Part shown: one piece after another, positions 1 to 64,000 of the stretch
Layout of the letters: every line of letters begins with the position of its first letter
How positions within the stretch are numbered: the first letter of the stretch is position 1
DNA from: Roseivirga sp. E12
Lineage (GTDB): Bacteria > Bacteroidota > Bacteroidia > Cytophagales > Cyclobacteriaceae
NCBI RefSeq assembly: GCF_017592825.1
Contig: NZ_JAGFMD010000011.1
Location: 1-64,000 of the forward strand
Length of the DNA stretch: 64,000 nucleotides
Direction of reading: 5' to 3'
Translations under genes and position numbers: made by a program
Notes under the pieces: model-generated
The model's database searches: none
Seen by the model: the letters and a program-made list of their open reading frames with translations, nothing else
Told to the model about the DNA's origin: nothing

Positions 1-885
1 ACCGTAACAGATGTTGATGACACTGATCCAGTCTTTACTTCGGCCACTACAGCCAGCTTTGTAGAGAATGGAACGGGTACGGCCTACACTGCTGTAGCTA
101 CAGATGCTAATGCGATTACTTATAGTCTTGGTACCAGTAATGACGAAAGCTTATTCGATATTGATGGATCTACAGGAGCAGTGACCTTCAAAAGTTCACC
201 AGACTTTGAGAGTCCAGCTGATGCTGATGCCGATAATGCCTATGTGCTAGAAGTCAAAGCAAACGATGGTATCAATACAGCCTCTCAAACAGTGACTATA
301 ACTGTTACCAATGATCCTGAGGCATTATTAAGAGTGACTGGAGATCTTACCGTACCAAACACCGCTCTAGGTCTCGAATCGACTTTTGATGTCACTATTC
401 ATAACGATGGTGACGCTGAGTTATCAATAACCTCTATCAGTTTTCCGACAGCATTTATTGGAAGTAACCTGCTTACTGTAGCTGCAATGAGCAGTGAAAC
501 ATTGACTATTACTTTTTCACCAACAGAAGCTATTGTCTATAGTGGAGATATTGTTATAACCACTAACGGAGGAGTAGCGACACTGTCTGTGACTGCTGCT
601 GGGGAGATAATTACTTCTATCGCTGATGACAAGCTAGATGAAAAATCAATCGTTTTATATCCTAATCCAGCAAGTGATGTACTCTATGTTGATTTGAGCG
701 AAGTGTTGCTACCTATTAAGACTGTAGAACTGGTTAACTCAAGTGGACTTAAATCGCACTTGATTACTAATCCAACTGAAAAGATTATCCGGATTGATAT
801 AAGGCCGTTCACCAGTGGGGTTTATCTACTAAGAGTCTCTGATGGTAATTCAGTAGTGATAAAGAAAGTGATTATTAAAAGATAG
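1..885 (+). CDS. Cadherin-repeat surface protein, C-terminal part, with T9SS type A sorting domain (partial at left edge)
   Basis: The reading frame is open from base 1, so this is the C-terminal part of a larger protein. Codons before 181 already read as cadherin-like sequence (a VTDVDDTDPVFTS segment), so the GTG at 181 is not a start. Visible in order: a cadherin-like repeat ending near base 320 (VTITVTNDPE), a choice-of-anchor-D/ASPM-SPD2-Hydin-like Ig domain (about 330-620), and a C-terminal sorting domain with the hallmark YPNPASD followed by SGVYLLRV and a basic end. Family knowledge: such domains direct cargo through the outer membrane by the type IX system. The size of the missing N-terminus is unknown; adhesion or surface display is inference. 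Confidence 0.85.
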   Translation, partial: TVTDVDDTDPVFTSATTASFVENGTGTAYTAVATDANAITYSLGTSNDESLFDIDGSTGAVTFKSSPDFESPADADADNAYVLEVKANDGINTASQTVTITVTNDPEALLRVTGDLTVPNTALGLESTFDVTIHNDGDAELSITSISFPTAFIGSNLLTVAAMSSETLTITFSPTEAIVYSGDIVITTNGGVATLSVTAAGEIITSIADDKLDEKSIVLYPNPASDVLYVDLSEVLLPIKTVELVNSSGLKSHLITNPTEKIIRIDIRPFTSGVYLLRVSDGNSVVIKKVIIKR

Positions 886-890
886 AATGA

Positions 891-1319
891 ATGAATTTTT
901 TAAAGCGTTTTAAATCCTCTTTACTGGGTTTAATAATTACCGTTTCAATTGTTGGCTGTGGGTCTGGAACAACTGACCCAAGTTTGCAAGACTTGGCTTT
1001 TGAAAAGTTGGCTGGTAGTTGGTCCATGCCGGCTAATGGTGGTGTCTTGCTGGATGGTCAAGATGTAAGCCTAAACTATCCAGGTTTCTCACTATCCTTT
1101 ACCGATGGAGGATATCAAACCACAAATGGGGGCGATCTGTTTAGAGCAAGTGGTACATGGACATGGACGAATGAAAATGCCCAAACGCTGACACTTGACA
1201 CAGGGGAAGAGGTTACTATACAGAATCTAACCGAGACGCAGTTTCGCTTCACTTTCTTCCATCAGGGGAGTGTAGCTGCAGGTATTAGGGGCAACTACAC
1301 TATTAATGTAAATAAGTAA
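891..1319 (+). CDS. Small secreted lipoprotein, lipocalin-like
   Basis: This 142-residue protein starts six bases after the preceding stop. A hydrophobic signal sequence ends in a lipobox (IVGC, Cys near residue 23), so it is probably a lipid-anchored envelope protein. The mature part begins with a LAGSWSM-type motif and continues as alternating beta strands with G-N-T pairs, the pattern of small lipocalin-like lipoproteins common in Bacteroidota. No catalytic residues are seen. The short gap suggests cotranscription with the T9SS cargo gene. The exact family is uncertain and the function unknown. Confidence 0.7.
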   Translation: MNFLKRFKSSLLGLIITVSIVGCGSGTTDPSLQDLAFEKLAGSWSMPANGGVLLDGQDVSLNYPGFSLSFTDGGYQTTNGGDLFRASGTWTWTNENAQTLTLDTGEEVTIQNLTETQFRFTFFHQGSVAAGIRGNYTINVNK

Positions 1320-1352
1320 CGGTCAAATGATTTAGGAGGAGGGGTAAATGAA

Positions 1353-2897
1353 TCAATTCGACCTCCATAAATCTGTAAGAATACCGTTGTTGTTACTTCC
1401 GCCACTTACCCATAGATTACTGTTGAACAGGAATGTTGCCATGTTGTCCCGCACATCAAAGATGGGTGAGGAGTTATGCTGGGTCCAGGAAAGCCCATCG
1501 GGTGAAGTCCATACATCATTGAACCTGTTACCTCCTGTATCCTCTCCACCAATTACCCAAAGCAAGTCGTTATAGGCTTCTGCCGAGTGAATCCAGCGTG
1601 CAGAGAATGTACTTCCTGAAAGAGTTATTTGAGACCAACTGATTCCATCAGAACTTGTCCAAATATCATTGTGAGGACTTAATTGTGAACCATCCAATGA
1701 GGCTCCACCTATTAGCACCATATTCCCATTGAAGCTAGTTACAGTATGTCCTTGCCTAGCAGAGAAGATAGTTCCTGTGGTATTGACCTGAGTCCAGTTG
1801 ATGCCATCAGTACTATTCCAAACTTCATTTTTAAATGTTCCGTCACTTCCACCAATCACCCAGACTTTACTATCGAAAACCAAGGCGGCATGATCTGCCC
1901 GTATTCCAAAAATCCCTTGTGTATTTTCTTGTGCCCAGGTCGATCCATCTGTGCTTGACCAAATTTCATTGGTTCTACCATTGTCAGTGAACCCACCAAT
2001 TACCCAGATTTTATTGTTAAACACTACTGCCTGGTGTGCGTTTCTTGGGGTAAAGATATTTCCAGTTGGTGTTACCTGTGTCCAGGTTATTCCATCTGCA
2101 CTTGACCAAACTTCATTGATTCTATCCGTTCCTCTAATACCTCCAATGGACCACATCTTACCATTAAAGTCTACGATTTGATGATCGTAAACACCTCCAA
2201 AGGCTACGCTGGCACTCACCTGTGTCCAGGAGACCTCGAAAATATCATTGAGGTTTACTGTGATGATTGACGTTTGCTCGAGAGGACTGTTGCTTACGTT
2301 GACCGTTGCTGTGAGAGTAGGATTAGTTTCAAAATCAAATATTGAAGCGTCTGCCACAGTCAGGGCTCCGGTTGATGCATCTATCGCAAATGCTCCTGAG
2401 ACACTCTCGTTGACAATAGCGAATGACGCTGTACCCAAATCGGTAGTGGCACTGACCGTAACGACAGCATCTCCATTGGTTGGATTCTCATCCATACCTA
2501 CAGTTTCATCCTGAGTAGTCAAAGTCTCTAAAAGGTTGTTAAGCGATACGGCTATCGTTGCATTATCATTGATATCTCCAATTGTTGCGGTAGCTACCAT
2601 GTTCATTGTTGGGTTTACCTCAAAATCAAAAAGAGAAGCATTGGCTACTGTGATTTGACCAGTAGAAGCATTGATTTCAAAAGCTCCGCTAGGTGTTTGC
2701 GATGTGATAGAAAATACCGGATTGCCTCCAGTGGCAGTTGGGTCTAAGCTGGCAACAGTTTGTCCAGCACTTGGGTTTTCATCGATTGAGATGTTTATAT
2801 CCGCTATCGAGATAGTAGGATCTGGATCCTTATTGTCACAGCTGACGAGTACGATTGACAATATGAATAGGAGAAAAACTGCCTTTAATAGTTTCAT
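1353..2897 (-). CDS. Lipoprotein with two cadherin-like repeats and a kelch/galactose-oxidase-like propeller
   Basis: The 514-residue protein has an SPII signal (lipobox VLVSC, Cys near residue 20). Two tandem cadherin-like modules follow (roughly 30-125 and 128-225), each with an IDENPSAGQ/MDENPTNGD opening and an INASTGQI..ANASLFDFE core. From about 230 to the end there are five or six repeats of the form IWVIGG...NEIWSSTDGSTWTQ, a kelch-like beta propeller. It is convergent with the upstream lipoprotein gene and ends 34 bases after it. The function is unknown; glycan or protein binding at the cell surface is plausible. Confidence 0.75.
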   Translation of the reverse strand: MKLLKAVFLLFILSIVLVSCDNKDPDPTISIADINISIDENPSAGQTVASLDPTATGGNPVFSITSQTPSGAFEINASTGQITVANASLFDFEVNPTMNMVATATIGDINDNATIAVSLNNLLETLTTQDETVGMDENPTNGDAVVTVSATTDLGTASFAIVNESVSGAFAIDASTGALTVADASIFDFETNPTLTATVNVSNSPLEQTSIITVNLNDIFEVSWTQVSASVAFGGVYDHQIVDFNGKMWSIGGIRGTDRINEVWSSADGITWTQVTPTGNIFTPRNAHQAVVFNNKIWVIGGFTDNGRTNEIWSSTDGSTWAQENTQGIFGIRADHAALVFDSKVWVIGGSDGTFKNEVWNSTDGINWTQVNTTGTIFSARQGHTVTSFNGNMVLIGGASLDGSQLSPHNDIWTSSDGISWSQITLSGSTFSARWIHSAEAYNDLLWVIGGEDTGGNRFNDVWTSPDGLSWTQHNSSPIFDVRDNMATFLFNSNLWVSGGSNNNGILTDLWRSN

Positions 2898-2979
2898 CTT
2901 CAGAATAGATTAAAAAGTTTGAACCTATAATTTAAATAAGAATATATATAGAATACAACTATTATAGTTTGATAACTAC

Positions 2980-2995
2980 TTCACCTTGAGGTGAA
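2980..2995. promoter_or_regulatory. Inverted repeat in the 2898-3210 spacer
   Basis: TTCACCT-TG-AGGTGAA is a perfect 7-bp inverted repeat with a 2-nt centre, lying between a minus-strand lipoprotein gene and the plus-strand gene at 3211. No T tract follows, so it looks more like an operator than a terminator. The rest of this 313-bp spacer holds a direct repeat of CTTGTGACAT (around 3077-3097) and no gene that I can see. Confidence 0.35.
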
Positions 2996-3210
2996 TGAAC
3001 TTCATGTTGTGTTGTCTATTGGCCATTGGCTGTGCTCGTTTGAAGCTTGATATTACAACTTAAGATGCCTTTGTGACATCTTGTGACATTCGTTTACCCT
3101 TCCATGACAAACCCTTGTTAAAACCCCCGTTCATTTGAATAAGAATTCGCACAAAGGTTATCGCGAAGACTTATGAAGATCAAAACAACAAAAACTCAAA
3201 AACAACGAAA

Positions 3211-3798
3211 ATGAAAAAGCAAATCACAAAAGCAGTAGCAGCCATAGTTTTATTGGCTAGTGGATTCTTGGTTTCAGCTAACGAATCAGAAAGAGAGATC
3301 TCATTGTCAACTGAAAATCAAAAAGCAGTTGTCCTTAAAATGAACAATATCAAAGCTGGTACCCAAATCTCTTTAAGAGACGAAAATGGTAAGCTGTTGT
3401 TTGAAGACAAAGCAGATGCCAATCAGTACGGTAAAGTTTTCAACTTGTCACTTTTAGAAAAAGGCCAATTGCAGTTGGAAATTGAAAACGAAGAGACGCT
3501 TGAGATCATGGCAATTGAAGTTACCGAGAGCTCAGCTTCAATAATGGCTGGTAGCGAGAAAGTATTTCAAAAGCCAATTGTAAAGCATAATGGCGAGTCT
3601 ATGAAAATTTATTTCGGAGAAGGAGAGTCTGGCATGAAAATTACTGTCTTAGACCAATACGGAGATGTTGCCTTCAAGGACAAGGTAGAGGCAGGTAGTG
3701 CCTTGAAACGATACGATGTGTCTAAGCTATCAGGAAAATATAATATTCAGTTTACTGCAGACGGCAGAAGCTTTTATCATACAATCACTCTAGATTAA
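3211..3798 (+). CDS. Secreted protein with two T9SS-sorting-like beta modules
   Basis: The 195-residue protein has a clear signal peptide (MKKQITKAVAAIVLLASG.., cleavage after about residue 23 at VSANES). The mature part appears to contain two related beta modules: KAGTQISLRDENGKLLFEDKA near 48-68 and SGMKITVLDQYGDVAFKDKV near 140-160, each followed by a strand pair (FNLSLLEKGQLQLEI; YDVSKLSGKYNIQF). The module resembles the C-terminal sorting-domain/DUF3244 fold but lacks the usual YPNP motif. It is monocistronic with its own terminator at 3823. The function is unknown. A long leader (from about 3140) carries no other gene. Confidence 0.7.
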   Translation: MKKQITKAVAAIVLLASGFLVSANESEREISLSTENQKAVVLKMNNIKAGTQISLRDENGKLLFEDKADANQYGKVFNLSLLEKGQLQLEIENEETLEIMAIEVTESSASIMAGSEKVFQKPIVKHNGESMKIYFGEGESGMKITVLDQYGDVAFKDKVEAGSALKRYDVSKLSGKYNIQFTADGRSFYHTITLD

Positions 3799-3822
3799 AA
3801 GTGCAATTTTAAAATGGAGGAG

Positions 3823-3849
3823 CCCCGACTGAAGAGTCGGGGTTTTTTT
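3823..3849 (+). terminator. Rho-independent terminator
   Basis: The stem CCCCGACT / AGTCGGGG has a GAAG loop and is followed by seven T. It lies 24 bases after the stop of the secreted beta-module gene. Confidence 0.9.
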
Positions 3850-4074
3850 ATGCTCTGACGACAATGTGTGAAAAAAGTTACACTGTATCATATTGGAGAA
3901 TAAGGTGTACGTTTTTGTACAACTAAGGAGTCATTAGAGGTTAGGTAATTTATGTAACTATTTGTAAATCAATTAATTAAATATTTTGGCACAGCCATTG
4001 AATAAAGAAAGGCAGATCTGTTGCTTTGGTCGGCAACACTAAAAGATCAAAACTCAAAATTTAACAACAAGGTC

Positions 4075-4473
4075 ATGAACTCAATAGCATTAAACAACTT
4101 AAGCACTTTGAAGAGACGATTCGTTTTGGCGATCGGAATCTTAGTGGGAATAAGCACAATGGTACTTGCGAATCCAATTGAGGAGAAAGCAAGGTTGACA
4201 AGAGAAGAGGCTAACGAATTAATTTCCGTTATAAAAGAAGAATTAGAAATCGCTACCTACGAACCAGCATTGGTTTTCGATGAAGAAGGTATGTTCGAGG
4301 AGGTTCAGCCACTTCAGATAATCAAAGTATACGATAACAACGATGAGCTTCTTTTGGAAGCCCCAATCAGAAAGTTACAACAGTCCAAGAATAAGCATTT
4401 GAGAAAGCTTTTGAATGCAAGTGATTTCTTGACAGAGTATGAGAATACTAAATATTACAGATTGGATTTATAA
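4075..4473 (+). CDS. Small secreted protein of unknown function
   Basis: I place the start at ATG 4075 (132 residues) rather than the in-frame TTG at 4021, because a signal peptide then begins properly (basic MNSIALNNLSTLKRR, hydrophobic FVLAIGILVGISTMVLA, cleavage near residue 32 before NPIEEK). The mature part is acidic and helical in its first half (REEANELISVIKEELEI) and then reads IIKVYDNNDELLLEAP, similar in style to the neighbouring secreted protein. I recognise no domain. It has its own terminator immediately downstream. Confidence 0.65.
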   Translation: MNSIALNNLSTLKRRFVLAIGILVGISTMVLANPIEEKARLTREEANELISVIKEELEIATYEPALVFDEEGMFEEVQPLQIIKVYDNNDELLLEAPIRKLQQSKNKHLRKLLNASDFLTEYENTKYYRLDL

Positions 4474-4490
4474 GGTTAATAACTCCATAA

Positions 4491-4522
4491 AAAAACGGGC
4501 ACTCATTGAGTGTCCGTTTTTG
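4491..4522 (+). terminator. Rho-independent terminator
   Basis: The stem AACGGGCACTCA / TGAGTGTCCGTT contains one G-T pair and is flanked by A and T tracts, so it may work on both strands. It lies 17 bases after the 4075-4473 gene. Confidence 0.85.
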
Positions 4523-4551
4523 TTTAAAGAGACATGTGACAGTCTTACAAA

Positions 4552-4585
4552 AAAGAGGGCCACCAAATTAATGGAGACCCTCTTT
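4552..4585. other. Hairpin in the 4474-4846 intergenic stretch
   Basis: AAAGAGGG (4552-4559) pairs with CCCTCTTT (4578-4585) across an 18-nt loop. The surrounding 373-bp spacer otherwise holds the terminators of the genes on both sides and no convincing gene; the role is unknown. Confidence 0.4.
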
Positions 4586-4797
4586 CGAATTTTACTGAGT
4601 GTTTGAATAATCTCAGATGTTTAGGGTAATACAATTATAGTATAGGTTTAGGAACCTACCAAATTGCAAAAGTGTCTCTAAAGGCTCCATTCAATGTTTT
4701 TGTAGATAAATGACTTTCAATTGAGTGTGAACGACAGGATAGTATATGTACAAACATTAGATTTTTTTGCATTAGAAATCCCTCACAAGCTTAAAAC

Positions 4798-4827
4798 AAA
4801 AAAGGCCATCATTATTGATGACCTTTG
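4798..4827 (-). terminator. Terminator of the suf operon (minus strand)
   Basis: Read on the minus strand, AAAGGTCATCA-ATAA-TGATGGCCTTT is followed by TTTTTGTTTT. It lies about 20 bases past the stop of the bacilliredoxin gene, closing the suf transcription unit. Confidence 0.85.
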
Positions 4828-4846
4828 TTACTGAATATCTTATGAC

Positions 4847-5263
4847 TTAGCAATGCTCTTCGAACACATCTGCTAAATGATTACCAATAACCTCGGCAGA
4901 TCTACCTTCAATATGGTGTCTCTCTACGAAGTGAACTAGTTCACCATCTTTAAATAGGGCCACAGAAGGAGAAGAAGGAGGGAACGGTAAATGGAACTCT
5001 CTTACCTTCTCTGTTGCTTCAATATCACCACCAGCGAAAACAGTCGTCAAATTATCAGGCGCTTTGTCAGCTAACTTCAGGGCCATTTTCACACCTGGTC
5101 TCGCAGTTCCTGCTGCACAACCACATACAGAGTTGATTACAACTAATGAAGTGCCTTTGTGATCTCCTAGATGCGCTTCAACAGCATCTGCAGTTTTTAG
5201 CTCGGTAAAGCCCGCTTCGGTTAATTCTTCTCTGAAAGGGACTAATAAATGTTCTGGATACAT
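4847..5263 (-). CDS. BrxA/BrxB family bacilliredoxin (YphP/YqiW type)
   Basis: The length of 138 residues is usual for the family. The redox motif C-G-C sits at residues 47-49 (INSVCGCAAG), after MYPEHLLVPFREELTEAGF, the conserved N-terminus. The FPPSSPSVALFKDGELVHFVERHHIEGR segment is also diagnostic. Family knowledge: these thioredoxin-fold proteins reverse low-molecular-weight thiolation of protein cysteines. It is the last gene of the suf operon, 24 bp after the sufT-like gene, which suggests a role in protecting or reducing sulfur-transfer cysteines; that link is inference. Confidence 0.9.
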   Translation of the reverse strand: MYPEHLLVPFREELTEAGFTELKTADAVEAHLGDHKGTSLVVINSVCGCAAGTARPGVKMALKLADKAPDNLTTVFAGGDIEATEKVREFHLPFPPSSPSVALFKDGELVHFVERHHIEGRSAEVIGNHLADVFEEHC

Positions 5264-5287
5264 ATCTCTAATTTTTAATTTCTGTTC

Positions 5288-5608
5288 TTACATGAAGCCT
5301 AGCTCTAATTGAGCTTCTTCTGACATCATTTCTTGAGTATAAGGTGGGTCGAATGTCAATTCAATTTCGACATCACTCACCCCCTCAATTTTCTGAATAG
5401 CTTGTTTCGTTTCTTCCGGTATTACTTCTGCCGCTGGGCAAGAAGGAGAGGTAAGTGTCATTAGTACATAAACGTTGTTGACCGGAAACACATTTATCTC
5501 ATAAATCAACCCTAACTCGTAAATGTCAACAGGTATTTCAGGATCATAAACTGTCTTGATCGCTGCAACAACTTCGTCTCTCAAGTTTTCTTTTATTCCT
5601 TCAGCCAT
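5288..5608 (-). CDS. SufT-like MIP18/DUF59 Fe-S assembly factor
   Basis: This single-domain protein has 106 residues. The MIP18 signature VYDPEIPVDIYELGLIYEI (about residues 20-38) and the TSPSCPAAEVIPEE motif with its conserved cysteine (near 57) are both present. Family knowledge: SufT/DUF59 proteins assist maturation or delivery of Fe-S clusters. It starts one base after the sufE stop codon, so it is probably translationally coupled within the suf operon. Confidence 0.9.
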   Translation of the reverse strand: MAEGIKENLRDEVVAAIKTVYDPEIPVDIYELGLIYEINVFPVNNVYVLMTLTSPSCPAAEVIPEETKQAIQKIEGVSDVEIELTFDPPYTQEMMSEEAQLELGFM

Positions 5609-5609
5609 T

Positions 5610-6047
5610 TTAAGCGTTTTGCGTTTTGGTAGAAAAAGCCAATCCGTAGATTTTCATTTGTTTCATCATTGCGCCAAAGCCATTGGACCTTTGGGTTCCA
5701 ATAAATCTGTTTAAGCCGATTTTATCGATGAAGTAAAGGTCGGCATCTATGATGTCCTGAGGGCTCTTATCAGAGAGTATTCTTACTAATAAGCTCACAA
5801 GACCTTTGGTGATCGCAGTATTACTATCGGCCTCAAACTTTACTTTACCCTCGTCCAAGCCGGCCTTTAGCCAAACCTTGGACTGACAGCCTTTCACAAT
5901 GTTGTCTTCAGTTTTGTTGTCTTCACCCATTTCAGGAAGTCGCTCACCAAGTTCCATAATATAGCTTATGGTCATTTCCATATCGCCATCAAGCATAGAA
6001 AACTCATCTATGATCTCGTCCTGTATGTCTTGAATCGATTCGCTCAT
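5610..6047 (-). CDS. sufE: SufE sulfur acceptor for SufS
   Basis: The 145-residue protein has the SufE layout: N-terminal helices (IQDEIIDEFSMLDGDMEMTISYIMELGERLP), then the sulfur-accepting cysteine in KGCQSKVWL (near residue 54), then VSLLVRILSDKSPQDIIDADLYFIDKIGL and RSNGFGAMMKQM. It takes persulfide sulfur from the SufS cysteine and passes it to the SufBCD scaffold. Its start overlaps the sufS stop by one base (TAATG), typical of coupled translation. Confidence 0.95.
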   Translation of the reverse strand: MSESIQDIQDEIIDEFSMLDGDMEMTISYIMELGERLPEMGEDNKTEDNIVKGCQSKVWLKAGLDEGKVKFEADSNTAITKGLVSLLVRILSDKSPQDIIDADLYFIDKIGLNRFIGTQRSNGFGAMMKQMKIYGLAFSTKTQNA

Positions 6048-7288
6048 TACTTGAATTTGGTAATAATGTCTTTCAAAGCCACGATGAAAGTGTCTATCTC
6101 AGCTTTGGTATTGTAAACCGAAAATGAAGCCCTTGCAGTTCCTTCAATGCAGAAGTGATCCATCAGAGGCTGGGTACAATGATGCCCTGTCCTCACAGCA
6201 ATACCCTTTGCATCTAACCACATTCCTAGGTCAAAATGGTGGATGCCTTCTACTTCAAAAGAGATAACACTAACCTTTTGCTGAGCGGTACCAATTATTC
6301 GAACGCCATCAATCTGCGATAGCTTTTCTGTACCATATTCAAGCAACTCATGTTCGTATGCTGCAATATTATCTTTGCCAAGTTCTTGTATAAAGTCAAT
6401 GGCCTCCTTAAACGCGATAACATTAGCGATGTCAGGTGTGCCTGCCTCGAACTTATAGGGTATGTCGTTGTAAGTAGTTCCTTTGAATGAGACGTCTTTG
6501 ATCATTTCACCACCGCCTTGATAAGGAGGGGTTTTCTCAAGGACACTTCTCTTTCCATAAAGGACACCAAGGCCAGTAGGGCCGTACATTTTGTGTGCTG
6601 AAAAGGCGAAGAAGTCAACATTCAAATCTTCAACGTCAACCTCTAAATGAGAAGTAGACTGGGCACCATCAATAAGCACTTTAGCACCAACGGCATGCGC
6701 CATTGCAGTAATTTCTTTGACCGGATTGACAGTGCCGAGCGTATTAGACGCGTGGTTAAAGGCAACCATCTTAGTCTTGTCTGTGATGAGCTTTTCGACC
6801 TCTGAGAGAATGAGCTCTCCAGCCTCATTAATAGGCATTACTTTAAGAATTGCACCCTTTTCCTCACAGATCATTTGCCAAGGAACTATATTGGAATGGT
6901 GCTCCATTGCAGAGATCAATACTTCATCACCTTCGCTTAGGAATTTCCTTCCCCATGAGCTAGCCACGAGGTTGATGCTTTCAGAAGTACCTTTTGTGAA
7001 GATTATTTCTTCGGCCTCATTTGCACCAATGAACGATTGAGCTGCCTTACGCGTCTCTTCAAATTTAGCTGTGGATCTTTCTGCTAGTGTATGAATACCA
7101 CGGTGGATATTTGCATTATCATTTTGATAATGGTGAACTAAGGCATCAATAACTCGTTGAGGTTTTTGATTTGTAGCGGCATTATCAAAATAAATAAGAG
7201 GCTTTCCATTTACTTCTTGATGAAGTACCTGGAATTGGCTCCTTATATGTTCAATATCAATATGTTGACTAGTCAGTGTATTTGACAC
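6047..7288 (-). CDS. sufS: SufS cysteine desulfurase
   Basis: This is a 413-residue PLP enzyme of aminotransferase class V. Seen: YFDNAATNQKP (N-terminal fold signature), EHHSNIVPW, DGAQSTSH, the PLP lysine in FAFSAHKMYGPTG (about residue 230) and the catalytic cysteine in RTGHHCTQP (about 370) on the short loop of type II desulfurases. It converts cysteine to alanine and gives the sulfur to SufE, encoded next. Two bases separate it from the sufD stop. Confidence 0.97.
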   Translation of the reverse strand: MSNTLTSQHIDIEHIRSQFQVLHQEVNGKPLIYFDNAATNQKPQRVIDALVHHYQNDNANIHRGIHTLAERSTAKFEETRKAAQSFIGANEAEEIIFTKGTSESINLVASSWGRKFLSEGDEVLISAMEHHSNIVPWQMICEEKGAILKVMPINEAGELILSEVEKLITDKTKMVAFNHASNTLGTVNPVKEITAMAHAVGAKVLIDGAQSTSHLEVDVEDLNVDFFAFSAHKMYGPTGLGVLYGKRSVLEKTPPYQGGGEMIKDVSFKGTTYNDIPYKFEAGTPDIANVIAFKEAIDFIQELGKDNIAAYEHELLEYGTEKLSQIDGVRIIGTAQQKVSVISFEVEGIHHFDLGMWLDAKGIAVRTGHHCTQPLMDHFCIEGTARASFSVYNTKAEIDTFIVALKDIITKFK

Positions 7289-7290
7289 GA

Positions 7291-8616
7291 TTACTTTTCC
7301 AATCTAGCTGTGATAATCTCTTCAACGTAATCTTGAATTGCCTTAATCTCAAGGTTTTCAATTATATCACTTGCGAAAGCATGTAGCAAAATAGCTCTAG
7401 CACGTTCTTTTGTAATACCTCTGGCTTGTAGATAGAACAAAGCATCTTTATCTAGCTGCCCAGTAGTACATCCATGAGAGCACTTGACATCGTCAGCCCA
7501 AATCTCTAACTGTGGCTTAGTGTTCACAGTAGCATCATTGGTCATAAGAATGTTTTTGTTGGACTGGAAGGCATTGGTTTTTTGCGCATCCTTTCTTACA
7601 AAGATTTTACCGTTGAATACTCCTTTAGACTTATCGTCCATGATGCCTTTATAAAGCTCATTAGAATATGCATTTGGCATTGTATGGTCTACAGTAGTGT
7701 GGTTGTCCACATGAGTTTTACCTCCAAGTACGTATAGCCCATTCATATGTGCTTCACATCCTTCACCGTTGAGTTTAATGTCTAAATTATTCCTAACCAT
7801 TGCGCCATTTAGAGCGATGGTATTGGCAGTAAAATGACTATTTCTTTCCTGAGCCACATTCACATTAGAAATGTGATAGGTAGCATCCGCATCATTCTCA
7901 ATCTTGAAATACTTGGCATGAGCATTCTCAGCCACAAATATTTCATTAACAGCATTGGTAAATGACTTAGCACTACCCAATGTGTCGAACTTTTCGAGTA
8001 CCGTAACCTGAGCAGATTTACCCACAACCATGATGTTGCGCGTGTTGTAGATGGGCTGGTTTTCTGAAGCATCACTGATAAAGTATAGAGCAATTGGCTT
8101 TTCTATAACCGCATTGTCTTTTACATTAATAACCGCTCCATTTTGGCTAAAAGCTGTATTGAGAGCGATAAATGCATCTTTTTCGTAATTAGCTTGCTTG
8201 CCGAAATAGCTAGCTACATTGTCGGCATCCTTTTTAGAAGCTTGCTCAAAAGAGTTAAGCGCTAAACCTTGAACATTAATATCATCAGAGTACTCTGCAG
8301 AGAATTCTCCATTGATAAATACAATGTTGTGAGCATCTAGACTTGGAATCTTAACGCTTGCTACCTGATCTGCAGAAAGTGATGGGGTAGAAGAGGTAGA
8401 CCTAAAGTCAATATTCTTCTCTAGCGCCTTAGTAAGATTTGTGAATTTATATTCCTCGTCTTTCGGAGCCGGAAACCCATTCTCTTTCAATGTCTGAAAG
8501 GCATGTTTCCTAACTTGATGGATTGCTGACTTACTTTGCCCGTTTAAGCTTTTTTCGAAAGTCTCGAATCTATCAGTTATTGCATCTAAAATAGACTGTC
8601 CTGATAATTTGTCCAT
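7291..8616 (-). CDS. sufD: SufD, scaffold subunit of SufBCD
   Basis: The 441-residue protein has a helical N-terminus, a beta-helix core and a C-terminal SufBD signature: KTNAFQSNKNILM, NTKPQLEIWADDVKCSHGCTTGQLDKDALFYLQARGI, ending in a helical domain (ARAILLHAFASDIIENL). Together with SufB and the SufC ATPase it forms the cluster scaffold. It lies three bases after sufC and two before sufS. Nothing odd is seen. Confidence 0.95.
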   Translation of the reverse strand: MDKLSGQSILDAITDRFETFEKSLNGQSKSAIHQVRKHAFQTLKENGFPAPKDEEYKFTNLTKALEKNIDFRSTSSTPSLSADQVASVKIPSLDAHNIVFINGEFSAEYSDDINVQGLALNSFEQASKKDADNVASYFGKQANYEKDAFIALNTAFSQNGAVINVKDNAVIEKPIALYFISDASENQPIYNTRNIMVVGKSAQVTVLEKFDTLGSAKSFTNAVNEIFVAENAHAKYFKIENDADATYHISNVNVAQERNSHFTANTIALNGAMVRNNLDIKLNGEGCEAHMNGLYVLGGKTHVDNHTTVDHTMPNAYSNELYKGIMDDKSKGVFNGKIFVRKDAQKTNAFQSNKNILMTNDATVNTKPQLEIWADDVKCSHGCTTGQLDKDALFYLQARGITKERARAILLHAFASDIIENLEIKAIQDYVEEIITARLEK

Positions 8617-8619
8617 TGC

Positions 8620-9378
8620 TTAAACTGTTGCGTCAGCCTCTTCTTTAATCCAATCGTATCCTTTAGCCTCTAATTCTAAAGCCAATTCTTTTGTTCCTGA
8701 TTTAACAATACGGCCTTTGTACAGCACGTGCACATAGTCTGGTACTATATAATCAAGTAGTCTTTGATAGTGAGTAACAACGATTGTTGCGTTGTCCTTT
8801 GACTTGAGTGTGTTAACACCATTAGCCACCACCTTAAGTGCATCAATATCAAGTCCAGAATCAGTTTCATCAAGAATTGCCAGCTTCGGCTCAAGCATAG
8901 CCATTTGGAAAATCTCGTTTCTTTTCTTCTCACCTCCAGAAAATCCTTCATTGAGTGATCTGCTTAATAGAGACTGGTCAATTTCTACAAGCTTCATTTT
9001 CTCTTTCATCAATTTCAAGAAAGAAACAGCGTCCAAAGGTTTTTCGCCATGATGCTCTCTTACCTGGTTGATGGCTGTTTTCATGAAGTTGGTTGTGCTC
9101 ACGCCCGGAATTTCAACAGGGTACTGAAAAGCTAGGAAGATACCTTCTCGGGCTCTTTCATCTGCATCCATTTCTAGGAGGTCTTTACCTTGGAAATCTA
9201 CATCTCCACCCGTTACTTCATAGTCTTCTCTACCGGCTAGTACTGAAGCCAATGTGCTTTTTCCTGAACCGTTTGGTCCCATGATAGCGTGGATTTCTCC
9301 TGGTTTTACTTCTAAGTTGATGCCTCTGAGAATCTCTTTCTCTTCAATCCTGGCCTCTAAATTCTTTATAGATAACAT
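8620..9378 (-). CDS. sufC: SufC, ATPase subunit of SufBCD
   Basis: The 252-residue ABC-type ATPase shows Walker A GPNGSGKST (about 34-42), Q-loop FQYP, ABC signature FSGGEKKRNE (about 146) and Walker B LAILDETDSGLD (about 168), where the E-T-D-S-G-L-D form is specific to SufC. It has no membrane segments; it powers conformational changes in SufBD during cluster assembly. It lies between sufB and sufD in the operon. Confidence 0.97.
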   Translation of the reverse strand: MLSIKNLEARIEEKEILRGINLEVKPGEIHAIMGPNGSGKSTLASVLAGREDYEVTGGDVDFQGKDLLEMDADERAREGIFLAFQYPVEIPGVSTTNFMKTAINQVREHHGEKPLDAVSFLKLMKEKMKLVEIDQSLLSRSLNEGFSGGEKKRNEIFQMAMLEPKLAILDETDSGLDIDALKVVANGVNTLKSKDNATIVVTHYQRLLDYIVPDYVHVLYKGRIVKSGTKELALELEAKGYDWIKEEADATV

Positions 9379-9413
9379 TTTACTCTTTTGTCTTTTTGAA
9401 AATAGGAGAGTGC

Positions 9414-10859
9414 TTAGCCAACTGAACCTTCTAAGGTCAGTGCTAATAGTTTTTGAGCCTCAACGGCAAACTCCATTGGTAATTGATTCAATACTTCTTT
9501 GGCGTAACCATTAACAATTAATGCTACAGCTGATTCTTCGTCTATGCCACGTTGCTGGCAATAGAAAATTTGGTCTTCTCCGATTTTCGATGTAGTCGCT
9601 TCATGCTCTACATGAGCTGTAGAATTTTCAATATCAATGTAGGGGAATGTGTGTGCTCCACACTTATCACCCATTAATAGAGAATCGCACTGTGAGAAGT
9701 TTCTTGCATTTTCAGCACGCTTCATCACTTGCACTTGTCCACGGTAACTATTCTGAGAATAGCCTGCGGATATACCTTTTGAAACGATTCGTGATTTGGT
9801 GTTTTTACCAATGTGAATCATCTTAGTTCCAGTGTCGGCTTGCTGGTAATTGTTAGTTACCGCCACTGAGTAGAACTCACCTTGTGAATTGTCTCCCTTG
9901 AGAATACATGAAGGGTACTTCCAGGTAACAGCAGAACCTGTCTCAACTTGTGTCCAGGAAATTTTAGAGTTATCACCTTCGCAAATACCTCTTTTGGTTA
10001 CAAAGTTGTAAATACCACCTTTACCATTCTTATCACCAGGGTACCAGTTTTGAACGGTTGAGTATTTAACCTCAGCATCCTTAGCCGCTTTGATTTCTAC
10101 CACGGCAGCATGCAACTGGTTCTCATCTCTTTGAGGAGCAGTACAGCCTTCAAGGTAGCTTACATAAGATCCTTCGTCAGCAATAATCAATGTTCTTTCG
10201 AATTGTCCCGTGTTGGCTGCATTGATTCTGAAATAAGTAGATAATTCCATTGGGCATCTAACCCCTTTTGGAATGTAGGCGAAAGAGCCATCTGAAAATA
10301 CTGCAGAGTTTAATGCTGCAAAATAGTTGTCACTAGTAGGTACTACTGTACCCATATGTTTTTTCACTAGTTCTGGGTGCTCCTTAACGGCCTCAGAAAA
10401 TGAGCAGAAAATAATACCTAGTTTACCTAGTGTGTCTTTGAAGGTTGTAGCGACAGAAACAGAGTCAATCACTGCATCGACAGCGACACCTGTGAGTCTT
10501 TTTTGTTCGGTAAGTGAGATGCCAAGCTTTTCGAAAGTTGCCAACAATTCTGGATCAACTTCATCAAGTGACTTCGGCTTTACTTTTTGCTTCGGTGCAG
10601 AGTAGTAAATAAGGTCTTGATAATCGACTTTTGGGTAGTCAACATTTGGCCACTCTGGCTCCTTCATTTTTAACCATGCTCTGTAGGCATCAAGCCGCCA
10701 TTCAAGTAACCACTCTGGCTCTTCTTTTTTAGCAGAAATAAAGCGCACAATTTCTTCGCTCAATCCTTTCGGAGCTTCATCTGCTTCTAAGTCTACAGTC
10801 CAGCCGAACTCATACTCTTTCGAGGTGAATTCTTCTAAAATCTGGTCGTCATTGCTCAT
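9414..10859 (-). CDS. sufB: SufB, scaffold subunit of SufBCD
   Basis: I start at ATG 10859 (481 residues); a TTG one codon upstream is in frame but weaker. Conserved SufB blocks are present: [60 protein letters not shown], and the C-terminal [38 protein letters not shown] regions, with conserved cysteines. It is the first gene of the operon and has a good promoter match 29 bases upstream. It receives sulfur and iron on the SufBC2D complex. Confidence 0.96.
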
Positions 10860-10887
10860 CAAAACTTATTTAGAATGATTTCAAATA

Positions 10888-10916
10888 CAAAGGTACAACC
10901 TAAAACTTTAACGAAA
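10888..10916 (-). promoter_or_regulatory. Predicted sufB promoter
   Basis: On the minus strand TACCTTTG (10888-10895) matches the Bacteroidota -7 box TAnnTTTG exactly, with TTTCG at the expected -33 distance. It would give a leader of about 22 nt before sufB. No IscR-like palindrome is evident. Confidence 0.55.
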
Positions 10917-10979
10917 GGTTTCAGGCCTTCTTTTTTATAAATGGGATATAGAATCTATTAATTAAAAAATGTCCTTTGA

Positions 10980-11447
10980 CTAGGCTGATAACTCGATACT
11001 TCTGCTTAATGTTTCCTCTAAAATCACGAAAGTTTCGGTACGTTCAATTCCATCTACTTTCTGAATTTTATCATGAAGAATATCCTTCAAGTGATCGGTG
11101 CTCTTGGCATAAATTCTAACGAACATACTGTAATTACCCGTGGTATAGTGGATGGAGGTTATCTCCGGTATTTTCTTTAATTGCTCTGCCACTTTTTCAT
11201 AGAGTGAACTCTTAGATAAGAACACTCCAAGGAAGGAACCCACGCTATAGCCGAGGGCATTCAGGTTTAAATCTAAAGAAGCACCTTTAACCACACCCAT
11301 CTTTTCTAGCTTATTCATTCTGACGTGAACAGTACCACTTGATACAAAGGCTTGCTTGGCTACTTCAGTATAGGGTTTTTTTGCATTGTGCTGCAAGAGC
11401 GAAAGAATCTTGAGGTCAACGTTATCAATTTCGTAATTATCCGGCAT
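10980..11447 (-). CDS. Lrp/AsnC family transcriptional regulator
   Basis: This is a 155-residue standard Lrp protein: an N-terminal winged helix-turn-helix (VDLKILSLLQHNAKKPYTEVAKQAFVSSGTVHVRMNKLEKMGVV, about 8-55) and a C-terminal RAM ligand domain (YSVGSFLGVFL to ILEETLSRSIEL, about 68-152). Proteins of this family bind amino acids and act as octamers on AT-rich palindromes. It lies 118 bp upstream of sufB on the same strand, but sufB has its own promoter. On the other side it faces the tRNA-like RNA array. An AT-rich 16-bp palindrome lies upstream of its own promoter box, so autoregulation is likely. Confidence 0.9.
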   Translation of the reverse strand: MPDNYEIDNVDLKILSLLQHNAKKPYTEVAKQAFVSSGTVHVRMNKLEKMGVVKGASLDLNLNALGYSVGSFLGVFLSKSSLYEKVAEQLKKIPEITSIHYTTGNYSMFVRIYAKSTDHLKDILHDKIQKVDGIERTETFVILEETLSRSIELSA

Positions 11448-11477
11448 GATTTCTATTCTAAATTATTGAATTCATAT

Positions 11478-11503
11478 CAAAAGTATTGATTAATTAATTA
11501 ATC
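11478..11503 (-). promoter_or_regulatory. Predicted lrp promoter box and AT-rich palindromic operator
   Basis: TACTTTTG on the minus strand (11478-11485) matches TAnnTTTG. Immediately upstream of it GATTAATTAATTAATC (11488-11503) is a perfect 16-bp palindrome in the -33 area. Lrp proteins favour AT-rich palindromes and usually control their own gene; the assignment is inference. Confidence 0.5.
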
Positions 11504-11557
11504 TGTAAATAATAAGTTCAATCATTAACGATATTATGTGTATAACATTCATTCTAT

Positions 11558-11586
11558 TACCTTTGAAACAGTTTCAAACGTGAAAC
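11558..11586 (+). promoter_or_regulatory. Predicted promoter overlapped by a 17-bp palindrome, ahead of the tRNA-like array
   Basis: TACCTTTG (11558-11565) matches the -7 box. It is overlapped by TTTGAAAC-A-GTTTCAAA (11562-11578), a perfect inverted repeat, and a further GTTTCA/TGAAAC pair (11571-11586). Transcription would begin near 11572, about 30 nt before the first tRNA-like unit. The overlap suggests repression of this promoter by a dimeric protein. Confidence 0.5.
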
Positions 11587-11603
11587 AAAAGCCATTGACA
11601 CAC

Positions 11604-11725
11604 TGTAGGATGACGAAATAGGCAGCCGTGCCCTCCTTTCCCGGGGGTGGAGAATAAGAGATAAATTAAACTACCTAAGTAAAGCTAATCTCTCCGTGAA
11701 GGTTCGAGTCCTTCTCCTACAGCCA
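11604..11725 (+). ncRNA. tRNA-like RNA, copy 1 (class II cloverleaf with giant variable region)
   Basis: A tRNA cloverleaf can be drawn by hand. Acceptor TGTAGGA (11604-11610) pairs with TCCTACA (11715-11721), followed by G73 and an encoded CCA (11723-11725). The D stem is ACG/CGT with an AAATAGGCAGC loop. The anticodon arm is CCCTC-CTTTCCC-GGGGG (11631-11647). The T arm is GAAGG-TTCGAGT-CCTTC (11698-11714). Between the anticodon and T arms are 50 nt (11648-11697), where normal class II tRNAs have roughly 10-20. The loop would present TTC as anticodon but has a pyrimidine at position 37, and the conserved A21 is C. I therefore call it tRNA-like, not tRNA-Glu. Confidence 0.65.
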
Positions 11726-11752
11726 AATGTTTTAGTATGATTAGTAATTGTC

Positions 11753-11788
11753 AATGATGAGTGCCTCAGCAATCAGGCGCTCATTATT
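11753..11788. other. Hairpin between the two tRNA-like units
   Basis: AATGATGAGTGCCT (11753-11766) pairs with AGGCGCTCATTATT (11775-11788) with two G-T pairs and an 8-nt loop. No T run follows, so termination is doubtful; it may be a processing or attenuating structure. Confidence 0.45.
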
Positions 11789-11796
11789 AAATACAC

Positions 11797-11906
11797 TGTA
11801 GGGTGACGAAACAGGCAGCCGTGCCCTCCTTTCTCGAGGGTGGAGGTTCTGAGATAAAGCCAATCGGCCTAATCACTCCGTGGAGGTTCGAATCCTTCTC
11901 CTACAG
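11797..11906 (+). ncRNA. tRNA-like RNA, copy 2
   Basis: The fold is the same as copy 1: acceptor TGTAGGG (11797-11803) with TCCTACA (11899-11905) and G73 at 11906; D stem ACG/CGT; anticodon arm CCCTC-CTTTCTC-GAGGG (11824-11840); T arm GGAGG-TTCGAAT-CCTTC (11882-11898). The first 40 nt match copy 1 with two differences, whereas the variable region (41 nt, 11841-11881) is diverged yet still closes by GGAG/CTCC and holds an inner GCC/GGC hairpin. CCA is not encoded (CAT follows). Stems are kept despite sequence change: GAGGG instead of GGGGG in the anticodon arm and compensated T-stem changes. Confidence 0.65.
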
Positions 11907-11912
11907 CATTTC

Positions 11913-11943
11913 AAAAAGGAAACCATTTCGGTTTCCTTTTTTT
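11913..11943 (+). terminator. Rho-independent terminator after tRNA-like copy 2
   Basis: The stem AAAAAGGAAACC / GGTTTCCTTTTT has an ATTTC loop and a seven-T tail. It lies seven bases after copy 2, supporting a transcribed RNA unit that ends here. Confidence 0.85.
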
Positions 11944-11956
11944 GTATACTTTCTCT

Positions 11957-12045
11957 GGATGAGAACCTCGGTTCGATCCCGAATTCTCGGGACACGAGGG
12001 ACAGTGCGGCATGCCTTGCGTGTATGGTAATCCTTCTCCTACAGC
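11957..12045 (+). other. Degenerate third tRNA-like unit (T-arm-like segment plus 3' end)
   Basis: AATCCTTCTCCTACAGC at 12029-12045 is identical to the 3' end of copy 2 (11891-11907), but no matching 5' acceptor strand exists here. A separate T-arm-like segment TCGG-TTCGATC-CCGA lies at 11968-11982, and TCCCGA-ATTC-TCGGGA forms a hairpin around 11977-11992. This looks like the relic of a further copy or a recombined tRNA 3' fragment. Confidence 0.5.
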
Positions 12046-12049
12046 TTAG

Positions 12050-12076
12050 CCCAACCTTGCCAAGGTTGGGGTTTTT
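12050..12076 (+). terminator. Rho-independent terminator closing the tRNA-like region
   Basis: CCCAACC-TTGCCAA-GGTTGGG is followed by a short T run, directly after the third 3' end. Confidence 0.8.
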
Positions 12077-12110
12077 AATTGTAGCTAAACCTTCCATTGG
12101 TCATTTCTCT

Positions 12111-12118
12111 TATATTTG
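12111..12118 (+). promoter_or_regulatory. -7 promoter box of the acyl-CoA synthetase gene
   Basis: TATATTTG matches TAnnTTTG exactly, 21 bases before the ATG at 12140. A -33 TTG at the usual distance is not present, so confidence is moderate. Confidence 0.4.
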
Positions 12119-12139
12119 GTGTTAGCCAAATTTTAATGA

Positions 12140-13819
12140 ATGAGTACTCACCCATGGATTGCCAAATACCCAGCGGGTATCGCGACAGAAATTTCAGAAG
12201 ATAGGCCTGAAAACTTACTAGAACTTTTTAACCAAGCCTTTAAAAGCTTCGGAAGTCGTGAGGCTTTTGAGAATATGGGTAAGGTGCTTACTTATCAGGA
12301 GATCAACCTGCAATCGGATTTCTTTGCAGCCTATCTCCAAAATGAAGTTAAAGTCCAGAAAGGCGATCGTATAGCTATTCAAATGCCTAATTGTCTTCAA
12401 TATCCAATCGTATTGATTGGCGCCCTAAAGGCAGGTTGTATTGTAGTAAACACTAACCCCTTGTATACACCGCGCGAAATGGAGCATCAGTTTAATGATG
12501 CCGAAGTAAAAGCTATAGTGATCATTGCCAACTTTGCGCATAGCCTTCAAGAGATTCTGCATAAGACTAAAATTGAGCATGTCATTGTCACTGAGTTGGG
12601 CGATTTACTAGGAGGTCTTAAAGGTAAGCTAGTGAACTTTGTGGTGAAGAAGGTGAAGAAAATGGTTCCCGCTTATTCTTTACCTACGGCTAAGAAATTC
12701 AATGACGTCATGAAAAAAGGCGCTCGAATGAAATATACCAAGCCTGATGTACAGTCTGGTGATACTGCTTTTCTGCAGTATACTGGTGGAACCACAGGTG
12801 TGTCTAAGGGTGCCACACTTTCGCACAGCAATGTGGTGGCACATACATTCGCTATCAATAATTGGTTTAAACCATTGCTGAAAGAGGGGCAAACGGAATT
12901 AATGATAACAGCTATCCCTTTGTATCATATTTTCGCTCTTAATGTCAATTGCACCTTCATGATGCATATTGGCGCTAAGAATGTTCTGATCACCAATCCT
13001 AGGGATATGCCTGGATTTATTAAAGAACTTAAAAAGCATCCATTTACATTGTTCACTGGCGTGAATACTCTCTTCAATGGCTTGCTTAACCAACCTAATT
13101 TTAATGAGGTAGACTGGGGTCATCTTAAGGGAGCTATTGGAGGTGGCATGGCTGTCCAAGACTTTGTGGCCAAAAAATGGGAAGAGCAAACTAGCTCTCC
13201 TTTGGTAGAAGGTTACGGACTTTCAGAAACGTCTCCGGTTGCCAGTTGTAATCCTTTGGATGGGACTCACAGAATGGGAACCATAGGACTTCCGATTTCC
13301 TCAACACAATTATCTATTTGTGATGATGAAGGAAATCACCTGGCTCAGGGAGAAGTGGGGGAGATTTGTATCAAAGGTCCTCAAGTAATGAGTGGTTATT
13401 GGAATAAAGACAATTCAGGTGTTTTCTTCGAAGACGGCTGGTTCCGCACTGGAGATATTGGCCAAATGGATGCCGATGGGTTTTTCAAGATTGTTGATCG
13501 TAAGAAGGACATGATTAACGTATCTGGTTTTAACGTTTTCCCAAATGAGGTAGAGAATGTCATTGCTGACCATGAGAAAGTGTTGGAAGTAGCGGTGATC
13601 GGTATTCCGGATAAGAAGTCTTCTGAATGTGTTAAAGCCTTTGTAGTCAAAAGCGATCCTTCTTTAACAGAAGACGAGCTTAGAGACTTCTGTGAAGAGG
13701 AGCTCACGGGATATAAAAAGCCAAAGTATATCGAGTTTGTGGATGAACTACCAAAGTCAAATGTTGGGAAAATTCTCAGACGTGAGTTGAAAGAAAGAGA
13801 AGCAGCAAAGAATAGCTAA
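12140..13819 (+). CDS. fadD: Long-chain fatty acid-CoA ligase (FadD-like)
   Basis: The 559-residue adenylating enzyme has all core motifs: phosphate-binding YTGGTTGVSKGA (about 213-224), the GYGLSETSP motif (about 358), GWFRTGDIG with the adenosine-binding Asp (about 432), the hinge DRKKDMINVSGFNVFP, and the C-terminal catalytic lysine in PKSNVGKILRREL (about 540). It activates fatty acids to acyl-CoA through an acyl-AMP; it is cytosolic or membrane-associated. Start ATG 12140 directly follows a -7 box. It is monocistronic, with a terminator immediately downstream. Confidence 0.92.
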   Translation: MSTHPWIAKYPAGIATEISEDRPENLLELFNQAFKSFGSREAFENMGKVLTYQEINLQSDFFAAYLQNEVKVQKGDRIAIQMPNCLQYPIVLIGALKAGCIVVNTNPLYTPREMEHQFNDAEVKAIVIIANFAHSLQEILHKTKIEHVIVTELGDLLGGLKGKLVNFVVKKVKKMVPAYSLPTAKKFNDVMKKGARMKYTKPDVQSGDTAFLQYTGGTTGVSKGATLSHSNVVAHTFAINNWFKPLLKEGQTELMITAIPLYHIFALNVNCTFMMHIGAKNVLITNPRDMPGFIKELKKHPFTLFTGVNTLFNGLLNQPNFNEVDWGHLKGAIGGGMAVQDFVAKKWEEQTSSPLVEGYGLSETSPVASCNPLDGTHRMGTIGLPISSTQLSICDDEGNHLAQGEVGEICIKGPQVMSGYWNKDNSGVFFEDGWFRTGDIGQMDADGFFKIVDRKKDMINVSGFNVFPNEVENVIADHEKVLEVAVIGIPDKKSSECVKAFVVKSDPSLTEDELRDFCEEELTGYKKPKYIEFVDELPKSNVGKILRRELKEREAAKNS

Positions 13820-13820
13820 T

Positions 13821-13848
13821 AAAAAAAGCCTCATTTGAGGCTTTTTTT
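13821..13848. terminator. Bidirectional terminator
   Basis: AAAAAAGCCTC-ATTT-GAGGCTTTTTTT has A and T tracts on both sides. It serves fadD on the plus strand and the TonB-like lipoprotein gene on the minus strand, which converge here. Confidence 0.9.
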
Positions 13849-13866
13849 ATGTCATGACCTTTGGAC

Positions 13867-14388
13867 TCAATTGTTTACTTCTGTTTCGAATATTAATACT
13901 TCTTCCTCTTTAGGCTCTTCCATTGTTATTGACCTCATATTTTCATCGTCAAGCCTAAATGCGACTCTGGCCGTCATTCTTGTTTTTACTACTTGATTCT
14001 TCTGCATCCCAGGTACCCAATTTGGTCCGTCCATGTATACGCGAAGTGCTTCTTCGCCAAGTCCACCTCCAGGATTTCTAAGCAATTCAAAGTCGCTCAA
14101 AGAACCGTCTGTGCCAACAACAAAGGTGATATAGACATTACCTTCAATGCCTTTTTGTTTCGCTTCCTGAGGATAGTTTAAGTTTTCGCCAAGGAATTTA
14201 CTGTAAGCCTTCATACCTCCAGGAAAGGTGGGGTCTTGTTCAACAACAAGAAAGACTTTGTCATCTGAAGGCTTTTCATGAATTACAGAACCGACTTCAT
14301 AATCGCTTCCTTCGGGTTCTACAAACATTTCAGCATCCCCACACGAAACGGCAAACGCTATGAGTACGAGTATTGAGAGTTTTTTCAT
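13867..14388 (-). CDS. Lipoprotein with TonB C-terminal domain
   Basis: The 173-residue protein has an SPII signal with Cys near residue 16 (IAFAVSC) followed by a TonB C-terminal domain (about 55-150): FPGGMKAYSKFLGENLNYPQEAKQKGIEGNVYITFVVGTDGSLSDFELLR and NWVPGMQ. Classical TonB is anchored by an N-terminal helix and works with ExbBD; here a lipid anchor replaces the helix, so classical energy coupling is unlikely. Such domains are widespread in Bacteroidota envelopes. The acidic tail after residue 150 is unremarkable. Confidence 0.8.
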   Translation of the reverse strand: MKKLSILVLIAFAVSCGDAEMFVEPEGSDYEVGSVIHEKPSDDKVFLVVEQDPTFPGGMKAYSKFLGENLNYPQEAKQKGIEGNVYITFVVGTDGSLSDFELLRNPGGGLGEEALRVYMDGPNWVPGMQKNQVVKTRMTARVAFRLDDENMRSITMEEPKEEEVLIFETEVNN

Positions 14389-14480
14389 AGTCGAGATAGT
14401 TTAACTAAGTAATTAAATATAGAACTAATATATTAGTTATTTTACTCAAAAAAAAGCCATACCTAGATATGGCTCAATTA

Positions 14481-14687
14481 TCAGGAAGATACTCTACACG
14501 TTTTTACGCCTATCATGGCATAAATAGGGCAGAAGCCTGTTAAACTTGTTAGCGTAAAAATTCCTGCGGCAACAAGTGCAATTGTACCCCAGAGACTTGT
14601 TACGGTGCCGGTGGCATAGAGTGCCACTAATGCAGCTACTACCACTAGTCTTATGATTCGATCAATGGATCCCATATTCTTTTTCAT
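14481..14687 (-). CDS. DUF2892 family small membrane protein
   Basis: This 68-residue protein has two membrane helices and the family pattern MGSIDRIIRLVVVAALV...ALVAAGIFTLTSLTGFCPIYAMIGVKTC, with the conserved FCPxYxxxG near the end. DUF2892 domains are often attached to or encoded near rhodaneses in sulfur metabolism. Here the gene follows a 30-residue ORF by six bases and the pair sits behind a Crp/Fnr-type palindrome. Its role is unknown. Confidence 0.85.
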   Translation of the reverse strand: MKKNMGSIDRIIRLVVVAALVALYATGTVTSLWGTIALVAAGIFTLTSLTGFCPIYAMIGVKTCRVSS

Positions 14688-14693
14688 AGCATT

Positions 14694-14786
14694 TTACTTT
14701 AAGGTTTCTATCAAAACTGAAATACCGAAAATGATGCCTGCACAAATCAGGCACACCATCAAGAACTTGATGACTTTACTTTTCAT
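14694..14786 (-). CDS. Putative 30-residue single-helix membrane protein
   Basis: A short ORF with ATG at 14786 reads MKSKVIKFLMVCLICAGIIF and continues GISVLIETLK: a basic start, one hydrophobic helix of about 20 residues and a short polar tail. It ends seven bases before the DUF2892 start, consistent with a two-gene operon. No similarity is recognised. Supported only by composition, position and the operator upstream. Confidence 0.45.
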   Translation of the reverse strand: MKSKVIKFLMVCLICAGIIFGISVLIETLK

Positions 14787-14815
14787 GGAATGAATTTCAC
14801 CAATATGGCCAAGTT

Positions 14816-14839
14816 CTTATGTGACTTAAGTCACATAAG
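14816..14839. promoter_or_regulatory. Perfect 24-bp Crp/Fnr-type palindrome
   Basis: The site is CTTATGTGACTT followed by its exact reverse complement, with the core TGTGA-CTTAAG-TCACA (14820-14835), the canonical CRP form TGTGA-N6-TCACA. Its centre lies about 41 bp upstream of the ATG at 14786. A Crp/Fnr family regulator (not encoded in the window) is the likely binder. Confidence 0.7.
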
Positions 14840-14881
14840 CAGGTCATTTTGATCAGGTTATTGTGAGAGGTGTCTGCTGGC

Positions 14882-15961
14882 TTACTTCACAAAGAGCTCC
14901 ATCAACTCGTACTGAAGTCCGCCATAGTTCAATGGGTCCATGTTTCCTACTATTGCCAGCACGGTTTCTGTTTCTGGATGGATCATGAAAAATGTAATTC
15001 CCCCTACTGATCCACCGCTATGCCCATAGAATGTGTTACCACTGGGTCTATTGAATGTTCGCCAGCCAATGCCATAATTGGTTTCCATACCTGCAGTGGT
15101 TTTCTGCGATTGCATCCATTCATCTAGGGTTGACTGTTTCAAATACCCTGCCTTCATATGCGCTTGACCAAACTTGCAAAGGTCTTCAGTAGTGCCCACG
15201 AAGCCACCACCAGCCCATTTATAACTATTGTCTACATAAGGAGCGATTATAGCCTCACCATTTCGTTTCTGATAGAATTGTGTTCTGTTTGTAATGTTTT
15301 GGTCTGCATGGTCGGGCACCGTATTACGCATACCTAAAGCATCGAAAACCTCTTGTTGCATAATATTTAGAAAGTTTTTGCTAGTGAGAAAACTTGCCTG
15401 CGGTGCTGCTGCATTTTCCATGGCAGCCGAGATCAGGTTCCAGCCATAGGAAGAGTAGGAGTATTCTGTGCCTGGTTTATTGATTAAAGGATCATTAATA
15501 AATATTACAAGCCCATCAACTACATCTTCATACTTGGTACGGCTCATAAACTCAGCACCTCTATAGTGCCTGATCCCTGCTAAATGTCCTGCAAGCAGTC
15601 TCAAGGTTATGGTCTCACCCTTGTCTGGCCAAACGGGTACATATTTTTGAATCGGTTCATCCAAATCAATTTTCCCCTCTTCGTAAAGTTTGGCAAGGCC
15701 TGCCGCTGTTAAAGTTTTGGACACACTTCCTATTCTGAACTTAGATTTGGAGGGGTCTACTGGGATCTTTTTTTCACGATCGGCATAACCAAAGCCTTTG
15801 GAGTAAACGAGTTCTCCTTTTTGAGAAATAGATATACTCAGCCCGGGAACCTTGGTTTTTTCGACAAAGGCCTGCAGCTTTTCATCTGCAATCTCAGCTT
15901 TGGTTTGAGCAAGAGTTACTACAGGTAATAAGGCAAATAGGAGTATAAACAGTCTTTTCAT
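14882..15961 (-). CDS. Secreted serine hydrolase, beta-lactamase class C/AmpC-like family
   Basis: I take ATG 15961 (359 residues), since the signal peptide MKRLFILLFALLPVVTLAQT then starts properly; an in-frame ATG ten codons upstream is less fitting. The nucleophile motif S-x-x-K is in GSVSKTLTAAG (about residue 75), a YSYSSYGWN motif replaces the classical Y-x-N, and GHSGGSVGG serves as the third motif. Family members are periplasmic esterases, D-amino acid peptidases or beta-lactamases; the substrate cannot be told from sequence. Confidence 0.85.
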   Translation of the reverse strand: MKRLFILLFALLPVVTLAQTKAEIADEKLQAFVEKTKVPGLSISISQKGELVYSKGFGYADREKKIPVDPSKSKFRIGSVSKTLTAAGLAKLYEEGKIDLDEPIQKYVPVWPDKGETITLRLLAGHLAGIRHYRGAEFMSRTKYEDVVDGLVIFINDPLINKPGTEYSYSSYGWNLISAAMENAAAPQASFLTSKNFLNIMQQEVFDALGMRNTVPDHADQNITNRTQFYQKRNGEAIIAPYVDNSYKWAGGGFVGTTEDLCKFGQAHMKAGYLKQSTLDEWMQSQKTTAGMETNYGIGWRTFNRPSGNTFYGHSGGSVGGITFFMIHPETETVLAIVGNMDPLNYGGLQYELMELFVK

Positions 15962-16046
15962 GATGTCTTGAGTCGATGGCGGTTTCTTCAATTTACAACC
16001 ATTTTAGCATTTATGCTGTCAAATGGGCGAAGGCCATTTCAAAAAC

Positions 16047-16466
16047 ATGAGCGTTATAAAGAATATCTTACTCATTCTAATTATCGCGTGCGGATCATTT
16101 TCATGTGAAAACGAAAGTGAGATATCGATTGAATCGATAAATGAATCAGACCTGGTAGGTTGTTGGACACATTCTTATGAGGAAGGTGATGGTGCCTATC
16201 GTGCTTGCGATGCTCAGTCTTTTCCGGTAAGTCGGTTTAGGCAGGTCTTTGAATTCAGTGCTGATTTTACCTCCAACTATCTTGTACTGGCAAGTAATGA
16301 TGGGCACTATATGAAGGAGGGTAGGTGGAGCTTCAATAAGGACAGTCGAGAAGTTAAGGTCCTCGACCTTGAAGGCAATACCCTGTTGAGCTTTATTATA
16401 ACTACGACAAATACGGAGTTTATGATTATTGAGATTTCTTCTCAGAATTCTTTCATAGGTGGATGA
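16047..16466 (+). CDS. Small lipoprotein of unknown function
   Basis: Start ATG 16047 (139 residues) puts the signal MSVIKNILLILIIACGSFSC at the N-terminus, with lipobox Cys at 20; the in-frame ATG at 16023 adds an unhelpful polar extension. The mature part has LVGCWTHSYEEGDG, FEFSADFTSNY and GRWSFNKDSREVKV, a lipocalin-like layout with two further cysteines. It is divergent from the serine hydrolase gene and its stop codon directly abuts the stop of the convergent amidohydrolase. Confidence 0.65.
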   Translation: MSVIKNILLILIIACGSFSCENESEISIESINESDLVGCWTHSYEEGDGAYRACDAQSFPVSRFRQVFEFSADFTSNYLVLASNDGHYMKEGRWSFNKDSREVKVLDLEGNTLLSFIITTTNTEFMIIEISSQNSFIGG

Positions 16467-18047
16467 TTATTCACCTCCTTTTCTAAGCACTTTGCCTCCA
16501 AATTGAAGTTCCCCCAAGTCATCCTGGTAAGTTATTTTACCATTTACAAGCACCATGCTAATTCCTGTCGGATAGTGGTGCGGGTCTTCAAACGTACCCA
16601 CTTCTCGGATCGATTCTGGGCGAAAGACAGTGATATCGGCATTCATGCCTTCTTTTATCCACCCTCTGTCTTTAAATCCTAGTCTTTCAGCCGGTAAAGA
16701 GGTCATTTTTCTTAAGGCAAGCTCTAAACTGATTATTCCCTTTTCTCTTACATAATAGCCCAATACTCTAGGAAAGGTGCCATAGCTTCTTGGGTGGGGG
16801 TGCCCTCTTCCAGGTTCCACTAAGCCTCCATCCGAAGCCACCATGGCCAAAGGATGCTGCATAATCCGCTGAACATCTTCCTCACCAATGGCATGAAAGA
16901 TACACTGAGCTCCGCCATTTAGTTGGCCTTCTATGACTAAATCAGCACCATTGCTAAAAGTTGGTTTAAGTCCTTTTTCCAATGCCCAATCCTTTAATGT
17001 TTTACCATTCAAATCTGGTTTCCAGCTAACATTCGCAAACTGTACCACATCCAAATCCGCTCCGCCACGATCGTTCTCAATGTTGAACATGATCTCTGAA
17101 TGAATTCGTTTTCTTGTAGCGGGATCATTAACTCTTTTCTTGAATTCGTCTTGTCCACCAGCCATCGCCCATGTAGGAATCAATACGGAAAGGCCTGTTG
17201 AACTGGCTGTATAAGGATACTGATCCATCATAACATCAATACCAAGACTTCTCGCAGAATCAACCATTGCCAAAGTCTTTACACTTGCACCCCACATTGG
17301 CTTTCCAATGGCTTTGTGATGTGTGAGTACGATTGGAATATTAGCTTCTCGACCGATTGTTATTGCCTCTTTTACACCTTCTAGTAGCCCAAGTCCTTCT
17401 TCTCTTAAATGAGAAGTGTATATGCCTCCTTTTGCAGCGGCCACTTTGGATAATTCTATAACCTCTTCGATAGTCGAGAATGAACCTGGTACATATTTGA
17501 GACCAGTAGAAATTCCGTAAGCCCCATTGTCCATGGCTTCTTTGACTAAGTCTTTCATGGCTTCCATCTCATCACTTGTTGGTGCCCGATTCTCAGTACC
17601 CATGACTTTCCGTCTAATTGTATTATGACCGACAAGCCATGCAGTGTTGATGCCGAGTTCGTAGGTTTCTAGGCTATCTAGGTATTCACCCATAGGAGAG
17701 GGGCCTCGTCCATCAGGTCCTCCCAAAACTGTGGTTACTCCTTGCCTTATAAAGCTTTCCGCACCAGGCATACGCATGATTCGCTCAATATGGGCATGAA
17801 CATCAATGAAGCCTGGGCTGATAATTTCAGTGCCGTTAAGCATTATGGTATGAGCAGCAGTCTGGCCTTCTAAATCGCCAATCGCGATTATTTTACCGTC
17901 CTTAATACCAACATCCAACGGTTGCTCGGAAATGGTCTCTCCATCAAATACTAATCCGTTAAGGAACAGTGTGTCATATTTATCATAAAACATGAAGCAA
18001 CTGTTGGTAATCAGTAGGAGGGCAATAATTGGGATGGACTTCTTCAT
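16467..18047 (-). CDS. N-acyl-D-amino-acid deacylase-like amidohydrolase (lipoprotein)
   Basis: The start is set at ATG 18047 (526 residues), where MKKSIPIIALLLITNSC gives an SPII signal. It is a metal-dependent amidohydrolase: the N-terminal small beta domain (LFLNGLVFDGETISEQPLDVGIKDGKIIAIG), HxH in PGFIDVHAHIE, YTSHLREEG, VLTHHKAIG and MVASDGG as metal ligands, and a C-terminal GMNADITVF strand. This matches D-aminoacylase/dihydroorotase-like enzymes, which release D-amino acids from N-acyl forms. A periplasmic location is implied. It lies 40 bp after the FMN glutamate synthase-like gene on the same strand; joint action is only a guess. Confidence 0.85.
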   Translation of the reverse strand: MKKSIPIIALLLITNSCFMFYDKYDTLFLNGLVFDGETISEQPLDVGIKDGKIIAIGDLEGQTAAHTIMLNGTEIISPGFIDVHAHIERIMRMPGAESFIRQGVTTVLGGPDGRGPSPMGEYLDSLETYELGINTAWLVGHNTIRRKVMGTENRAPTSDEMEAMKDLVKEAMDNGAYGISTGLKYVPGSFSTIEEVIELSKVAAAKGGIYTSHLREEGLGLLEGVKEAITIGREANIPIVLTHHKAIGKPMWGASVKTLAMVDSARSLGIDVMMDQYPYTASSTGLSVLIPTWAMAGGQDEFKKRVNDPATRKRIHSEIMFNIENDRGGADLDVVQFANVSWKPDLNGKTLKDWALEKGLKPTFSNGADLVIEGQLNGGAQCIFHAIGEEDVQRIMQHPLAMVASDGGLVEPGRGHPHPRSYGTFPRVLGYYVREKGIISLELALRKMTSLPAERLGFKDRGWIKEGMNADITVFRPESIREVGTFEDPHHYPTGISMVLVNGKITYQDDLGELQFGGKVLRKGGE

Positions 18048-18087
18048 GTAAATTGGTTTGACTCCCACCAATTTACACAATAATCGA

Positions 18088-19665
18088 TCAGCCTGAGTGA
18101 GTGGCCATCAGTTGGGCCTCTTCAACTGGTTGACCTCCCAAATGTCTGTCTTCTTGCAGGGTCATCATGCTAGAAAATGGTACTGGGACCTTTTCGTACT
18201 TATAAACTTCCTGTAAGGCATTAGTATAGTTGTTGTCACCCATACTAAGATCCACGTCCTTCATCGTCATTTGACAGGGGTGTTCATATCCGCTAGCATG
18301 CGTGATTTCTAGTATTTCCTTTCTCAGGGTTTTCAAATAATTAAAGAAGCGGTGGGACTTTAATGTCGGATCGACACCACCCTGAAGCCACTTGTTTTGA
18401 GTGGCGATTCCTGCTGGACATTTGTTGGTATGGCAAACCTGGGCTTGAATACAGCCAATAGACATCATGGCTTCTCTTGCTACGTGTATCAAGTCGACTC
18501 CCATGGCGAATGCCATGAGCGCATTTGATGGGAAGCCTAGTTTACCCGAACCAATGAATACTACCCGATCGCAGAGATTCTTACGTGTGAAAATCTGATA
18601 GACCTGCGCAAAGCCAAAGACGAACGGCAGCGATACGTGGTTGGCAAATGCTGGAGGTGCTGCCCCAGTACCTCCTTCGCCACCATCGATGGTAATGAAA
18701 TCAGGCCCCTTGCCGGTTGCCAACATTAGATCTGTGAGCTCTTCCCACATATCGAGCTTGCCAACGGCAGATTTAATGCCAACGGGTAGTCCCGTGGCCT
18801 CTGCAATTTGCTCTATAAATGTCATGAGTTCTGGGATGTTGGAAAATGCCTTGTGGTAGGCAGGAGAGATGACATCTTTATTCAATGGGATACCTCTTAT
18901 TTCGGCAATCTCAGGTGTGATTTTGGAGGCCGGCAGCACGCCACCTTTTCCAGGTTTGGCGCCTTGTGATAGTTTGATTTCAATGGTTCTTATTTGTGGA
19001 TACTTCTCAACCATGTTAACCATCTTTTCTAATGAGAAGCCTCCATCATCTGATCTTACACCGAAGTAGGCGGTTCCGAAGTGAAACATTACATCGGCTC
19101 CATGCTTATGATGGTTTGAGAGTGACCCTTCTCCAGTATTGTGATAGCAGCCTGCTTGAAAGGCTCCTTTATTCAAAGATTCCACTGCCTTTGCGGAAAG
19201 CGATCCATAGCTCATAGCTGAAATATTGACAATGGATTTTGGTCTATAAGGCCTTCTTCTATTGTTATAGGCACCCATGACTTTAGCACATGGTATAAAA
19301 TCCACTTCTTTTCGATTAATGTGATTTTCGCTTAAGGCAAAAGGAATCATGTTTGGCTTAATGAAAACATGGCCTGGAGCATATTGATCTTGGTCGGTGC
19401 CAAAGCCTTGGTAGTTGTTTTGACCTTTGGAAGAGGCATAAATCCATGATCTTTGGCTTCGGTTAAATGGCAACTCTTCTCTGTTGTTTGCGACTATATA
19501 TTGCCTCAACTCAGGTCCAATTTTTTCCAGCATGTACCGAAGATTTCCAACAATAGGGAAGTTATGCCTTATGGTTCTGCGCTTTTGAGCTATATCACGA
19601 ATTGCGATGAAAAGTAGGGCTGCCAGTACCCAAGCCCACCAAGGTATCATTGCTAGAGTTTCCAT
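18088..19665 (-). CDS. FMN-binding glutamate synthase-like protein with N-terminal membrane helix
   Basis: The 525-residue protein has one N-terminal helix (IPWWAWVLAALLFIAI) followed by a GltS central/FMN barrel: AKPGKGGVLPASKITPEIAEIRGI, DFITIDGGEGGTGAAPPAF, VFIGSGKLG and the Fe-S-type cluster CIQAQVCHTNKCPAGIATQ. It lacks the glutaminase domain of true GltB, as usual for this stand-alone family. The electron partner and product are unknown. The DUF-free C-terminal 80 residues (EILEITHASGYEHP...) are typical of the family. Confidence 0.88.
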   Translation of the reverse strand: METLAMIPWWAWVLAALLFIAIRDIAQKRRTIRHNFPIVGNLRYMLEKIGPELRQYIVANNREELPFNRSQRSWIYASSKGQNNYQGFGTDQDQYAPGHVFIKPNMIPFALSENHINRKEVDFIPCAKVMGAYNNRRRPYRPKSIVNISAMSYGSLSAKAVESLNKGAFQAGCYHNTGEGSLSNHHKHGADVMFHFGTAYFGVRSDDGGFSLEKMVNMVEKYPQIRTIEIKLSQGAKPGKGGVLPASKITPEIAEIRGIPLNKDVISPAYHKAFSNIPELMTFIEQIAEATGLPVGIKSAVGKLDMWEELTDLMLATGKGPDFITIDGGEGGTGAAPPAFANHVSLPFVFGFAQVYQIFTRKNLCDRVVFIGSGKLGFPSNALMAFAMGVDLIHVAREAMMSIGCIQAQVCHTNKCPAGIATQNKWLQGGVDPTLKSHRFFNYLKTLRKEILEITHASGYEHPCQMTMKDVDLSMGDNNYTNALQEVYKYEKVPVPFSSMMTLQEDRHLGGQPVEEAQLMATHSG

Positions 19666-19802
19666 TAATTCATTGGTTATGAGGTTCGAAGAAATACTCT
19701 CAAAAAGTAATGAGTGAATATAGAGTATTCAATCACTAATACCCCTTTAGTGGCTTAATGGCTGCGCAAAAGATTGTTGTAAGGAGAAATAGCCCTTTGA
19801 TC

Positions 19803-20321
19803 TTAGTTGTTATAAGGGCTCAAGGTTTTCTTGATTTCCCTTAAATCCATGATTTGAATACCAAGCATTGAAATGATACAGTAGGCGGTAAAATAGTAGA
19901 ACCCAACGAATACTTCGGCTGAAATACTTTCTTCAGATGCGGTTGCGAGGTAGGCTAGAAACACACCAACTACAAAAACATCAGCCATGGACCATTTACC
20001 GATAGCAGAAACAAAACGATAGGTATGTCTTCTGAAACGCCATTTCTTTGCGCCTAAGACTATTAAGAGCAAAACAGCCTTTAATACAGGAATGACTACT
20101 GAAAAAATAAGGATTAAAGTTGCTACCAGGTTGTTGTCGAAATCATATAATGACCTTATCGCTTCAATTACACTTTGGGTACGTTCAAAGAGCTCAAAAT
20201 CACCCAACAGAGGTATTTTGGCAGCAATTCTTATGCTGAGCATTGGTTCTGTCAAGCCAGGGTACAGGCAAAGGAGTGACGCAATGATTAAAACAAAAGC
20301 AATGATATTTCTAACGTTCAT
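19803..20321 (-). CDS. Paraquat-inducible protein A (PqiA) domain membrane protein
   Basis: The 172-residue protein has four predicted membrane segments. The PqiA hallmark GKWSMADVFVVGVFLAYL is near residues 108-125, after a preceding helix and a basic loop (GAKKWRFRRHTYRF). It is a single PqiA domain, half the size of E. coli PqiA. The family is linked to envelope lipid transport and stress with PqiBC/MCE partners, none of which is encoded nearby. Confidence 0.85.
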   Translation of the reverse strand: MNVRNIIAFVLIIASLLCLYPGLTEPMLSIRIAAKIPLLGDFELFERTQSVIEAIRSLYDFDNNLVATLILIFSVVIPVLKAVLLLIVLGAKKWRFRRHTYRFVSAIGKWSMADVFVVGVFLAYLATASEESISAEVFVGFYYFTAYCIISMLGIQIMDLREIKKTLSPYNN

Positions 20322-20387
20322 AAAGTCTAATTCAACAAGCTAATGACGTACCAACTCGATAAAAAGTAACGTGAAAATATAAAAAAG

Positions 20388-20530
20388 TCATTACCCTAAG
20401 GCTTCTCTACACGTCATTCCGAACTTGATTCGGAATCTATTCAGTTTGTCACCAATTTTCTGAAGACCCTGAAATGAACCCGCCTGACGTCTGGCAGGTT
20501 CAGGGTGACGTTTTTTCCTTAGGGTAATGA
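20388..20530. repeat. MITE-like palindromic intergenic element
   Basis: The 143-bp element is bounded by perfect 14-bp terminal inverted repeats, TCATTACCCTAAGG and CCTTAGGGTAATGA. Inside are two further hairpins: ATTCCGAA-CTTGA-TTCGGAAT (20416-20436) and a larger one with arms CCCTGAA / TTCAGGG (about 20467-20506). There is no ORF. It lies four bases after the metalloprotease stop and 66 bp upstream of pqiA. Non-autonomous spread by a transposase elsewhere is inference. Confidence 0.65.
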
Positions 20531-20533
20531 TTA

Positions 20534-22972
20534 TCAATGGTCAGTACCAAACGAACACCAATTCTGCAAATCTGTTCCTATTGGTGAACCAGCAGGAGGA
20601 GTCAAAGCACGTTGAACCTGAAGATCTCCCGGATCATCAAAGAATCTGGTAATCAGATTTGTGATATACATTTTATGCGCTTCATCGGCAGCACCGTTGT
20701 TGCTAGAAGGGTCCATGCGCTTGGCAATATTCTTAAGACTTAGCATTGCTTCAGCCCTTGCTTGTGAAGAGGCATTGTTGCTGTTATAAAGGTTCATTAG
20801 AGCACTTACAAGCTGCTTTTCAGTAGCTCGCTTTAATTCTAAATAGTAGTAATTGCTGTAAGTTCTACCAGATATTCCCTGTAAGAGCTTGTCGACCACA
20901 TCTGTCAATCCCATCTGACTTTGATCCAAGGCTTTTTGCTGTACTAAGCGCGTAGCCCTTTGTGCGTTGAAAATGTAGCTCATAACGGCACCCGCTATAG
21001 TTTCTCCTGGAGCTACTGGGTCAAAATTGAGCCCTGTTCTCACGTTAAAAGTCTCTCTCGATCTACCATTTCCAGGAGGGCGAGGAGGGATCATTGCAAT
21101 AATATGCTCAGGAAATGCCAGGTTTGATGGGGTGACCACATTGATCAAAGCATCTAAGGCAGCATCTTGCTCAGCTCTTGGTACTACACGCTGCTCAGGC
21201 TGAGAATCACCTCGAAGCTTATAGTTATAGTAGGTGCCACCGATCACTTTGACGGCTCCTTCTAACTGGTAGCGGTGAATCATATACATAGGAACAAGCA
21301 CTTCTTCCAACTTGGCCATTGGAGCTCCTACCGGAATGTTCTTTTCCGAAAAGTTATCCAGCACCTTCTTTCTCACATTCATTAAGTGATTGAGCTGATC
21401 AACCGGGTTTTTCCCATTGTCCCAAAGGTGGGCTTCCGGATGGCCACTACCAATGGGTCTGGAGTCTGCATCCGTGATAAAGTAAAGTTGATTTTTGATT
21501 TGCTCTTCGATGAGTTTGTTAAGTGCCTCTTCTTCGTTTACTCTGTCGGGAAAGTCTTGATAACCCCAGGTCACGGCTGCTTTGTCCCACTCACCGATAC
21601 CTACGTCATAGGCATTGTCCAACGAAATTTGGTTGTTTTTCAATTCGATTCTTGGGTGAGGGTAATCCATCACAGAAGCTCTGTCATTTACACTCGATGC
21701 ATAGTTATGCATAAGTCCAATGGTATGGCCTACCTCATGAGCTGATAGCTGTCTAAGTCTAGCCAAAGCCATTTTTAGCAATTCTGGATCAGGAGTAGTA
21801 CCATTTTCATAAGGCGTTAAAAGACCTTGCGCAATAAGAAAATCTTGACGAACTCTTAATGACCCTAAGCTCACATGCCCTTTGATAATTTCACCAGTTC
21901 TTGGATCGGTAACTGAAGATCCATAAGACCATCCACGAGTAGATCGGTGTACCCATTGGATCACATTGTAGCGAACATCCAATGGATCTGCGCCAACAGG
22001 CATTTCCTCAACAATAAATGCATTTCTGTAACCAGCTGCTTCATAAGCTTGATTCCACCAACGGGCTCCTTCGATCAATGCTGACTTGATGGGCTCTGGA
22101 GCACCTCGATCCACATAGTAACGGATTGGTTCAACAGGATCACTCATCCTGGCACCAGGATTCTTTTTCTCTAGTCTATGTCTTCTTGCAAATTGTTTGA
22201 CAATGTTGTCTTGAATCGGAGTCGCGTAGTCCATGTATCGGATAGAACCATAACCGGAGCGAGGATCAGCCTTTCTCGTTTCATAGTTGCCATCAGGTAG
22301 CTCTATGAAGGAATGGTGCATTCTAACAGTAACTGCACTAGAAGTTGGTGTTACGCTTCTGATAAATCGACCCGTAGGCGTTCCTGAAAAGGTAATTGTT
22401 GCTTCAAACTCAGAGTTTTTTGGAAAGTTCTTAAGCATTGGAGGGTAGACTGCCGATCGATTGGCATCCATTCTGTAATTACCTTCTCTTCTTAATCTTC
22501 CAGCTACACCATGAGCATCGCTGAGCAGCATGGGAGTAATGTCTATAAGGATTTTACCGTCACTTTCTCCCGCTACTTTAAAGCCTTGAAGTACCGATTC
22601 AGCGAAGGCTTCCTTCACTGCTCTCACTTCATCGGCATTGTCAGAAACTGCTCGATAAGAATAATTAGGTTGAACAAGCATTACTTTCGGCCCAACGCGT
22701 CTGAATTCCACAATACGTGTACTTCCTAGTTGACCTCTATCCAGACCAATATCATTTGAACCGATTCCTGCGGAAAGGGAGTTGACATATAAGAATTCAG
22801 AATCGAGGTTCTCAATTTCGAGCCAGACCTTACCACCTTTTTCGTCCCAGTAGTAGTCAAAATAGCCTTCTTTTTTTGTCATGCCTTTGGTCAGTTCCGC
22901 GATCGTCTTCTGAGCGAAGGAAACTGTTGTAAAAAGGCAAAGCAGTATTACGATAAGTGATTTTTTCAGCAT
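20534..22972 (-). CDS. Secreted zinc-dependent metalloprotease (DUF5117/DUF4953 family)
   Basis: The 812-residue protein starts with a signal peptide (MLKKSLIVILLCLFTTVSFAQ). The N-terminal DUF5118/5117-like region (YFDYYWDEKGGKVWLEIENLDSEFLYVNSLSAGIGSNDIGLDRGQ) precedes the catalytic domain with HEVGHTIGLMHNYAS (about residue 410), the extended zinc motif HExxHxxGLxHN. The C-terminal DUF4953-like part follows (HPEAHLWDNGKNPVDQL, YYNYKLRGD). The family is common in Bacteroidota and presumably periplasmic or exported. It is divergently transcribed from the S9 peptidase gene, 105 bp start to start. Confidence 0.88.
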   Translation of the reverse strand: MLKKSLIVILLCLFTTVSFAQKTIAELTKGMTKKEGYFDYYWDEKGGKVWLEIENLDSEFLYVNSLSAGIGSNDIGLDRGQLGSTRIVEFRRVGPKVMLVQPNYSYRAVSDNADEVRAVKEAFAESVLQGFKVAGESDGKILIDITPMLLSDAHGVAGRLRREGNYRMDANRSAVYPPMLKNFPKNSEFEATITFSGTPTGRFIRSVTPTSSAVTVRMHHSFIELPDGNYETRKADPRSGYGSIRYMDYATPIQDNIVKQFARRHRLEKKNPGARMSDPVEPIRYYVDRGAPEPIKSALIEGARWWNQAYEAAGYRNAFIVEEMPVGADPLDVRYNVIQWVHRSTRGWSYGSSVTDPRTGEIIKGHVSLGSLRVRQDFLIAQGLLTPYENGTTPDPELLKMALARLRQLSAHEVGHTIGLMHNYASSVNDRASVMDYPHPRIELKNNQISLDNAYDVGIGEWDKAAVTWGYQDFPDRVNEEEALNKLIEEQIKNQLYFITDADSRPIGSGHPEAHLWDNGKNPVDQLNHLMNVRKKVLDNFSEKNIPVGAPMAKLEEVLVPMYMIHRYQLEGAVKVIGGTYYNYKLRGDSQPEQRVVPRAEQDAALDALINVVTPSNLAFPEHIIAMIPPRPPGNGRSRETFNVRTGLNFDPVAPGETIAGAVMSYIFNAQRATRLVQQKALDQSQMGLTDVVDKLLQGISGRTYSNYYYLELKRATEKQLVSALMNLYNSNNASSQARAEAMLSLKNIAKRMDPSSNNGAADEAHKMYITNLITRFFDDPGDLQVQRALTPPAGSPIGTDLQNWCSFGTDH

Positions 22973-23020
22973 TTCTTTTTCAGGTTATAATTTATCCGAT
23001 GCCATCAATATAAGAAGTCT

Positions 23021-23049
23021 TTGCAAACACAACCATACAATTATATTTG
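23021..23049 (+). promoter_or_regulatory. Canonical Bacteroidota promoter of the S9 peptidase gene
   Basis: TTG (23021-23023), 18 nt, then TATATTTG (23042-23049) is an almost ideal -33/-7 pair. The TTG here also opens the reading frame, which argues that it is a promoter element, not a start codon. Confidence 0.7.
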
Positions 23050-23077
23050 TGAGGTTACTAAATCAAAATTTAGACTT

Positions 23078-26056
23078 ATGTTTTCGAGAAAATCCCTTTT
23101 GATGCTGAGCCTCATGTGTTTAGTGTCCTTGGCTTTTGCACAGAAAAAGCCACTTACACACGATGTTTATGATGATTGGAAAAGTCTGGCATCCGTCAGC
23201 ATTAGCAATGATGGTGTTTGGGCTGGTTATCGCATCAATCCGCAAGTGGGTGATGCCGTATTAGAACTAAAAAACCTCAATACCAATGCGTCAATCACTG
23301 TTGACAGGGTTTCAAGGTATTCTTTTTCCTCCAATGGCCAGTACGTAGCTGCGGAGATCAAACCTGCATACTTGGAAACAAGGGAAATGAAACTGAAGAA
23401 AACGGCAGCTTCCAAAATGCCAAAAGACTCGCTTTATATTATCAACCTTAGCTCTGGAGATATCAAGAAAGTAGCGCGTGTAAAAAACTACCAGCTACCG
23501 AGCGATTCTGAAGAGTGGATGGCTTGGATTCATGAAAAACCTCTAAAAACGCCAAAGAAGAAAGTAGATAAAAAAGAAGATGATAAAGAAAAAGAAGAAC
23601 CGGTAGTAGAAGGAAAGAAAAAGAAGAGAAGAAATAAGAAGAAGGAAGAGCCTAAAGAGGAAGAGGAGAAAGAACCAGAAGCGCCTAAGGATCCAAGGGC
23701 TAAATCAAAAGGGACGGAATTAGTACTCTATAACTTGAAAACGGGAGAGTCAAAGAGCATTACAGGTGTAATGGAGTACAAGTTGACTGACAAAGGTAAC
23801 CACCTGTTCTTCGAATATGACAAAGTTGATTCGCTTAACCCAGCGGGGATTCATGCAATGAATACGGCAACGGGTGACCTAGTTACCCTAAGCGAAAGAA
23901 TGACAGATTACAAAAAAATGTCTACTGATGAAGATGGTAATCAAATTGCCTTCTTTGCTTCAGCCAATGAGAAGGGTGACGATCATAAGTACTTTAGTTT
24001 AATGCACTGGAGTGCAGGAAATTCACGTGCAGTGATTGTTGCTGATACAACAACTGCAGGAATTCCTGAAAACTGGATGGTGAGTGACAATAGTACTATC
24101 AGATTTTCCGAGTCAGGTAAGCGTCTTTACTTCGGTACAGCACCAAGACCATTTGAATATGCTTACGAAGCGGACACTACTCTATTAAAGGATGACCGTC
24201 CAGATGTAGATGTTTGGTCTTATAATGATCCTTACATCCAGCCAATGCAGAAGCTTCAGGCTGGAAGAGAAAAGAATAGGTCATATAACGTTGTTCTAGA
24301 TACACAGAGTGGAAAACTAGTTCAATTGGCTGGCCCGGATTTGGAGTCAGTTACTATTGACTATAGAAGCGATCGTGATTTTGTCTTGGCCATGAATGAT
24401 CAGCCTTACAGAACACAAATGACTTGGGATACTCAAATGCCGAGAGATTTCTATAAGATAAGTACGGCAACTGGAGAAGCTGAATTACTTATTAAAGGAG
24501 CTAAAGGCTTTCCTTCGCTGTCGCCAGGAGGCAATTATTTGAGCTGGCATAATCAAGAGGATGGTCATTGGTATATGATGTCAGTGGCTTCTGGAGATAT
24601 CAAGAATTTAACGGATGGAATGGGGATTTCATTTGCCAATGAGCTTCATGATTCACCATCATTAGCTGGTAGCTATGGTAGCCCGGGATGGTCTGACGAT
24701 GATGAGTCACTATTTATCTACGATAGATATGACATTTGGAGGTTTGATCCAAAAGGAGGAAGCCCAGTCAATGTGACAAATGGCTATGGTCGTGAGAATA
24801 AAATTACCATGAGATATCAGCGTCTTGATAGAGAGGCTAGAACTATCTCAACGGATGGTCCAGCCACATTATCGGCATTCAATGAGTGGACAAAAGCTTC
24901 CGGCTTTGTGACGGCTGATATGAACGGTTCGGCAAATCCGAATGTAGTTGTGATGGAAGATATGAGCATCTATGGCCTAACAAAGGCCAAGAATGCAGAT
25001 CGCGTATTGGTGAGAAAATCTACTTATGAAGCGTACGGTGAGTTATATGCTGCCAATGGTGTGGATATGTCCGGACTTAAGAAATTGAGTAATGTAGGCG
25101 TACAAGAAGATCCATACAATTGGGGCACTGCTGAGCTTATTGAATTTGACAATACTTTCGATGGTGAAACCATGCAAGCGATTCTCTACAAACCAGAGAA
25201 CTTCGATCCTAATAAGAAGTATCCAATGATTGTCTATTTCTACGAAAGAAGATCGAATTCGCTTCATAGTCACCCAAGCCCAGCACCAAGTGCAAGTACA
25301 GTGAACATTCCATATTATGTGAGTAATGACTATTTACTACTAGTGCCAGACATTAAGTATGAGTTGGGTCACCCGGGTAGAAGTGCAATGAATCATGTGG
25401 TTCCTGCTACCAAAGCTGTAATGGCAATGGGTTTTGTGGATGAAGACAACATGGCCATCCAAGGACAAAGCTGGGGTGGATATCAAGTGGCACATATGGT
25501 AACGAGGACCAACCTCTACAAAGCCGCTGGTGCTGGTGCTCCAGTGGTAAACATGACATCAGCCTACGGTGGAGTGAGATGGGGTAGTGGTATGAGTCGT
25601 ATGTTCCAGTATGAAAAGACACAGAGTAGATTGGGAGCGACCCTATGGGATAGAACGGATTTATACATTGAGAATTCGCCATTATTCAAGGTGCCAGACA
25701 TTGAAACGCCCTTGTTTATAATGCACAACGATGCTGATGGTGCTGTGCCATGGTATCAGGGCATTGAGTTCTACATGTCTCTCAGAAGATTGCAGAAACC
25801 AGCTTGGATGGTATCTTACAATGATGAAGCTCATAACCTGAGAAGAAGAAAGAACCGTAAGGATCTTTCTGTTCGAATGGCACAATTCTTCAATCATTAC
25901 CTAAAAGGAGAACCGATGCCAGAGTGGATGGCCTATGGTTTGCCTGCAAAACTCAAGGGTAGAACCCTTCGCTACGACTTGGTAGACGAGTCTAAAGAAA
26001 AAGTAGAAGAAGGAGAGAGCCTAAAGCTGGAGAAGGCCAAAGGTGGACGGAATTAG
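23078..26056 (+). CDS. S9 family (prolyl oligopeptidase/DPP4-like) secreted peptidase
   Basis: I start at ATG 23078 (992 residues), giving the signal peptide MFSRKSLLMLSLMCLVSLAFAQ. An N-terminal beta-propeller-like part is followed by an alpha/beta hydrolase domain with the nucleophile in GQSWGGYQ (about 797), the acid in HNDADGAVPW and the catalytic His in DEAHNLRRRKNR. An unusual low-complexity Lys/Glu insert (about residues 160-210) interrupts the propeller region. It likely cleaves short peptides in the periplasm. The gene is monocistronic, with the strong terminator at 26091. Confidence 0.9.
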   Translation: MFSRKSLLMLSLMCLVSLAFAQKKPLTHDVYDDWKSLASVSISNDGVWAGYRINPQVGDAVLELKNLNTNASITVDRVSRYSFSSNGQYVAAEIKPAYLETREMKLKKTAASKMPKDSLYIINLSSGDIKKVARVKNYQLPSDSEEWMAWIHEKPLKTPKKKVDKKEDDKEKEEPVVEGKKKKRRNKKKEEPKEEEEKEPEAPKDPRAKSKGTELVLYNLKTGESKSITGVMEYKLTDKGNHLFFEYDKVDSLNPAGIHAMNTATGDLVTLSERMTDYKKMSTDEDGNQIAFFASANEKGDDHKYFSLMHWSAGNSRAVIVADTTTAGIPENWMVSDNSTIRFSESGKRLYFGTAPRPFEYAYEADTTLLKDDRPDVDVWSYNDPYIQPMQKLQAGREKNRSYNVVLDTQSGKLVQLAGPDLESVTIDYRSDRDFVLAMNDQPYRTQMTWDTQMPRDFYKISTATGEAELLIKGAKGFPSLSPGGNYLSWHNQEDGHWYMMSVASGDIKNLTDGMGISFANELHDSPSLAGSYGSPGWSDDDESLFIYDRYDIWRFDPKGGSPVNVTNGYGRENKITMRYQRLDREARTISTDGPATLSAFNEWTKASGFVTADMNGSANPNVVVMEDMSIYGLTKAKNADRVLVRKSTYEAYGELYAANGVDMSGLKKLSNVGVQEDPYNWGTAELIEFDNTFDGETMQAILYKPENFDPNKKYPMIVYFYERRSNSLHSHPSPAPSASTVNIPYYVSNDYLLLVPDIKYELGHPGRSAMNHVVPATKAVMAMGFVDEDNMAIQGQSWGGYQVAHMVTRTNLYKAAGAGAPVVNMTSAYGGVRWGSGMSRMFQYEKTQSRLGATLWDRTDLYIENSPLFKVPDIETPLFIMHNDADGAVPWYQGIEFYMSLRRLQKPAWMVSYNDEAHNLRRRKNRKDLSVRMAQFFNHYLKGEPMPEWMAYGLPAKLKGRTLRYDLVDESKEKVEEGESLKLEKAKGGRN

Positions 26057-26090
26057 TGGTGCCTTCGAGATTTGATGCCAATTAGAAGAC

Positions 26091-26127
26091 AAAAAGGAAA
26101 GCCCCGATACATCGGGGCTTTCCTTTT
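26091..26127. terminator. Strong bidirectional terminator
   Basis: A 17-bp perfect stem, AAAAGGAAAGCCCCGAT paired with its complement around an AC loop, with A and T tracts. It follows the S9 peptidase gene by about 35 bases. Confidence 0.9.
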
Positions 26128-26224
26128 ATATCAAGAGAATTGGTTTGGTCCATCGCTGCCAGAGTGAGGGTTAATGAAAGAGTGAATCAATTACACGTAG
26201 GATTCTGATTAGGTCTAGAAGGTT

Positions 26225-26300
26225 AGTCTTTTTAAGGTTAGTGTTGTCGATAGCTTGTGTCATCTACTACTTGGCATGCGCAGTACCTCTTAAAAAGACT
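26225..26300. repeat. Spaced inverted repeat in the 26128-26433 spacer
   Basis: AGTCTTTTTAAG (26225-26236) and CTTAAAAAGACT (26289-26300) are perfect 12-bp complements, 52 nt apart. No ORF lies between. It could be an element end pair or a structured RNA; the rest of this 306-bp spacer shows no gene. Confidence 0.45.
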
Positions 26301-26366
26301 GAAAGCAGTTAACTAGGGCATTGACACCTTAATATTACCGCTAGTCAAGTTCAGTAGTTTTATTTA

Positions 26367-26422
26367 TGCATCATTGTTGCATAAGCCATATGGGTTTTCA
26401 TACTTGCATCATTGTTGCATAA
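26367..26422. promoter_or_regulatory. Two direct copies of an 18-nt operator-like motif
   Basis: TGCATCATTGTTGCATAA occurs exactly at 26367-26384 and 26405-26422 (period 38). Each carries an inverted TGCA-N7-TGCA core, extended to TATGCA/TGCATA in the first copy. They lie just upstream of the ABC ATPase fragment (ATG 26434), as binding sites for a dimeric regulator would. Confidence 0.5.
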
Positions 26423-26433
26423 ATAATAACGAA

Positions 26434-26730
26434 ATGTTGCACGCTCAAAACCTTACCAAAGAGTATTCAGGCATACGCGCTCTTGACAGCCTCAGCCTTA
26501 GTATTGATGCAGGAGATATATACTGCCTGCTAGGTGCAAATGGGGCAGGTAAATCCACTACTATCGACCTGTTTCTGAATTTTATTCACCCTACTTCAGG
26601 TAAGGCCATAGTGGATAAAATGGATGTTCACGAAGAACCTCTTAAGACAAAGGAGGTTATCGCATACATACCTGAAAACTTGAATCTATATGCTGAGTTC
26701 TCAGAAGTTCTAGGGAGTCTAAGTGAGTAA
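26434..26730 (+). pseudogene. Truncated ABC transporter ATPase (N-terminal part only)
   Basis: From ATG 26434 the 98-residue product begins as a normal ABC ATPase (MLHAQNLTKEYSGIRALDSL) with Walker A GANGAGKSTTI, then reaches IPENLNLYAEFS and stops within a few residues (EVLGSLSE). The signature motif, Walker B and H-loop are missing, as is any permease. The closest look is the CcmA/NosF/export type. The next 50 bases before the DUF5916 gene hold no continuation, so the 3' part was deleted. The intact start and repeated operator-like sites upstream suggest loss was recent or the fragment is still transcribed. Confidence 0.75.
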
Positions 26731-26782
26731 AACATGGCTACACTAATGGAAAGGAAAAAACAACTGATACCATTCGCTTGAT

Positions 26783-28987
26783 ATGAGACGACTTTTTACA
26801 CTGCTCTTTGTGTTTATATCTTGTGCCGTTACTCTTACGGCTCAAGATGATGGTAATTTCCCGCCTCCTGAGACTCCATTAGAGATAAGGGCTGTAAAGG
26901 CCACTTCAGGGATCAAAGTAGATGGACTACTGGATGAGGCAGATTGGCAACGAGCTGAACCAATCACTGATTTCTTTAAAATGGAGCCACGTCAGGGAGG
27001 GGACTATAAGTTTCAGACGACAGTACGCGTATTATTCGATGAGAAGAATCTGTATATAGGAGCGTTTTGCCAAGACTCACTAGGCCGAAAGGGTATTAGA
27101 GTACAGGACCTGAGAAGAGATTTTAGCTGGAATGAGAATGATATTTTCGCTGTTCAGCTAGACCCTCAAAATCTAAAGCAATTTGCTGTCTCCTTTCAAA
27201 CAACGCCATACGGCAACCAAAGAGATCTACAAAACTTTAACGACCAAGTAACCGACAACGATTGGAACGCATTATGGACCGTTAGAACCAGTCAGACAGA
27301 AGATGGCTATTATGTAGAGTTCGCCATTCCTTTTAAGTCTTTGCGCTACGATGCCTTCAATGGGCAGGATGTAGCATGGGGTATTACTTTTAACCGTTTA
27401 GCTAGGAGAGAATACGAGCAAACTGTTTTTCCAGCCATACCACAGTCATTTTCTCCGTATAGGATGACGTATGCTGCCAAGCTTACAGGGTTGGAGTTGC
27501 CTGCGCCCAGCGCCAATGTTAGGGTCGAACCTTATACACTCTATCAATATGAGGAACAAAATGTGGGAGAAAATGGTCAGTCCGAAGGAGAGTTCAAGCT
27601 AGGAGGTGATGTCAAATGGGCTGTCAACCCAAACACGGTGGTGGACTTAACTTTCAATACTGATTTTGCCCAGGCGGATGTAGATAGGGCTGTGAATAAC
27701 CTTGAACGTTTCAACATTTTCTTTCCGGAAAGGAGACAGTTTTTTCTGGAAAATTCAGGCATTTGGGCTGGGGGAAGACAAACTTCCATCAGACCATTTT
27801 TTAGTCGAAGGATTGGGCTACAAGGCAACTTTAATTCAGCCACAGCACCAATCGATGCTGGAATGAGATTTACGCTTAGAGATGAAAATAAGGCCATCGC
27901 TGGTTTATATATGCATCAAGCAGAGACGAATAGTTCGGCAGCAGCCAACTTTGCTGTGGCACGCTATTTAAAGAATTATGGGAGAGAGAATAACATTGGT
28001 GTGATGTTTACTCATCGACTGGATGAGCCTTCCAATACACTCAATCTCAGTAGACAAAACAATAGCACCATAACAGTAGATGGCTTGATTAGGCCCTCAA
28101 GTATTTGGTCAATAAACTACTTAGCTAGTGCCTCTATTGACTATGAGACCAATAAAGCCGGTTTTGCCGGACGTTTCTTTGCTGGACGATCATCCAATAA
28201 CTCTTATTGGGGTTGGGTGACAGAGACAACAACTCAAAATTATAACCCAGCAATGGGCTTTGTGAGACAGAAAAATGTTATCCGTCATAACCCAGGTGGT
28301 TATATGATTATAAGGCCTAAGAAACTGCCTTGGATTAGAAGGTGGGATCCAGGCCTGTTTGTTAATTACTATCATGACGCAAGTGATCCTGGAAGTTTTC
28401 AGCAAGCTAATCTGTGGTTATTTCCGGTTTGGATTTTCTTCACCGATGGCAGCTTTCTATCGTATTCAATTTTCCCTACGTGGCAGAATATAAACTTCAA
28501 CTTTGCTCCTCTAGGTATTCAAATTGGTCAAGATGATTACTTCTATACGCGTCACGAAGTTCGCTTCAATTCTGATCAGTCAAAGAAGTGGTCAATAAGC
28601 GGAGGTTATGAATGGGGTGATTTCTATAATGGAAAGAGACAAACAGTAAATTCAGGAGTGAGGATCGCTCCGGACCCTCATATAGCCTTTACTTTTGATT
28701 ATGAATATAACAGGCTGCGAAACCTTGGCGAGGCGGGCGAAAACCTTGAGACTCATCTAAGCACCATTGGGGCTAGGTTTGCGGCTAATCCGCGACTACA
28801 GTTATCGACATTTTATCAGTACAACACCTTCGATGAGCAGGGGAGGTGGAATGTTAGGTTAAGTTGGGAATATCAGCCCCTGTCCTTCGTCTACTTGGTG
28901 TTTAACAATACGCAAATAAGTGGTTTAGAAAATCCTTTTGAAGAACAGCAGTTTATAGCAAAGTTGACATTTCTCAAACAGTTTTGA
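26783..28987 (+). CDS. DUF5916 outer-membrane protein with CBM9-like N-terminal domain
   Basis: The 734-residue protein has a signal peptide (MRRLFTLLFVFISCAVTLTAQ). A carbohydrate-binding-family-9-like sandwich follows (about 35-215: KVDGLLDEADWQRAEPITDFF, FDEKNLYIGAFCQDS, EDGYYVEFAIPFKSLRY). DUF5916 then makes up the rest, with NNLERFNIFFPERRQFFLENSGIW and many amphipathic strands ending in LTFLKQF, the aromatic end of an outer-membrane barrel. The molecular function is unknown. It lies 52 bp after the broken ABC gene. Confidence 0.88.
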   Translation: MRRLFTLLFVFISCAVTLTAQDDGNFPPPETPLEIRAVKATSGIKVDGLLDEADWQRAEPITDFFKMEPRQGGDYKFQTTVRVLFDEKNLYIGAFCQDSLGRKGIRVQDLRRDFSWNENDIFAVQLDPQNLKQFAVSFQTTPYGNQRDLQNFNDQVTDNDWNALWTVRTSQTEDGYYVEFAIPFKSLRYDAFNGQDVAWGITFNRLARREYEQTVFPAIPQSFSPYRMTYAAKLTGLELPAPSANVRVEPYTLYQYEEQNVGENGQSEGEFKLGGDVKWAVNPNTVVDLTFNTDFAQADVDRAVNNLERFNIFFPERRQFFLENSGIWAGGRQTSIRPFFSRRIGLQGNFNSATAPIDAGMRFTLRDENKAIAGLYMHQAETNSSAAANFAVARYLKNYGRENNIGVMFTHRLDEPSNTLNLSRQNNSTITVDGLIRPSSIWSINYLASASIDYETNKAGFAGRFFAGRSSNNSYWGWVTETTTQNYNPAMGFVRQKNVIRHNPGGYMIIRPKKLPWIRRWDPGLFVNYYHDASDPGSFQQANLWLFPVWIFFTDGSFLSYSIFPTWQNINFNFAPLGIQIGQDDYFYTRHEVRFNSDQSKKWSISGGYEWGDFYNGKRQTVNSGVRIAPDPHIAFTFDYEYNRLRNLGEAGENLETHLSTIGARFAANPRLQLSTFYQYNTFDEQGRWNVRLSWEYQPLSFVYLVFNNTQISGLENPFEEQQFIAKLTFLKQF

Positions 28988-29081
28988 TATGGGTGTAATG
29001 GAGTAAGAATCATTGGTTGGGGCCAAACTTGTAGTTATGAATTACTTGGGAGGCTAAAAAGTGTACTTAACATTTGCATCC

Positions 29082-29114
29082 AAAGCGCCAGACCTCATTG
29101 AGGTCTGGCGTTTG
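29082..29114 (+). terminator. Rho-independent terminator
   Basis: CGCCAGACCTCA and TGAGGTCTGGCG pair perfectly, followed by TTTG. It lies about 100 bases after the DUF5916 gene. A small TGACC-TCG-GGTCA repeat follows at 29124-29136. Confidence 0.7.
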
Positions 29115-29208
29115 TCATTAGCATGACCTCGGGTCAAGTAAGCTGACGCCCAATTGAATCTTATGTATATGGTGCGCGTTGTGGTGACGACAACTGAAAA
29201 ACAAAATC

Positions 29209-29946
29209 ATGATCAAAACTATTTTTTTGACTCTTTTTTTACTTTTTACTCTCCACCAGGCGAATGCCCAATCCGATGATAAAGCACAAAAAATAGTTGA
29301 TAAGGCTATTGAGGTGAGTGGGGGTGAACTCTTCAAAACCACCAAAGTATCATTCACCTTTAGAGGGAAGAGTCATTTTGTGGATCAGAATGATAATAAG
29401 CTCTATTACAGCAGAACTTTTGTCGAAGATGGTGACACCATTAAGGATGAATTAGATAATAGCATTTTTAAGAGATACATCAACGGTGCAGACTCAGGTA
29501 AGTCTCAAAGACAATTGAGCCGAGCTTTCGAAGATGTCAATGCAGTTTCATATTTCGCCATGCTACCCTATAAGCTAAATGACCAAGCCGTTGTGAAACA
29601 ACATATTGGTGAGGTAGTGATTAAAAGTGCGACTTATGACAAAGTGAAAGTGACTTTTAAGGGAGAAGGGTCAGGAGATAGTCCAGATAATGTGTTCTAC
29701 TATTGGTTTAATCGCAAAACTGGCTTTATGGAATTCTTGGCTTACAATAAAGGAGGAAATAGGTTTCGCACTGCCTACAATCAACGTTTTGTTGATGGAA
29801 TTCGCTTTGCCGACTACATAAACTTCTCTGGCGGAGATTACAGCAATAGGGACATCAGCGAATACGATAAACTATATAATGAGGGTAAGCTGAAAGAGTT
29901 GTCCCGTATTATCCTTGAAGATGTGAAAGTAGAAAAGAAGAACTAA
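29209..29946 (+). CDS. Secreted protein, DUF6503-like
   Basis: The 245-residue protein has a signal peptide (MIKTIFLTLFLLFTLHQANAQ). The mature part has KIVDKAIEVSGGELFKTTKVSFTFRGKSHFVDQ, YYWFNRKTGFMEFLAY and FRTAYNQRFVDGIRFADYINF, a LolA-like half-barrel layout seen in a Bacteroidota family often mis-named deoxyribose-phosphate aldolase. It lacks the aldolase active-site lysine context, so I do not use that name. Its last four bases overlap the convergent small gene at 29943. Confidence 0.65.
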   Translation: MIKTIFLTLFLLFTLHQANAQSDDKAQKIVDKAIEVSGGELFKTTKVSFTFRGKSHFVDQNDNKLYYSRTFVEDGDTIKDELDNSIFKRYINGADSGKSQRQLSRAFEDVNAVSYFAMLPYKLNDQAVVKQHIGEVVIKSATYDKVKVTFKGEGSGDSPDNVFYYWFNRKTGFMEFLAYNKGGNRFRTAYNQRFVDGIRFADYINFSGGDYSNRDISEYDKLYNEGKLKELSRIILEDVKVEKKN

Positions 29947-30182
29947 TCCTCATCAAAAAACCACATATCACACCTGTCCTGGTTCCAGCCCTTTAAGTCT
30001 TTTTCATATTGATCGAGGAAGTTATCTATTGCCTCTGCACCACTAATCGCATTGGTATTTTCCTTTAATCTTGAAGAAGCATCAGAAGATTCAAAGATAA
30101 GGTGGGGGACGGTCATGCCTTCTAACCTTTCCTTCCACCTGGATGCATGAGCTGAATTCTTGGGGTGGTTAATAATGATCAT
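29943..30182 (-). CDS. Small hypothetical protein coupled to the deaminase gene
   Basis: The 79-residue soluble, acidic protein starts MIIINHPKNSAHASRWKERL and ends DRCDMWFFDED. The first strand/helix resembles the start of thioredoxin-fold or ArsC-like proteins, but no cysteine pair is present, so the fold is uncertain. Its ATG overlaps the deaminase stop by four bases (ATGA), which supports translation. Confidence 0.6.
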   Translation of the reverse strand: MIIINHPKNSAHASRWKERLEGMTVPHLIFESSDASSRLKENTNAISGAEAIDNFLDQYEKDLKGWNQDRCDMWFFDED

Positions 30183-30649
30183 TTTTTTGACTTTAATTGC
30201 TTGTACTCATTATTCAAGTCACTGCAATCTGTTTTCATAAACCCTCCAATTATCTCGGGAGTGGGTCCCCAGTGAGCTACTGTTGTGGTTTGTAAAACAT
30301 CAAATCCGGAAGTATGGCCACCAACGTCTTGTACAGGAAGACCATATACTACCTTTTCAATTTGATAATGCCTGATGGCATAAGAACACATTAAACATGG
30401 CTCGTGGGTGGTATAAAGTGTAGTGCCTGGAAGTTTATTGGTGTCTAATTTTGCCAAAGCATCTCGAATTGCCTCTATCTCGGCATGGAAAGTAATATCG
30501 TTTTTGGTTTTACCAAGTTCAAGTCCTTCACCAATAACCTGACCGTATTGAGAGATCACTGAGCCAACGGGAGAATTGCCCAACTTCATAGCATCGTGTC
30601 CAAGTTCGATTGCTCGTTTCATAAATTGAGCTTCTGTATTCTCAGGCAT
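30179..30649 (-). CDS. Nucleoside/cytidine deaminase-like zinc enzyme
   Basis: The 156-residue CDA-fold protein shows zinc ligands in HAEIEAIRDAL (His-Ala-Glu) and EPCLMCSYAI (PCxxC), with the conserved start FMKRAIELGHDAMKLGNSPVGSVI. It resembles guanine deaminase and tRNA adenosine deaminase relatives, but the substrate loop (HTSGFDVLQ) is not one I can assign. It sits in a three-gene operon with a PPOX-family protein upstream (TAATG overlap) and the small gene downstream. Confidence 0.85.
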   Translation of the reverse strand: MPENTEAQFMKRAIELGHDAMKLGNSPVGSVISQYGQVIGEGLELGKTKNDITFHAEIEAIRDALAKLDTNKLPGTTLYTTHEPCLMCSYAIRHYQIEKVVYGLPVQDVGGHTSGFDVLQTTTVAHWGPTPEIIGGFMKTDCSDLNNEYKQLKSKK

Positions 30650-31233
30650 TAGACTTTGCTTAGTTCTTCTAACAAATCAGGGTGTTGTTTTACCAAGTCT
30701 TTCATCTGGTCTATCGTGAACTTGGGAGTAATATGCTGTGGACAGTTCCAATCAAAGCCCTTGATGTGAAAGACAATGATTCGCTCAGCCTTGGCCTTGT
30801 AGCTCGGGTCAGATACAATTTCTAACAAGTCTGGATTTTCATCTGGGTCAAGAATTTCTGTCTCTGCCCAAATTTTAAGCCTGGTGCGTGTTGAGTAATC
30901 AAGAAGAATAAGTGCTACTTTCTTAGTGGATTTTAAATTTCCAGTACTGATGTACTGCATGTTGCCACTAAAGTCTGCATAGGCAAGGGCCTGTGAATCT
31001 ATCGTCTTCAAGAATCCAGTTGGCCCACCTCTGAACTGAACATAAGGCCATCCATTTTCCCCTACAGTAGACATGTAAAAGCCATGCTGTTGATCAATAA
31101 AATTAGTTTCTCTCAGGGAAAGCTTGAATTGATCTTTTTCCTCCATCCGAGCATAAGATATTCTGGATCCTCGAACCTCTTGCTCAGCTTTTACACTATC
31201 AGTGAACGCAAAATTTGTAAAGTTCTTTGCCAT
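30649..31233 (-). CDS. Pyridoxamine 5'-phosphate oxidase-family flavoprotein
   Basis: The 194-residue split-barrel protein shows GFYMSTVGENGWPYVQFRGGPTGFLKTIDSQALAYADFSGNMQYISTGNL and LILLDYSTRTRLKIWAETEI, typical of the general FMN-binding PPOX family rather than PdxH itself. The probable role is reduction or detoxification of a small molecule. It is the first gene of the operon with the deaminase. Confidence 0.85.
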   Translation of the reverse strand: MAKNFTNFAFTDSVKAEQEVRGSRISYARMEEKDQFKLSLRETNFIDQQHGFYMSTVGENGWPYVQFRGGPTGFLKTIDSQALAYADFSGNMQYISTGNLKSTKKVALILLDYSTRTRLKIWAETEILDPDENPDLLEIVSDPSYKAKAERIIVFHIKGFDWNCPQHITPKFTIDQMKDLVKQHPDLLEELSKV

Positions 31234-31288
31234 ATTAGTTTATTATGATCCCTGGTTGATATGACAACCGGGGATCTGTTTCAATGAT

Positions 31289-32281
31289 TCATTTAAACTT
31301 GTTCTTTCTCATAAACTTTCTAATGTGTTTGGCGATGGCCACACCTTCTTCCTCTAGGGCGAAGTGCCCCGTATTAAGCAAGTGGAAGTCTACGTTCTTC
31401 AAGTCGTTCTTATAGGGGTGCGCGCCTGATGCTGGAAAGATCTGGTCATTTTGACCCCAGACTATGAGTACTGGAGGCTGATAGTGTTTAAGGTATTGTT
31501 GCCATTTAGGGTATAGCTTTACGTTGGTTCTGTAGTCATAGAATAAGGCCAACTGAATTTCATTGTTTTCTGGTTTAGAGAGGTGCTGCATATCAATTAA
31601 CCAGTTGTCGGGGCTAATTGTGCTGCTGTCCTGAACACCATGAGTATACTGCCATTTCAGGCCATCAATTGAATGAAACGCTTCTAACGGTTTGCTATTT
31701 TCAGTTGTGTAATTGTTCCAATAGTTTCTTAAAGGGTTCCAGAAATCGGCTAGGCCATCCTCATATGCATTACCGTTCTGTATGATCAAACCTTGTACTC
31801 TTTCAGGATGCTTGGTTGCAATTCTATAACCAACAGGAGCTCCGTAATCCATTAAGTAAATGCTATACCTATCTATTTTTAATGCAGTTAGGAACGCATC
31901 TACAACCTGTGCCAGATTGTCGAAAGTATAATCAAAGTCACGCATAAGAGGTTGGTCGCTTTTACCATAGCCCGGGTAATCGGGGGCAACTAAGTGATAG
32001 TCGTCAGACAAATCTCTGATCAGGTTTCTAAACATGTAAGAGGAGGTAGGGTAGCCATGTAGAAGTATTATCGTAGGCTTATCTTTGGAACCTGCCTCTC
32101 TATAAAAGATATTGATACCATTCACTTCAATGGTTTTATGAAGTACAGGCTCGGTTTTAGTCACTGATGCCTGTGTATTTACTACTGAACCAATCAATAG
32201 CAATAATGTGAGTAATTGGACTTTTATGCTGTGATGGCTCCAAACCTTGTTTGCATTCCATCTTGTTGTTTTTGTTTTCAT
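31289..32281 (-). CDS. Alpha/beta hydrolase, haloalkane dehalogenase/epoxide hydrolase-like
   Basis: The 330-residue protein has a long basic N-terminus and one hydrophobic segment (VQLLTLLLLIGSVVNTQAS), a likely signal peptide. Motifs are the oxyanion HGYPTSSYMF, an aspartate nucleophile in LMDYGAPVG (not the serine of esterases), the acid in VWGQNDQIFP and the catalytic His in NTGHFALEEEG. The Asp nucleophile points to dehalogenase or epoxide hydrolase chemistry. A perfect 18-bp palindrome at 32293 lies directly upstream of the start, and the TetR gene immediately precedes it. Confidence 0.85.
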   Translation of the reverse strand: MKTKTTRWNANKVWSHHSIKVQLLTLLLLIGSVVNTQASVTKTEPVLHKTIEVNGINIFYREAGSKDKPTIILLHGYPTSSYMFRNLIRDLSDDYHLVAPDYPGYGKSDQPLMRDFDYTFDNLAQVVDAFLTALKIDRYSIYLMDYGAPVGYRIATKHPERVQGLIIQNGNAYEDGLADFWNPLRNYWNNYTTENSKPLEAFHSIDGLKWQYTHGVQDSSTISPDNWLIDMQHLSKPENNEIQLALFYDYRTNVKLYPKWQQYLKHYQPPVLIVWGQNDQIFPASGAHPYKNDLKNVDFHLLNTGHFALEEEGVAIAKHIRKFMRKNKFK

Positions 32282-32292
32282 GATATTGTTAA

Positions 32293-32310
32293 TTACCGAA
32301 CGTTCGGTAA
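32293..32310. promoter_or_regulatory. TetR-type operator upstream of the hydrolase gene
   Basis: TTACCGAACGTTCGGTAA is a perfect 18-bp palindrome 12 bases upstream of the hydrolase ATG. Its core CCGAACGTTCGG recurs upstream of the TetR gene at 32921. Confidence 0.85.
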
Positions 32311-32329
32311 AATATTATTGTAAATTTTT

Positions 32330-32887
32330 TTAACGATACATTTTGAGGATTTGATTAAGACTCTGTTGAAAAGGAGAGGTGTCATTCATGCCCTTCGATA
32401 AGATTAGGGCACCTTGTACTCGAATGATAACTTCCTGAGCTAACTGACTTGCTTTTGCACTATCGAATCCTCTGTCTAACCCTAGTGCTTTGAAACCATC
32501 GATCCAAAATCGAAAGTTCTCCTCAATTTGAGAACCGAATGTGGGTAAGCTTGCTTCTGTGGTCATTGCTTTAAGAATACATGTAGAATTGCCGTTATCA
32601 TATAGGGCGTTGATGTTCTCTATTACCAAAGCGATTCTTTCTTGCGGAGTGAGGTCTTTATTGATAAGTACGTTGTATATATGGTCCTCATTCCAAACCT
32701 TAACATAATCGAGCACTGCTTCTGCTATTTCCTGCTTACCTCTTGGAAACCGATGATACAGACTTGCCTTTTTAAGGCCTGTGGCTTCGGATAGGTCCAT
32801 CAAACTGGAACCCTCAAATCCCTTTGCTCTTAGAACAGACATAAGGCCTTCCATTAAATGTTGATGGTCTACTTTTTTAGGTCGCAT
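32330..32887 (-). CDS. TetR/AcrR family repressor
   Basis: The 185-residue regulator has an N-terminal helix-turn-helix (LMEGLMSVLRAKGFEGSSLMDLSEATGLKKASLYHRFPRGKQEIAEAVL, about 10-57) and a helical ligand domain. Matching palindromes flank the gene on both sides, one before itself and one before the hydrolase, so it probably controls both. The inducer is likely a hydrolase substrate or a related toxic compound. Confidence 0.9.
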   Translation of the reverse strand: MRPKKVDHQHLMEGLMSVLRAKGFEGSSLMDLSEATGLKKASLYHRFPRGKQEIAEAVLDYVKVWNEDHIYNVLINKDLTPQERIALVIENINALYDNGNSTCILKAMTTEASLPTFGSQIEENFRFWIDGFKALGLDRGFDSAKASQLAQEVIIRVQGALILSKGMNDTSPFQQSLNQILKMYR

Positions 32888-32917
32888 GGTGGTTCAACCA
32901 ACGAGCAACTGAAATAG

Positions 32918-32935
32918 TTTCCGAACGTTCGGTAA
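32918..32935. promoter_or_regulatory. TetR-type operator upstream of the repressor gene
   Basis: CCGAACGTTCGG (32921-32932) is perfect and the flanks TTT..TAA extend it with one mismatch. It lies 31 bases upstream of the TetR ATG and is nearly identical to the site at 32293, indicating autoregulation. Confidence 0.8.
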
Positions 32936-32948
32936 ATTTTAAATTTCC

Positions 32949-33518
32949 TTAAGAAATCTGTATGTCGTACTTAGATAGAAGCCCCGGGAGTTCTGATGAG
33001 GAAACCATCATTTTCTTAATTTGGTTGGTCTCAGGATCAATAGTGTAGCCCGTAGAAGATCGCAGATCAGTTTTGATTAGGACAGTGTTCTCGAAAACTG
33101 CTCCAGTGAGGTCACAATTCTTAAATACAGCTTCTGTTAAGTCGGTTTCAACAAAGTCCACTTCCTTAAGACTGCAGTCCTCGAATTGAATTTTCTTTAA
33201 GACGAGTTTATAGAAGGAGGAAAGGTCCAATTGGCATCCAATGAAGCTCATTTCCAACAAAAACGCATTGCATCTATCGAAATGTAATCCCAGCAATTTG
33301 CAAGTGTTGAAACTTACGGTTTTAAAGCTTGTGGACAAGAGTTTCGCTGATGTTAGATCGCAATCCTTAAAGTTGCATTCTAAGAAACTGATATTGGACA
33401 GGTCTACATTTGAAAAGCTGCATCCAATAAATTCACAGTATTCATAGTCTGCAAGCTGAAATTTCTCCGATGAGAAATCTACATTCCTGAACTCCCTGTC
33501 CTCTATAATCTCTTTCAT
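32949..33518 (-). CDS. Pentapeptide-repeat protein, Qnr/McbG-like
   Basis: The 189-residue protein is made of A(D/N)LxX-type repeats from about residue 10 to 155 (CEFIGCSFSNVDLSNISFLECNFKDCDLTSAKLL...FEDCSLKEVDFVETDLTEAVFKNCDLTGAVF), a right-handed square beta helix. The C-terminal DLRSSTGYTIDPETNQIKK resembles the cap of Qnr-like proteins that mimic DNA and protect gyrase. It overlaps the upstream AraC-GyrI-like gene by four bases. Gyrase protection is inference; other pentapeptide proteins have unknown roles. Confidence 0.85.
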   Translation of the reverse strand: MKEIIEDREFRNVDFSSEKFQLADYEYCEFIGCSFSNVDLSNISFLECNFKDCDLTSAKLLSTSFKTVSFNTCKLLGLHFDRCNAFLLEMSFIGCQLDLSSFYKLVLKKIQFEDCSLKEVDFVETDLTEAVFKNCDLTGAVFENTVLIKTDLRSSTGYTIDPETNQIKKMMVSSSELPGLLSKYDIQIS

Positions 33519-34399
33519 TCTGTGGCTTTAGTGAGTTTGATTGGCAGAAAGATAAACAACTCTGATTCTGGGTTCTCTGGACCGAGATAAACTTTTGGGT
33601 AGTGTTCGAAATGGTCACGGTTGTCTATTTCATACTTTGTATTTGGGAGCCAAGTACTGTAGATGTATTCAAAACTCATTTGCACATTTTTCTTGCCGCC
33701 CTTATGCATGAATCTGGCATAAAGTCCACCGGAAAGGTTATAAACAACCATTTCTTCGGGAATCTCTTCTTGTGAGGAAACTTCAACAGTCGCCCATTTA
33801 CCAATCATTGCGCTAGGCGTAAACTGGCTGACTTTGAGGTTTTTATAATCACTGACTCCAAAGCGTCCATTGTTTATGGTATTCTTGATTTCATGTTGCC
33901 TTCTGCGGAATACAGTCCAGAGCATAGGGATATTATTTTGTACCATGGATGTCTTACAGTGAAGTCCGACAAGATTCCTTGCTGGCTCAATAACAATCTC
34001 TGGCTCCAGAGATATCTTGTTTTGAAGATGTTCAATTCTATCCAAAGTGAGCGGACTTCTGCTATGGGCCAGGATGTTGACACCGTTTTTTCGATACTCA
34101 TTAGGAGTCATTCCATAAACACCTTTGAAGGACCGTGTAAACGCCTCTTGAGAGTCGAATCGGTGATTTATGGCTATTTGTAGAATGCTTTCCTGAGAAG
34201 AAATGAGTTTGGCTGCCGATAGCGTGATTCTTCTTCGTCTGATGTAATCAGCCACTCTATCTCCTGTATGTTTTTTAAATACCCTAGAGAAATGATATTT
34301 GGATAGGCACGCTACTTCTGAGATAAGGTCTAGAGATAGACCATCCTGAAGATGGGCTTCTATGAAGGCAATGGATCTTTCTATACTCGCTCTACTCAT
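33515..34399 (-). CDS. AraC family regulator with GyrI-like effector domain
   Basis: The 294-residue protein has two N-terminal helix-turn-helix motifs (SLDLISEVACLSKYHFSRVFKKHTG and SILQIAINHRFDSQEAFTRSFKGVYGMTPNEYR, about 20-102) and a C-terminal GyrI/Rob-like domain (about 130-292: EIVIEPARNLVGLHCKT, GLYARFMHKGGK, STWLPNTKYEID, FEHYP). This Rob/BmrR-like layout senses drugs or small lipophilic compounds. It is coupled to the pentapeptide gene, which it probably regulates. Confidence 0.9.
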   Translation of the reverse strand: MSRASIERSIAFIEAHLQDGLSLDLISEVACLSKYHFSRVFKKHTGDRVADYIRRRRITLSAAKLISSQESILQIAINHRFDSQEAFTRSFKGVYGMTPNEYRKNGVNILAHSRSPLTLDRIEHLQNKISLEPEIVIEPARNLVGLHCKTSMVQNNIPMLWTVFRRRQHEIKNTINNGRFGVSDYKNLKVSQFTPSAMIGKWATVEVSSQEEIPEEMVVYNLSGGLYARFMHKGGKKNVQMSFEYIYSTWLPNTKYEIDNRDHFEHYPKVYLGPENPESELFIFLPIKLTKATE

Positions 34400-34477
34400 A
34401 TGTCCTTTTTACGAAGCAATGATAGTTCGAATCGCTGAATCCGCTTTGATAGAAGTTGCTGAATTTGAGATTATGGA

Positions 34478-34651
34478 TTATTCTTTTGAATGGGAATGCT
34501 TGTTGAGCTCAAAGTACCCAAAGACGAGGCTTGCTCCACATATCAGTCCTAAAAGGTACTCACTTGGGCCTTTTGCTGTTACAATTGCATAGACACCTGC
34601 CGCAAGCCCCAGAATACCGATTACTAGAAGAATGTATTTTGTGTTTTTCAT
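34478..34651 (-). CDS. Small two-helix membrane protein (57 residues)
   Basis: The ORF begins MKNTKYILLVIGILGLAAGV at 34651 and continues through YAIVTAKGPSEYLLGLICGASLVFGYFELNKHSHSKE. Two hydrophobic helices are separated by a polar AKGPSEY turn. Its ATG lies 10 bases after the stop of the PD40 lipoprotein gene, so it is probably the second gene of that operon. No family is recognised, but the codon pattern and helix layout are convincing. Confidence 0.6.
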   Translation of the reverse strand: MKNTKYILLVIGILGLAAGVYAIVTAKGPSEYLLGLICGASLVFGYFELNKHSHSKE

Positions 34652-34661
34652 AAGTTATTGA

Positions 34662-35543
34662 TTAACGGAACTGGTTAAGCACTTTCGTGCTCACCCAATA
34701 AATATCATTATAACTAGTAAAAAATAGGTACTTGCCATCTTTCGTCACGAAAGGGCAATAGTCAGGGCCTCTGGAGTTTATAGGCCTACCGAGGTTCTTG
34801 GCAGGAAGCCAATTATCGCCATCATCTTTGAAGCTGATATACAAATCAATGCTTCCGTTACTATCATTTCTACCTCTGGATGTGAAGATGATGTATGATT
34901 CATCAGGTGCCACAAAGGCATCCGCTTCGTAAGCACTTGTATTAATGGCATCACTGAGTCTTACCGGCTCTTCCCATCCGTTTGCGGTTGACTGAGCTCT
35001 ATATATGTCAAAGTCACTATCTGAGTTGGTGTGCTTATTAGTAGAAAAATACATGCTGCCATCGTCTGAGAAGGAAATGTAGTATTCATTTTTGTCTGAG
35101 TTGATTTGGGGTCCGGCATTGATTGGGTCGGACCAACCATCACCCTCTTTTTCAACATACCAAATGTCATGGTTAGGAGGGATGTCACGGTCGTCTTTGG
35201 GCTTTCTAGAGATAAAATATAGTCTCTGCTCATCATTAGATAAAAAGGGGTCGTTAAATCCGTAATCAGGATGTTTTATTAGAAGATTGAAGGGAGACCA
35301 TTGTCCTTCCTTATACTCACTGTATCGAATCTCATGCCTACCAGATGGGCCAGTTGCGTAGTAAAAAGACAAACCATCTTGTGAGAACACAGATCCAAAT
35401 TCAATTGTATCTCTTTTCGATAGGGTACCTGACATAAACATCAGAGGGATGTTGCCAGGAGGTGTTTGTCCTAAATACTGATTGACATCTGCTTTACAGC
35501 CACATAGAATCAGTGCCAATATGAGGATTTTAGATTTATTCAT
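34662..35543 (-). CDS. PD40/WD40-like propeller lipoprotein
   Basis: The start is set at ATG 35543 (293 residues) so that MNKSKILILALILCGC forms an SPII signal. PD40-type blades repeat along the mature protein: SQDGLSFYYATGPSG, SNDEQRLYFISRKPKDD, SDDGSMYFSTNKHT, APDESYIIFTSRGRND and TKDGKYLFFTSY. The propeller probably binds protein or glycan in the envelope. A related, broken N-terminal copy lies upstream at 36355. Confidence 0.8.
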   Translation of the reverse strand: MNKSKILILALILCGCKADVNQYLGQTPPGNIPLMFMSGTLSKRDTIEFGSVFSQDGLSFYYATGPSGRHEIRYSEYKEGQWSPFNLLIKHPDYGFNDPFLSNDEQRLYFISRKPKDDRDIPPNHDIWYVEKEGDGWSDPINAGPQINSDKNEYYISFSDDGSMYFSTNKHTNSDSDFDIYRAQSTANGWEEPVRLSDAINTSAYEADAFVAPDESYIIFTSRGRNDSNGSIDLYISFKDDGDNWLPAKNLGRPINSRGPDYCPFVTKDGKYLFFTSYNDIYWVSTKVLNQFR

Positions 35544-35553
35544 TTCTAGAGTC

Positions 35554-35634
35554 TTGATCATGGAAGGTGAAAGATAACCGCTTGTATGATCAATAAAAAT
35601 AAGTCTAAAACCTTAAACCTTAGGATCTAAGGTT
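35554..35634. promoter_or_regulatory. Inverted repeats upstream of the PD40 gene
   Basis: AACCTTAG-GAT-CTAAGGTT (35616-35634) is a perfect 8-bp inverted repeat, and TTGATCAT (35554-35561) pairs with ATGATCAA (35586-35593) across 24 nt. Both lie directly upstream of the gene start. No clear -7 box is seen. Confidence 0.4.
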
Positions 35635-35686
35635 CAATAAATCCTTTCAAATTACCGGCCCTATTTAATTGCTAGTTTTTTTTGAA

Positions 35687-35716
35687 CAAAAAGGGAGAGC
35701 TCAAGCTCCCCCTTTT
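35687..35716 (-). terminator. Terminator of the 35754 lipoprotein gene (minus strand)
   Basis: On the minus strand AAAAGGGGGAGCTTGAGCTCTCCCTTTTT forms a stem with a T tail, 37 bases past the lipoprotein stop, with a further T run beyond it. Confidence 0.8.
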
Positions 35717-35753
35717 ACTTTTCGTAATACTCACAGGTTCTATAATATCTTTT

Positions 35754-36281
35754 TTATAGCTCTACACAGCCGCCTGGATACGTAGTGGATGATATCGAGT
35801 ATGTAATTGTTATGGTCAACACTCCATCTTCATAGGCAGCTGAAGTACAAGTCGTCTCAGTAACAATATTATGCGTTAGAGGTAAAATTGTTCCTCTTGG
35901 ACCCATAACACCATTCAGCCAACACGTAGATTCAGAATAACAATCTTCACCAGCTAGGCCGGGCACTTCTGATTTGACTGGAGAAGGAGTGTTGCCATTC
36001 TCTTGGACATCTACCTTCGTACTCCAATTACCATTGTCTGATTTAATTAATGATTGATTATCTATTTCTACTGCGATAACTTCTTTATCAATCACATTAC
36101 CCTCTTGATATGTGATTTCATAAGTGACGGACTTTTCCACCTCCTTACCATTAATTTGAATAATAGACTTTTCATTAACTACTTCGACTAAATCCTGAGG
36201 AGATTCTTCATCAGAACAGGCTGATGCCATAATGATTAATAATAAGGTGAGTGAAATGGTTTTTGCTGTTAAGAACTTCAT
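35754..36281 (-). CDS. Cysteine-rich lipoprotein, paralogue A
   Basis: The 175-residue protein has an SPII signal (LLLIIMASAC, Cys near 22). The mature part has EKSIIQINGKEVEKSVTYEITYQEGNVIDKEV, then GLAGEDCYSESTC and VTETTCTSAAYEDGVLTITITYS, with five conserved cysteines that may form disulfides. It is clearly paralogous to the protein at 36529; the first 17 residues are identical. I recognise no named family. It has its own terminator at 35687. Confidence 0.7.
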   Translation of the reverse strand: MKFLTAKTISLTLLLIIMASACSDEESPQDLVEVVNEKSIIQINGKEVEKSVTYEITYQEGNVIDKEVIAVEIDNQSLIKSDNGNWSTKVDVQENGNTPSPVKSEVPGLAGEDCYSESTCWLNGVMGPRGTILPLTHNIVTETTCTSAAYEDGVLTITITYSISSTTYPGGCVEL

Positions 36282-36354
36282 GTGCTTTTATTTTGGTTTA
36301 TACTGAGATTATAACTCCAAAATCAATTTTTGGAACATATTACTGACCTCATTC

Positions 36355-36483
36355 TCATTTAGAAATTTCACCAGACATGAACATCTCAGGGAACTTCCCT
36401 GAAAGTGTTTGTCTAAAGTACCGATCCGTATCAGTTTCACAGCCACATAGGATTAGTACAAAATGAGCAAGTCCAAGCCCCAT
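36355..36483 (-). pseudogene. Relic of a second PD40 lipoprotein gene (5' end only)
   Basis: Between the paralogous lipoproteins a 42-codon frame reads MGLGLAHFVLILCGCETDTD then RYFRQTLSGKFPEMFMSGEISK and stops. It aligns without gaps with the N-terminus of the intact PD40 protein (ILALILCGCKADVNQYLGQT, PPGNIPLMFMSGTLSK), and the DNA at about 36370-36470 aligns with 35430-35530. The propeller is gone. It is the footprint of a tandem duplication followed by deletion. Confidence 0.7.
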
Positions 36484-36528
36484 TCAACTCTGAAGTGGAT
36501 CTATTTAGCTATATGATTGCTTAATCAA

Positions 36529-37050
36529 TTATGGGCATCTTCCATCGAAGATACTTACGTTAGAAGAGTAGGTGATAGTTATAACTAGGACACCATCTTC
36601 ATAGCCGGCTGATGTGCAAGTCGTTTCAGTAAGCACTGAGTAGCGAAGAGGAAGGATTACCCTGCCCGGTCCGTATTTGGAAAGGTTTTGACAATTCACT
36701 TCTGTTTCGCAATCCTCTCCAGCAAGACCTGGAAGTTCTGACCGAACAGGATTAGGAATATTCTCATTGTCTCTTACACTGATGTCGGTAGTCCAATTAC
36801 CCTCGGTAGACTTTTTGAGCGACTGTCCATCAATTGTAACAGAAATTATTTCTTTCGATATGACCTCGCCTTCACGATATGTTATTTGATATGAGACTGA
36901 TTTTTCCATGTCTCTTCCATTGAGATGAATTATCGATTTCTCACTAATTATATCCACAACATCTTCAGGTGATGTTTCATCAGAACAGGCTGATGTCATA
37001 ATGATTAATAATAAGGTGAGTGAAATGGTTTTTGCTGTTAAGAATTTCAT
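36529..37050 (-). CDS. Cysteine-rich lipoprotein, paralogue B
   Basis: This 173-residue paralogue of the 35754 protein has the same signal (lipobox TSAC) and the same order of motifs: EKSIIHLNGRDMEKSVSYQITYREGEVISKE, GLAGEDCETEVNC, VLTETTCTSAGYEDGVLVITITYS. The cysteines are conserved. The start regions are nearly identical at DNA level over the first 60 bases, whereas the middle has diverged, suggesting duplication with selection or conversion on the 5' end. Function unknown. Confidence 0.7.
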   Translation of the reverse strand: MKFLTAKTISLTLLLIIMTSACSDETSPEDVVDIISEKSIIHLNGRDMEKSVSYQITYREGEVISKEIISVTIDGQSLKKSTEGNWTTDISVRDNENIPNPVRSELPGLAGEDCETEVNCQNLSKYGPGRVILPLRYSVLTETTCTSAGYEDGVLVITITYSSNVSIFDGRCP

Positions 37051-37151
37051 GTATGTTATTTTAAGTTATTAATAAGACTGTAACGAGGGATTTTATTTTC
37101 GCAACATATTCGAGACCTCAAAATCCCTGATCAGAATCTAATTATGAAGAA

Positions 37152-39323
37152 CTATTCTTCTGCTTTTTTAAACCTTATCCTGGATATCCATGCACTTTCA
37201 TCGTTCAAGAAAGTATAGTGAGAAGTTATACTTATCATATTCTCATTTAGTTTCCAATCATAGACTTCGAAGTAGTCTAAGTCGGCCAGTGCAGTTGGTG
37301 AAGCTAATTCACCGTCAATCCAAAATTTCAGTTCCTTTTTGTTCTTTAATTCAAGAAGCTGGCTCAGCGTTATTTTAGTAAGCGATTGTGGTGGATTGAA
37401 AACCTGTCCATTGTTTTTCGGGTTAACCCACATTGAGTATTCGCTGTCATTCATATCTCCATAGGTTTTGATTACTGATTCCCCAGACTTGGAAATGTAT
37501 TTTAGGTGAGCCGAAGAAGTAGGAGCTAAGAAATATTCAACCTTTTCTAAATCTATACCTGGGCTGTGGAGCTGAGGGTTAAATTGTCCCTTTTTGAGTT
37601 GTAAGTCCTGTGATTCACCCTTTTTCTGATCCTTAGCCTTGATTTCTTTTACTTTCGGAGTCTCCTTCTTCTCTTTGGCTGGTTTGACCTTTTCTGGTTT
37701 CGCTTTGACTTTAAAAACTATTGGAATGTTCGCCACTTCGGGGACCTCCACAACTTCTTCAGACTCGCTCATTTGAGGTATTTCTTCGACTTCAGCAACT
37801 TCTTCTAAGGCCTCGTTTTTCTCTTGAAATTGTTCTTGTACCTTTTTCTTAATGCGTGTTGGGTATATGTACTCGAGCCATGTACCATTAGCCTCGGGCC
37901 GTGTCTTATAATACTCGCGAGTAACAATGTTTAGTTGATATTCGTGCTTGCCATAGTTTGCTGCATTCTTGTATAGTCTGGATTTAAAGTAGTGGTGTAT
38001 ATCCATTACCTTTAAGGACTTAATTGCTTCATTATCAACTCGTTTATTATTTAACCATACACCATATTTCTTAGTGTTTTGAAAATCCTCCAGCATTTCT
38101 TCATCAATGTAGGATGGAGGTGGAGGGGGCATGTAGAATTCTGGATCTGAGGTGCTGTCCCGGAAGCGTTCTTTTTCGCTTTGGCTCAATTCAGAATACC
38201 TTTTCTCAATAGTTCTACCATTTGAGTCTTTAAAACGCACCTTATCCAATTTAATCGGTGGAGGAGGAAGTAGTTCTTGCGTTGGCTTTTTCTTCTTCTT
38301 TAGAGTGTCTTGAATATCCAATTCTATATTTGGATTAAGATCCATAGAGACATCAGTAGTTAAGTTTCTATCAAGGTCTATTTCTACACTCAGGTCTTTG
38401 TTGGGACTTAAATCTACCTCTTGGGCTATAAGACGTGTTGCTCCACCGAACCAAAATGTGCATGCTATAATACCAGCAGCTGCAATCTGCTTGATCATTG
38501 ACTTGAATCTGTTTGTGTTTTTAGTCATCATATTTAATCTTTTTTTGGTAAAACCGTAATTGAGATTACTGGCAAGAACGGGTGTCAGCACCTGCTGCTT
38601 GCGCGTAATGTTTAATAATATTTTTTGGTATTCATAAGCTGAGCTCTGACTCTTCAAGACATGCTGATCCGCCAAAAACTCATGGTTAAGTTTGATTGCT
38701 TTTTTAATAAAGTAGATAAAGGGATTGAACCAGAGTAAGCATTGGACAAACTCTATGTAGATAATGTCATAGCTATGTCTTTGGGTAATGTGATGCCTTT
38801 CATGTTCAATGATCTCTTCAGGTAAGTTCCCCTGTTCGAAACGAGTCTTGTTGGTATACATAAGGTTCAGAAAACTGAATGACGCTCTTATATCTTCTCT
38901 CAAGACTATTTTTATCCCTTTGTCACTAATAACATGAGCCCGGTCTTTAAGTCTGACAATGGCGTTGAGGTTACGAAAGAATCTGATGAGGAGGACAGCT
39001 GTGATCAAGGCGTATGTGCTCCAAAGCACTGATGGCCAGGGTATGTTAAAGGTGGCCTCTGGCTGTTGCGTGGCTTGTGATAGGGGTAATGCATAATTCA
39101 ATTCATCTGTGGTAACTGACTTAGCATAGTTATGAACCTCTTGGACAGCTGGCGCCTCAATGATTTTCGTTTTAACCACTGTCAGAGGCACAATAAGTGC
39201 GATTACCACTATAGCTAGCAAGAAAAAACGGTTAAAACGAAAGAGTCTCTCGTTTTGTAAAACGCCATAATAGAAAAGTAACAGCAGACCTGAGCAGCCT
39301 ATGAACTTGAGTAGGTAGATCAT
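37152..39323 (-). CDS. M56 (BlaR1-like) membrane metallopeptidase with large periplasmic tail
   Basis: The 723-residue protein has membrane helices at about 5-20, 33-50 and 98-115 and another near 275-292. The gluzincin motif HERHH lies at 174-178 with a downstream NHEFLAD. This is the BlaR1/MecR1-type protease. After the last helix comes a long, charged, proline-rich tail (about 300-723) with two similar segments (GVWLNNKRVDNEAIKSLKVMDI and LKFWIDGELASPTALADLDYFEV) instead of a penicillin-binding sensor. It overlaps the blaI-like gene by four bases. The signal sensed is unknown. Confidence 0.85.
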   Translation of the reverse strand: MIYLLKFIGCSGLLLLFYYGVLQNERLFRFNRFFLLAIVVIALIVPLTVVKTKIIEAPAVQEVHNYAKSVTTDELNYALPLSQATQQPEATFNIPWPSVLWSTYALITAVLLIRFFRNLNAIVRLKDRAHVISDKGIKIVLREDIRASFSFLNLMYTNKTRFEQGNLPEEIIEHERHHITQRHSYDIIYIEFVQCLLWFNPFIYFIKKAIKLNHEFLADQHVLKSQSSAYEYQKILLNITRKQQVLTPVLASNLNYGFTKKRLNMMTKNTNRFKSMIKQIAAAGIIACTFWFGGATRLIAQEVDLSPNKDLSVEIDLDRNLTTDVSMDLNPNIELDIQDTLKKKKKPTQELLPPPPIKLDKVRFKDSNGRTIEKRYSELSQSEKERFRDSTSDPEFYMPPPPPSYIDEEMLEDFQNTKKYGVWLNNKRVDNEAIKSLKVMDIHHYFKSRLYKNAANYGKHEYQLNIVTREYYKTRPEANGTWLEYIYPTRIKKKVQEQFQEKNEALEEVAEVEEIPQMSESEEVVEVPEVANIPIVFKVKAKPEKVKPAKEKKETPKVKEIKAKDQKKGESQDLQLKKGQFNPQLHSPGIDLEKVEYFLAPTSSAHLKYISKSGESVIKTYGDMNDSEYSMWVNPKNNGQVFNPPQSLTKITLSQLLELKNKKELKFWIDGELASPTALADLDYFEVYDWKLNENMISITSHYTFLNDESAWISRIRFKKAEE

Positions 39324-39691
39324 TTTTTTCTCTGGTTTATCTGTGCTTCAACTATTTTTTGGAGTTCATCTAATTGAGCATCTGTAAGGTTCTTGTCAGA
39401 GGCAAAAAAGGAGGCAAACTGGGATACCGAATCATTGAAGAAATTCTTAATCACTCCATTGAAATGCTTAGAGAAATACTCTTCTTTTTTTAGAATGGGG
39501 TGGTACTCGCGAACATTTCCATATTTCTTAAATCCTATTGCTCCTTTGTCTTGAAGACGTTTTAGGAGGGTAGCGATGGTAGTTGATGCAGGTTTTGGAT
39601 CAGGGTAGGCATCTATAAGGTCCTTCATAAATGATGGGCCTGTCTGCCATAGGTATTGCATCAGTTGTTCTTCAGATTTCGGTAAACTCAT
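39320..39691 (-). CDS. BlaI/MecI/CopY family repressor
   Basis: The 123-residue winged-helix protein begins LPKSEEQLMQYLWQTGPSFMKDLIDAYPDPKPASTTIATLLKRLQDKGAIGFKKYGNVREYHP, the standard BlaI DNA-binding domain, followed by a helical dimer tail. It is coupled to the M56 gene whose product would cleave it. Its promoter contains a perfect BlaI-type operator at 39711. Confidence 0.93.
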   Translation of the reverse strand: MSLPKSEEQLMQYLWQTGPSFMKDLIDAYPDPKPASTTIATLLKRLQDKGAIGFKKYGNVREYHPILKKEEYFSKHFNGVIKNFFNDSVSQFASFFASDKNLTDAQLDELQKIVEAQINQRKK

Positions 39692-39710
39692 TCTACTTTT
39701 GTCAATTGTA

Positions 39711-39745
39711 TTCTACAAATGTAGAAGCATTGATCAAAACTACAA
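39711..39745 (-). promoter_or_regulatory. blaI-like promoter with embedded operator
   Basis: On the minus strand TTG (39743-39745), 19 nt, then TACATTTG (39716-39723) is a perfect Bacteroidota promoter. The -7 box sits inside the operator TTCTACA-AA-TGTAGAA (39711-39726, plus strand), which has the ACA-N2-TGT core known for BlaI/MecI operators. Repressor binding would block the promoter directly. Confidence 0.8.
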
Positions 39746-39832
39746 GCTTAGTTTCGATTTTTCTGAAATTATTTCACCTGAAAGGGCTAAGAGAGTCTTA
39801 TGGAATGATTTTGTCTTAGAGCGTATAAAACC

Positions 39833-40324
39833 CTAATTGTTCGCTTCTGTGGATTCTGAGGCTATGTTTTCTCGTTCAGTATTTACCCAGGCTTTGAGAG
39901 ATTCAATCTGCTCATCACTGAGTTTTGCTTCACCATGCATTCTCACATAGTTAGGAAGAGGCATGTGTCCTTCTTCCACTTCTTCGATCATTTCTTCGAG
40001 CTTGTGATCTCTTCTTCTTGCTGAGTAGGTGCCCCACTTTGAAAAATTCAACTCATCTCTGCCATGTTCTATATGCTCTGCTATTCTCCAACTTACAGGA
40101 GCAATGCTCGCATACCAAGGGTAGCGGGGTTGGTCTGAATGGCAGTCATAGCAAGCTGACTTAAGCATGTTGGCCATTGGTCCGTCTATCTCAAGAACTT
40201 GAATAATGTCATTATCAGTGACAGGCTCATTGACTCGTTCTGGTCTGTTGATAAACTGGATTACAATTGCCGTGACAATGAGTGCTCCAAGGACATACTT
40301 AAGTGCTTTTTTCATCTTGCTCAA
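39833..40324 (-). CDS. Haem-binding domain (c-type CxxCH) envelope protein
   Basis: The 163-residue protein has one N-terminal helix (LKYVLGALIVTAIVIQFI) and a haem-binding domain with CYDCHSDQPRYPWYASIAPVSWRIAEHIEHGRDELNFSKW, the c-haem motif C-x-x-C-H (near 58-62) plus a distal Met candidate in EGHMPLPNY. Members of this DUF1924-like/haem_bd family are periplasmic. The redox partner is unknown. Confidence 0.85.
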   Translation of the reverse strand: MSKMKKALKYVLGALIVTAIVIQFINRPERVNEPVTDNDIIQVLEIDGPMANMLKSACYDCHSDQPRYPWYASIAPVSWRIAEHIEHGRDELNFSKWGTYSARRRDHKLEEMIEEVEEGHMPLPNYVRMHGEAKLSDEQIESLKAWVNTERENIASESTEANN

Positions 40325-40357
40325 TTTATCGACAATTTATGTAAATTGGTATAAACG

Positions 40358-40386
40358 AAAAAAGCTCGGTGACCAGCCGAGCTTTT
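40358..40386 (-). terminator. Terminator of the ECF operon (minus strand)
   Basis: AAAAGCTCGG and CCGAGCTTTT form the stem around a CTGGTCA loop on the minus strand, then TTCG. It lies 17 bases past the stop at 40404. Confidence 0.85.
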
Positions 40387-40403
40387 ATGTTTCTTGAGTA
40401 GTC

Positions 40404-41735
40404 TTAGTTAGACTTTTTTCCTGTAGGTCGTGTATGCCCGACTATCTCCAGTGGGTGGTCATCATGTTCGGGAGCTGTTTCGTAAATGACTGCTTCTGGG
40501 AAATCTGAGTGAGAGAAGTTGCTGGTACTAGCCCTTAAATTTGTGATATCAATCTCCTTTTTCAGTTGCTCTATAGACTTTTGACCTTTAGAATAGGCCT
40601 CGATTTGGCTCTTTGTTACTTGAAGTCTCAATGCTCTAGGAAGCTTCGTTTTTCTAAAGGATGAACCAAAATTCAAGTTCAGGATTACGACTTCGTCACT
40701 CTTCACACTTCTTAGGGTACGACCATAAGTAACCAAGCTCTCTTTGACCAATTCGATGAGGTCATCAAAACTTTCTTCAATTTTCTTATTGTCTTCTTCT
40801 AGCTTCTTGTTGGTATTGTCATTTTCAGGTGCTCTTCTGCCAGTAACAGTTACGGCATCTGCCGATAGAAACCTTACTCCACTGCGAGCGCCAGTCAAAT
40901 TCAAGTCAAACATTAAGCCAAAGCCTTCAAAATAGGTCCAGTTGGTTTTACCACTTCTTCGGTAAATTCCATCGAAGTTTGATTGGAACAAGTCGTCTAA
41001 GATTCCAGCCATAATTTTGGCATCCGGGACAGTACTTGTAGTGCTTTCAATGATATTTTGAGATACTGCAGAACTTGCCGATTGCAAACTTGTCTTACCA
41101 TTCAGGTAGCTAGTGATCGTAGAGAAATCAATAGACGAGACCAGTCTCTTTTTCTCTGTTCTACTTCCGCCACGATAAATGACATTGGCACCTCCTTGAA
41201 TCGTTAAACCATTTTGACTGGACTTAGTAGGTTCCCTTAAGGCAGAATAGTTTACATTCAACATTACTTTCTCGCCCGGTTTCAGATCGCTAAGTATACT
41301 CCCATAGTTAACCAAGAAGTCTTTTGATACTGATTTGATTTTATCTTCCCTTTCCTTATTTTTTTCTTCAGTGGTCTGCTCGGTTTTTTCTTCTCTCTCT
41401 ACATTTTGTATTGCAACTTGTTCAGCAAAAATCACGTCATAGCTGCTTCTACTTGAGGAGCCCATATTGAAGATGACTCCTTTTCCAGGAACGTAAATTC
41501 CCTTAGCTCCTCTGCTAGATGAATAGAACCTGTTGCCTTCGTTAAATAAGTCGTTCAGGACGTTTTGCAAAATGATGATGTCCCTCTCCATTTTGGGAAG
41601 CTTAGAGATATCTTGAGTGCTTTGTCCGGCAACCCCCGCTACGGTGTATGCATCCTGAGCTAGTGAGCCCAAGTTTAAAGTGAGTAGCGCCACTGTCGCT
41701 AAAGCCCATTTTCCTATTGTTGTTTTATTTTTCAT
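40404..41735 (-). CDS. Secreted protein with an internal duplication (ECF operon, gene 4)
   Basis: The 443-residue protein has a signal peptide (MKNKTTIGKWALATVALLTLNLGSLAQ). It seems to contain two copies of one domain: about 45-225 (DIIILQNVLNDLFN..GIYVPGKGVIFNM..VSKDFLVNYGSILSDLKPGEKVMLNVNY) and about 240-410 (KIMAGILDDLFQ..TYFEGFGLMFDL..VKESLVTYGRTLRSVKSDEVVILNLNF). Charged Lys/Glu linkers lie inside each copy. I recognise no named family. It is the last gene of the sigma/anti-sigma operon. Confidence 0.7.
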   Translation of the reverse strand: MKNKTTIGKWALATVALLTLNLGSLAQDAYTVAGVAGQSTQDISKLPKMERDIIILQNVLNDLFNEGNRFYSSSRGAKGIYVPGKGVIFNMGSSSRSSYDVIFAEQVAIQNVEREEKTEQTTEEKNKEREDKIKSVSKDFLVNYGSILSDLKPGEKVMLNVNYSALREPTKSSQNGLTIQGGANVIYRGGSRTEKKRLVSSIDFSTITSYLNGKTSLQSASSAVSQNIIESTTSTVPDAKIMAGILDDLFQSNFDGIYRRSGKTNWTYFEGFGLMFDLNLTGARSGVRFLSADAVTVTGRRAPENDNTNKKLEEDNKKIEESFDDLIELVKESLVTYGRTLRSVKSDEVVILNLNFGSSFRKTKLPRALRLQVTKSQIEAYSKGQKSIEQLKKEIDITNLRASTSNFSHSDFPEAVIYETAPEHDDHPLEIVGHTRPTGKKSN

Positions 41736-41753
41736 AATTCTGATATTTCGATT

Positions 41754-42350
41754 TTAATCTTTTTCTACTGTAATTTTTTTAGCAAACAGGTCAGCCTCAA
41801 GCTTTCCCTCTTTGAGATCTTTTAAATCTTTCATGTTCCACTTAGCGGTGATCACGTAGGCTCTTTCGCTGGCTTTAGGAGAAGGAGGTAAGACCTTGCC
41901 ATTCTTTTTTACTTCTGAGTCCTTTACTTCGAAAACAACCTTAAGATCTTCGTTGCCATCTAAGTGTGGTATGTAGCTATTGAAATCCGTAATGAATTTG
42001 ATGATCGCATCAATCAAGCGTTCTTGCTGGAGAGAAATGATCTCTTGAGTATAGAAGGTATCCATCATGCCTTGATCTCCGCTTCTGAAAATCCCACCCT
42101 GAGTATTCATGAGAATATCTGCATTGGGAGCATCTACTTTAAAAGTTACACCTTGGCCCTTTTTGTACTCTGCTTCAGTGTTAGTGATTTTATTGAGCAG
42201 CGGGTCACCATCCCATTTTTTGAGAAAATTCTCTAAAGTCACCCTTGTTATTTCCATGTCGCGATTGACCGCACTAAAGGATTGAGCTTTTGCGCTGAGC
42301 ACGCCCAGGAGCAAAGCAAGGGTGAGTATATATTTTGAGTTTTTGACCAT
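41754..42350 (-). CDS. Secreted protein, single-copy relative of the 40404 domain (ECF operon, gene 3)
   Basis: The 198-residue protein has a signal peptide (MVKNSKYILTLALLLGVLSAKAQ). The mature part has the pattern of the next gene's repeats: DMEITRVTLENFLKKW, YKKGQGVTFKVDAPN, FYTQEIISLQQERLIDAIIKFITDFNSYIPHLDGNEDLKVVFEV. Similarity is weak but the order of elements is the same. Function unknown; cotranscribed with the sigma factor genes. Confidence 0.65.
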   Translation of the reverse strand: MVKNSKYILTLALLLGVLSAKAQSFSAVNRDMEITRVTLENFLKKWDGDPLLNKITNTEAEYKKGQGVTFKVDAPNADILMNTQGGIFRSGDQGMMDTFYTQEIISLQQERLIDAIIKFITDFNSYIPHLDGNEDLKVVFEVKDSEVKKNGKVLPPSPKASERAYVITAKWNMKDLKDLKEGKLEADLFAKKITVEKD

Positions 42351-42352
42351 TA

Positions 42353-43129
42353 TTATTTGTTGTTTGAATTATTGGCAATTACTGTGTTCACCTTTTCTTC
42401 TAAATCGACCAAGGCGTTTTCAAACTGAAACTGCTTGTTGATGGTAGCATCTTCCAATTCAGTAAATGCCGCTTGAATGCCTCTTAAATCTTCGATGCGT
42501 TGGGATTCGATATTGTTTGAAAAGTTGACTACGATTTGTCTTAAAATATCTCTATAGTCCCCACTCAGTTTGTCGTTAAGACCCACCATTTGGTTAATGA
42601 GTGCATCTTTTTCTCTTTCGAAGATCTGATTAATGATTTCCTCATTAGCGTTGTTGGCTTGTAATGCATTAATCTTGAGGTTAAGGCTGTCCTGACCAAG
42701 CTTCATGTTGTCTTGAAGGTAGGCAGCCATAGACGCATTGTTTTCAAAGATCATATCTGATATTTCTTCTTCTGACAGGCCTCTTTCAATCTCTCCGTAT
42801 CCTAGATAGAGACCTTCTGCATCGTAATTGACTTTGAAGCCAGTAAGCCATCCAAAAGTCAAGAGCAATAGGAGTGTCGCTGCAATAGCAACATACTTTC
42901 TCCAATAGAGCCATTCCTCATTTTTAGCGGGCTCAATAAAGGCTAACTGACCAGGAAGTTCTTCGTCTTCCAGTTCATTGAAGATCATTCTTGTATCGCT
43001 AAGCGCCTTCAGCTTTTGCTTTTCTTCAGGATTAGCTTCCAAGTAAACCTCTACAAGTTCGGCCTGTTCGGAGTCAAGCTCACCATATAGGTAGGCTACT
43101 AATGTCTCTTCGGTTGGTTTATATTTCAT
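42353..43129 (-). CDS. Anti-sigma factor-like membrane protein
   Basis: The start is set at ATG 43129 (258 residues): MKYKPTEETLVAYLYGELDSEQAELVEVYLEANPEEKQKLKAL is a zinc-finger-type anti-sigma N-terminus without the cysteines (ASD-like), followed by one membrane helix (YVAIAATLLLLLTFGWLTGF, about 92-111) and a long periplasmic coiled-coil tail. It overlaps the sigma gene by 11 bases. Likely it binds the ECF factor in the cytosol and senses the envelope. Confidence 0.8.
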   Translation of the reverse strand: MKYKPTEETLVAYLYGELDSEQAELVEVYLEANPEEKQKLKALSDTRMIFNELEDEELPGQLAFIEPAKNEEWLYWRKYVAIAATLLLLLTFGWLTGFKVNYDAEGLYLGYGEIERGLSEEEISDMIFENNASMAAYLQDNMKLGQDSLNLKINALQANNANEEIINQIFEREKDALINQMVGLNDKLSGDYRDILRQIVVNFSNNIESQRIEDLRGIQAAFTELEDATINKQFQFENALVDLEEKVNTVIANNSNNK

Positions 43130-43739
43130 AATGCACCGTTTCTCTGTTGATATTCCACTGATCAAGTAGCTTCTTAAGACTACCTAATGCGTAGTAAAGC
43201 CTAGACTTTACAGTGTTCTCTGAGATATCGACAATCTCAGCTATTTCTCGAATCTTCAATCCTTCATACTCCTTCATAATCACCACGATTCGCTGTTCTT
43301 CTGGTAGCGTAGCTAAAGCTCTTTTTAAAAGTGTCTTTAACTCTTCATTGCCATAGACTTGTTCAGGGTTTTCGTTTCTAGTAGCACTGACCGAGTTTTC
43401 GATCTGTGCATTCTCCTGATTGTTCTGAACTTTCATGAAAGGGAAAACCCAACGTTTTTGTTGCTTTCTTACTTCTTCATGACAGTAGTTGGCCGCAATT
43501 CTATAAATCCATGATTTAAATCGACCTTCCTCTTTCAGTGTCTTCAAATTCTTATTCATCGAAATGAAAGTTTTTTGAGTCACCTCCATCGCTAAATCAT
43601 AGTCGTTGAAGTATTTATAAGCAAAGTTGTAGATCCGCTTTTGCCACTGTTTTACCAGCTGATTCATGGCAATTACATCACCCGACTTGGCTGCTGTTAC
43701 TAAGAAGTTGGTTTGTGGCATCAGGTCGATTTCCTTCAT
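43119..43739 (-). CDS. ECF-type RNA polymerase sigma factor
   Basis: The 206-residue protein shows region 2 (AMNQLVKQWQKRIYNFAYKYFNDYDLAMEVTQKTFISMNKNLKTL..GRFKSWIYRIAANYCHEEVRKQ, about 25-95) and region 4 (TLPEEQRIVVIMKEYEGLKIREIAEIVDISENTVKSRLYYALGSLKKLL, about 140-195). It controls an operon with an anti-sigma and two secreted proteins. The ATG at 43739 or the one at 43721 may be used. Confidence 0.92.
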   Translation of the reverse strand: MKEIDLMPQTNFLVTAAKSGDVIAMNQLVKQWQKRIYNFAYKYFNDYDLAMEVTQKTFISMNKNLKTLKEEGRFKSWIYRIAANYCHEEVRKQQKRWVFPFMKVQNNQENAQIENSVSATRNENPEQVYGNEELKTLLKRALATLPEEQRIVVIMKEYEGLKIREIAEIVDISENTVKSRLYYALGSLKKLLDQWNINRETVHYEI

Positions 43740-43935
43740 GGGTTTTCGTTCCGCCTTTATGATGACAGTGGATTTAAAAAAGTTTGAAGGAATTTAGAAA
43801 AGTTTCCTCACTTCGTCATAAGTGTCCTTTGATGGGCTTAAAGGATGATGGAGAACAATATAACATCATTATGTGATGCTGCTTCTTGTTCCATAGGATG
43901 AGATTTGGTGTTAGTCAATCAAACATCGGCTTAAA

Positions 43936-45333
43936 ATGAAGAAGCTATTCGCATTCCTTACCATAACTCTGGGACTTTTGTCCTGCTCAGAAAGTAGTAG
44001 TCCAGAATACAGAATTGAATTGGTCAGTCAGGGAAATGTTTTAGGATTTCAAGGAGCAACTCTGCCTCAACCGATTATCGCTAAAGTGGTCAGTGAAAGT
44101 GGGGAAGCTCAATCGGGTATTGATGTAATTCCATTTGTAAAGAATGGAGGCGGGTTCATAGAATCAGCTTCTACAACCTCTGATGCCAATGGGCTAGTCA
44201 CTGTCAATTGGCAATTAGGAGAGGCACTTTCTCAAGGCTTGCAGATTAGCCTCAAGGATAATTCAAAGGTCTTTGTTACGGTGACTGCCAGAGCTAAGTA
44301 TTCTTACAAGCAGCCTGCAACTGAGCAAGATGGTTGGATAATAGGTGATGTTGAGGAGTTGAGCGATGAGCAAAGAAGTCTGATTTTTAATGGTATAGAT
44401 AGGCTTCGTAATGATGAGTTCCCTGAGGTTCATAGTGTCGTTGTAATGCACAAGAGAAAGCTGGTGTTAGAGGAGTATTATGACGGAACGGACTCAAATG
44501 GGAACTTCATTGAATGGGATCGTTTCACCAAACACGAGATTCAATCTGCCAGCAAGTCTTTTAGATCAATGCTAGTAGGTATAGCGATTGAAAAAGGTTT
44601 TGTTGAAGGCGTGGACGTGCCTTTTTATTCTTTTTTCCCAGCATTTGACAACCTTAAAGACGAAGAACAAAAGGGTGAGATCACATTGGATCATGTCTTA
44701 ACCATGTCTGCCGGTTTCGACTGGGACGAGTGGAGTTTTCCCTTTGGTCATGCAAGTAATAACCTAAGTACTATGTATGCCATGCCTTCAAGTCAATGGG
44801 TGCCTTATGTTCTAGGTCTACCAATGAAGTACGTACCTGGAAGCACTTTTGCTTACAGTACTGGTACATCTTTAATGCTGGCAAATGTGATTTCGAATTC
44901 CATCGATACTGATTTAAGAAGTTTTACCCGTGAGTACTACAGTGATTTGGTCGAGGGCACACCAGTGAACGATCCAAATGGTAATCGAATGACGCCTAGA
45001 GAAATGGCTAAAATGGGCTATCTATACTTGTACGATGGTAAATGGAAAGACAATCAAGTCGTTTCAACAGATTGGATTGAAAAGAGTATCACCCCAAGGT
45101 TTGAAAATATTAATACCTCAGGAGGGTATGGGTACCAGTGGTGGCTGAAAACATTTAGCACTTCAAAAAAGGGTTATGATTGCTACTACGCCAGTGGCAA
45201 TGGAGGTCAATTTGTTGTTGTGAATAAAGAGCTAGATCTAGTCGTGGTGTTTACTGGAGGGAATTTTGGCTCTGCACAAATGTTCGATATTCTAAATTGG
45301 ATGGAAGACCATATATTTTCGGCTTACGAATAA
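43936..45333 (+). CDS. Lipoprotein serine hydrolase (beta-lactamase family) with N-terminal Ig-like domain
   Basis: The 465-residue protein has an SPII signal (ITLGLLSC, Cys near 17), an Ig-like Big_1 segment (about 25-115: VVSESGEAQSGIDVIPFVKNGGGFIESASTTSDANGLVTVNW) and a class C beta-lactamase-like domain with SASKSF (S-x-x-K at about 204), YSTGTS in place of Y-x-N and YASGNGGQF as the third motif. The substrate is unknown. Confidence 0.83.
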   Translation: MKKLFAFLTITLGLLSCSESSSPEYRIELVSQGNVLGFQGATLPQPIIAKVVSESGEAQSGIDVIPFVKNGGGFIESASTTSDANGLVTVNWQLGEALSQGLQISLKDNSKVFVTVTARAKYSYKQPATEQDGWIIGDVEELSDEQRSLIFNGIDRLRNDEFPEVHSVVVMHKRKLVLEEYYDGTDSNGNFIEWDRFTKHEIQSASKSFRSMLVGIAIEKGFVEGVDVPFYSFFPAFDNLKDEEQKGEITLDHVLTMSAGFDWDEWSFPFGHASNNLSTMYAMPSSQWVPYVLGLPMKYVPGSTFAYSTGTSLMLANVISNSIDTDLRSFTREYYSDLVEGTPVNDPNGNRMTPREMAKMGYLYLYDGKWKDNQVVSTDWIEKSITPRFENINTSGGYGYQWWLKTFSTSKKGYDCYYASGNGGQFVVVNKELDLVVVFTGGNFGSAQMFDILNWMEDHIFSAYE

Positions 45334-45335
45334 AC

Positions 45336-46187
45336 TTATCGTTGTTGGGTGATGATTTTTCTTTCACCCATATCATATTTTCTGCCTTTTCGCAGCATAT
45401 GAAAGCGTTCTTGACCTGGCTGATTTTTAACAAACTGATTTTTGGTTTGATCCCAATGCGTTCCGTCATAAACAAGAACATAACTTTGCCCGATAACTTC
45501 AAACTGGTTTCCAGTTACTAGAATCGCTGTATTTTCATCAATTGAAATACCGAGTAAGTCAGGGTATACCTTCAACACCTCGAACATGTCGAATTGACGA
45601 TTTCGGGCCATCGTATGCTGATCGATCGCTATATTCTTTACAAAGCCGAAACCTTCTTCATGATCGCCTACCATAATGGTGTTGGTCCGACTATCACCTC
45701 TGGCCAAATAAGAGCCTTGTATTGTTGCACCAGCAGAACTTCCTGCAATGACACCACCGCGATCTAGCAAATCGAATAAGTATTCTTGGACCTTTGTATC
45801 CAGATAGGAGTCCGCAAAACGCCATTGTCTTCCACCAGGAAGATAAACACCTGTTGCTTCCTTTAGCACCCCCGCAAATGCCTCAGTATCTGCTTCCTTA
45901 GGGTCTGTGGTATGAAGCACTGTTACCTCTGCCGCTCCTCTAGCTTTCCATGACTTAACCAGGCCTGCTATTCTCTGTTCGGTTACTTCGTAGCCACCAG
46001 CGGTCGGAATAACCACAATATGAGATTGCTCTCCTCCGGCTAGTTCCATGAATTTGGCATAAACATCGGCATCACGAAGTGCTCCACCTGCAATAATCAG
46101 ATGTCCTTTCTCAGGTCCGGTAGTTTGTGTTTGGGCGCTTAGTCCAAAACAAATGAAAAGGGCGATTACACTTAGAAATAGTCTCAT
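45336..46187 (-). CDS. Secreted cyanophycinase-like peptidase S51
   Basis: The 283-residue protein has a signal peptide (MRLFLSVIALFICFGLSAQ). The serine nucleophile lies in VIAGSSAGATIQG, with GHLIIAGGAL, VVIPTAGGYE and YLPGGRQWRF, as in cyanophycinase and peptidase E. Exported members occur in Bacteroidota. Its start overlaps the SGNH gene stop by four bases, an operon. Confidence 0.88.
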   Translation of the reverse strand: MRLFLSVIALFICFGLSAQTQTTGPEKGHLIIAGGALRDADVYAKFMELAGGEQSHIVVIPTAGGYEVTEQRIAGLVKSWKARGAAEVTVLHTTDPKEADTEAFAGVLKEATGVYLPGGRQWRFADSYLDTKVQEYLFDLLDRGGVIAGSSAGATIQGSYLARGDSRTNTIMVGDHEEGFGFVKNIAIDQHTMARNRQFDMFEVLKVYPDLLGISIDENTAILVTGNQFEVIGQSYVLVYDGTHWDQTKNQFVKNQPGQERFHMLRKGRKYDMGERKIITQQR

Positions 46188-46852
46188 TGCTTTATGATTT
46201 TGGCCACGTCATCGGCAAATAGTGCTACCCACTCTGAGTACATTTTACCTGAAGGGTGTAATTTGTCTTTAGCCACTAACTCGGGCCGTTCTTTTGCCTG
46301 GCGAGATATAGGCGTAATATTGAAAAAGGGGATGCCATATGAAATGGCAATGTGCTTAGCGATGCTATTGTACTCGTCCAGCTCTTTGGCTATCTGGTTT
46401 TCCTTAGCAGCACCGAAAGGAGTTTTTCCATAGTCAGGAATAGAGACTACAAATACTTTTTTCGGGTTATTGCCAGCAAACTTAATGGCAGTGTTGATCA
46501 ATTCTTCAAATTCTTTCTTGTACTGCTCAATTGACTTGCCCTGATACTGATTGTTCACACCAATTAATAGAGACACGAGATCATAACCTGACAATAGTGC
46601 TTTGTCTTCCTTAATGCCATTTTGAAGATCATCGGTTCGCCAACCTGTGGTGGCAATAATCTTAGGGTCTGCCATCGCAATACCCTGCTCGTTTAAGGTC
46701 TTGACGAGTTGTACTGGCCACCTTTCTGATACTGCTACACTTTCACCGATGGTATAGGAATCACCTAGAGCGAGATAAGTCTTTTGGGCCATAATAGTTG
46801 TGGTTGAAAATGATAGGACAATTACGAAAAGCAGTTTGAGCTTTCTGAACAT
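46184..46852 (-). CDS. SGNH/GDSL-family hydrolase, secreted
   Basis: The 222-residue protein has a signal sequence (LLFVIVLSFSTTTIMAQ) and the four SGNH blocks: YLALGDSYTIGES, TTGWRTDD with LLIGVNNQYQG (Gly and Asn), and KDKLHPSGKMY (Asp/His). It probably cleaves an acyl ester. It is upstream partner of the cyanophycinase gene. Confidence 0.88.
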   Translation of the reverse strand: MFRKLKLLFVIVLSFSTTTIMAQKTYLALGDSYTIGESVAVSERWPVQLVKTLNEQGIAMADPKIIATTGWRTDDLQNGIKEDKALLSGYDLVSLLIGVNNQYQGKSIEQYKKEFEELINTAIKFAGNNPKKVFVVSIPDYGKTPFGAAKENQIAKELDEYNSIAKHIAISYGIPFFNITPISRQAKERPELVAKDKLHPSGKMYSEWVALFADDVAKIIKQ

Positions 46853-46875
46853 AGGAAATCGGTCTTTGACTAAAT

Positions 46876-49800
46876 TTAGTCAGCTAACTCTCTTAAGTCA
46901 ACTGGTACTACTCTGGAAACACCTTGTTCTATCATGGTGATTCCGTAGATAATGTCTGTTGAGGCCATTGTGCGCTTATTATGCGTCACAATAATGAATT
47001 GTGACTCCCCAGAGAATTTTTTAATGATGTTGTTGAACTTGTCAATATTGGCATCATCTAGCGGAGCATCTACTTCATCAAAAATACAGAATGGTGCAGG
47101 CTTGAGCAGGTAGATTGCAAAAAGGAGGGAAGTGGCCGTCAGTGTTTTCTCTCCACCAGAGAGCTGGTTGATAGTCAACGGACGTTTACCTTTTGGCTTA
47201 GCCATGATCTCAATAGCCGATTCCAATGGATTGTCCGGATCAACAAGCTTTAAATCACAATCATCTTCATCCGTGAACAATGATCGAAACACTTTAATGA
47301 AATTTCCTTTAATGTTGTCGAAAGCTTCGAGGAAAGTCTCTTTGGCTACGGTATCAATTTCACTGATAGTTTCAAGTAGAGAGTCTTTGGCAGCAACCAA
47401 GTCATCGCGCTGCTCAGTAATGAATGTGTGTCGCTCTTTGATCTCGTCATAAGCTTCCATGGCCATTGGGTTGATTGGCCCCATATTTTCAAGACGCTCG
47501 CGTAGTTTAAGCACGTTTCTTTCTAGTTCTTCAAGAGGTTTCTCCTGAGGAACCTCTTCTTCACTTAGAAGCAATTGATCAAGGTCTACATTGAACTCTA
47601 CTGAAAGTCGTTCCTTAACAGAGCTCAATTCTAACTTTGTTTCGTTGAGTCTATTTTGAAGCTCCATCATGAGCGTATCAGAATGCTCGCGCTTGCGTTG
47701 AAGTTCGCGAAGAGTTTTGTCAGAGACATCTATGTCACCTCGCTGAGCATAATAGTCTTTTTCCGCCTCGTTTACTCCTTTTTCGATAGACTCCTTCTCA
47801 TCATACATTTCGATGAGTTCATCTTCATTTGATTCGGTATTGGCAATTAGACGTTTGATCTCAGCTTCATTGTTGCCGAGTTCGAGTTGGTTTTTTTCTA
47901 TGCGCTGTTTGCTTCCTTCAAAGGCGGTCTGCTTAAAGCCAATTTCTTGGTTGACAGAGCTAACTCGATTTTGCTTTTGGTGGAAAAGTATATTTCTCTC
48001 ATTGAAAACCTGAGACTTTTCTGCAAGCTTCTGTGACTCAGTCTTTGCCTTCTCTTCTAGGGATCCAATAATGCCTTGAACTTCAGTAAAGGCCGTTTCT
48101 TCCTCTAACACAGTTGGCTTAAGCTGATCGAGTGAGGCACTGATTTTATCAATATTGGCAACAATGTCCTCTTTGCGATTGGCTCTGCTGGAAAGCATTT
48201 GCCCCAGTTGCTCTTTCTTGGTCTTAATAGAGATCAACTCTTCATTGACACGATTGAAATCCGTCTGCAGTTGATCGATTTCAGACTTAAAGGTGTCTGA
48301 TTTTAATCGAGCTAATTCTTGTTGGCGATGCTCAAGCTTTTCCTTAATGTCGACAGACTTGGTCTCCAGGGACTTAATGCCCTTTTCGAGCTTTTCAAGG
48401 TTTTTCGCACGTCCTATACGCTTACCTTCAAATAAACCAACTGATCCGCCTGATACACTGAATTTACGTTTGGTGTATTGCCCACTTTCAGTAATAAATA
48501 TTGCTGAGTCATCTACCGGGATGTCCCCGGGGCCGCCATTGACGATAAATACATTCTCCAAAATGAAGCCGATCAGTTTCTTGTACTTAGGCTCGTATTC
48601 AACTATTTCAGTAGCATGAATAGCATTTTCAAATAGCTTCGACTCTTTGGCTTCATAATGATCGAAGGCATCCAGTACAAAGAAGTTTGCCTTTCCTTTT
48701 GAAGCATCACTCAGGATATTCACTGCTTCGAATGCCTGGCGTTCAGTATCAACTATATAATAGTTCATATATGTCTCGAGATAGTTCTCGATAGTGACAC
48801 GATACTTTTCGTCACAAGTAATGATATCGGAAAGGAGCGGAGCAGATTTATTCCAGTTGGCCTTCTTTTTCAAGAACTTGATGGCTTCCGGAAATCCTTC
48901 CAAGTTCTCAACAAGAGATTTTGTAAGGTTGTATTCGTTCTTTTTTGAGTCCAGACTTCTACTAACGGTGGTCAGTTCCTCTCTTATGAGGTCGATAGTC
49001 TCAGAGGTCTGTTGAACTGCTTTTGAGTGTTTTTCCTCAGCAGTTTTTCTGTCATCTAGAAGTTTCTTTTTTTCATCGAAATCCTTCTGGAGGCTTGAAA
49101 GCTTTTCGTCAAACTGTGCAAGTGTCTCAGATTGCTCAGAAGTGTCTGACTCAGTTTTGGCAAACTCTGCCTTTAGCGTATCAAGCTGAATCTCCTTTAT
49201 CTCAATATCCTTTTTGAGATTATAAAGGCGTTCTCGTTTATCAGCAAAAGTCCTTCTTTTCTCTTCGTACTCATCTTGAGAACCTTGAGAAATAGCCTTT
49301 TGCTCCTGAAATATTTTTTCTAATGAACCAACCTCATTTGTAATGTTCTTAAGGTCTTTCTCTGCCTCATCTAGTTCTTTCCTTAAGCTTTCGAGGCTAA
49401 AAGCTGCCCTTTCATTGCTCTTACGATCGGATTCTATTTGTTCCCTAAGGTTGTCACTTTTATCCTCTAAAAAAGTAAGACGTTCATTCTTGATCTTTCT
49501 ATCACTTTCGAACTGCCTGATTTTATTAACGTGTTCGTTAAGTGTTCTTTGGCGAGAGGCGAGTAACTTTTCCTTAGTGATAAGGCCTGTTTTTCCTTTT
49601 TCAATATTTGCCTCTTGATTAGCAACCATTTGACCGATCTCAATCTTACGGTCGCTTTCTTGCTTTATCTCAGCTTCTAGTTTCTTGAAGCTGTCTGTTT
49701 TTTCTGAAACGGCTCTTCTAGCAAGTTGAATACTGTCTACCTTGTATTCTTCCTTGAGTTTGTAATATCTCTCGGCCTGACGAGCCTGTTTTTCGAGCGA

Positions 49801-50409
49801 CTTAAGGTTCTTCTCTATTTCGAAGAGCAAATCTTCGACCCGATCGAGGTCGTCATCGGTGTCTTTTAGTTTTCTAAGGGTTTCTTTCTTCCGCTTCTTG
49901 AACTTGGAAATACCTGCAGCTTCTTCAAATAAGTCACGTCTGGAATCATCTTTATCATTGAGAAGGTTGTCCACCATTTTCAACTCTATGATGGCATAGC
50001 TATTAGAGGCTATACCGGTATCCATAAAGAGATTGTTGATGTCCTTGAGTCTACAACTTACCCCATTCAATAAGTACTCACTTTCACCCGAGCGATAGTA
50101 CCTTCTTGTAATAGTGACTTCAGTGTACTCTGTGGGTAATAGGTTTTTTGTGTTTTTGAACGAAAGAGAAACTTCGGCTAGTTGAGTGGGCTTTCTTTTC
50201 TTGGTACCATTGAAGATGATATTCTCCATCTTTTCAGAACGGAGCATCCTAGTTTTTTGCTCGCCAAGTACCCAACGAATGGAGTCGACCACATTGGATT
50301 TCCCACATCCATTTGGTCCTACAATGCCCGTAATACCCTCATCGAAATTGATAACAACTTTGTCTCCGAAGCTCTTAAATCCCTTTATTTCAAGTTTGGT
50401 AAGTTGCAT
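46876..50409 (-). CDS. smc: SMC chromosome segregation protein
   Basis: The 1177-residue protein is of normal SMC size. Walker A is GPNGCGKSNVVD (about 31-42), a long coiled coil is followed by the hinge (about 510-670: GFPEAIKFLKKKANWNKSAPLLSDII...FSVSGGSVGLFEGKRIGR), then the second coil, signature LSGGEKTLTATSLLFA (about 1085) and Walker B FCIFDEVDAPLDDANI. It compacts DNA with ScpAB; the partners are not in this window. Divergent from the gene at 50478, 68 bp apart. Confidence 0.96.
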   Translation of the reverse strand: MQLTKLEIKGFKSFGDKVVINFDEGITGIVGPNGCGKSNVVDSIRWVLGEQKTRMLRSEKMENIIFNGTKKRKPTQLAEVSLSFKNTKNLLPTEYTEVTITRRYYRSGESEYLLNGVSCRLKDINNLFMDTGIASNSYAIIELKMVDNLLNDKDDSRRDLFEEAAGISKFKKRKKETLRKLKDTDDDLDRVEDLLFEIEKNLKSLEKQARQAERYYKLKEEYKVDSIQLARRAVSEKTDSFKKLEAEIKQESDRKIEIGQMVANQEANIEKGKTGLITKEKLLASRQRTLNEHVNKIRQFESDRKIKNERLTFLEDKSDNLREQIESDRKSNERAAFSLESLRKELDEAEKDLKNITNEVGSLEKIFQEQKAISQGSQDEYEEKRRTFADKRERLYNLKKDIEIKEIQLDTLKAEFAKTESDTSEQSETLAQFDEKLSSLQKDFDEKKKLLDDRKTAEEKHSKAVQQTSETIDLIREELTTVSRSLDSKKNEYNLTKSLVENLEGFPEAIKFLKKKANWNKSAPLLSDIITCDEKYRVTIENYLETYMNYYIVDTERQAFEAVNILSDASKGKANFFVLDAFDHYEAKESKLFENAIHATEIVEYEPKYKKLIGFILENVFIVNGGPGDIPVDDSAIFITESGQYTKRKFSVSGGSVGLFEGKRIGRAKNLEKLEKGIKSLETKSVDIKEKLEHRQQELARLKSDTFKSEIDQLQTDFNRVNEELISIKTKKEQLGQMLSSRANRKEDIVANIDKISASLDQLKPTVLEEETAFTEVQGIIGSLEEKAKTESQKLAEKSQVFNERNILFHQKQNRVSSVNQEIGFKQTAFEGSKQRIEKNQLELGNNEAEIKRLIANTESNEDELIEMYDEKESIEKGVNEAEKDYYAQRGDIDVSDKTLRELQRKREHSDTLMMELQNRLNETKLELSSVKERLSVEFNVDLDQLLLSEEEVPQEKPLEELERNVLKLRERLENMGPINPMAMEAYDEIKERHTFITEQRDDLVAAKDSLLETISEIDTVAKETFLEAFDNIKGNFIKVFRSLFTDEDDCDLKLVDPDNPLESAIEIMAKPKGKRPLTINQLSGGEKTLTATSLLFAIYLLKPAPFCIFDEVDAPLDDANIDKFNNIIKKFSGESQFIIVTHNKRTMASTDIIYGITMIEQGVSRVVPVDLRELAD

Positions 50410-50477
50410 TAACTAGAATCCGTAAAAAGTAGGTATAGCTAGCAAAATTAGAATTAATTCTTAGATTTGCTAGTGTC

Positions 50478-50924
50478 ATGGACTTCGACTTTAGCACTGC
50501 TCTTTATCTCATTCTTGGAATTATATATTTTATTTTTTCAGGTGTTAAAAAGAAAAACCAACGAGACAAAAATCAGCCACAAAGAGGGAGAACCTCAAAC
50601 CCCGAAACTGTCGGTCCACCACCAGTATCAAGAAAGCCTTCATTTGAGGAATTATTAGAAGAGTTCACTGGTCAAAAGACGGTACAACCGGAACCTCAGC
50701 CAGAACCAATTGCTCCAATAGTAACTCCACCGACTAATGTATATGAGAATCCTAAACCTGTGACTGAGGTTTTGACAAAGAAGGAGAACCAACCATTGGT
50801 ATCATTTAAAGAGTACGAACTTGACAGCGTGGAAGATCAAGAAGATTATAGAGAAATGTTTTCTAGCCTTGATGATGCGAAAAGAGCCTTTGTTGCCTCA
50901 GAAGTATTCAGTAGAAAGTATTAA
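50478..50924 (+). CDS. Single-helix membrane protein with proline-rich cytosolic part
   Basis: The 148-residue protein has an N-terminal helix (FSTALYLILGIIYFIFSGV), a basic stretch (KKKNQRDKNQPQRG), then proline- and glutamate-rich sequence (PPPVSRKPSFEELLEEFTG, PEPQPEPIAPIVTPP) and a helical end (DDAKRAFVASEVFSRKY). It resembles small conserved Bacteroidota proteins found beside smc; no function is known. The last four bases overlap the convergent M56 gene stop. Confidence 0.7.
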   Translation: MDFDFSTALYLILGIIYFIFSGVKKKNQRDKNQPQRGRTSNPETVGPPPVSRKPSFEELLEEFTGQKTVQPEPQPEPIAPIVTPPTNVYENPKPVTEVLTKKENQPLVSFKEYELDSVEDQEDYREMFSSLDDAKRAFVASEVFSRKY

Positions 50925-52222
50925 GATCTTTTCAATTGAATCGGAAGTACAATGTCAGTATCCTGTGCTTCTCCATTCTTAATTCCAGGACTCCACTTGC
51001 CACCTCGTGCTAGGGCATTAATGACTTGGCGTTCATAATCTGTCCCAAGTCCCTCAGTAAAGCGAAGGTTTTCAATCAACCCTTTTCTATTCACCGTGAA
51101 GCGCACTTCAACTTCTCCATCATGTTGGGTAGCAACTGTGCTACCCGGATGCGTAATGTTGTCTTCAATAAACTCTTCCCAGTCTTTTGCACCTTTCAAT
51201 GGGGCAGGTACTACATCTGATGCGCCAAAAGTGTTGTTTTCTATTTGGTAACCATTAATGGTCAATCCTTCTGGTATGGCCGCTTCAAATGAGAATATAA
51301 AGAACAATAGAGCAATAAGTGGTAATGGAATAAGAAGCCTTAAGAAATTGACCTTCTTGTTCTTGGCCAACATTTGAACACGTTTTACAGTCTGGTTTTT
51401 CCCAAAGTAGCTACCATATTCAAGTCCCATTTTTCGGAATACAGTTTTAACTAAGAGTCTACTGTAAACGTCTTTTCCAGTTTGTAAGGCTACTTTTCTA
51501 TCTGCCAAGTACTCGTGACTTTCTTCTAACAATAGTTTGTACAAGTACATAAAAGGATTAAACCAGAAGAGTACTTTTAATAACTCGATGAACATGATGT
51601 CATAAGAATGCTTCTCCTTGATGTGCACCATTTCATGATCCATTACTTGTTGTTTTTCTTCATTGGTCAATGCGATAGTATTATCCCAAAACAAGTATTT
51701 GAAGAATGAGAAGGTTGGCATAGAACCATCAGTCTTTACGAGGAAATAATCTCCCTTGACTTTGTACCGAGTTCTATGTCTTTTAAACCAGATGATTTCT
51801 TTGAAAGATCTGATTTGTAAAAGTAATTTTGCCAGACCGATTGTTACACCCCCCACATAAAGTACTAGAAGTGCTTCCCACCAGAGTAAGAATGGTCGTT
51901 CAGACTGTGCTGTAATTGTATATGAGTAAGCTTTATCGGCTTCAATGATAGGTTCACTACCCACCTCATTACCTACTTGATGTATTGAATTTAGAACTGC
52001 CGGGGTATTTGCTGGATTGTAGTCAATTTCCAATAGGGGAAAGGTGACTGAGAAAAGTATTGCAGCCAATAAATAGAATCTGTTGTACTGAAAGCTCTTT
52101 TCTCTTCTTAACAGAAAGTAATAAGCTAAGTACAAAATAGCTAAGCATGTAGCCGATTCAAGTGCATAAATGAGTGCGTCATTTAGCCCTTCTAATAATT
52201 CTATGGTTGGATGCTTTCCCAT
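50921..52222 (-). CDS. M56 family metallopeptidase fused to a TonB C-terminal domain
   Basis: The 433-residue protein has four N-terminal membrane helices, the zinc motif in QQVMDHEMVHIKEKHSYD (HEMVH), SHEYLAD, a further helix (LLIPLPLIALLFFIFSF) and a periplasmic TonB_C domain (about 345-432: NITHPGSTVATQHDGEVEVRFTVNRKGLIENLRF...GGKWSPGIKNG). The fusion of a BlaR1-like protease to TonB_C is typical of Bacteroidota. It follows the second blaI-like gene by six bases. Confidence 0.9.
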   Translation of the reverse strand: MGKHPTIELLEGLNDALIYALESATCLAILYLAYYFLLRREKSFQYNRFYLLAAILFSVTFPLLEIDYNPANTPAVLNSIHQVGNEVGSEPIIEADKAYSYTITAQSERPFLLWWEALLVLYVGGVTIGLAKLLLQIRSFKEIIWFKRHRTRYKVKGDYFLVKTDGSMPTFSFFKYLFWDNTIALTNEEKQQVMDHEMVHIKEKHSYDIMFIELLKVLFWFNPFMYLYKLLLEESHEYLADRKVALQTGKDVYSRLLVKTVFRKMGLEYGSYFGKNQTVKRVQMLAKNKKVNFLRLLIPLPLIALLFFIFSFEAAIPEGLTINGYQIENNTFGASDVVPAPLKGAKDWEEFIEDNITHPGSTVATQHDGEVEVRFTVNRKGLIENLRFTEGLGTDYERQVINALARGGKWSPGIKNGEAQDTDIVLPIQLKRS

Positions 52223-52228
52223 TAGTCC

Positions 52229-52603
52229 TTATTCATCCTTGTCTTTCAAGTTATCTTCAACATGCTGCATTAATGATTCGAAATCATTAATGTCCATATC
52301 GTTTTCTTTGGCAAAAAATGAAACCAGTTTTTGGAATGATCCTCCAAAATATCCACCGATGAAATTCTTAAGGTAAAAATTGCTATAGGTGGTCTTGTCA
52401 ATAATAGGGAAGTACTCATGCGTCTTTCCATAGGCTTTATATCCGACAAACCCCTTTTTCTCAAGAATTCTGATGATTGTAGATACGGTATTGTATGCTG
52501 GCTTTGGTTCAGACATTTTTGCTAAAACGTCTTTGACAAACCCTTTTTCGATTTGCCATAGAATTTGCATTACCTGTTCCTCTGCCTTTGTCAATTCCTT
52601 CAT
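52229..52603 (-). CDS. BlaI/MecI/CopY family repressor, second copy
   Basis: I choose ATG 52603 (124 residues; MKELTKAEEQVMQILWQIEKGFVKDVLAKMSEPKPAYNTVSTIIRILEKKGFVGYKAYGKTHEYFP), where the family N-terminus begins; an in-frame ATG nine codons upstream is less fitting. It pairs with the M56-TonB gene and has multiple ACTA-type half sites upstream (52645-52673). Confidence 0.92.
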   Translation of the reverse strand: MKELTKAEEQVMQILWQIEKGFVKDVLAKMSEPKPAYNTVSTIIRILEKKGFVGYKAYGKTHEYFPIIDKTTYSNFYLKNFIGGYFGGSFQKLVSFFAKENDMDINDFESLMQHVEDNLKDKDE

Positions 52604-52644
52604 AACTATTCTTTTGATACTATCGATCAATTATACAACTATCC

Positions 52645-52673
52645 AACTAGTTTTCAAACTAACCTGTTAGTTT
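52645..52673. promoter_or_regulatory. Operator-like repeats upstream of the second blaI-like gene
   Basis: AAACTAAC-CT-GTTAGTTT (52656-52673) is a perfect 8-bp inverted repeat and AACTAGTT (52645-52652) a second palindrome; a third half site AACTA lies near 52638. A near -7 box (TTAGTTTG, minus strand) overlaps the repeat. The motif differs from the ACA-N2-TGT site of the first pair. Confidence 0.65.
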
Positions 52674-52691
52674 TTATTATCTTTGGTTAGT

Positions 52692-53354
52692 CTAGTATTG
52701 GGTCAGTGCGAATGAAATAATATTCGCTCCCATACGCAATGCTTTTAGTCTTACTTCTTCAGGGTCGTTGTGTATTCTCCTGTCTTCCCAACCATTTCCA
52801 AGGTCTGACTCATAAGAATAAAAACATACAAGTCTCCCTTCATAAATCAGGCCAAAACCTTGCGGAGGCTTGTTATCATGTTCATGAATTTTTGGAAGCC
52901 CTTTTTCGAACTTGAATTTCTGGTTATAAATGGGGTGATCGAAGGGTAGTTGGACGAATTCCAGCTCAGGGAAAATTTTCTTCACTTCCAACCTTACATA
53001 AGGATCAAGCCCGTAGTTATCATCTATGTGTAAAAAACCACCAGCGATTAGGTAATTACGAATGTTTTCAGCCTCACTGCTGCTAAAAACAACATTGCCA
53101 TGGCCTGTCATATAGATATAGGCATACTCGAATATTTCAGGACTCCCGGCCTCAACAATAGCGTCCTGGGTGTCAAATGATGTTCTGAGGTTCTCATTGC
53201 AGAATTTCGCCAAGTTAGGTAAGGCGGTTTTGTTGGCATACCAATCACCACCACCACTATACTTGAGTTTAGCCATTTTCAACTGCTCCTTTTGTGCAAA
53301 AAGCGTTAGTGATAGACAGAGCATTAACAATGAGAGTACAAACTTCTTTGACAT
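52692..53354 (-). CDS. DUF4159 domain secreted protein
   Basis: The 220-residue protein has a signal peptide (MSKKFVLSLLMLCLSLTLFAQ). The DUF4159 pattern is LKYSGGGDWYANKTALPNLAKFCNENLRT, YAYIYMTGHGNVVFSSSEAENIRNYLIAGGFLHIDDNYGLD and FPELEFVQLPFDHPIYNQKFKFEKGLPKIHEHD, a glutamine-amidotransferase-like fold without an evident catalytic cysteine. Function unknown; often near MoxR-type clusters, not seen here. Confidence 0.85.
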   Translation of the reverse strand: MSKKFVLSLLMLCLSLTLFAQKEQLKMAKLKYSGGGDWYANKTALPNLAKFCNENLRTSFDTQDAIVEAGSPEIFEYAYIYMTGHGNVVFSSSEAENIRNYLIAGGFLHIDDNYGLDPYVRLEVKKIFPELEFVQLPFDHPIYNQKFKFEKGLPKIHEHDNKPPQGFGLIYEGRLVCFYSYESDLGNGWEDRRIHNDPEEVRLKALRMGANIISFALTQY

Positions 53355-53446
53355 TGATTTTCGGTTATGAAACTTAATAGTTGGAACGATTATTCGTCTT
53401 TGAAGTTTATAATTTAATTCTCAGTAATAAAACACATTTTTGTCAA

Positions 53447-54088
53447 GTGATACTCAATTCGTTTGATCAGTTTGTAGATAGTCTTGCAAAAAGGCTGACT
53501 GAACCTCTCCCAGGCAGGAGTGCTCAGGAAACTATGGCCCCCAGGCCAATCAGTGAAAGGCGATTCCAAGAAGATCCGAATAATCCTGCTAGGCCAGGTG
53601 GTGTTATGGTTTTACTTTACCCAAAGAATGGAGATATCTATATTCCTTTAACAAAAAGACCTGTTTACACCGGAGCCCATAGTGGACAGGTCAGCTTACC
53701 CGGTGGTAAAGTTGAGCAGACGGATCGTGATATTGTCCATACAGCATTGCGTGAAACTCAGGAAGAGATAGGGGTTGCGAATGAGTCGATAGAGGTTATA
53801 GGTCAGCTTTCGGAACTCTTTATTATTGCAAGTAATTTCAAGGTTTTTCCGACCGTAGGAGTCCTTCGGTCACCACCCAACTTAATTCCTGATGCACGTG
53901 AGGTAACGAGGGTGTTAACACCTTCTATTAGAGAGCTCAGAGATTTAAGCAGGCGAAGTACCAAGACCATGCATTTCCCACCATATACTATCGAGTCACC
54001 CTATTTCGATGTAGAAGGAGAGGTGGTTTGGGGTGCAACCGCAATGATTTTAAGCGAGCTGGTTCACGTGATTGAAGAATTTTATTGA
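53447..54088 (+). CDS. NUDIX hydrolase, CoA pyrophosphatase-like
   Basis: I prefer GTG 53447 (213 residues) to the TTG at 53381, as homology-like sequence begins near LNSFDQFVDSLAKRL. The UPF0035/CoA motif LTKRPVYTGAHSGQVSLPGGKVE precedes the NUDIX box GGKVEQTDRDIVHTALRETQEEIGV, all catalytic Glu present. It would hydrolyse CoA or related pyrophosphates. The 3' end overlaps the convergent ridA gene by seven bases. Confidence 0.87.
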   Translation: MILNSFDQFVDSLAKRLTEPLPGRSAQETMAPRPISERRFQEDPNNPARPGGVMVLLYPKNGDIYIPLTKRPVYTGAHSGQVSLPGGKVEQTDRDIVHTALRETQEEIGVANESIEVIGQLSELFIIASNFKVFPTVGVLRSPPNLIPDAREVTRVLTPSIRELRDLSRRSTKTMHFPPYTIESPYFDVEGEVVWGATAMILSELVHVIEEFY

Positions 54089-54471
54089 TTGATAATAGCC
54101 GTAGCTTCAATCTCTACAAGATACTTATCATCAATTAGCCTGGATACTTCCACCATTGTGGTACAAGGTTTTATTTCGCCAAACACTTCTTGGTGAGCTT
54201 TCCCAATGGCCTCCCAATCGTCTATGTTGGTGACAAACATTCTTGTTCTTACTACATCTTCTATGGACGCTCCGGCACTTTCAAGAGTCGCCTTGATTTT
54301 GTCCAGAGAATATTTTGTCTGGAGATATGGGTCATTACCGCCTAACAATTGACCTTCATGATCGGCAACCGTACCTGTTACCTCAATAGTATTACCGACT
54401 TTAACGGCTCTCGAATAACCCACAATGTCTTCCCATGGGCTGCCTGATGAATAGTTCGTTCGATTACTCAT
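54082..54471 (-). CDS. RidA family protein
   Basis: The 129-residue protein belongs to the YjgF/Rid family: SGSPWEDIVGYSRAVKVGNTIEVTGTVAD, DPYLQTKYSLDKIKATLESAGASIEDVVRTRMFVTNIDDWEAIGKAHQEVFGE, and VEVSRLIDDKYLVEIEATAII. The Arg in VVRTRMFVT is the imine-deaminase arginine and the C-terminal Glu is present. Removes reactive enamines/imines. It overlaps the hybrid kinase gene by eight bases and may be its downstream partner. Confidence 0.9.
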   Translation of the reverse strand: MSNRTNYSSGSPWEDIVGYSRAVKVGNTIEVTGTVADHEGQLLGGNDPYLQTKYSLDKIKATLESAGASIEDVVRTRMFVTNIDDWEAIGKAHQEVFGEIKPCTTMVEVSRLIDDKYLVEIEATAIINQ

Positions 54472-56935
54472 TTTTATTTGTATAAAGACTTAGTTTTTGG
54501 AAAAGGTCTTCGGGGTCAAAGGGTTTGTGTACGAAGTCAACAAAGCCGAATTGTTTCAATTCAATTTCAAACTCAGAAGCATTGTGTGCGCTCATGGCAA
54601 CCACTGTAGGAGAACCATCAGGTCGCATTTTGCGGAGTTGATTCGTTGTATCAAATCCATTGATTGGCTTCATTTCAATGTCCATGAGAACTACATCGTA
54701 TTCAGTTTCCTGAATTTTATCGAGTGCGTCATATCCATTATCTGCTTCGTCAAAAGAAGCATTCCAAATCTGAAAGAGACGCTTAAGTACGAGTCTGTTC
54801 ATGTCATTGTCATCAACAACAAGAATTTTCTTCTGATTCAAATCCTTATCTCGGTCTTGCTGTTGCAAGTCGACCATATCAAATTCTGGATCGATTTTGA
54901 AGTCTATTTCAAATGAGAAGGTGGTACCTCTGTCTTCTACACTCTTTAATTTGATTTTACTACCCATTAAGTTGAGCAGTTTCTGCACAATAGAAAGACC
55001 AAGCCCTGTGCCTCCATATTCCCTTGTCGTCTCCTCACTGGCTTGTTCGTACTCTTCAAAGATAGCTTGTAGCTTGTCTTCAGGAATTCCAATGCCTGTA
55101 TCAGAAACGCTGAAGGCCACTTTGGCAGTTTCATCCTTAATGCCTGCTAAGACTGCTTTAATGTGAATGTGTCCTTCATGGGTGAATTTAATGGCATTGC
55201 TAATAAGGTTGTTGAGTATTTGAGTTAGCCTGGTTGGATCACCTGACAGACGATCGGGGAGGTGCTCTCCGATTTCTATTCTCATCTCAATTCCCTTGTT
55301 GTTCGCTTTATATTTAAAACTTTCTGCAAGGTTTCTCAGCAAATCAATAAGTGAAAATTCTGTTGATTCAAGCCTTAGCTTACCCGCTTCAATCTTATTG
55401 TAATCTAATATGTCATTGATCAATGAATGAAGGCCTTCAGCAGAGAACTTCAGCGCATCTATGTATTCCTTCATCTCTTTGTCCTTGTTATCTATCTCCA
55501 TGATGTGAGACAAACTGATGATGGCATTGAGTGGTGTTCTGATTTCGTGACTCATAACCGCTAGGAAATCAGATTTATCCTTTGTAGCCTTTTCAGCTTC
55601 TTGACGAGCTTCTTTGAGTGCTTGGTTTTGTTTCTTAATCTGTTGAGTTCTATCAGCAACGATCTCTTCAAGTTCCTGATTGATGTCTAGTTGAAGTCTC
55701 TCGTTTTTTCTGAGTTGTAAGATTAGCGACCTCTGTGTAATGTCATGATCTTCAAATTGACGCTTGAGTTTATGGCTAATGCCCAGACTAAAGACTACGA
55801 TTTCAACTATGATACCCGCCTGTACGAGGGTAGGTAAATCATTTGAAGGTTCCAATAGTTGACCCAATACCACTATTAGTACGCTAGCTATGAAGAACAT
55901 TGAGCCATAGGCAAAATACTTCGCAATAATATTGTTAGTCCGAGCAGCATGGACGATTAGCACTAAAGCAAAGCCAACAAGTACCAACACAGTGAGATGC
56001 ATGGCCGCCATACCTAAGTACATGTTGCCTGTCAAAAAGAGATAAGTGGACAAGCCAAGAAACATGATCAAAGAAAAGTAAGACAAAACGATTAGTGTTT
56101 TATCCCACTTTGGCTGGTCAATGTGAGTTTCTAAAAAATATCGGGAAAAAGTGAAATAAGCAGCTGCGCTCAAAAGTGGTAGCGCCCACAGAGATGGTAT
56201 CGGGTCAATAAGGTTTGTTAACACATAGAGTTCGATAATCCCATGCATATGGAGGAAATAGACCAGATTTGATAGTGCGTAAAAAGCAAAAAATAGGAAG
56301 ACGCGCTCTCGTGTAAATCCATAGATGAAGAATGCTAGTATAATGACTACGAAAAGGATCCCTGAAAATATTCCCTCAAACAAGTTCATGTTTTCAAGCC
56401 TGTTCGTCCAAATGTCACCAAGCACAAGTGAAGCCTTTATGTCTATAGGGTTGCCGTCCGTACTTTCAATTTTGGCATAAACATGAATTGTTTCACTTGC
56501 TGGAAGTGACAGGTTGATACGGGTTTGATATCCTTGTCGTATGTTCCTCTCATTTGTAGGGAAATGATATCCAGTTTTCCTGACAGTAGTTTCTTCGCCT
56601 TCAACCAAGTAATAAGTCTCTTTGCCATTTCTTCCTCCATGAAGAACGAACTCAAAGTCCTGACCTGTTCGGTTGTTAAGCTGAAAGTAGATCCAATAAG
56701 TGGCTTCTTCACTGAAAATGGAAATGTCCTCTAGGCGTAGAAAGTCATTCCTTTGTAGTTGACGTATGTCATCGATGATTAATCTATTGTCGTCATCTCG
56801 ATACACGAAAATTTCATCTGTTTCAATGATATCTTCCTCGGCAGAATAGACAGAATGAGCATTCGGAAAAGTATTCCTTTGTGCATAGCTATTAAGGCTG
56901 AGTAGTATGAAAAGTAAGAGACTAATCTTGTGCAT
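54464..56935 (-). CDS. Hybrid histidine kinase with 7TMR-DISM sensor
   Basis: The start is set at ATG 56935 (823 residues) so the signal peptide MHKISLLLFILLSLNSYA is N-terminal. In order: 7TMR-DISM extracellular domain (about 35-170), seven membrane helices (about 185-385), a coiled coil, HisKA with MSHEIRTPLNAI (about 462), HATPase_c (NLISNAIKF, DTGIGIPED, GGTGLGLSI) and a REC domain with DVVLMDIEMKPINGF (Asp at about 751). Bound ligand unknown. Phosphorelay through a separate Hpt is expected. Confidence 0.92.
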   Translation of the reverse strand: MHKISLLLFILLSLNSYAQRNTFPNAHSVYSAEEDIIETDEIFVYRDDDNRLIIDDIRQLQRNDFLRLEDISIFSEEATYWIYFQLNNRTGQDFEFVLHGGRNGKETYYLVEGEETTVRKTGYHFPTNERNIRQGYQTRINLSLPASETIHVYAKIESTDGNPIDIKASLVLGDIWTNRLENMNLFEGIFSGILFVVIILAFFIYGFTRERVFLFFAFYALSNLVYFLHMHGIIELYVLTNLIDPIPSLWALPLLSAAAYFTFSRYFLETHIDQPKWDKTLIVLSYFSLIMFLGLSTYLFLTGNMYLGMAAMHLTVLVLVGFALVLIVHAARTNNIIAKYFAYGSMFFIASVLIVVLGQLLEPSNDLPTLVQAGIIVEIVVFSLGISHKLKRQFEDHDITQRSLILQLRKNERLQLDINQELEEIVADRTQQIKKQNQALKEARQEAEKATKDKSDFLAVMSHEIRTPLNAIISLSHIMEIDNKDKEMKEYIDALKFSAEGLHSLINDILDYNKIEAGKLRLESTEFSLIDLLRNLAESFKYKANNKGIEMRIEIGEHLPDRLSGDPTRLTQILNNLISNAIKFTHEGHIHIKAVLAGIKDETAKVAFSVSDTGIGIPEDKLQAIFEEYEQASEETTREYGGTGLGLSIVQKLLNLMGSKIKLKSVEDRGTTFSFEIDFKIDPEFDMVDLQQQDRDKDLNQKKILVVDDNDMNRLVLKRLFQIWNASFDEADNGYDALDKIQETEYDVVLMDIEMKPINGFDTTNQLRKMRPDGSPTVVAMSAHNASEFEIELKQFGFVDFVHKPFDPEDLFQKLSLYTNKNE

Positions 56936-57026
56936 TAGGGCACTATTCAAAATGGAATTTCAGCATTTTTAAGCTTTAAGCAAACCATTGCAGCGAATTG
57001 ATTTGAACGGTGTTGCAGAACTCCAA

Positions 57027-57614
57027 TCAAACTTGTGCAAATTTAATTGCATCCTTTGACCAAGGTGCGCTCTGTTGAATGGCTTCAAGGACTTTGCCAG
57101 GATCAGTAAATACGGTCCATATAGGTCTGTGATTTTCACTTAAGAATCCTTCTTCAATAGCATTGTCCAACATATTTAAGAGTGGGTCATAGTAACCGTC
57201 AAGGTTGAGTATAATGATTGGTTTTGTGAATATGCCGAGTCTTTTTAGTGTAATGGCTTCCATCAGTTCCTCAAAGGTGCCACAGCCACCCGGTAGTGTG
57301 ATTAAGGCATCTACACCCACCATAAACTGTTTTTTCCTTTCGTGCATATCAGCGGTGAAAATGAATTCATTGACATCTTTATGGTGGAACTCCACCTCCT
57401 TCATGAAATGAGGCATAATTCCAATTATTCTGCCTTTCTCCTCTATGACCGTATCAGCAAGTGTACCCATCAGCCCTCTGGCTCCACCTCCATATACAAC
57501 GGTGGTATTGTTCTTGACTAAGGCTCTGGCAAGTTCTCTAGTAGCTTCGAAGTATTTCTCATCGATTTTATCGCTAGAAGCGCAGTAGATACAAACTTTC
57601 TTGATTTTTTGCAT
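57027..57614 (-). CDS. LOG family protein (TIGR00730; nucleotide 5'-monophosphate phosphoribohydrolase type)
   Basis: The 195-residue protein has VCIYCASSDKIDEKYFE, YGGGARGLMGTLADTVIEEKGRIIGIMP and the diagnostic PGGCGTFEELMEAIT. It hydrolyses nucleoside monophosphates to base and ribose phosphate; cytokinin activation is described for plant and some bacterial members but is not implied here. Confidence 0.9.
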   Translation of the reverse strand: MQKIKKVCIYCASSDKIDEKYFEATRELARALVKNNTTVVYGGGARGLMGTLADTVIEEKGRIIGIMPHFMKEVEFHHKDVNEFIFTADMHERKKQFMVGVDALITLPGGCGTFEELMEAITLKRLGIFTKPIIILNLDGYYDPLLNMLDNAIEEGFLSENHRPIWTVFTDPGKVLEAIQQSAPWSKDAIKFAQV

Positions 57615-57885
57615 TTAGGAAGGGTCCAAGACCTTGGTTTCTTAAATCAAGCTAAGCAAAAAAAGAATACTTTTTGGAAAGGACTATTTAAAAAAAGCGG
57701 TATCGATTGAATTAGCTTTCGTTGGGTGAATATTGAGTCAGATACCAATGATAAGATGTCTATGAAGTCTTTTTATTAGAATCCTCACAAAAAATATATG
57801 TCGGAACTCATTTTTTGTACTCCTACTTATACGAACTATCTTGTTAACCGAATAGCTGGTTTCTAAACCCTATTGATACACCAAA

Positions 57886-60800
57886 ATGCGTGATTTGATG
57901 TTAAAAATCAGCGGAGCAGTCGCACCGGCTGTACTTATGTTCCTGTCTATTGTTTTTAATCTCAGAGCACAGGAGACTCCCTTGGTGATTAAAGAGATTG
58001 GTACTCCCTTTGTAAAAAATTATTTACCTACCGAATATGGGGCACATGAACAGAACTATAAGATTGTCCAATCAAAAGAAGGGTTCCTATATATAGCAAA
58101 TGTTACTGGAGTTATTGAGTTTGATGGAAAGTCATGGTCAGTTGACGGTCGGGTAACGGATGATGCATTTAAGGGAGTGGCCATCGGAAGTGACAATCTA
58201 GTCTATGGATCGGCAAAGAGCATTATGGGTCGTTATGTCCCTGATTCTGTAGGGCAGCTTCAATTCGAATCACTTGAGCCAAAAATATCAAAAGATTTTA
58301 CTGGTTTTGGGGACATTCGTTCAGTGGATGCCTTGGGCGATGAGCTAATCTTTAGGGCAAAAGAACAGTTGCTGATATATGATATCATAACCGATACCAC
58401 AAGGGTGGTTTCCGCAAGTGGCAGTTTTGGAAGAGGGGATGTTGTTGACAACCAATACTACATTGTAGATTATGATAGGGGCCTTTTACGACTTGATGGT
58501 GACGATTTTACACTGCTTCCCGGTACAGAATTCTTGAAACAAAACATAGTTGAAGAGATTCTGAGATTTTCCAAGGACGAACTTCTTTTGATTTCTAGGT
58601 CTAGTGGTTTGTGGAAATATGATTTCAAGAAAATGCAGTCATGGGACACTGAAGTATCGGGTTTTTTGAATCAGCATAAAGGATTTGCCGCAACCAATAT
58701 CCAAGACCAATACTTTGCCTTGGGTACAACCACAGGTGGAACAGTAATTATAGATTCAACAGGTCAATTGGTTCAGAAGCTCGATAAAGAGATGGGAGTG
58801 GGGAGCAATGGAGTCGTTCAAGATCTGTTCTTTGACAAAGACCAGAATCTTTGGATTGCTCAAGATGGTTCAATCAGTCAGGTGATATTAAACTCTCCAT
58901 TTACTACTATAGATGATAGGCATGGGGTAAATGGCTATGTGCTTTATTTTCAAAATTGGAACAATAAGACATATGTGTCCACCGCCACAGGAGTGGTGAT
59001 TAAGAGTGAATCTGACCCATGGCAAAGCACAAGACCTAAATACAAACCATTCAAACCTATTTCAGAAAATAGAGAAAGAGTTTGGATGACTGTGAAGCAG
59101 GGTGGGGACTTCTTTTCTGCAGGAAATAACGGCTTCATTCAAATAACTGAAAATGGTCTAAGAACTCTTCTTGATAACGGTGAGAGAATGTGGGCAGCGG
59201 TTGCAATGCAAGGTGGGGATGAAATGATTATTGGTAGTATAGAGGGGTATCTCCATAGGTTTATTAAAAAGGAAGGTAGATGGAGTTATGATTCAAGAAT
59301 CAAAGGTTTCAATAAACAAATGGACTTTCTTGAACAGACAGAGGATGGCGATATATGGATGACCGATTCAGGTACTGGTGTTTTCAAAATAAAGCTTAAT
59401 GAGAGAAGAGATAGTGCTGTTTCGGTGAAAGTTTATGGTCCGAATGAGGGATTGCCAGAACTCGCAAGAAATAGAGTGTTTAGACATGAACAAGGGCTCT
59501 TGTTTGCCACTGGAGCCGGGGTGTACAAGTACAATATAGTAGCTGATAGGTTTGAGCCTGTAGAGAAGTTTAACAAACATCTTTCTGAAGATTATGTCTT
59601 TCGGTTGATTGAAATGAAGAATGGAGATGTCTATGGCGCACTTAACCCTAGAGGTAAATCTTTACTTAGGAAGGTAGGTGATGATTATGAGTTGACTATG
59701 GTGCCATTTCAAAGGATTGCCGGACACAATTCAGAATATGTTTCGGGCTTAGGAGGTAGTGATGTTTGGATTGCTGGTACGGGAATTAAACACTATAAGT
59801 CAGGCTATGAACATCGGCCACCTGCTTTTAAAGCCTATGTTCGATCGGTTCGAGTTTCGAACAAAAATGATTCATTAATCTATGCAGGAGGAAATATAGA
59901 TCAGTCGATAGAATTGAGACCCAAGGAGAACGCGATTTACTTCGATTACTCTGCAACTTATTATGACAAGTCAGAAGAAATAGAATTCCAAAGCTACCTC
60001 GAAGGTTCAGAAGATACTTGGGCGCCTTGGAGTGACCAGGCGGCAAGAAATTACACGAATTTATCTCATGGTACTTACACATTTAAGGTAAGGGCAAAGA
60101 ACTTATATGGCGATGTGAGTGACATTGGAGAATACACCTTCTCAATTCACACACCTTGGTATCTGACCATATGGGCCTACATTCTCTATGCCATATTAGT
60201 TGCACTTTCAGTCTGGCTTATTGTTAAACTCAATACAAGGAGGTTAGAGAATGAAAAGAAACTATTGGAAGAGGCAATATTGGCAAGAACTCAAGAGATA
60301 CGTACACAGAAAGAAAAAGCAGAAGCAGACAAGACTTTAATCCAGCAGCAAGCCGATAGACTCAGAGAGCTCGATAAGGTAAAGTCTCGGTTCTTCGCTA
60401 ATATATCTCATGAATTGAGAACCCCTTTGACGCTCATCAATGCGCCACTGGAATCTCTGATTGAAAGTGGTAAAATCTCTGACGAGGAGATTAGAACAAC
60501 TCTAAAAGTGGCGAAGCGCAATGGAGTGAGTCTACTTTCACTAGTAGAAGAAATATTGGACCTTGCCAAGCTCGAAGCTGGGAAACTCAAACTGGTTGAA
60601 AACCCAGTTCAATTGAAAGAATTTCTTTCTGACATTCTATCAAACTATACTTCCGCTTTACAAGAAAAGGGGATTCAATTAAAGCTTGACTATTGGCCTG
60701 AAGAAAATCTGACCATCCTTCTTGATGAAAATAAATACGGGAAGATAGTTAGGAACTTGATATCAAATGCACTGAAGTTCACCAAAGATGAAATTGCAAT

Positions 60801-61800
60801 TCAAGTGCAGTATAGTTCGGACAGCAAGGAACAGATTCAACTGATTATTACTGATAATGGAGTTGGGATCGATGCTGTTGATCTACAGTATATTTTTGAC
60901 CGTTACTATCAATCTGAAAAACCTGAAAACAAAGCTGAAGGAGGAACTGGCATTGGGTTGGCACTGGCCAAAGAACTTACGGAGCTGATGTCGGGAAGCC
61001 TTAAGGTATCGAGCCAACTAAATATTGGAAGCGTTTTTACTATAGAAGTCCCTTTGAAAGAGGTTAAAGAAGAGACCATAGTCCCTTTGACAAAAGCGGA
61101 TAATGAGGTATTAGATATTGCGCTAAGAGAGACAATTGCAAACTACTCTGTCAAGTTTTCAATAGACAAACCAGTGCTGCTCATCACTGAGGATCATCCC
61201 GAAATGAGAGCATTTATTGCAAAGACTTTGACGCCATACTTCAGTGTGTTGCAAGCTCAAAATGGGATAGAGGCATTGGAGATTCTAAAGGTGCAATCCG
61301 TAGATATTATTATTTCTGATGTGATGATGCCCCTAATGGATGGTTTTGAATTGTTAGAGGCTATAAAGAAAGACGAAAAACTCCATCAAATATCTATAGT
61401 AATGCTTACCGCCAGAGCAGATCAAGAAGATCGCTTATATGCATTGACACTTGGTATTGATGATTACCTTACCAAACCATTCAGCGCGGCTGTATTCCTA
61501 GCTCGAATCAAGAATATTCTTGAAAATCGAATTAAAGTGATCAGAGAATTTAAGATGATGGTGGAGTCAACATCTCTCGTTGACAACAAGAATGTTTCTA
61601 AGCTAATCGATGCTTACCATTTGTCTGAAAGAGAAGTTGAAGTTATGAGACTGTTGGCTAAGAGACTGACAAATGCCGAGATAGCTGAAAAGCTGTTTGT
61701 CTCAACCAACACGGTGAAATATCACGTTAAAAATCTCTACTCAAAATTGGGAGTAGCCAGCCGATCGCAAGTTGTTGATAGACTCGAAGCGATTAAGTAG
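57886..61800 (+). CDS. Hybrid two-component system with LuxR-type output
   Basis: The 1304-residue protein has a signal sequence (about 1-28), a two-component-regulator propeller (about 45-640), a Y_Y_Y domain (about 660-755), one membrane helix (YLTIWAYILYAILVALSVWLIV, about 764-785), HisKA with ISHELRTPLTLI (about 840), HATPase_c (NLISNALKF, DNGVGIDA, GGTGIGLAL), a REC domain (DIIISDVMMPLMDGF, Asp at about 1146) and a C-terminal LuxR/GerE helix-turn-helix (HLSEREVEVMRLLAKRLTNAEIAEKLFVSTNTVKYHVKNLYSKLGV). The usual Bacteroidota HTCS ends in AraC; here NarL/LuxR-type output replaces it. It probably senses a glycan or exogenous polymer. Confidence 0.92.
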   Translation: MRDLMLKISGAVAPAVLMFLSIVFNLRAQETPLVIKEIGTPFVKNYLPTEYGAHEQNYKIVQSKEGFLYIANVTGVIEFDGKSWSVDGRVTDDAFKGVAIGSDNLVYGSAKSIMGRYVPDSVGQLQFESLEPKISKDFTGFGDIRSVDALGDELIFRAKEQLLIYDIITDTTRVVSASGSFGRGDVVDNQYYIVDYDRGLLRLDGDDFTLLPGTEFLKQNIVEEILRFSKDELLLISRSSGLWKYDFKKMQSWDTEVSGFLNQHKGFAATNIQDQYFALGTTTGGTVIIDSTGQLVQKLDKEMGVGSNGVVQDLFFDKDQNLWIAQDGSISQVILNSPFTTIDDRHGVNGYVLYFQNWNNKTYVSTATGVVIKSESDPWQSTRPKYKPFKPISENRERVWMTVKQGGDFFSAGNNGFIQITENGLRTLLDNGERMWAAVAMQGGDEMIIGSIEGYLHRFIKKEGRWSYDSRIKGFNKQMDFLEQTEDGDIWMTDSGTGVFKIKLNERRDSAVSVKVYGPNEGLPELARNRVFRHEQGLLFATGAGVYKYNIVADRFEPVEKFNKHLSEDYVFRLIEMKNGDVYGALNPRGKSLLRKVGDDYELTMVPFQRIAGHNSEYVSGLGGSDVWIAGTGIKHYKSGYEHRPPAFKAYVRSVRVSNKNDSLIYAGGNIDQSIELRPKENAIYFDYSATYYDKSEEIEFQSYLEGSEDTWAPWSDQAARNYTNLSHGTYTFKVRAKNLYGDVSDIGEYTFSIHTPWYLTIWAYILYAILVALSVWLIVKLNTRRLENEKKLLEEAILARTQEIRTQKEKAEADKTLIQQQADRLRELDKVKSRFFANISHELRTPLTLINAPLESLIESGKISDEEIRTTLKVAKRNGVSLLSLVEEILDLAKLEAGKLKLVENPVQLKEFLSDILSNYTSALQEKGIQLKLDYWPEENLTILLDENKYGKIVRNLISNALKFTKDEIAIQVQYSSDSKEQIQLIITDNGVGIDAVDLQYIFDRYYQSEKPENKAEGGTGIGLALAKELTELMSGSLKVSSQLNIGSVFTIEVPLKEVKEETIVPLTKADNEVLDIALRETIANYSVKFSIDKPVLLITEDHPEMRAFIAKTLTPYFSVLQAQNGIEALEILKVQSVDIIISDVMMPLMDGFELLEAIKKDEKLHQISIVMLTARADQEDRLYALTLGIDDYLTKPFSAAVFLARIKNILENRIKVIREFKMMVESTSLVDNKNVSKLIDAYHLSEREVEVMRLLAKRLTNAEIAEKLFVSTNTVKYHVKNLYSKLGVASRSQVVDRLEAIK

Positions 61801-61865
61801 TCAAAGGCAATTTATTGCTATTCACATTCATTTTCTTACTATTTAAATACGGTTTTTGATTAAAA

Positions 61866-61882
61866 CTACCCGCTATGGGTAG
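61866..61882. promoter_or_regulatory. CTACCC-N5-GGGTAG inverted repeat downstream of the hybrid kinase
   Basis: CTACCC (61866-61871) and GGGTAG (61877-61882) form a perfect 6-bp inverted repeat in an otherwise gene-free 351-bp stretch (61801-62151). One half, TACCCAT on the complementary strand, fits the NarL heptamer TACYYMT; the spacing is one short of the NarL 7-2-7 arrangement. A repeated AGTAGTCAG lies near 62060 and 62090. Confidence 0.4.
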
Positions 61883-62108
61883 GGCGCTGTCTACCTTTTT
61901 TCTACAAATTGTGGCCAATCCAAATCTTGCTTTAGGGTAGAGAGAAGGATTAACCAAAACACATAGAATACCAGGTGCTTTAAAGTCAACGAATTGTTGA
62001 TGATTTAGTGGGATATGCGATGTAATATCTCAATCGCACTAGCACCCAAGTTAGTAGTCAGAAAGTGGTTGAGTCAGTAGTCAGTCAAGAAACTGCTTTC
62101 TAAAATAA

Positions 62109-62134
62109 GGGCCCCGATTAATCGGGGCCTTTTT
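62109..62134 (+). terminator. Rho-independent terminator
   Basis: GGGCCCCGAT-TA-ATCGGGGCC is followed by TTTTT. It is about 310 bases past the hybrid kinase stop and just upstream of the small ORF at 62152. Confidence 0.85.
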
Positions 62135-62151
62135 AGCCAAAGACACCAATT

Positions 62152-62265
62152 ATGGATATTGAACAAGTATTAATAACTGACAAGCGAAAGAAAGTAGCTA
62201 GATTTTTGAAAGTGGTTTTTTGGTTTATCCTAATTGGTACACTTATTAATGCCTTTTTTATTTAA
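62152..62265 (+). CDS. Putative 37-residue single-helix membrane protein
   Basis: ATG 62152 opens MDIEQVLITDKRKKVARFLK then VVFWFILIGTLINAFFI and stops: a soluble start, a basic RKKVARFLK stretch and one membrane helix, the layout of small positive-inside membrane proteins. It lies between two terminators (62109 and 62320), suggesting its own short transcript, though no clear promoter is seen. Not recognised. Confidence 0.4.
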   Translation: MDIEQVLITDKRKKVARFLKVVFWFILIGTLINAFFI

Positions 62266-62319
62266 TACTATACTTCTATCAATGATTGAGACGCAGTCAA
62301 TGACGGTGCGCAGGTATAT

Positions 62320-62358
62320 AACCCCGATATTCTAAACTCTTAGAAGTTGGGGTTTTAT
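62320..62358 (+). terminator. Rho-independent terminator
   Basis: AACCCC (62320-62325) pairs with GGGGTT (62349-62354), extended inside by CTAA / TTAG, and is followed by TTT. It lies 54 bases past the small ORF. Confidence 0.6.
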
Positions 62359-62375
62359 GTTATCTTAGGAATGGA

Positions 62376-62819
62376 ATGGAACTGGCAATTACAGTGATTG
62401 CTGCATTTTTTGCTCTGGGCTGGTCGAAGAATGCAAAGAAAAGAACGACCAAGATCGCAACGATTCTGATCGCATTGAGTTCACTTATTCAGTACGATCC
62501 TTATTTCGGTCTTGGACCTTATTCAATTTATTTCTTGATCTTTTTCTCTTTTTATGCTGCAATTGAGTCATTGAACTCGTTGCGATTGACAAGGGCTCAT
62601 CATGTTTTCTTTTTGGGTTGTGCCAGTGTGATAGCCTTCTTTCAGGTTTTATATCTAGTAGAGTTTCCTTTTTATATCCCCAAGTACCCTTTTTCTTTGG
62701 TCTACCTGATTTGCTTTACCTTTTTCTGGTTTTTTACAAAACGAAAAATTCTCACGAGACTTGGCGTATTGGTCGTTTGGTTAGGGGTAGCGCTGAAGTG
62801 GTTATTTGTTGCTCTTTAG
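62376..62819 (+). CDS. Multi-pass membrane protein of unknown function
   Basis: The 147-residue hydrophobic protein has about five membrane helices (LAITVIAAFFALGW, IATILIALSSLI, IYFLIFFSFYAAIESL, VFFLGCASVIAFFQVLYLV, FSLVYLICFTFFWFF, LGVLVVWLGVALKWLFVAL). Basic loops (KNAKKRTTK, KRKILTR) suit cytosolic turns. No motif is recognised. Its stop overlaps the convergent SCO1 gene by four bases. Confidence 0.65.
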   Translation: MELAITVIAAFFALGWSKNAKKRTTKIATILIALSSLIQYDPYFGLGPYSIYFLIFFSFYAAIESLNSLRLTRAHHVFFLGCASVIAFFQVLYLVEFPFYIPKYPFSLVYLICFTFFWFFTKRKILTRLGVLVVWLGVALKWLFVAL

Positions 62820-63460
62820 CCCAATGCAAGTAGAGTTTCAATATCTCTCTGTAATCTTGTCATTTCAATTGGGAGCGTACCATTATAGACACCCCGTATT
62901 CTTCCTTTTTGGTCAACTAGGACAAAGTTTTCAGTATGCAGGAATTCGTCAGTAGACTTATTTAGACCAATTTCTTTTTCTGCGAAAAATGACCTTCTAG
63001 CCAATTCGTAAATCTGTTCAGTTTCTCCGGTTAATAAATGCCATTGCTTGGAGTCAATACCCTTTACCCTTGCATAGTTTTTAAGTACAGAAACCGAATC
63101 AGCCCAAGGCATAATACTAAAAGAAGTGATCTTCACTTGTTCCTCACTGAATGCCTCTTGAATTCTAGCCAGGTTGGAAGTCATCTTTGGGCAAATGCTC
63201 GGGCAAATAGTAAAGAAAAAGTCCGCTACGTAAATACTACCCTCAAGACTAGAATTGTCAACCAATTGGCCCTCTTGATTTTTCAAACTAAAGGGACTTA
63301 TTGAGTGTATTCGAGTGTAGTTAGGGTCTGATTTTTCGATCCATTTGGGAGTAAACTCTGCCGAATTGTAAAACGGAAGTGGTGTAAGTGATGCTCTTTT
63401 ACCGCATGAGTAAGCAGTGAGCAGACTAATAAACGATAGCAGTGTAAATACCTTCTTCAT
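62816..63460 (-). CDS. SCO1/SenC-family copper-binding thioredoxin-fold protein
   Basis: The 214-residue protein has a lipoprotein signal (ISLLTAYSC, Cys near 19). The copper motif CPSICPK (C-x-x-x-C, near 90) lies in VADFFFTICPSICPKMTSNLARIQEAF and the partner His in LHTENFVLVDQKGRIRGVYNGT. It delivers copper to cytochrome oxidase or acts in redox control. It overlaps the YwqK gene by 35 bases. Confidence 0.92.
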   Translation of the reverse strand: MKKVFTLLSFISLLTAYSCGKRASLTPLPFYNSAEFTPKWIEKSDPNYTRIHSISPFSLKNQEGQLVDNSSLEGSIYVADFFFTICPSICPKMTSNLARIQEAFSEEQVKITSFSIMPWADSVSVLKNYARVKGIDSKQWHLLTGETEQIYELARRSFFAEKEIGLNKSTDEFLHTENFVLVDQKGRIRGVYNGTLPIEMTRLQRDIETLLALG

Positions 63461-64000
63461 CAGTTACAGATTTACAATTTTTAAGACCAATTAGTCCATA
63501 GCGATGGCCATCTTTCACAACATAGTTCGCTCTGATTTTTCCATCCTCCATCCACATTTTTTGACTGCCATCTTCTTTTCCTTTTTGATAGTTAAAAAAG
63601 CGATAGGGCTGTCCAGAGGCATACCATTCCTTCAATTCACCGATATGTAAGTCTCTTTCAAAGTAATATTCGAACTTTTGTTGACCACTAGGCCAGAAGC
63701 CAATGTGCTTTCCAGTTTTTCTGTTTTCTGAATAGAACCTCTGTTCACGTAATTGTTTATTGGCATAATATTGAATGGATTCACCTTCGAGCTTTCCATT
63801 TAAATACCCAGTTTTGGATTGTATAGAACCATCTTCATGGTAACTGGTTAAATAGCCGGAATACAGCCTGTCATCAAAATAGACAACAGCGGCCTTCTTG
63901 GTCAAATCAGGGTGCTTTAAACTTACTTCTTGGTTAGGAACCATGATCACTATTGCATCATCATTTAATGGAGAGGAATCACAGGCCATGATAGCAATGA
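63426..64000 (-). CDS. YwqK/MORN-repeat lipoprotein, partial at right edge
   Basis: The reading frame continues past base 63989: the residues before the ATG are IAI and the sequence IAIMACDSS looks like a lipobox, so the start lies beyond the window and the Met at 63989 is inside the signal peptide. The repeats are of the YwqK/MORN type: YHEDGSIQSKTGYLNGKLEGESIQYYANKQLREQRFYSENRKTGKHIGFWPSGQQKFEYYF and KEWYASGQPYRFFNYQKGKEDGSQKMWMEDGKIRANYVVKDG. Such proteins are annotated as antitoxin-like, without evidence for that role here. It precedes SCO1. Confidence 0.8.
   Translation of the reverse strand, partial: IAIMACDSSPLNDDAIVIMVPNQEVSLKHPDLTKKAAVVYFDDRLYSGYLTSYHEDGSIQSKTGYLNGKLEGESIQYYANKQLREQRFYSENRKTGKHIGFWPSGQQKFEYYFERDLHIGELKEWYASGQPYRFFNYQKGKEDGSQKMWMEDGKIRANYVVKDGHRYGLIGLKNCKSVTDEEGIYTAIVY

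Follow-up and report, generated by a model that had tools for sequence, protein, structure and literature searches.

In the accessible parts of PMC4206432 and PMC9976931, tRNA-dependent asparagine synthesis is described on a decoding tRNA-Asn, and amidation by GatCAB relies on the U1-A72 pair of the carrier. Asp identity, as the available text of PMC9976931 gives it, consists of G73, G34, U35, C36 and C38, with G2-C71 as a minor element; bacterial tRNA-Asp also has a functional G1-C72 pair (PMC9976931, same portion). In E. coli, the regulator AsnC activates the divergent asnA gene and is damped by asparagine (PMC8707732, in its accessible part). The window analyzed here (the whole 64,000-nt stretch from Roseivirga sp. 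E12) contains, next to a gene for an AsnC-type regulator, two members of a family of tRNA-derived, covarying RNAs of 109-211 nt that are reported by neither Rfam nor ARAGORN (Table 1). The family is apparently undescribed; a literature search, which covered mostly open-access papers and included the accessible part of PMC7609411, found no paper on it. We think it somewhat probable that this RNA is a non-decoding carrier on which Asp is converted to Asn, so that the RNA and GatCAB together replace AsnB.

Both window copies have a 7-bp acceptor stem, a 3-bp D stem, a 5-bp anticodon stem with a 7-nt loop, a 5-bp T stem with a TTCGA T loop, and G73; the V region is 50 nt long in copy 1 and 41 nt in copy 2. 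A preliminary description of this DNA had proposed two tandem class II cloverleaf units with a TTCGA T loop, G73 and an oversized variable region of 41-50 nt, and had noticed the CCA encoded by copy 1: all of these are present in the sequence. It had also remarked on a TTC anticodon in a Leu/Ser-like body, and indeed the copies carry U34, giving the Glu-type anticodon UUC, on a body whose D arm and V-arm base match tRNA-Leu. The first 40 nt of the two copies differ at three positions (7, 16, and 38), not two as had been stated; and the C reported in place of A21 does occur in the D loop, but it is not peculiar to these copies, since members of the family have either A or C there. A third 3′ end (12,029-12,045) is, as claimed, identical to that of copy 2, exactly over 17 nt; the unit to which it belongs is, judging from its sequence, probably either a remnant or a tRNA-frame RNA that has diverged, and another genome (G057, locus L010) has a piece with this 3′ end at the corresponding place. 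The stem and T run that follow copy 2, noticed before as well, are likely a terminator; the scan that named the hairpin at 12,050-12,070 omitted the stem at 11,913. Upstream of copy 1 is a TAnnTTTG box, which we take to be a promoter element of the Bacteroidetes -7 type, overlapped by an inverted repeat that is possibly an operator or a leader hairpin. The genome has two strong matches to our covariance model R1, both in the window, plus three matches to ordinary tRNAs, and it also has ordinary Asp and Glu tRNAs. Elsewhere it contains a cluster (G000:C11:1263130-1263858), possibly of mobile origin, with a second tRNA-Asn(GTT) that has G1-C72, a tRNA-Ile(TAT), and a tRNA-Cys.

Table 1. Features of the RNA locus (positions in the 64,000-nt window), and small RNAs with the trailer GGTTATTTTGGGTTTATTGTTAAT at other loci.
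Feature	Position	Strand	Remarks
AsnC-type regulator gene, 155 aa	10980-11447	-	divergent from the RNA
TAnnTTTG box TACCTTTG	11558-11565	+	upstream of copy 1; read in the sequence
Inverted repeat TTTGAAACAGTTTCAAA	11562-11578	+	overlaps the TAnnTTTG box; found by eye
tRNA-like RNA, copy 1	11604-11723	+	encoded CCA up to 11725; 118.7 bits, covariance model R1
Copy 1 acceptor stem	11604-11610 / 11715-11721	+	
Copy 1 anticodon arm	11631-11647	+	loop 11636-11642, CUUUCCC
Copy 1 V region	11648-11697	+	
Copy 1 T arm	11698-11714	+	
Copy 1 3′ end	11722; 11723-11725	+	G73; CCA
tRNA-like RNA, copy 2	11797-11907	+	125.8 bits, covariance model R1
Copy 2 anticodon arm	11824-11840	+	loop 11829-11835, CUUUCUC
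Copy 2 V region	11841-11881	+	
Copy 2 T arm	11882-11898	+	G73 at 11906
Stem and T run 3′ of copy 2	11913-11948	+	arms 11913-11924 / 11930-11941; inverted-repeat scan
Third unit	11951-12045	+	only the last 17 nt as in copy 2
Terminator-like hairpin 3′ of third unit	about 12050-12075	+	
GGTTATTTTGGGTTTATTGTTAAT-trailer small RNA	L017:1897-1982		
GGTTATTTTGGGTTTATTGTTAAT-trailer small RNA	L035:1869-1964	-	
GGTTATTTTGGGTTTATTGTTAAT-trailer small RNA	L108:304-415		
GGTTATTTTGGGTTTATTGTTAAT-trailer small RNA	L163:5760-5817	-	
GGTTATTTTGGGTTTATTGTTAAT-trailer small RNAs, further loci	L234, L238, L239, L243, L244, L252-L254		

Single-sequence minimum-energy folding did not choose the cloverleaf for the window copies, and their energies (z of -0.61 and 0.21) were no better than those of shuffled sequences, so the cloverleaf rests on covariation. 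The stems, which the preliminary description expected homologues to keep, are kept: in an alignment of 30 homologues (29 distinct), 97.3% of the paired cells can pair and 13 of the 32 pairs show changes on both sides, and none of 500 shuffles did as well. With 98 distinct sequences, fitted to the covariance model and hence leaning to it, the figures are 97.5% and 22 of 31 pairs (again 0 of 500 shuffles). By covariation, then, the RNA has the cloverleaf of a canonical tRNA (RF00005), with a 7-bp acceptor stem and D, anticodon, and T arms. ARAGORN found no gene at the window copies, and Rfam gave no match to them at gathering score and no tRNA model even at E≤10; no ordinary tRNA is thus assigned there, as had been anticipated. 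Nor was anything found at 20 family loci by Rfam or at 27 by ARAGORN. Because both programs are silent on the loci tested, except for one variant lacking the V domain that ARAGORN called a tRNA-Asp, the family has probably been missed or mislabelled in genome annotation.

The family is widespread in Bacteroidota. BLAST searches with copy 2 gave matches, often in several copies, in 160 of the 196 genomes of its own family, representing 76 of 84 genera. Model R1, run over 395 genomes of the phylum, gave listed matches that fall into two groups, one scoring at least 87 bits (109-176 nt) and the other at most 64 bits (nearly all about 85 nt). The short matches of the weak group, when typed, were ordinary tRNAs, mostly tRNA-Leu; two odd members of this group are the second copy in G488, 178 nt long, and the G266 relative that has no V domain. 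Members of the strong kind occur in at least 39 of the 395 genomes (the best nine candidates of each genome were scored, and the table was read by eye). A pattern scan of named genomes found the RNA on at least 120 stretches; the matches among those listed include Chitinophaga, Hymenobacter, Pontibacter, Cyclobacterium, Algoriphagus, Saprospiraceae, and one Ignavibacteriales record. The G266 relative is only 77 nt long, and it retains the acceptor elements together with the loop CUAUCUC, that is, to judge by these positions, what AspRS and GatCAB would read.

We counted identity elements in 57 members that BLAST or covariance searches had found, with no loop pattern used in their selection. 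U1-A72, G2-C71, U3-A70, and G73 are invariant (57/57), and G1-C72 is found in none of them. The loops of 55 members could be parsed, by a parser that demanded U at position 35, a pyrimidine at 36, and C at 38 (the two others, L021 and L056, read TGTCTC by eye); their consensus is YNNUCYC, with U35, C36, and C38 in 55 of 55 each (U35 and C38 as demanded by the parser), and with G34 in 44. The elements of an AspRS substrate (G73, U35, C36, C38, and G2-C71) are therefore present, and so is the U1-A72 of a GatCAB substrate, in all 57. The loop is of another kind: position 37 is a pyrimidine in all 55 parsed loops, as had been noted for the window copies, and never a purine, and position 33 is U in 42 and another base in 13, so the U33 and purine 37 of decoding tRNAs do not characterize the family. 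At the sequence level, the RNA bears most of the AspRS identity set and the U1-A72 of GatCAB on a loop that looks unfit for decoding. An unusual tRNA that decodes Asp or Glu codons, or acts in frameshifting or recoding, would agree with the full tRNA fold and with the ordinary tRNAs found on 10 of the 12 viral loci that hold the RNA; we regard it as very improbable given the loops, the ordinary Asp and Glu tRNAs of the same genome, and the mistranslation of Asp codons that a GUC tRNA loaded with Asn would cause.

The body of the molecule is Leu-like: its D arm, U44, and V-arm base (one purine, usually G, before U48) are those of the genome's own tRNA-Leu and unlike tRNA-Ser, while the A73 of tRNA-Leu is replaced by G73 in all 57 members. 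Two stems, one of 4 bp and a covarying one of 3 bp, make up the V arm together with a conserved internal loop (RAYAAA/CUAA) and a hairpin that varies. The V insert of 95 of 220 members, e.g., the long forms at L070, L075, and L197, carries a conserved hairpin GG[GA][UA]NGACCAC. This hairpin, together with the GCCGA and GUUGA-like motifs seen where the V insert is long, resembles parts of a bacterial Y-RNA or another Ro60-type RNP, a reading to which we give hardly any credence: the motif mismatches at one position, the hairpin is absent from 125 of the 220 members and from both window copies, and the acceptor stem is intact. Short (S) and long (L) forms also occur together in mixed tandem arrays, most of which begin with a short form (SL 7, SSL 1, SLS 1, LS 1, and LSSSL 1). 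Several other identities were rejected. The acceptor branch of tRNA-Sec and allo-tRNAs is 8/5, 8/4, or 9/3, and is ruled out by the 7-bp acceptor and 5-bp T stems; a seryl acceptor does not fit, as the V stem of the genome's own tRNA-Ser is flush with C48; an anti-Shine-Dalgarno mimic is contradicted by loci such as L040 and L052, where CCUCC is not kept; a target of colicin or Tgt is contradicted by the variation at position 34; and the idea of a bacterial SINE-like element was dropped.

Since the RNA has nearly all of the Asp-identity and amidation elements, we examined genomes for GatCAB, whose presence was judged by GatB. We searched 80 of the 395 genomes, all chosen by hand before any outcome was seen: 39 with the RNA, 33 same-class genomes without it, and eight of other classes (the RNA-negative controls thus being 41 hand-picked genomes out of 356). 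GatB scored over the cut-off in 39 of 39, 2 of 33, and 8 of 8, respectively. A laxer model search of 39 genomes, including the 33, showed that one of them (G284) has the RNA, so it was moved to the RNA-positive set, giving 40 of 40 versus 1 of 32; in that search the best rows are listed, and a badly bounded member could hide in another genome. The single exception, G236, lacks GlnRS and so needs GatCAB. AsnRS scores over its cut-off in all genomes of both same-class sets (39/39 and 33/33), and GlnRS in 33 of 39 and 32 of 33 (34 of 40 RNA-positive with G284). A genome with both GlnRS and AsnRS can decode without GatCAB. Of the same-class genomes that have these two enzymes, 34 of 34 RNA-positive and 0 of 31 RNA-negative ones have GatB (Fisher's exact test, 2.9e-19, which ignores kinship). 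The RNA and GatB also go together inside family f4 (seven genomes with, three without) and family f5 (11 with, two without), so their co-occurrence is not the product of one split alone. Two genomes of another class (G304 and G338) have GatB, GlnRS, and AsnRS, and the model search found no RNA in them.

We then consider the protein routes to asparagine. AsnA is found in three of the 39 RNA-positive genomes and in six of the 33 same-class genomes without the RNA. The broad AsnB model TIGR01536 has matches in 79 of the 80 genomes, over its cut-off in 69. The strict model of E. coli-type AsnB (NF006949, cut-off 499 bits) is passed by none of 38 proteins from 35 RNA-positive genomes (207-328 bits), including the four AsnB-like proteins of the Roseivirga genome, and by all 15 pattern-selected proteins from 15 RNA-negative genomes (601-807 bits); we saw by eye no split match of a true AsnB in the RNA-positive rows among the TIGR01536 matches listed. 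Five RNA-positive genomes (G057, G341, G380, G438, and G458) lack both AsnA and any TIGR01536 match over the cut-off, and all have GatB, GlnRS, and AsnRS. A TIGR01536 amidotransferase over the cut-off is found in 34 of the 39 RNA-positive genomes first searched and in G284; as proteins that fail NF006949 still pass TIGR01536, another kind of asparagine synthase is possible. In five RNA-negative genomes (G240, G307, G236, G222, and G200) the best AsnB-like matches fail NF006949 too. G236, G222, and G200 have GatB, while G240 and G307 do not, and a further RNA-negative genome, G212, has no GatB, no AsnA, and no TIGR01536 match over the cut-off; genomes such as G240, G307, and G212 have no asparagine route that we can name.

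The commonest neighbor of the RNA, at 72 of 119 loci in named genomes, is a gene of the Lrp/AsnC type, which lies on the same strand as the RNA at none of the 72. The window protein scores 153 bits with the NCBIfam model of AsnC (under its cut-off of 227; the next best, LrpA, scores 82), its best PDB match is E. coli AsnC (2cg4, 9e-37), and it aligns with E. coli AsnC without gaps over 149 residues, 61 of them identical. The same holds for the AsnC-like proteins of the RNA loci generally: all 95 align to E. coli AsnC without gaps, with 37-46% identity (BLAST local alignments). As far as such alignments can tell, the commonest neighbor is a divergent ortholog of AsnC. A divergent AsnC-like gene lies within 1.5 kb at 96 of 174 loci, 121-180 nt away for 89 of the 114 RNAs concerned; none was found within that distance at the other 78 loci. 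In the window, 156 nt separate the AsnC-type gene from copy 1. At 49 of the 96 loci, the 75 nt upstream of the RNA contain a TAnnTTTG box, compared with 4.8 on average over 200 mononucleotide shuffles and four in the reversed sequence. At the 10 asnA loci of asnA-bearing genomes, no AsnC gene was seen in the 1.5-kb flanks, nor was one found on stretches L419 and L430. No gatCAB or aspS was seen by eye among the 16 commonest neighbor clusters. Other neighbors are genes that we take from their sequences to encode a TrmB-like protein (tRNA m7G methyltransferase), an acyl-CoA ligase, and SufB. The TrmB-like gene is downstream on the strand of the RNA at 16 of the 119 loci (in the range L070-L189), the acyl-CoA ligase gene is found at 15, as it is in the window, and SufB at 16.

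The carrier that we propose would work as follows. The RNA, whose gene faces asnC across a shared upstream region, would be transcribed from that region under the control of AsnC; it would adopt the tRNA-type fold supported by covariation, and its ends would be processed. AspRS would load Asp onto it by way of the G73, U35, C36, C38, G2-C71, and usually G34 seen in the family, and GatCAB, with which the RNA co-occurs as judged by GatB, would read U1-A72 and amidate Asp to Asn on the RNA. The pyrimidine at 37, the relaxed position 33, and the large V domain would bar the Asn-loaded RNA from Asp codons; since a GUC tRNA loaded with Asn would put Asn at Asp codons, purine 37 may have been lost and U33 relaxed for this reason. 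Asparagine would finally be released or handed on, damping AsnC. Transcription, processing, loading, amidation, release, and AsnC control are all steps that we infer. This reading is weakest in that the window copies have U34, that G1-C72 is missing, and that it leaves the V domain without an explanation; its main rival is a regulatory role. The preliminary description had thought of a non-decoding tRNA mimic or a tRNA-derived family; covariation, distribution, and the loop all support a tRNA-derived family that looks unfit for decoding. Among the roles it offered, that of an aminoacyl donor outside translation agrees best with the GatCAB co-occurrence, the AspRS and GatCAB identity elements, and the divergent AsnC gene, none of which that description could draw on.

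In the regulatory alternative, the RNA, charged or not, would bind AspRS, GatCAB, or AsnC and report the Asp/Asn status, as a decoy or as a scaffold of the amidation complex, and Asn would be made on the ordinary tRNA-Asn. The Roseivirga tRNA-Asn has U1-A72 and G73 and could, from these elements, carry Asn with a non-discriminating AspRS; the AsnC neighbor, the multiple copies in many genomes, and the conserved internal loop of the V arm would suit a sensor as well. We consider it unlikely, as a decoy would not need an intact acceptor end together with both identity sets, which are exactly what the V-less variant keeps, and as the co-occurrence with GatB suits a substrate at least equally. Donation to something other than free asparagine is also conceivable: staphylococci have a non-translating tRNA-Gly that donates to peptidoglycan, and the RNA could pass Asp or Asn (Glu or Gln in members with U34) to a lipid, peptide, or wall acceptor. 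The loading logic would be unchanged, and glutamate would be possible with the UUC of the window copies; still, the AsnC neighbor and the failure of the proteins tested as E. coli-type AsnB favor asparagine itself, and no such transferase was seen by eye among the 16 commonest neighbor clusters, so that we judge this reading quite improbable.

Members of the family were also found in 12 viral contigs, three of them 170-326 kb long, and in one 636-kb huge-phage record that matched a viral member by BLAST. Ten of the 12 viral stretches also hold ordinary tRNAs, up to 14, so the family members mostly sit among tRNA genes in viral contigs. BLAST with copy 2 gave no match in plasmid and phage collections, and the V-insert hairpin pattern occurred in 34 viral contigs, in none of them as part of a family member (a script tested for the remaining RNA). 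A second viral RNA, whose interior is hypervariable within a nearly constant tRNA frame (AGTCAGGTGGCGGAATGGTAGACGC ... ACAGGTTCGAATCCTGTCCTGACTAC), was seen in IMG/VR on stretches L192, L194, L195, L198-L201, and L255-L374, with up to five on one stretch (L262). Its 26-nt 3′ end is found at no fewer than 144 sites on at least 120 viral stretches; among the sites listed, 131 have a 5′ mate by a loose test, and they comprise 126 distinct sequences of 71-225 nt. Genomes of the Roseivirga family also contain further small RNAs that have a similar acceptor and T arm and share a 24-nt trailer (GGTTATTTTGGGTTTATTGTTAAT) followed by a terminator, but have different interiors (Table 1); the trailer is exact at 23 of 23 listed sites, in 6 of 12 genomes, with no occurrence of a control pattern.

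A broader proposal, that much of Bacteroidota and some viruses obtain free asparagine through an RNA-borne synthetase rather than through AsnA or AsnB, with AspRS loading the RNA, GatCAB carrying out the amidation, and AsnC acting as the switch, seems to us evenly poised between true and false. If the RNA is such a carrier, a tRNA has left translation altogether and serves metabolism; the RNA would be added to the known metabolic carriers, and the move of a tRNA out of translation and into metabolism could be put to the test. A dedicated RNA would also explain why many Bacteroidota keep GatCAB despite having GlnRS and AsnRS, and in viruses with this RNA the auxiliary metabolic element would be an RNA, not a protein.

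Compared with known systems, the RNA shares with ordinary tRNA-Leu the D arm, U44, A14/A15, and a V stem with one unpaired purine before U48, and differs from it in having G73 rather than A73, no Leu anticodon, and a V region of 41-50 nt (in the window) or longer with its own internal loop and hairpin. Like the non-proteinogenic tRNA-Gly of staphylococci, the RNA would be dedicated to a task outside translation, with a different amino acid and a different body. The arrangement of asnC and asnA in E. coli, in the accessible part of PMC8707732, likewise has the AsnC gene divergent from the presumed target, whereas here an RNA gene occupies the place of asparagine synthetase A. The closest parallel is the route of non-discriminating AspRS and GatCAB on tRNA-Asn in Bdellovibrio, Deinococcus, and Thermus: as far as the available text of PMC4206432 describes it, AsnRS and GatB likewise occur together and the carrier likewise has U1-A72, and the two are also alike in that here GlnRS is present in 34 of 40 RNA-positive genomes, AsnA in 3 of 39, and E. 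coli-type AsnB in none tested. In contrast to that route (PMC4206432, same portion), the carrier here would be a separate, apparently non-decoding RNA with an Asp-type loop, so that a discriminating AspRS could load it.
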